NCBI GenBank assembly: GCA_017522515.1
Contig: JAFWZH010000117.1
Location: 1 to 17,800 of the forward strand
DNA: 17,800 bases
Source: Clostridia bacterium
GTDB lineage: Bacteria; Bacillota_A; Clostridia; UBA1212; UBA1255
Reading direction: 5' to 3'
The position numbers and the translations under genes are program-made. Within the stretch, counting starts at the first letter, position 1. The number at the start of each line of letters is the position of its first letter. Of this stretch, positions 1 to 17,800 are shown piece by piece. A model generated the notes under the pieces. That model searched no databases and was not told the DNA's origin. It saw nothing but the letters and a program-made list of their open reading frames with translations.

Positions 1-65
1 AGCTCCTCGGCATCGATGGTATCAAGTTTGTTCAGGAGATAGGGATTATAGAATCCATAATCCAT
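1..65 (-). CDS. 5' end of an unidentified gene (partial, runs off left edge)
   Basis: An ATG on the minus strand at 65-63 opens a frame that stays open to the window edge and gives about 21 residues, beginning MDYGFYNPYLLNKLDTIDAE. A good purine-rich ribosome site (AGAAAGGA) lies about 10 bases before the ATG. The gene follows the helix-turn-helix gene by 44 bp on the same strand, so the two are probably co-transcribed. In mobile elements of Bacillota, small excisionase-like genes often precede a primase, replication or integrase gene, but 21 residues are too few to assign a family. The call rests on the start codon, ribosome site and gene spacing only. Confidence 0.5.
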   Translation of the reverse strand, partial: MDYGFYNPYLLNKLDTIDAEE

Positions 66-109
66 TTACATCATTCCTTTCTGTTCCTCACGTCCTTTCT
101 TTTTTGGAT

Positions 110-328
110 TTACGATGCATCAGCGTCACACAGCATATAGCGAATGACGTTGATTTTGGGAATCCTGAATCGGTTTCCCACGATTACGCCGTGGATCTGC
201 GGATGCTTGGCAAGTTCAAGAGCCGCTTTGCGCCCGATGCCCAGCATTTTTTGCAGATCACAGATGCCGACGATGTCGGGATAATCCGCGAACATCATCT
301 TCTCGTAAACAGTTGTCTTTTCTGTCAT
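110..328 (-). CDS. small excisionase-like helix-turn-helix DNA-binding protein
   Basis: The 72-residue product has the layout of MerR/excisionase-type winged helices. A helix at about residues 23-31 (CDLQKMLGI) is followed by a turn and a recognition helix at about 33-42 (RKAALELAKH). A basic beta wing follows (VIVGNRFRIPK, about 48-58). Proteins of this kind bend DNA at attachment sites as recombination directionality factors, or act as small regulators of mobile elements. The open frame extends upstream to 430, but the ATG at 328 is chosen because AAAGGAG sits directly before it and the extension is low-complexity and not protein-like. The ribosome site overlaps one arm of an inverted repeat (342-362), so translation or transcription may be controlled there. 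Function beyond DNA binding is inferred. Confidence 0.72.
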   Translation of the reverse strand: MTEKTTVYEKMMFADYPDIVGICDLQKMLGIGRKAALELAKHPQIHGVIVGNRFRIPKINVIRYMLCDADAS

Positions 329-341
329 ACACGATTCTCCT

Positions 342-362
342 TTCTTTACAGTATGTAAAGAA
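342..362. promoter_or_regulatory. inverted repeat over the ribosome site of the helix-turn-helix gene
   Basis: TTCTTTAC and GTAAAGAA form perfect 8-bp arms around a 5-base spacer (AGTAT). The repeat lies 13 bp upstream of the ATG and one arm runs into the AAGGAG ribosome site. It could be an operator, possibly bound by the small DNA-binding protein itself, or an RNA hairpin that partly hides the ribosome site. The sequence does not decide between these. Confidence 0.5.
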
Positions 363-378
363 GGCGTAACCGCTTCGC

Positions 379-418
379 GGGTGCGCGTCTCGCCATTTCG
401 CGCATTGCTCCCGCACCC
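379..418. repeat. GC-rich inverted repeat
   Basis: GGGTGCG (379-385) pairs with CGCACCC (412-418). The stretch around it, about 361-440, is markedly richer in G and C than its surroundings and rich in GCG/CGC words. It belongs to the untranslated region in front of the helix-turn-helix gene. It may fold in RNA as a leader or form a DNA-level site. No promoter is recognisable inside it. Confidence 0.4.
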
Positions 419-461
419 TTCCGGCCGCATCGCAAGGCACGGAGAAGGTCTATGTCAGCGA

Positions 462-529
462 ACTGCGGATTTCGCAAATGAAACTTGTCCGCAGTGTTTA
501 TATAAAACATCGCACAAGGCGAATGTTTT
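462..529. repeat. two consecutive hairpins in the intergenic region
   Basis: The first hairpin has perfect 8-bp arms, ACTGCGGA (462-469) and TCCGCAGT (488-495). The second pairs AAAACA (504-509) plus TCGC (510-513) with GCGA (519-522) plus TGTTTT (524-529), with one bulged base and a 5-base loop. Both lie just beyond the strong terminator at 541-596 in the minus direction, so they are either a separate RNA leader for the gene at 328 or DNA-level sites. No coding potential is seen here. Confidence 0.5.
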
Positions 530-598
530 CAAAAATAAAAGGGTGAGCATCAGAATAAGACAGAGCTTGGCTCTGTGATAAATCTGATACTCACCCTT
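530..598 (-). terminator. strong intrinsic terminator with a long stem
   Basis: Read on the minus strand, a long stem is followed by CCCTTTTATTTTTG. The outer arms are GGGTGAG (541-547) and CTCACCC (590-596). The middle arms are ATCAGA (549-554) and TCTGAT (583-588). The apex is CAGAGC (561-566) and GCTCTG (570-575) around TTG. The only mismatch in the outer half is C548 with A589. It lies 77 bp past the stop of the zinc-ribbon gene and would end the repressor/zinc-ribbon transcript. The stem is much longer than a simple terminator needs, so a small-RNA role is also possible. Confidence 0.75.
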
Positions 599-600
599 GT

Positions 601-622
601 CTCCCGATTTCACAGCCGGGAG
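601..622. repeat. hairpin next to the long terminator stem
   Basis: CTCCCG (601-606) and CGGGAG (617-622) are perfect arms around a 10-base loop, four bases from the base of the terminator stem at 541-596. On a minus-strand transcript the order would be this hairpin, then the long stem, then the T-run. That is a compact two-hairpin RNA of about 90-100 bases. Whether it has its own promoter is not clear. Confidence 0.5.
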
Positions 623-653
623 GATGGCTCACTTTCGATTTTAAAATGTTGTT

Positions 654-671
654 TATACTTCTATAGAAGTA
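654..671. promoter_or_regulatory. operator-like palindrome, near copy of the repressor's own promoter site
   Basis: TACTTCTATAGAAGTA (656-671) is a perfect 16-bp palindrome. The 16 bases TATACTTCTATAGAAG (654-669) match the sequence over the -10 box of the LexA-like gene (minus strand 1602-1587) at 14 of 16 positions, and the two differences are a symmetric C/T and G/A pair. A further half-site CTTTTAT (672-678) is adjacent and overlaps the zinc-ribbon stop codon. Inference: a second binding site for the LexA-like repressor, placed to control whatever is transcribed across 450-640. Confidence 0.5.
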
Positions 672-674
672 CTT

Positions 675-917
675 TTATGCGTTAGCCGCAATGATTGGCA
701 GGGCAACATATCCCGCCGCAACCTTCGGTTTCTCAATCACTACAAGCATTGTGTTGCAATGCGCGCAACGATAAGTAGGTCCCGTGTAACCCGGTTCTGC
801 TATGCGCACGGTCACGTTCAGTTTCTCTCGTGGGTTCTTGCTGTATAGAATGGTGCGCTCGCATTCGGGGTTCGCACACTTTGCAATCGGTATCTTATCT
901 TGTGTAGCCTTACGCAA
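675..917 (-). CDS. small zinc-ribbon protein
   Basis: The product of about 80 residues has two cysteine pairs typical of a zinc ribbon, CANPEC (C14, C19) and CAHC (C51, C54), separated by about 31 residues. Such small proteins bind zinc and commonly act in nucleic-acid binding or as partners of larger proteins; no specific function is recognised. The TTG at 917 is preferred as start because GAGGTGA stands 5 bases before it. A GTG at 926 is possible but its ribosome site is weak. The gene starts within about 10 bp of the stop of the LexA-like gene on the same strand, so the two form an operon. By position it may modulate the repressor, but nothing in the sequence proves that. Confidence 0.65.
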   Translation of the reverse strand: MRKATQDKIPIAKCANPECERTILYSKNPREKLNVTVRIAEPGYTGPTYRCAHCNTMLVVIEKPKVAAGYVALPIIAANA

Positions 918-927
918 TAGAATCACC

Positions 928-1542
928 TCACTTTATATCTTTGATTACCTTCAAGGCAATGCCTTGTATCTCGATTTTACTCGGCTTCAACTCGCGGCGT
1001 TCCTTGGGATAGCTTTTGTTTTCTGCAAGCAGCCAGGGACGCCCGTTTTCGCGCTTCATAAAGCGTTTGAGCGTCGTGCCCTCATCTGTGAGCACGGCAA
1101 CCACTTGCCCGTCATAAGCCTCCTGAGCGCGTTTAATGAGCACGAGATCGCCATCATCGATGCCAATATCGATCATCGAATCGCCCGTCGTGCGAAGCAG
1201 GTAGCAATCGCCATCGATCCATTCCTCGGGAATGGCAACGTAACCTTGTATCTCCTGTCGGTAATCTTCCGGAGAACCACAAGGAATGCTACCGCAAATC
1301 ATAAGACGACGAAAGGCAACCTTCATAGCATCCTGCCCTCTAACGGAAAGCGTGTCCTTGCCGTTGTACTTGACAATGCCACGGTCACGCAGAGTGGTCA
1401 GATAGCGGTAGCCAACGGAATTGCTCATCTCCATGTACTCAAGGATGTCCTTGAACTTGGGCGATTCGCCGTTGTTCTCCCTTACGTAGCGGTGAATGAA
1501 CTCCGCCATTTGATTCAGTTTTTCTTCATTCATCCGCTTCAT
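928..1542 (-). CDS. LexA/UmuD-like self-cleaving repressor (S24 family)
   Basis: The 204-residue protein has an N-terminal winged-helix domain and a C-terminal S24 autopeptidase domain. Numbered from this ATG, the catalytic serine is S122 (in TTGDSMID) and the general-base lysine is K159 (in EGTTLKRF). They are 37 residues apart, as in E. coli LexA (S119/K156). A likely cleavage site is C88-G89 in SIPCGSP; Cys-Gly is the bond cut in UmuD, whereas LexA has Ala-Gly. The ATG at 1542 is chosen because GAGG lies 5 bases upstream; the longer frame to 1566 needs a TTG. The gene has a near-perfect sigma-A promoter with a palindrome over the -10 box, pointing to autoregulation and release on DNA damage. 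It is either the host LexA or an element-borne homologue. Its neighbours and an operator unlike the usual Gram-positive SOS box favour the latter. Confidence 0.88.
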   Translation of the reverse strand: MKRMNEEKLNQMAEFIHRYVRENNGESPKFKDILEYMEMSNSVGYRYLTTLRDRGIVKYNGKDTLSVRGQDAMKVAFRRLMICGSIPCGSPEDYRQEIQGYVAIPEEWIDGDCYLLRTTGDSMIDIGIDDGDLVLIKRAQEAYDGQVVAVLTDEGTTLKRFMKRENGRPWLLAENKSYPKERRELKPSKIEIQGIALKVIKDIK

Positions 1543-1568
1543 AAACGCCTCACAAAATTCAATCAATC

Positions 1569-1602
1569 ATAAAAGAACTTGAACTTCTTTTATAAAAGTA
1601 TA
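1569..1602. promoter_or_regulatory. candidate operators of the LexA-like gene
   Basis: Two overlapping symmetric elements lie across the start point. CTTTTATAAAAG (1587-1598) is a perfect 12-bp palindrome touching the -10 box. ATAAAAGAA (1569-1577) and TTCTTTTAT (1585-1593) are perfect 9-bp arms around 7 bases. The half-site ATAAAAG/CTTTTAT therefore occurs three times in 30 bp. A repressor bound here would block its own promoter. The second element could also fold as a hairpin in the leader RNA. Confidence 0.55.
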
Positions 1603-1625
1603 ACACAGAGGTCGGATTTTGTCAA
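1597..1625 (-). promoter_or_regulatory. sigma-A promoter of the LexA-like gene
   Basis: On the minus strand TTGACA (1625-1620) is followed by a 17-base spacer and TATACT (1602-1597), which is consensus at all but one base of the two boxes. Transcription would begin near 1590, about 48 bases before the ATG at 1542. This is the clearest promoter in the window. Confidence 0.85.
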
Positions 1626-1629
1626 TAGT

Positions 1630-1674
1630 TTTTTTCGAAAAAATTACGAGGTGGCATTTTTGAGTGCCACCTCG
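1630..1674 (-). terminator. intrinsic terminator upstream of the LexA-like promoter
   Basis: CGAGGTGGCA (1647-1656) and TGCCACCTCG (1665-1674) are perfect 10-bp arms around an 8-base loop. In the minus direction the stem is followed by TAATTTTTTCG, a proper T-run. The T-run is part of the palindrome TTTTTTCGAAAAAA (1630-1643). It would stop read-through from the hairpin/iteron region into the repressor promoter, or end an RNA made from that region. Confidence 0.7.
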
Positions 1675-1683
1675 TCGCAACCT

Positions 1684-1902
1684 GCGATAAAGTTTATTGC
1701 CTCGCGCCATCCTGGCACGAAGTGGTGTGGTTGGTTTTCAACCAGACCAAAGGCTCATTTTGAGCCTTTGATTTCTAAGAGTCATTTTGACCCTTTGCTT
1801 TTCAGTGGTCCAATTTAGCCCACTGATTTTCCATAAATCAACGGGCTGTTTTCGCCCGATGGTTTTGTCCTCTGTTTGGACGAAAAATACGCAAAATTGC
1901 GT
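1684..1902. repeat. cluster of ten short hairpins
   Basis: Inverted repeats follow one another almost without gaps: 1684-1700, 1706-1716, 1728-1744, 1748-1770 (10-bp arms around TTT), 1777-1795, 1802-1826, 1824-1840, 1842-1858, 1863-1886 and 1889-1902. Several share T-rich loops on the plus strand (ATTTT, GTTTT, TGTTTTC). The stems differ in sequence, so this is repetition of structure rather than of sequence. No credible protein is encoded; the minus-strand frame through it is low-complexity. It fits a single-strand-active site such as an origin or oriT, or a structured RNA. Confidence 0.6.
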
Positions 1903-1948
1903 GTATCTTTCGTGTTTTCTTCGTCTATCTTTCGTGTAAATTTCGTGT
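1894..1948 (-). repeat. five tandem 11-bp repeats
   Basis: On the minus strand five 11-base units follow each other exactly: ACACGAAATTT, ACACGAAAGAT, AGACGAAGAAA, ACACGAAAGAT and ACACGCAATTT (1948 down to 1894). The period is one turn of the helix, so a bound protein would meet every copy on the same face. This is typical of iterons or of partition and operator arrays, and unlike coding sequence. Confidence 0.75.
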
Positions 1949-1970
1949 TTGTGCATTTTCGGGTTCGAAT

Positions 1971-2055
1971 GTTCGTCCATAGAAGTGTAAGTAACCGCTA
2001 AAAGTTCGGCGGTAAAAGTGTATAGCGACATCAAAAGTTCGTCCGTAAAATGTGA
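1971..2055. repeat. three iterons spaced exactly 33 bp
   Basis: A 19-bp unit with consensus GTTCGKCSRTARAAGTGTA begins at 1971, 2004 and 2037, so the spacing is exactly 33 bp, or three 11-bp turns. The copies are GTTCGTCCATAGAAGTGTA, GTTCGGCGGTAAAAGTGTA and the more divergent GTTCGTCCGTAAAATGTGA. The linkers between copies are not conserved, which points to selection on binding sites rather than a recent duplication. They adjoin the 11-bp repeats. Inference: binding sites of a replication, partition or transfer protein. Confidence 0.65.
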
Positions 2056-2131
2056 TTTAGAGAGAGCTACACACTCTCATGTCATAAAAGTGCCGCATAC
2101 GGCAAAAAATTAGATGGACTTATACATAGAG

Positions 2132-2163
2132 AAAAAGGATGGCTCGTAATGAACCACCCTTTT
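2132..2163 (-). terminator. intrinsic terminator of the YjbR-like gene
   Basis: AAAAGG (2133-2138) pairs with CCTTTT (2158-2163). The stem continues with TGG/CCA and TC/GA across two mismatches around the loop GTAAT. On the minus strand it ends in CCTTTTTC. It starts four bases past the TAA of the YjbR-like gene. Confidence 0.7.
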
Positions 2164-2166
2164 ACT

Positions 2167-2547
2167 TTATTCAGTTGTCCTTTGGCGTTTCCGTTTGTCC
2201 TTTGTTGCTTCAAAACTTACATTCAGAAGGAATTGAATAACATCCGTGGGAGCATCGGGAAGAAGCACCGAAATCCAATGGAGTTTGTTCATATGATACG
2301 CTGGGTATACACCGTCAGCCGCGCCGAAAGAGCCGTACATCTCTGTGGGCAGCTTGAGATTGACAACATCGATCGCCTCGTCGCTGTCAAAGCCAAACTT
2401 GTGCCGTGATACGCGCATCACAATGGCATACCACTTGCGATTGTCCGTATGCCTGAGCACCGCCGTCTCAAAATCTTCATCAAACGGATAGTCCGGCGAT
2501 GTGCTGTATGTATCGAGGCAGTATTCAAGGAATTGTTGTTTTGTCAT
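2167..2547 (-). CDS. MmcQ/YjbR (DUF419) family protein
   Basis: The 126-residue protein has the family's features. These are an early acidic/aromatic stretch (DYPFDEDF), a VLRHTDNRKWYAIVM strand-turn, a VVNLKLP strand and the characteristic PAYHMNKLHWISVLL near residues 81-95. The fold resembles the CyaY/frataxin type and E. coli YjbR was proposed to bind DNA; the cellular role is not established. GGAGGT stands 7 bases before the ATG. It reads in the same direction as the helicase gene, with 40 bp between them, and ends at its own terminator. It is probably a chromosomal or cargo housekeeping gene next to the defence genes rather than part of them. Confidence 0.85.
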   Translation of the reverse strand: MTKQQFLEYCLDTYSTSPDYPFDEDFETAVLRHTDNRKWYAIVMRVSRHKFGFDSDEAIDVVNLKLPTEMYGSFGAADGVYPAYHMNKLHWISVLLPDAPTDVIQFLLNVSFEATKDKRKRQRTTE

Positions 2548-2587
2548 CGCCAGACCTCCATCTGATAAAATTGGATTCCTTTAATAG

Positions 2588-5500
2588 TTACTGAAGTTGT
2601 AATTTTTTTCGTATAATCTCCAAACTTCTTTGTGTAGAATCTTCTTCCTTAAAGCTTTCAACGACTTCTTCCATAATTTCAGAACTCCAATATATTTTTA
2701 ACTTTTTCTTGGCTCTCGTGATTGCTGTATAGAAAATGCCGTGAGTGATTTTCTCAGAGTTGCTTCTTGGAATAATGACTTTTACAGAGTCGTACTCTAA
2801 ACCTTGTGCTTTATGAATAGAAACAGCATAAGCGAGCTGGAAAGGAATTACAGAAAACATTCTATCTTCATCATTCGCATATTCAACAGAATCGTCATAA
2901 GCATATACGGAAAATCTAATGCGTGTTGACTCGGCTTCTGCCGATATAAACTCAATTCCATTCTTTTCACAAAGATCTTTCGTTAAGTTTGTTGCCACAT
3001 CAATTGTGAAAGAAATATCTTTGACTCCTTTTTCAATATTTACAATTTTACCTTTCAGATTGTTGTAAAGAATTGAAAAGCGCTGTGAATCGTTGAATAA
3101 AATATGATCTCCGATTTTATATGTCCACTCTTGCCAGGCAATAGGTTGACCCTGGGAATTGTCATTTTGGAAATAACTATTCATATTATTCAACCCAAAT
3201 TTCCCATCATAATTAAGGCATAATATCACTTCATCTTCATCTTTTTCTTCAAAGATTTTCTCACCTATCTCATCGGAGAACGGGCCATCCATAGCTAATT
3301 TTTCAACAATCAAATCCCCCTTGTGTCTAACATCGTCCCACAAGCTAACAATATCCGGGTCTTTTGTTCGCCATGTGTTGAGAAGTTCAACATTAGAACC
3401 ATAGGTACTGATTATCTCCTTAGCATAGAAAAACCAATTTCCAAATTCAATAGATTCAATTTGATGAATGTCTCCAGCAAGCACCAAGAACGTGTTAGGT
3501 TTCATTTTATCGAGGAACCTACACATTATTCGATTATCAATTGTGCTACATTCGTCAACGAAGATAACGTCATAATCAGGAAGTTCAACCTTTTTCGTAA
3601 AACTATCTATACTTACAAAATCGGCATTTGGTCCGGGATTGTCAATCCTTCTTTGCAAATTTTGTTTTGCTGTATGCGTTTTGGTAAGGAATAGCTTTTT
3701 TTGCTTCGACATCAAATTAGATATATAATTGATGAGTAATGTTTTTCCTGTTCCTGCTGCGCCATAAATCAAAAGAACATGGGAATTAACAAAAACATTT
3801 TGCAATGCAACCCTTTTCAAATCATCTTCAAAGGAAATACCGCAGCCTTTCAGATAAGCTTGGTTGTACTCTTTTTGACCTTGGTTTCCAAGTTTTGAGA
3901 GCTTCAATAGTTTAGATAGAATGCTTAAAGTTGATTGCTCATACGAATTAATTGATGCAAGCCCATTCTCAACATTTATTTCGTATCCTTGATCGCGCTC
4001 CCACTTATCGAGTTGAGAGTTATATGCTTTAATTTCATCATTGCTTGCGATCGATTCGACATCAAAATAGATTTCGCCGGTTTCTTTGATCTTGTTTTGG
4101 ATTTTCAAATAAGGGTTCGCAATTTCAAGTGATTTATTACCCGCGACATCCACGATGTTTCTGAAGTTATTTTCATTATTTGTCTTGCTTCCAAACAGAT
4201 TCGAAATATACGGATTTTTTTCAAACGGATAGCACTTTGTTGACAGATACAATTCGGGAGAAAGAACATATTTAGGTGACCACGGTAAAACATCAGTTAA
4301 AGTTTCTTCTCTCAAATTAATAAGGAGATATCTAACCGTGTTATGCCCGAAGTCTTCCGCTGTTTTTGAAAAAGAATTTTTAAGTTTAACCAGAACATCT
4401 CTAAAATATGAGGTGCTGGTATGACTATAAATTGAATCTAAAATTCCCGAAAACGAAACTTCTTGTAGGTCAATCAAATCCAACAAACTCATTCCAGACT
4501 CGGTCAAAAAACTCATCAGTGCATGGTATTCATTGTAATTAGTAGATATTTGAGTACGAATATGCAATATCTTTGCCAACTTGTTCAAGCAAGTGGGATC
4601 TATAGATACTCCCCAATTAGATATAATTTTAATTTTAGATTTGACACCCCATAGGTCTATTTCGGCATCAGTATACGCTATTTGAATAGAATAGTTGGTT
4701 GTGATATTTTCTTTTGTGTACGCAGTAATACGATTATACTTAGTTGCATATATACCCGCCAATTGAAGCGTGACTTCATAGTATCGCTCTCTACCAACGA
4801 AAAACGGGGTTTTCTTGATAATATAGAATCTTGATCCGCCTAATTTTTGAGGAGCGAGGTCAACCATTTTTATTGTATTAGCTACAAGTTCATAGTACTC
4901 ATCATCAAGTTTATCTGTATTAAGCGGAAACTTTTCTAAGTTTTGCAATACGGACACCCCATATTCTTTTTGAAGAAAATCTCTAATTTGCCACAAGAAA
5001 TTATAATATTTCAGCATCAATCGCTCTGATTGTCCTTCATCAGGTTCTCTGTCCTCAATGTATTTCAATCCTTTGAGAAAGGTGGCAAGATACTTTGTCT
5101 CAATTTTCAGCATAGCTTGTTCCCAAGCTAATTGAAGATTAGTTTTAACATTGTCCAATTTCAGCGAGTTTAAAAGTAATGCTGACCTGCACATGTCATA
5201 CATACGAGGCAAAATGGAATGTGAAACTTCTCCGCGAGTGTACTCTGCTTGTTCTATGAGATCTATGCTTGATGTAATATATTTATCACAAGAGGTAATA
5301 ATCTTATCGATTTCATTTTTGCAAAGTTCTTTTTCGCTTAGCTTATTCACAAATGAATGATGAAATGTTATCAGTTCAAGTTTTTTACAAAAGGAAATAA
5401 TACTTTCTTCTGTATCAAAAATTTCTTCATCCGCAGAAAAACTTATTGTAGCACTTCTGTTATTGAAATCTATAGAATTGATAAATTCGACTGACATGTA

Positions 5501-5893
5501 TTTCCAAAAAACTCTCTTTGCCCCTCTAATATCCGGATTAAGCACAATGAAGAGAATTCCCGGATCTAATGTGACATTCGTCGCTACAAAAGCAGGAAAA
5601 GCCAGACTACGCAACGAGTATTTTACAACTCCGTTCTTTTCAGTAAAATCGTGTGTACCTTTGATTTGAACAAAAAATGTTTGCGTAGGTCTTCTGTTGA
5701 TATCAGGATCAGGAACAAGTTCAAAAAAACCATCAATGTTTGGTTTTTTATCGTTTTTGGCAAACTCACAATTGATTCTTCCATTTGAGTTGAGAAAAGA
5801 CTCCAACGTTGTTACAGCTGCAACATCCTCTGCTGATCGCTCAGTATGAGTTTTTACATGTTCTTCTATAAGTTCTTTTGATTGTGATAACAT
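2588..5893 (-). CDS. DUF4365-like nuclease domain fused to an SF1 helicase
   Basis: This 1101-residue protein has two recognisable ends. The N-terminus (about 20-160) resembles DUF4365, a PD-(D/E)XK-like fold, with a candidate acidic residue D54 and Q76-I-K78 in place of ExK. The C-terminus (about 690-1080) is an SF1 helicase/ATPase of the RecD/Pif1-like kind. It has Walker A GAAGTGKT near 710-717, Walker B with DEC near 780, GDIHQ near 807, SIHKAQGLEYDS near 1027, and FYTAITRAKK near 1055. Residues about 165-650 match nothing I recognise. AAGGAG lies 9 bases before the ATG. The gene follows the SEFIR gene after 111 bp that contain a possible promoter. DUF4365-helicase/ATPase proteins are frequent in defence islands. 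Inference: an anti-phage nuclease-helicase acting on foreign or damaged DNA, alone or with SEFIR. Confidence 0.78.
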   Translation of the reverse strand: MLSQSKELIEEHVKTHTERSAEDVAAVTTLESFLNSNGRINCEFAKNDKKPNIDGFFELVPDPDINRRPTQTFFVQIKGTHDFTEKNGVVKYSLRSLAFPAFVATNVTLDPGILFIVLNPDIRGAKRVFWKYMSVEFINSIDFNNRSATISFSADEEIFDTEESIISFCKKLELITFHHSFVNKLSEKELCKNEIDKIITSCDKYITSSIDLIEQAEYTRGEVSHSILPRMYDMCRSALLLNSLKLDNVKTNLQLAWEQAMLKIETKYLATFLKGLKYIEDREPDEGQSERLMLKYYNFLWQIRDFLQKEYGVSVLQNLEKFPLNTDKLDDEYYELVANTIKMVDLAPQKLGGSRFYIIKKTPFFVGRERYYEVTLQLAGIYATKYNRITAYTKENITTNYSIQIAYTDAEIDLWGVKSKIKIISNWGVSIDPTCLNKLAKILHIRTQISTNYNEYHALMSFLTESGMSLLDLIDLQEVSFSGILDSIYSHTSTSYFRDVLVKLKNSFSKTAEDFGHNTVRYLLINLREETLTDVLPWSPKYVLSPELYLSTKCYPFEKNPYISNLFGSKTNNENNFRNIVDVAGNKSLEIANPYLKIQNKIKETGEIYFDVESIASNDEIKAYNSQLDKWERDQGYEINVENGLASINSYEQSTLSILSKLLKLSKLGNQGQKEYNQAYLKGCGISFEDDLKRVALQNVFVNSHVLLIYGAAGTGKTLLINYISNLMSKQKKLFLTKTHTAKQNLQRRIDNPGPNADFVSIDSFTKKVELPDYDVIFVDECSTIDNRIMCRFLDKMKPNTFLVLAGDIHQIESIEFGNWFFYAKEIISTYGSNVELLNTWRTKDPDIVSLWDDVRHKGDLIVEKLAMDGPFSDEIGEKIFEEKDEDEVILCLNYDGKFGLNNMNSYFQNDNSQGQPIAWQEWTYKIGDHILFNDSQRFSILYNNLKGKIVNIEKGVKDISFTIDVATNLTKDLCEKNGIEFISAEAESTRIRFSVYAYDDSVEYANDEDRMFSVIPFQLAYAVSIHKAQGLEYDSVKVIIPRSNSEKITHGIFYTAITRAKKKLKIYWSSEIMEEVVESFKEEDSTQRSLEIIRKKLQLQ

Positions 5894-5950
5894 ACGTTAT
5901 TTCTCCTTATTGAGCTATCAACTTAAATGCTTTGAACATACAAAACGCCT

Positions 5951-5981
5951 ATTATAAAAGAGTTGAGCACCTTTCGTACAA
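5951..5981 (-). promoter_or_regulatory. possible promoter of the helicase gene
   Basis: On the minus strand a perfect TATAAT (5956-5951) is preceded by TTGTAC (5981-5976) with a 19-base spacer, longer than the ideal 17. It lies in the 111-bp gap after the SEFIR gene, 58 bp before the helicase ATG. No terminator is seen in the gap, so read-through from SEFIR is also likely. Confidence 0.4.
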
Positions 5982-6004
5982 GATCTATCATAAAGAACAA
6001 GCAT

Positions 6005-7090
6005 TTATTTGTTTTTTCTAAATGGCTTGTTTTGGTATAATACTACCGCGTCTTGATCATTGTCCGTTATATCTTTTACATCACGATAAATAAGTTTCTT
6101 TTTGTGTATCGCATAGTCCATTAGCGGTTCGATTTGTCCTGTTTTTTCATTAAGAATAGCAGGGGCTAAATAATATTCATTGAATTTATAATATATTTCT
6201 TTGAAGAGATTATAATTTTTAAAATTATCCGTAGGATTAGCTCTTATAATTCTTGAAACATTGAGGATCATAGTTTCGTCGATAACACATCCCTGTGCTT
6301 CAGCGCGTTTGATTGCTTCGTCAAGGTTAGTTCCAACAACAACATAATAACCTTTTTCTTCATCAGGAATATCCCCTTCGATTAATGATATACGTATGTC
6401 ATCATTTACATCATTTTTTCCAACATTCGCAATCCAATCTGAAAATATCTTCTTAGCATATTTCCCATTACAAAAAGGAAGTAATAATGTAGGCAAATCT
6501 GTATACCCAAGACAAAAACCTGCCCCACGCCATACCGCTTTATCCCATGTTTTTATGTCAATAAGAGATGTTACAAATAAAGTTTTTCTTTCCTTTTTAG
6601 GTAAAGGTCTTAATTTCCCCAAAGGAGGTTTTTCACTTGTTTTGACGCCTCTTAAACGCCAATATAACTTATCAAAACCTTTATCGGAACTCACATTGTA
6701 ATATGTAGCTCCTTGAATTGGGGTAGGAATATACTTTAAATCATCATCTTCGAAAACAACGGGGATAAACCGATTATTATCAGAACCAGACATGTATAGT
6801 TTCTGATAAATAATATTACTTTCCCATTTTACACCTTTGCCTCCGTCTGTTTTACCCAAAACTTTTTGCTGGTAACCAGAAGAACCAATGATGATTACAA
6901 AGTCAGATTCTTCAATTTGTCTCTCCATCCATCTTGGCCACCCTTCGGGCGGAGACTCTTCGTATTGATCCAACGAAGTATCTATTCCTTCTTGCCTAAG
7001 ATGATTAGAGAATTGTAAAACCTGATCAGCAAGCTCTACAGAGTCTTGCGAATAACTAATAAAAACTTTAGGATTATAGTTTTCTTCCAT
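6005..7090 (-). CDS. SEFIR (TIR-like) domain defence protein
   Basis: The N-terminal 150 residues of this 361-residue protein form a SEFIR domain. It starts with KVFISYSQDS (8-17), then GIDTSLDQYE (35-44), WPRWMERQIEESDFVIII (51-68), and a W89-E90 pair in GVKWESNIIYQKL. The pair sits where TIR NADases keep their catalytic glutamate. Bacterial SEFIR proteins have been reported as single-protein anti-phage defences that deplete NAD and kill the infected cell. The C-terminal 190 residues are not a family I recognise; conspicuous parts are WRGAGFCLGY and IRISLIEGDIP. They are presumably the sensor half. There is no signal peptide or membrane segment, so it acts in the cytoplasm. The gene starts 18 bp after the metallopeptidase gene, so it is co-transcribed with the type I operon. 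The ribosome site (AAAGGGA) is rather far from the ATG, which would keep expression low. Confidence 0.82.
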   Translation of the reverse strand: MEENYNPKVFISYSQDSVELADQVLQFSNHLRQEGIDTSLDQYEESPPEGWPRWMERQIEESDFVIIIGSSGYQQKVLGKTDGGKGVKWESNIIYQKLYMSGSDNNRFIPVVFEDDDLKYIPTPIQGATYYNVSSDKGFDKLYWRLRGVKTSEKPPLGKLRPLPKKERKTLFVTSLIDIKTWDKAVWRGAGFCLGYTDLPTLLLPFCNGKYAKKIFSDWIANVGKNDVNDDIRISLIEGDIPDEEKGYYVVVGTNLDEAIKRAEAQGCVIDETMILNVSRIIRANPTDNFKNYNLFKEIYYKFNEYYLAPAILNEKTGQIEPLMDYAIHKKKLIYRDVKDITDNDQDAVVLYQNKPFRKNK

Positions 7091-7108
7091 GCTATAAACG
7101 TCCCTTTC

Positions 7109-7771
7109 TCAAATTATTTCCATTATTTTTCGATTTGCCTTCAACCAGTTTTGTTCCAATTCAAACTTCGGAAGAACAGTTCTTACCCTCACCCAAAATT
7201 GTTTACTGTGGTTTTTGTAATCAATGTGACTTAATTCGTGAACAACGACATAATCAATAACAGACATGGGGCACATTACTAATCTCCATGCAAAATTCAA
7301 GGAATTATTTTGGCTACAGGAGCCCCATCTGTGCTTTGCATCTGTTATCTTTATGGAATTTGCTTGTACTCCCATCAGCTTCGAATAGCGTTCAACCCGC
7401 TCTGAAATAATAAACAATGCTTGTTTTTTCAAATACTCAGTTAAAACATCTTTCGAATGTTCTGAATTTGGCAACTTGATTACTTTGCCATCGAAGGCGA
7501 CATCTTGAGTTTCACAAAGCTCAACGATATAATCTTCACCAACAAAAGGAACAACATCGCCCGTTGACATCGTTATTGAAGAATACTTCTCGTCAAAAGT
7601 CGCTACACTATTTATTTTTTTAGAAATCCACCCTTGCTTTTCAGCAACAAACGAGTTGATTTCCATAGTGCTTGCAATGTGCGGAGCTCTGACGATCAAT
7701 TCTCCATTTGTATTAACAACCAAAGCAATTGTTTTTCTATTGCTACGAATTATTTGTTTTGGTTCTATCAT
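7109..7771 (-). CDS. YgjP/DUF45-type zinc metallopeptidase of the type I operon
   Basis: The 220-residue protein has HELSH (178-182) with a third histidine ligand H188 in NHSKQFW, and the family motif KHRWGSCSQNN (146-156) ahead of it. It belongs to the YgjP/WLM-like (DUF45, M48-related) zinc peptidases. These are repeatedly found just downstream of hsdR in type I systems, but their role there is not established; turnover of HsdR is a common guess. The ATG at 7771 is chosen over an in-frame one at 7795. AAGGA stands 7 bases before it, and ATGA overlaps the hsdR stop, the hallmark of translational coupling. No signal peptide is visible, so it should be cytoplasmic. Confidence 0.87.
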   Translation of the reverse strand: MIEPKQIIRSNRKTIALVVNTNGELIVRAPHIASTMEINSFVAEKQGWISKKINSVATFDEKYSSITMSTGDVVPFVGEDYIVELCETQDVAFDGKVIKLPNSEHSKDVLTEYLKKQALFIISERVERYSKLMGVQANSIKITDAKHRWGSCSQNNSLNFAWRLVMCPMSVIDYVVVHELSHIDYKNHSKQFWVRVRTVLPKFELEQNWLKANRKIMEII

Positions 7772-10700
7772 AATTCGTTCCTTCCATAGTGGCAATATGC
7801 CAATTCCATGATTTTTTGAGCTATATTCTTACGATTGCTGAAAACTGACGGAATTGAGCTGAACAAAGGATTTTTCAGCAGTACATTGATGATGTATGTA
7901 CGCAATTGCTTTTGAAGAGAAATATTGCCCCAGAAATTGATAGCACTTGTATTCTTCTTAATGGTGCACAAAATATCGGTAACAATATCCTTGAGTTGAT
8001 TGAAGTCCTGTTCGGACAAATCCTCGTATGGCTTATCTCCGAAGATCTCTTTTTTTACTAATGCAAAGAAAGGCATCTCGGTTTTAGGATCAAAGCCATA
8101 TGTGTTTTCACGCTCACGTCCAAGTATAATATCTTCTTGACGCATTTTTTCAAGAGCTGCGTAAAGATCGTTCCAATTATCTTTGAGAAGTTGCAATATC
8201 TTATCCAATTTATCGCTCATTCTATCAAAGAATTCGGGGTCTTTAGGCTGATTAATATTGATATACTCTCTAATTGCGTAAGTTAATTCATCACACTTTT
8301 GGCGAACAGACTTTGTGCCCTTGTCTTTTACCCCAAATTCGGGTGACAAAATAGAAACAGGCGGTATCTTGGGGTCAACTCCGTTAACCTTCAAGTATTC
8401 TTCAACAATTGCCCTTACTTTGTCACTTGCATCATGCATGGAAAATCGAGGATCTCGGCAACTGTTGGCTACCGATTGGCGTATAAACGACAGCATTTTG
8501 TAGTCGTTTTTGTAATCCAATGCTGCAGGATCGGGCAAAACTCGGTCAAACAACTTTGAAATTTGCCTGAACAGTGCATTGAATTTTTCGCGCAATTCGG
8601 GATCAGCAACAAGCTCCTGAATAATCAGCGGAGCTTCATCAATTGATTTTGCTCCAATATCATCTCGTATAAATTGCTTCATAGTCAAGAAAGAAGTGTG
8701 AAGCTTATCGATATCTTCTTCTTTCTTCTGCAAGACATCCAACATTTCTTCAATGTCAGGGTCTGCATATTTTGACAAAGCGGATTTAAGATGATTGGTA
8801 ACACCAATATAGTCAACCACATAACCGCATTTTTTATTATTTCCGCAGGTTCTGTTAACTCTTGCTATAGCTTGAAGCAGATTGTGATCTCTTATCACTT
8901 GATCGAGATACATAACCTGCTCAACGGGCGCATCAAATCCGGTTAACAGCATACTTTTAACGATAATAATACCGTAATTACTGTCGTTACCGTGTTCATC
9001 TTCTTCACCGAACTGCATCTTAAATCCAGCAATGATATTATCGTTTCTCGATTCATCTGCAAACTCTTTCAAATGAGGCTTATCGTTATTTGAAGAAGAT
9101 ATGATACAAGCCGCTTTTAGCTTCTCCAACAATTCAATATTCACATTGTTGGGATTGCTTTCTTTCAACTCTGCAATTTTGATTGGCAAAAGTTCATTGA
9201 TAGCACAATAGTAACGATATGCCGCCTCTCTTGAGTAAGCAACAATTTGTGCCTTGAATCCGTTAACAAAAACAGTGTTGATGTAGTGATTCAACATATC
9301 GTTTGCTTTATTACGGATAACAGCCTTGTCCTCAAGATATGCTTTCAACACTGTTTTATTCAAAAGCATTTCTTGTTCTTCCGAAGTAATCATACCGAAT
9401 ATATCGGCGAATTTTTCATTCATTGCTTCGGGATCTGTAATCTCACTCTCGGTAGCTCTGCCCTCGTATTTGATTTCAACGACAACTTCATCTTCTACAG
9501 CTTGACGCATGGAATAAGTATCTATGTATCCACCAAAGGTTTCTGCCGTTTTGTCGATGGGCGTTCCGGTAAATGCAACCTTTACGGAATTCGGCATAGA
9601 TTTCCACATGTTAGCAGCAAGATCACTGTATTGGCTTCTATGAGCTTCGTCAATCATCAACAAAATATTAGATGATTCATTGAGTACGGGGAAACTCGTT
9701 TCCTCGCCGCGCTCTCCAAACTTATGTACCATTGCAATAGTGATGTCGGAAGCTGTGTTTTGTATTAGCTTACGAAGACCTTCACTGCTTTTTGCAACAT
9801 GGCAAGTGTACTTTACGCTGCTACTTGTCTTGTATAATTGCTTTTGCAAGTCTGTGCGGTCAAGAAGCAAGACGATTTTGTAATTTGCAAGATCCGCAGA
9901 ATTGTACATTTTACGGATAACGAACATCATAGTAAGCGATTTGCCGCTACCCTGTGTATGCCAAACTGTACCGCCTTTATTGAAGGTGGTGTCGCCGTTG
10001 CGCAAACGTTCAATAATCTTTCTTGCACCGCGATATTGTTGGTATCTTGCTACGATTTTCAAAGTGCGACCTTCATCATCTTCTTTATAAACCGTATAGT
10101 TATGCAAAATATCCATGAAATTGGAAGGTGAAAGCATTCCTTGAATCAGTATTTCCTGACTCGAGGGAGCTCTGCCTTCTACGATGTCAGAGAGACGATA
10201 GGGATAAGGATCTTTCCACTCGATATAGTGTGCGTGTTTTCCCGTAATTGTTGAATAGCGTGCTTCATTAAACGACGTCGATACCATGAACTGATTATAA
10301 AAGAACAGTTCGGGAACGCCTTCAGCTTCAGCAGCACCTCGACGATCCTGATATCTCATCAATTGCTCGATACCTTCATGAATCGGATCGGTAATTCCGG
10401 GGGATTTACATTCGATTACAACCAGAGGCAAACCGTTAACAAACAGTACGATATCGGGAATAATATGTGCACCGATGCCGGGAATTTGAATTTTGTACTG
10501 CGAAATAGCAAGATAGCTATTAAGCGTATTATTGGGATCAAAATGATCCACATCAGAGAAATCAATAACACGCACAGGACAATTTACTTCTCCCGTTTCT
10601 TCGTTGAACGCAGAAAAACCAAGAGTTATTCTGTCAAAAACCTCAATGTTTGCATCCAAGAGATTTCTTGAAGAATACTGTTGCATTTCCATCACAAGAT

Positions 10701-10926
10701 CATCGGCTTGAGCATCGGTAAGCCAAGGGTTCAATCGAAGGAGTGCAGAACGAAATTCGCTGACGATAATAACCTCTGACAACGATGTTCTATATGAGCT
10801 TTCGGGATCATGCTTTTGGCTATCAGTCAGTGAAAGTGTTTTCCAACCTGCCGCCGACAACTGATCCATGAAAGGCTTTTCAACAAAACTGTATTCACTT
10901 GCTCTGACTCTATCTCTTTCACTCAT
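7768..10926 (-). CDS. hsdR: type I restriction enzyme, R subunit
   Basis: The product of about 1052 residues has the full HsdR order. The PD-(D/E)XK nuclease has D158 and E172-C-K174 (IPDIV...VVIECKSP). The SF2 translocase has Walker A HTQGSGKS (323-330), DEAH (426-429) and TGTP (453-456). It also has a GFDAP block and a QAIARVNRT block (motif VI) further on. The remaining C-terminal part is helical and would bind the methylase core. It translocates DNA with ATP and cuts at a distance from unmethylated target sites. The ATG at 10926 is taken because AGGAG stands 8 bases upstream; a GTG at 10935 is the alternative. It overlaps the hsdS stop by 8 bp and the next gene by 4 bp. All key residues are intact, so it should be active. 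Confidence 0.96.
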   Translation of the reverse strand: MSERDRVRASEYSFVEKPFMDQLSAAGWKTLSLTDSQKHDPESSYRTSLSEVIIVSEFRSALLRLNPWLTDAQADDLVMEMQQYSSRNLLDANIEVFDRITLGFSAFNEETGEVNCPVRVIDFSDVDHFDPNNTLNSYLAISQYKIQIPGIGAHIIPDIVLFVNGLPLVVIECKSPGITDPIHEGIEQLMRYQDRRGAAEAEGVPELFFYNQFMVSTSFNEARYSTITGKHAHYIEWKDPYPYRLSDIVEGRAPSSQEILIQGMLSPSNFMDILHNYTVYKEDDEGRTLKIVARYQQYRGARKIIERLRNGDTTFNKGGTVWHTQGSGKSLTMMFVIRKMYNSADLANYKIVLLLDRTDLQKQLYKTSSSVKYTCHVAKSSEGLRKLIQNTASDITIAMVHKFGERGEETSFPVLNESSNILLMIDEAHRSQYSDLAANMWKSMPNSVKVAFTGTPIDKTAETFGGYIDTYSMRQAVEDEVVVEIKYEGRATESEITDPEAMNEKFADIFGMITSEEQEMLLNKTVLKAYLEDKAVIRNKANDMLNHYINTVFVNGFKAQIVAYSREAAYRYYCAINELLPIKIAELKESNPNNVNIELLEKLKAACIISSSNNDKPHLKEFADESRNDNIIAGFKMQFGEEDEHGNDSNYGIIIVKSMLLTGFDAPVEQVMYLDQVIRDHNLLQAIARVNRTCGNNKKCGYVVDYIGVTNHLKSALSKYADPDIEEMLDVLQKKEEDIDKLHTSFLTMKQFIRDDIGAKSIDEAPLIIQELVADPELREKFNALFRQISKLFDRVLPDPAALDYKNDYKMLSFIRQSVANSCRDPRFSMHDASDKVRAIVEEYLKVNGVDPKIPPVSILSPEFGVKDKGTKSVRQKCDELTYAIREYININQPKDPEFFDRMSDKLDKILQLLKDNWNDLYAALEKMRQEDIILGRERENTYGFDPKTEMPFFALVKKEIFGDKPYEDLSEQDFNQLKDIVTDILCTIKKNTSAINFWGNISLQKQLRTYIINVLLKNPLFSSIPSVFSNRKNIAQKIMELAYCHYGRNEL

Positions 10927-12175
10927 TTTCAACACTCCTTTCTAATAATGGTTCTACTGACACTTTGTGCGTTAGGAGATCTTGCATTAGTCCTGTCTTA
11001 ATAGCTTGGTGCTTAATGAGATGTTTTTTTGCATTAGCTAAACAGCTGTCTATGTGTTCAAGTGCTCGATATATATCTTCCTGTTCTCTTGTTTTGCTTG
11101 GATATACGATAAACATTTTATACAGTTGTTTTCTTTGGATACCTTTAGCTGTGGTGCCCGAATTGTATTTTTGAAGATACGATTGAAATGAATCCGATGC
11201 AAGATAATAATACAAATAACGATTTTTACAAATATCTTGTTTGCAATTAAAAACTATTGTTCTCTGACTTAAAATATATTTTCTTTCTTCAGGGACTAAA
11301 GCCACATTACCCAAGGGAGCTTCCATTGTGAAAGCAATATAATCTTTGTGAATGTCACCTTGTGACATCCATTTCCTGTATAACTTTTCTGAACCGAAAT
11401 TTGTTTGTTTATTAAAATCTATTTCACCCATACAAACATTACTGGCAGATAAGGCCGGGATATCCCCTCCCCATTCCATTCCAAGCTTTTTGGGGGTTCT
11501 ACCACGATAATCATAAAGCTTTTCAATTACAGTTTCAAAAGGAACGCATTCCCATTCAACAGGAATTTTACCCAACGGAGAATCTTTATACTTATGTGTT
11601 TTGGGAGAACGAATTACACCATTTTCGTCAATGCCATTGGCGAGAAGATCCTGCATTAAGCCTTCTTTTATAGCCTTGTATTTTTCAATAATGGCTTTTG
11701 TTTTACTAATTGCTTCGTCGAGTGTTGTAAGAATTTGAGCGATTTTTCGTTGCTCTTTTATATCTTCGGGATATACTATTTCAATTTTTGACAATTCTTT
11801 TTGCGTCAGCTTACTACGAGTACCACCTGCAATATAGTACAAAACATTTTTGTGTTCTAAAGAGTAAAAAATATAGTCTTGGTCATACGCAGGGAGGGCG
11901 CGTAAAATATGAGCATGATTGTTTACCCATGATTTTCCGTTGATCCTGTATGCAATAGGACGCGTTTCATATTGCTCAAAATTACCGCCATCTTCAGCAA
12001 TGAGGATCAATGGTTCATCAAATATAAAGTCGTCGATGTATCCAACCTGTCCGTTTGCTCCGTAATAAGGAATATCGCCTTGAATTGAGCTTCTTTCTGT
12101 CCCAGAAATCGGAATTCTTAGCTTATCAAGATTTTGACAAGTGGTTGCTATTGTTCCTTTGTTCCACTTACCCAT
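10919..12175 (-). CDS. hsdS: type I restriction-modification specificity subunit
   Basis: The 418-residue protein has two target recognition domains. The first (about 1-140) precedes a conserved helical spacer with [16 protein letters not shown] and [12 protein letters not shown] (141-178). A linker with [10 protein letters not shown] (199-208) opens the second domain (about 205-370), which is followed by the second helical repeat with ALEHID and [12 protein letters not shown]. HsdS reads the bipartite DNA target for both methylation and cleavage; the two halves set the two half-sites, which cannot be read off the sequence. The start codon overlaps the hsdM stop in ATGGGTAA, and TTGGGG serves as ribosome site. 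The gene is intact, with no second hsdS or recombinase nearby, so phase variation is not evident. Confidence 0.95.
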
Positions 12176-14738
12176 TGATATACCCCAAACCTTTCAAGAA
12201 AGCATTAAGCACTTTTTCCGCGTTAGAACGATCTGTGAGCAACGAATTAAGACTTGTAAAATATTTATCGTACAGATGTTGAACCGCTTTAACCGTTTTA
12301 TTTGATTCTTCTTTCAAATACTTATCAAGCTCTTGCACAAATCCTTCGTGAAGTATTTGCATGATCAAAGCCTCGCACTGTTCTTCTGTCAGTTCAATGC
12401 GGATAGCATCGATTTTTGCTTCCAATTCCTCGGTTTTCTTCTTAAGGATCTTGTTAAGATTTGTTTTAACTTTTTTGAGCTCGGTGATTCTCTTAAGTTG
12501 CTGTTTCGCCAATTCTACATCTTTCGCGTTCTTGGAGTTGTTTTTGATTGCATTCAGATATGCTCTTACAGTCTTTTCACTTACCTCAACTTCTTCGCCA
12601 TCTTCATCTGTTTCGGTGTCCATTTCTATACTTGCAAGATATTCATCAAATTCGTTTTGTGCATCGGCAATAGACTTTTCAAGGTCGGCAATTGCAACAA
12701 GTTCTTCAGGGAAGTGCTCAGTTGCAATTTTTTCATCGGAAACAAGCGCAGCAACAAAGCCCTCAGAACGAATCGTTTTGAAGACATTTTTAATCATAAT
12801 AACTTCTTTAACAGTTACCTTGGTTTCTGTTCCATCCGACGAAGTTTCAATTTCGGTTGACTCACGAACTGTATAGCTGTGATCCCACCAGTTAGCAAAA
12901 ACACCATTGCTTTGGAAGTTGTCAAGAATGCCGACAGGAGTTAATTCTGCTTCCAAAGCTGAGGTATAGGTTTTCTTGAAATTATAGATATCAAGCTTTT
13001 CATAGATGTTTCTGATATCAACGATGGCTTTGCTCCAAAAGCTTTCAAAAGCAGCGTGCATTTTATCGTTTGCACCGGTAACACCTTCACACGAAAGAAT
13101 AGTGTCCTTTATACCTTGCTTTGTGGAACAATTGCTATTAAACAAACAAAATTCATCGGTATACTCATCAAAAATAACATCCTCGGAAATGCCGTATTTC
13201 GCAATTTTACCATTAAGAGCTGCTATTTCTGCCTTAGGAACACCACCCGAAATATGTGCACGCACATTATGCGGTTCTTGCGCAGGGCTGTTATCCACAT
13301 AACGGCGAATATTCAAGTTGCTATCGTTTGTATCCTCGTTAAGGATATCATCAATAGAGATGAATTTTGAATATCCGGGGACTTCCAATTTGTTATCAAA
13401 GACATTTACGATTTTTTCGCTATCTTCGGGGCGAAGATAGTTCTGATTTTTGCCCTCGCCATATTCCGCATCTGCGTTAATAATCAGAATACGTCTGTCC
13501 TTTACCTTTTTCTTGTTAACAACAATCAAGCAAGTAGGGATGCTTGTCCCGTAAAACAAATCCGGAGGCAAACTGATAATTGCTTCAATGATATCATCAT
13601 CAAGGATGCCACTTCTGATAACTTTTTCCTGACCACCACGGAACAAAACACCATGAGGCATAACGGTAATCATCATGCCGTCGGGCTTCAAACTTGCAAT
13701 CATGTGCTGAACGAACATAAGGTCTGCTTTTTTGCCTGTTTCGGGAGCCCAACCATAGCAAAAACGATTTTGACAAATCATCTTGTCGCTACGCTTGTAG
13801 TTCTGAGAGAAGGGTGGGTTCGCAATAACTCGGTCAAATTGTTTTGTGTTGCCATTTTCTACCCAATGCGGTGTTTCCAGCGTATCTCCGTTTTCGATGT
13901 TAGCATCGGGAATGTCGTGCATAATCATATTCATCTTACAAATAGACCATACACTCGCCGCATCATCCTGTCCGTAAAGTGCCAAATTGGTAGCATCTTG
14001 ACCTTGCTGCTCTACATACTGTTTGCTCTGAATCAGCATACCGCCCGAGCCAACGGTGGGGTCGTATATTTCGTTACCTTCTTGAGGCTTAATAAGACGA
14101 ACCATAAGTTGAACAACAGATGCAGGGGTATAGAATTCGCCACCTTTTTTGCCTGCGCTATCAGCAAAGTTCTTAATCATATACTCGTAAGCTGCACCAA
14201 GCAAGTCCGGGAATACGAAATTGTCATTTGTAAGCTTGTACTTATTGAAATGACGAATAAGATCGATAAGTTTAGCATCACTGATGATTTGTTTGCTCTT
14301 AACCTTTTTAGCAAAATCGATAGAGTCAAAAACGCCGGTCAGCTCTGCGTTGCTACGAGAAATTTCCAAAAGAGCTCGTTTGAGTCTTGATGCGACGGAG
14401 ACTTTGAGATGCAATACGCCGGAGAATTCTTCTTCGGGTCTGCTATTAGGAACGATAAAGGGCTCGCACTCCCAACGTGCCAATTTGGGAACAAAGAACG
14501 TAGCGCCGTACGATTCTGGATCTTCCAGTCTTTCGGCAATCTGTGCTTCGGTATTTCCATCCTTGCGATATTCAGCTTCGAGTTGTTTTCTCTTTTGCAT
14601 GAAGTTGTCAGAAAGACGCTTCAAGAACAGCATTCCGAAAATATATTCCTTAAATTCGGAAGCATCCATCTTTCCTCTAAGTATATCAGCAGCTTTTAAT
14701 AGATAGTTTTCTAACTGCGAAATTGTTATTTTGCTCAT
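12168..14738 (-). CDS. hsdM: type I restriction-modification N6-adenine methylase subunit
   Basis: Residues 1-190 are the helical HsdM N-terminal domain ([20 protein letters not shown]). The methylase domain follows with GEFYTP (200-205), the SAM-binding motif DPTVGSGG (226-233) and the catalytic motif IV NPPF (307-310). It transfers methyl groups to adenine N6 in the HsdS target and forms the M2S1 core. At 856 residues it is far longer than the classical HsdM of about 500-530. From about residue 490 there is an extra region ending in a long acidic and lysine-rich coiled-coil stretch (about 690-800). Longer HsdM forms exist in Bacillota and Bacteroidota, so this is a variant rather than an error. 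GAGG stands about 10 bases before the ATG. It is the first gene of the hsdMSR block. Confidence 0.95.
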
Positions 14739-14798
14739 GTTTTTATTTCCTCTATCAATTGTTTGATTTGTTTGGTTAATAATACTTCGATATAAATT

Positions 14799-17147
14799 TT
14801 ATTTATCGAGTTCCTTCAATAATTCTGCTAAAACACCAATTGCTTTTGTAGGACCTTGGAAGGTAGCTATAACACCTTTATCTTTCATTTCTTTGAGGGT
14901 TAAGCTGTTATGCGGATAGGACTTTAATAATTCCAAACGAATATATTTATCACTGGGTGCAATGGCGTCATCTTTGTAGTATTCAGAATCATCTATAATA
15001 CGATCTGAAGCGCTAAGATTTGTAGCAATCACACGGCACTTATAAGAAATTTCCGCATAAGGCAATGTAAGGTAAATATATACAATATCATCAACTTCGT
15101 AATTGGCGTGTTGCGCCCATTCAATTTGGGCCATATTATTAAATGCTCCAATCACATCATAATAATCCGTATTGCCTGCAATAACCCAAACTGTGTTACC
15201 TTCAACGCCGTTATCATTGTTGAAAACTTTTTTGGCAGTTTCAAAAGAAATAGAGCTATACTCTTCGTCAGTCCAACCACCAAACTCGGTTTTGATTTGA
15301 TCGATATCCCAGATATCTTTGGCGATATTCAAGTACGTTCCAGCTCGTTCTTGAATGAATGCTTTATTCATTTTTGCATATGGTTTTATACCATATTTTT
15401 TAGCTAACGGTATAAAGAGTGGGTTGTTCTCGTGGAAAAGGCTGTTCATTGCTTTAGCCAGGACAACACTATCACCGAGATATTTCTGCACTTTCGAATC
15501 ATACTTCATTTCCTGGTAGCTTCTATTCTTATCTTTGGTAAGAATCAGTAAGTTTCCGATGTTGTGTCTTGTGGTATTAAAATCACGTTCATCGGCGAAT
15601 CCATCGGAATAGTCGGAATACATATCCGGTAAGATGTGCTCAATATCAAACGGATTCTTTGCTTTTCGATCAACGTATGTATCAAATTCAGAAGGATTAC
15701 CCATTTGAACATTGATATAAGACGCAAATCGAGCAAGGAAATGCAGAGTGTATCTCTTGAAGAATTGGTTTTCATAATTCAGTTCTTCGAATTTGTCCCA
15801 ACCAACATGTGCATCTTTTAACGCCTTGGTAAGAACAATAGCAATTTCTTTGACGCTCTTATTTCTGATATTAACCAAAACCTTAAACAAGAAGACTTTA
15901 TTTGTATTAAAGTTTGCTTTCTTGAAATTGAGAATTCGATTAGATGCAAAAATGTCAACGAATTTTGCCACGAGCTTTATTTTCTCATTGACAACGGAAG
16001 GTTCGTCATCCTTATCGATGGCAGAGATCATAAGCAATGTTTGATAGTTCAAATCTCTGTTTGCGTTATAAAATACACTTTCAAACCCAGCAGTGAGTTT
16101 TTTGGAATATTTCTTTATGTCAAGATAAAGTTCAACCATTTGGCTCATTTCTTTGAGCACAAATTCTTTATAGTCCTTGGATTGGGTTAATCCCATCTGC
16201 TTTTTAGCATTCTGACGTACCCATTCGTGGAACTTCTCACCAAGAAGCTCATAGTCTTTGTCTTCAGCATCTTTTTTGCCCTCACGGAGCGATGTGGCAT
16301 AATTTCCGCGAAGCCAAAGAGAAACAAACTCAACATCAGCCGTATTAACAATACCACTTTGTTCGGATTCGGATGCAGATTTAATCTTGTTAACAAGCTC
16401 CTGCCACTTAGCATTTACTTCACGCTTATCTTCTTCACTTACTTCATTTAAGACAAATGCTTTCAGCATTTCCGCGCTATTTAAACTCAAGCCCCGGTCA
16501 TTCATCGTAATGAAAATTGTATGAGCTTCCTGTTCGGAAGGAGTTACAATTTCAAGTAGCAAGATTTTGTGCATCATCCAACATGCAAAATACGGTAATG
16601 CGTCGGGTGTAATTTCGTCCCTGAACAAGTCGATAATATCAAGATATCTATCAAGAAGCGTTTGAGAGCTTTCGTCCGTAGGTTGGAAATTTGTTTCGCC
16701 TTTATACAAATGATCCATACATGCCTTGCGCTCGGGGACATTAATGTTAAATGTCTTTTTTGCACCAAAAGGACTGGAAAGAATCATGTTAGGCAGCATA
16801 CTGTCAAGCTCATGGTTACCTTGATCGTGAAGCATCTTGTTAATGTACATCAACAGTAATGTCAAAGAAGTCAAACGCTGTTGTCCGTCAACAATTTCCT
16901 TTGTTGAATCGTCACCAGTACGAATGATACTTCCCATAAAGTAATAACCATATTGAGCTACTTCATCTGTATCTTCGTGTTTAAACTTGCTGTTTTCGTA
17001 ATACATTAAAAAGCAATCCGTTATATCGTTGATAAGCTGCTCAATTTGTTTTCTACCCCAACGGTATTCTCTTTGATAAACATTGATCGTAAAAGTTTTG
17101 CTATTCAGTATTTCATATAGTGTTTCTGTTTTATTGATTCTTTCCAT
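14799..17147 (-). CDS. DUF262-DUF1524-EVE protein, GmrSD-like modification-dependent restriction candidate
   Basis: Three parts can be seen in 782 residues. DUF262 (about 5-240) has the ParB/Srx-like YQREYRWG (24-31) and the hallmark DGQQR (87-91). A DUF1524 HNH-type nuclease follows, with FDIEHILPDM (near 500) and HNIGNLLILTKDKN. A PUA-like EVE domain begins near residue 650 (TVWVIAGNTDYYDVIGAFN, then DDIVYIYLTLPY). In GmrSD, DUF262 uses nucleotides and DUF1524 cuts DNA carrying glucosylated hydroxymethylcytosine. EVE/PUA-like domains flip and read modified bases, so the fusion suggests its own modified-base sensor. AAAGGA lies 8 bases before the ATG. It reads into hsdM with a 60-bp gap, matching the habit of type IV enzymes to sit with type I systems. 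The modification recognised cannot be told from the sequence. Confidence 0.85.
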   Translation of the reverse strand: MERINKTETLYEILNSKTFTINVYQREYRWGRKQIEQLINDITDCFLMYYENSKFKHEDTDEVAQYGYYFMGSIIRTGDDSTKEIVDGQQRLTSLTLLLMYINKMLHDQGNHELDSMLPNMILSSPFGAKKTFNINVPERKACMDHLYKGETNFQPTDESSQTLLDRYLDIIDLFRDEITPDALPYFACWMMHKILLLEIVTPSEQEAHTIFITMNDRGLSLNSAEMLKAFVLNEVSEEDKREVNAKWQELVNKIKSASESEQSGIVNTADVEFVSLWLRGNYATSLREGKKDAEDKDYELLGEKFHEWVRQNAKKQMGLTQSKDYKEFVLKEMSQMVELYLDIKKYSKKLTAGFESVFYNANRDLNYQTLLMISAIDKDDEPSVVNEKIKLVAKFVDIFASNRILNFKKANFNTNKVFLFKVLVNIRNKSVKEIAIVLTKALKDAHVGWDKFEELNYENQFFKRYTLHFLARFASYINVQMGNPSEFDTYVDRKAKNPFDIEHILPDMYSDYSDGFADERDFNTTRHNIGNLLILTKDKNRSYQEMKYDSKVQKYLGDSVVLAKAMNSLFHENNPLFIPLAKKYGIKPYAKMNKAFIQERAGTYLNIAKDIWDIDQIKTEFGGWTDEEYSSISFETAKKVFNNDNGVEGNTVWVIAGNTDYYDVIGAFNNMAQIEWAQHANYEVDDIVYIYLTLPYAEISYKCRVIATNLSASDRIIDDSEYYKDDAIAPSDKYIRLELLKSYPHNSLTLKEMKDKGVIATFQGPTKAIGVLAELLKELDK

Positions 17148-17218
17148 TAGAAAAATCCTTTCAAATTACAAATCCTTTGTGGCGTGTATAGCATTTTGTT
17201 TTTAGTGATTAGCTAAAA

Positions 17219-17800
17219 TTATATGCTCGCAATCTCAACCCGTTTCCCACTAAACGCCACGCCGTATTTGAATATATTCTTGACGCCCTTAGTGGAGAGT
17301 TCGGTATCGTATTTTCTGTCGTTAATCTGCTTCAGGGCTGTTTCCGAGAGTGCTTTCAGCTCATCATCGGAGCAGTCCTTGGCTGCCTTGAGCTCGATGA
17401 GAACGCCGGGCATCTTTGTGTCCTTTGGGCAGAGGCAAATGTCGTAGCGACCTTCGCCTGATTCACGATTGGATGTGATATAATAGCGGTTATCCAACGT
17501 TGCGCAGAGACCGAGGACAAGCCCGTGGTAGAAGTTTTCGCCAACGGTATCGTAGCTACTTGCGGATTGCATCAGAAGTGTACCGATGTGCTTTTGAAGT
17601 GCCGTAGCATTGTTGGAATAAATTGCTTCTTGGATAGAAATTGCGGTCGATTGCGGAACAATTTTGTGTAGCTTTTGGAGAACTTCTTTGTTATAAACAA
17701 ACGCGATCTCCTTATTGGGAATGGCAACTTCGCACATGAAGTCTCCACTGAAAGCGGGATCGGATTTAATGACCTTCAGATATCCGGCAACGAGCAGGAA
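17219..17800 (-). CDS. C-terminal part of an AAA-ATPase-like/DUF1703 protein (partial, runs off right edge)
   Basis: The frame is open to the edge, giving about 193 C-terminal residues. The M at 17737 is internal: upstream codons read FLLVAGYLKVIKSDPAF, joining smoothly to the family phrase VAIPNKEI. The PD-(D/E)XK nuclease core is visible as GEGRYDICLCP with the ELK of GVLIELKAAKDC. The family (N-terminal AAA-ATPase-like domain plus PDDEXK_9/DUF1703) usually spans 500-600 residues. It occurs in many copies in gut Bacillota and Bacteroidota; its function is unknown, with a mobile-element or defence link suspected. The segment looks more GC-rich than the R-M genes. It lies 71 bp upstream of the DUF262 gene on the same strand. 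Confidence 0.85.
   Translation of the reverse strand, partial: FLLVAGYLKVIKSDPAFSGDFMCEVAIPNKEIAFVYNKEVLQKLHKIVPQSTAISIQEAIYSNNATALQKHIGTLLMQSASSYDTVGENFYHGLVLGLCATLDNRYYITSNRESGEGRYDICLCPKDTKMPGVLIELKAAKDCSDDELKALSETALKQINDRKYDTELSTKGVKNIFKYGVAFSGKRVEIASI

Follow-up and report, generated by a model that had tools for sequence, protein, structure and literature searches.

Bacterial SEFIR-domain proteins of the bSEFIR type act as a single-gene defence, reportedly described by Millman in 2022. SEFIR is also listed as a defence system of its own in PMC12322248. According to PMC2610378 and PMC3874165, the anticodon nuclease PrrC is encoded within a type IC restriction-modification (R-M) operon, EcoprrI, and is held by the R-M enzyme until inhibition of that enzyme by the phage peptide Stp sets it free. 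Back-up suicidal effectors of BREX have been surveyed in PMC12839542, which names DNases and RNases; the words TIR and NADase are absent from its main text, and SEFIR occurs 0 times.

The window analysed here, the whole 17,800-nucleotide stretch, contains an operon whose components are known or catalogued. Its SEFIR protein shares with bSEFIR (PADLOC profile PDLC03957) the SEFIR domain, a matching C-terminal region, the W-E pair and a defence neighbourhood, but it is encoded by the last gene but one of a type I R-M operon, and NAD+ loss is putative. As in EcoprrI-PrrC, a gene for a suicide-type effector is joined to an hsd operon; here, however, the effector is a SEFIR protein rather than an anticodon nuclease, its gene follows hsdR and ygjP, and regulation of the PrrC kind is putative. 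As in the BREX loci covered by the available text of PMC12839542, an auxiliary effector gene sits inside a modification-based defence operon, with SEFIR in place of the DNases and RNases named there. By title and start of abstract, we found no paper in the open-licence literature that describes the whole operon or SEFIR inside BREX, which is weak evidence of absence, and the term PDC-S53, the PADLOC name of the helicase family, did not occur among the matches listed in an open-licence literature search.

The genes run in the order GmrSD-hsdM-hsdS-hsdR-ygjP-SEFIR-helicase, with SEFIR and the helicase at the 3' end (Table 1). HsdM, HsdS and HsdR are encoded together, as type I R-M requires. hsdM overlaps hsdS by 8 nt, hsdS overlaps hsdR by 17 nt and hsdR overlaps ygjP by 28 nt; SEFIR follows ygjP after 18 nt. 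These overlaps and short gaps suggest a single operon in which SEFIR lies nearer to the R-M part than to the helicase, and the run from GmrSD to the helicase is presumably co-transcribed. A sequence-only reading of the same DNA had placed a SEFIR gene directly ahead of a helicase gene, the two lying behind a type I R-M operon. Both open reading frames are real and lie where that reading put them, and the gene identities and the defence setting were recognised correctly; hsdMSR do precede SEFIR, but two points need correction: ygjP intervenes between hsdR and SEFIR, and a GmrSD gene lies ahead of hsdM.

Table 1. Positions of the operon genes and of the SEFIR-helicase gap in the window
Feature	Positions	Strand	Basis or remark
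GmrSD-type (DUF262/DUF1524) protein gene	14799..17147	-	60 nt upstream of hsdM
hsdM, type I R-M methyltransferase subunit	12168..14738	-	Pfam, PADLOC
hsdS, specificity subunit	10919..12175	-	Pfam, PADLOC
hsdR, type I restriction subunit	7768..10935	-	Pfam, PADLOC
ygjP, YgjP-like metallopeptidase	7109..7795	-	Pfam
SEFIR-domain protein, 361 aa, bSEFIR architecture	6005..7090	-	Pfam, PADLOC
SEFIR-helicase intergenic gap, 111 bp	5894..6004	-	AAGGAG before helicase start
Nuclease-helicase, 1101 aa, PADLOC PDC-S53	2588..5893	-	Pfam, PADLOC, invariant motifs

The AAGGAG in the gap resembles a ribosome-binding site. A simple scan of the coding strand between SEFIR and the helicase gave no terminator-like site, in agreement with the earlier reading. 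The gap, where the earlier reading saw a possible promoter, also holds a TATAAT-like stretch that the sister operon does not conserve, and promoter-like sites between positions 2400 and 7900 were at chance level (20 found versus 20.5 +/- 4.5 in shuffled sequences). Upstream of the operon, positions 17219 to 17800 encode a PDDEXK_9 domain protein that is truncated by the window end; downstream, positions 928 to 1566 encode a LexA-like S24 peptidase repressor, and a YjbR-family gene occupies 2167 to 2547.

The SEFIR protein consists of a SEFIR/TIR-like N-terminal domain (Pfam SEFIR, 9.9e-18; TIR_2, 1e-14) and a conserved C-terminal region. The PADLOC bSEFIR profile matches residues 1 to 299 (1.2e-61) and thus extends past the SEFIR domain, while the rows of the fold search span residues 5 to 168, so the C-terminal half is barely covered there. 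The residues W89-E90, singled out by the sequence-only reading, are indeed present and are invariant in 20/20 aligned SEFIR relatives; we take the glutamate to be the conserved TIR/SEFIR active-site glutamate, with a catalytic role. By eye, the motif V-K-W-E also occurs in a ThsB-like TIR protein encoded beside another SEFIR gene (locus L032). No PrrC anticodon-nuclease domain appears among the Pfam matches listed up to E 10, which are SEFIR and TIR_2 only, and none of the 10 window proteins scanned (small open reading frames left aside) matches a Thoeris ThsB-type TIR partner. The protein is most likely an abortive-infection effector of the bSEFIR type, and its family and fold predict that the SEFIR domain breaks down NAD+.

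The last protein carries SF1 RecD/Pif1-like helicase domains (Pfam, NCBIfam and PDB matches). The profile of the PADLOC candidate PDC-S53 covers residues 194 to 1099 (profile positions 3 to 895 of 900; 963 bits, 4.5e-290) but lacks the N-terminal 193 residues, where the DUF4365-like domain of the window helicase lies. Walker A (711 to 718, with the expected lysine at K717) and Walker B (780 to 783) are invariant in 21/21 helicases. So are three N-terminal residues, D54, Q76 and K78, and D54 ... Q76-x-K78 presumably forms a PD-(D/E)xK-type motif. Many relatives are a form of about 900 aa without the N-terminal domain, and the predicted structure of the window helicase is poor (pLDDT 64.7). The earlier description of a DUF4365-helicase was right about the helicase; its DUF4365 part is backed indirectly, by PF14280 (DUF4365) in 5 of the 120 relatives listed and by the invariant D54, Q76 and K78, there being no DUF4365 match to the window protein among the best 25 of 32 Pfam families listed. 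Most likely, the protein works on its own as a DNA translocase that carries a predicted N-terminal, DUF4365-like nuclease of the PD-(D/E)xK type and probably attacks phage DNA.

We evaluated how often SEFIR and the helicase are neighbours, since the sequence-only reading had proposed that they form a two-gene defence unit and had named a survey of co-occurrence as one test of this. A genome scan returned 114 SEFIR relatives, 80 of which were kept, and contexts were counted on the 35 full-length loci (L001 to L034 and L067), including two with broken SEFIR frames that were excluded from the tree (L026 and L028). The helicase adjoins SEFIR in only two of the 35, L001 and L002, which share the window's hsdM-hsdS-hsdR-ygjP order and in which HsdM and HsdR are 99% identical. 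No helicase lies beside the seven nearest other SEFIR genes, L003 to L009 (62 to 69% identical and grouped with the window in a single supported clade), within flanks of at least 2.8 kb downstream each (0.46 kb upstream and 2.8 kb downstream in L004, 1.2 kb upstream in L007).

The reciprocal count comprised 33 genome loci of the helicase; group-search matches with E above 1e-60, ordinary RecD-like helicases among them, were excluded. SEFIR was present in the same-strand run of three loci (L001, L174 from genome G002, and L148 from genome G060) and adjacent in two, both representing the window's operon type in near relatives; type I hsd genes were recognised in the same run in 6/33, belonging to five operon types, by BLAST to the window proteins and, for chosen loci, Pfam, so that distant hsd genes may be missed. 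Three of the 33 loci came from genomes that had entered through the SEFIR scan (G001, G002 and G008). Without them, SEFIR was in the run in 1/30 and adjacent in 0/30, and type I hsd genes were found in 4/30. The runs of 9/33 loci reach the upstream end of the available stretch, and several contigs are short.

All of these samples, here and above, are small and come mostly from gut Clostridia. In 394 genomes of one order (cut-offs of E <= 1e-60 for the helicase and E <= 1e-30 for SEFIR), 12 had the helicase, 5 had SEFIR and 2 had both. Leaving out G002, the genome on which the sample was centred and which has both, the counts were 11/393, 4/393 and 1/393; about 0.1 joint genomes would be expected from independence, and the one case observed proves little. 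The helicase was found in 1/35 genomes of the G002 genus, 1/176 of the G001 family and 1/4 of the G060 genus, in each instance the centre itself. A protein catalogue listed 36 helicase clusters (74 to 93% identity) on 92 contigs and, at full-length identities above 69%, a single SEFIR cluster, present on 6 contigs. This contrast is overstated and indicative only, because the same SEFIR cluster may be paired with more than one helicase allele and many of the contigs are short. Among plasmids there were 7 helicase records (E <= 1e-40), 1 SEFIR record (E <= 1e-30) and 0 with both, and among phages 2 helicase records. In viral contigs, the helicase profile found three distant short forms, with no SEFIR alongside, and the SEFIR profile gave one domain-only match. 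The SEFIR-helicase pair is a local arrangement and not a family-wide unit, and the survey did not support the proposal of a two-gene unit. Homologues are rarely neighbours, which is one half of what the sequence-only reading had named as refuting its proposal. Since the relatives of the two genes are mostly apart, they are probably separate add-ons to the R-M operon rather than a two-part system. In the mining of defence islands, errors often arise in judging if adjacent defence genes make up one system or several; here, comparison across genomes splits an attractive pair and points to the host operon instead.

The reading that we favour, with somewhat better than even confidence, is that a type I R-M operon has gathered extra defence layers at its 3' end and that these layers work separately. 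The layers would be encoded on one transcript and would lead from restriction through DNA attack by the helicase-nuclease to NAD+ loss. HsdMSR would cut unmodified DNA first. The helicase-nuclease would attack phage DNA as the next layer, and we infer that it does so independently of SEFIR. The C-terminal region of SEFIR would sense infection, or failure of the first layer, and the SEFIR domain would then degrade NAD+ as a suicidal back-up of last resort.

The neighbours of SEFIR in other genomes are varied. In 7/35 loci (L018, L019, L021, L022, L023, L027 and L029), SEFIR lies between brxC and pglX of BREX, the gene names being checked with PADLOC in L022 and assigned through sequence clusters in the other six. 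This order is kept down to 55 to 57% identity of SEFIR and 35 to 36% of BrxC, a span that rests on L027, the other six SEFIRs being close to each other in the tree. In L018, L019, L022 and L023, a protein of 159 to 162 aa with, by eye, a hydrophobic N-terminus is encoded just before SEFIR. SEFIR follows type II or IIG R-M genes in L008, L009 and L013. A ThsB-like TIR gene adjoins it in L008 (11478 to 12116), L028 (9386 to 9964), L032 (9528 to 9992) and L067 (9164 to 9688); the two genes may form a Thoeris-like pair in which SEFIR is the effector. A gene for an LmuB-like ATPase overlaps SEFIR by 4 nt in L006 (7335 to 11098), where the two may make up a Lamassu-like unit whose effector is SEFIR, and a fragment of the same family is present in L004 (2 to 1587). 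The remaining full-length loci have mixed or unrecognised neighbours. Outside these loci, the operon of G060 has the order hsdM-hsdS-SEFIR-hsdR-helicase; compared with the window, identity is about 31% for SEFIR and 51% for the helicase. SEFIR and the helicase are both present there without being adjacent, a second joining of the two families to a type I operon. This recurrence is a point against wholly independent layers.

Several of these contexts would suit a guard of the PrrC kind. In such a scheme, the R-M enzyme silences SEFIR or is watched by it, a phage anti-restriction protein that disables the enzyme triggers NAD+ loss and cell death, and the helicase is a bystander. The window SEFIR lies directly after hsdR-ygjP, outside the hsd genes and closer to them than to the helicase (18 versus 111 nt), and the distant SEFIR of G060 has hsdS on one side and hsdR on the other, the gaps being only 2 and 15 nt. 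The embedding in BREX operons points the same way, as do the precedents of PrrC and, within the available text of the survey, the back-up suicidal effectors of BREX. Against this, hsd genes were recognised by BLAST, which can miss distant ones, in L001 and L002 only of the 35 SEFIR loci, both of one operon type; many SEFIR loci have no recognised R-M or BREX neighbour, the SEFIR protein has no PrrC domain, and bSEFIR counts as a single-gene defence, SEFIR being listed as a system of its own (PMC12322248). We regard the guard role as unlikely, and as the most interesting of the alternatives. In its general form, to which we likewise give a low probability, SEFIR would be a recurrent guard of modification defences, both type I R-M and BREX, silent while the machine is intact and lethal when a phage disables it, and the helicase-nuclease would be a third layer in the window. 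If SEFIR did guard R-M and BREX enzymes, the principle known from PrrC would extend to NAD-depleting effectors, and the embedding of such genes in modification operons would be explained.

The helicase family is often solitary and recurs as the last gene of R-M operons or close to their end. It stood alone in 11/33 loci, some of them at contig ends, and ended or nearly ended type I operons in L141, L145, L146, L148 and the window type; the rest of the loci without type I genes had mixed neighbours. The L145 operon also includes an AAA/PtuB pair. The helicase could thus be an accessory of the R-M system that unwinds and degrades, in the manner of RecBCD, the DNA ends left by HsdR. Its place in five type I operon types would fit such a role, and L146 has the order hsdM-hsdS-hsdR-ygjP-helicase without SEFIR, so that SEFIR looks like an insertion between the two. 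In L141 (8100 to 14562), an HSDR_N-methyltransferase fusion, hsdS and the helicase occur with no hsdR recognised in the available stretch, and the helicase may stand in for HsdR. We nevertheless consider an accessory role quite unlikely: in 27/33 helicase loci, the run that includes the helicase has no recognised type I hsd gene, and the annotation of the four plasmid and two phage copies examined, of nine records, shows no hsd genes, although phage phi1605 carries a type IIS restriction gene near the helicase on the opposite strand.

L001 and L002 carry the sister operons of the window operon. Between the window and L002, identity at fourfold sites is 86% for hsdM, 86% for hsdR, 99% for ygjP and 80% for SEFIR but 43% for the helicase. 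The drop begins in the last 40 codons of SEFIR (65% at third positions), and identity remains low beyond. The breakpoint can be placed only approximately, since low identity also occurs in patches of hsdM (three segments with 60 to 70% at third positions). The SEFIR-helicase gap is alignable end to end with those of the sister operons, at 75.7% identity. The simplest reading of these alignments is that a diverged allele replaced the helicase and that, in the copy it came from, SEFIR likewise preceded the helicase, the exchanged cassette covering window positions 2588 to 6100 relative to L001 and L002, with a likely breakpoint in the last 40 SEFIR codons. The order of the two genes would then be older than the exchange and was kept through it. 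The link between SEFIR and the helicase persists in at least two diverged copies, which weighs against the favoured independent layers and, together with the G060 operon, speaks for coupling. A true two-gene unit, in which the helicase-nuclease would switch on the adjacent SEFIR effector upon encountering phage DNA, could account for this linkage, for the adjacency on one strand with no terminator-like site between, and for a related helicase (L153) with a TIR gene 3 nt upstream, but we consider it very unlikely, given neighbours in 2/35 SEFIR and 2/33 helicase loci, all of one operon, a single joint genome in the order sample without G002, and an intact SEFIR in L001 beside a helicase in two frames.

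The L001 helicase (11196 to 14503) is split in a metagenome-derived genome, so the split may be decay or an assembly error. The window hsdS is only 38 to 40% identical to the hsdS genes of L001 and L002, and both sister operons have other genes at the GmrSD position upstream of hsdM.

In L153 (7130 to 11320), two cytosine methyltransferase genes are followed by an spbK-like TIR-domain gene (PADLOC spbK, 1.6e-24; TIR_2, 1.3e-5, below the Pfam cut-off) and, 3 nt further on, by a short PDC-S53 helicase. In four phage or prophage-like loci (L154, 8524 to 12176; L179, 5164 to 8775; L180, 5209 to 8856; L082, 8389 to 12279), a gene encoding 277 to 383 aa lies 6 to 23 nt before a short helicase. The idea that the 278-aa gene ahead of phage helicase copies is a split-off DUF4365 was not supported by HMM and HHalign comparison, a weak test with four sequences. 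The N-terminus encoded by these genes matches PADLOC LmuA in L154 and L179 and not in L082 (the scan covered these three), and a C-terminal region is common to all four.
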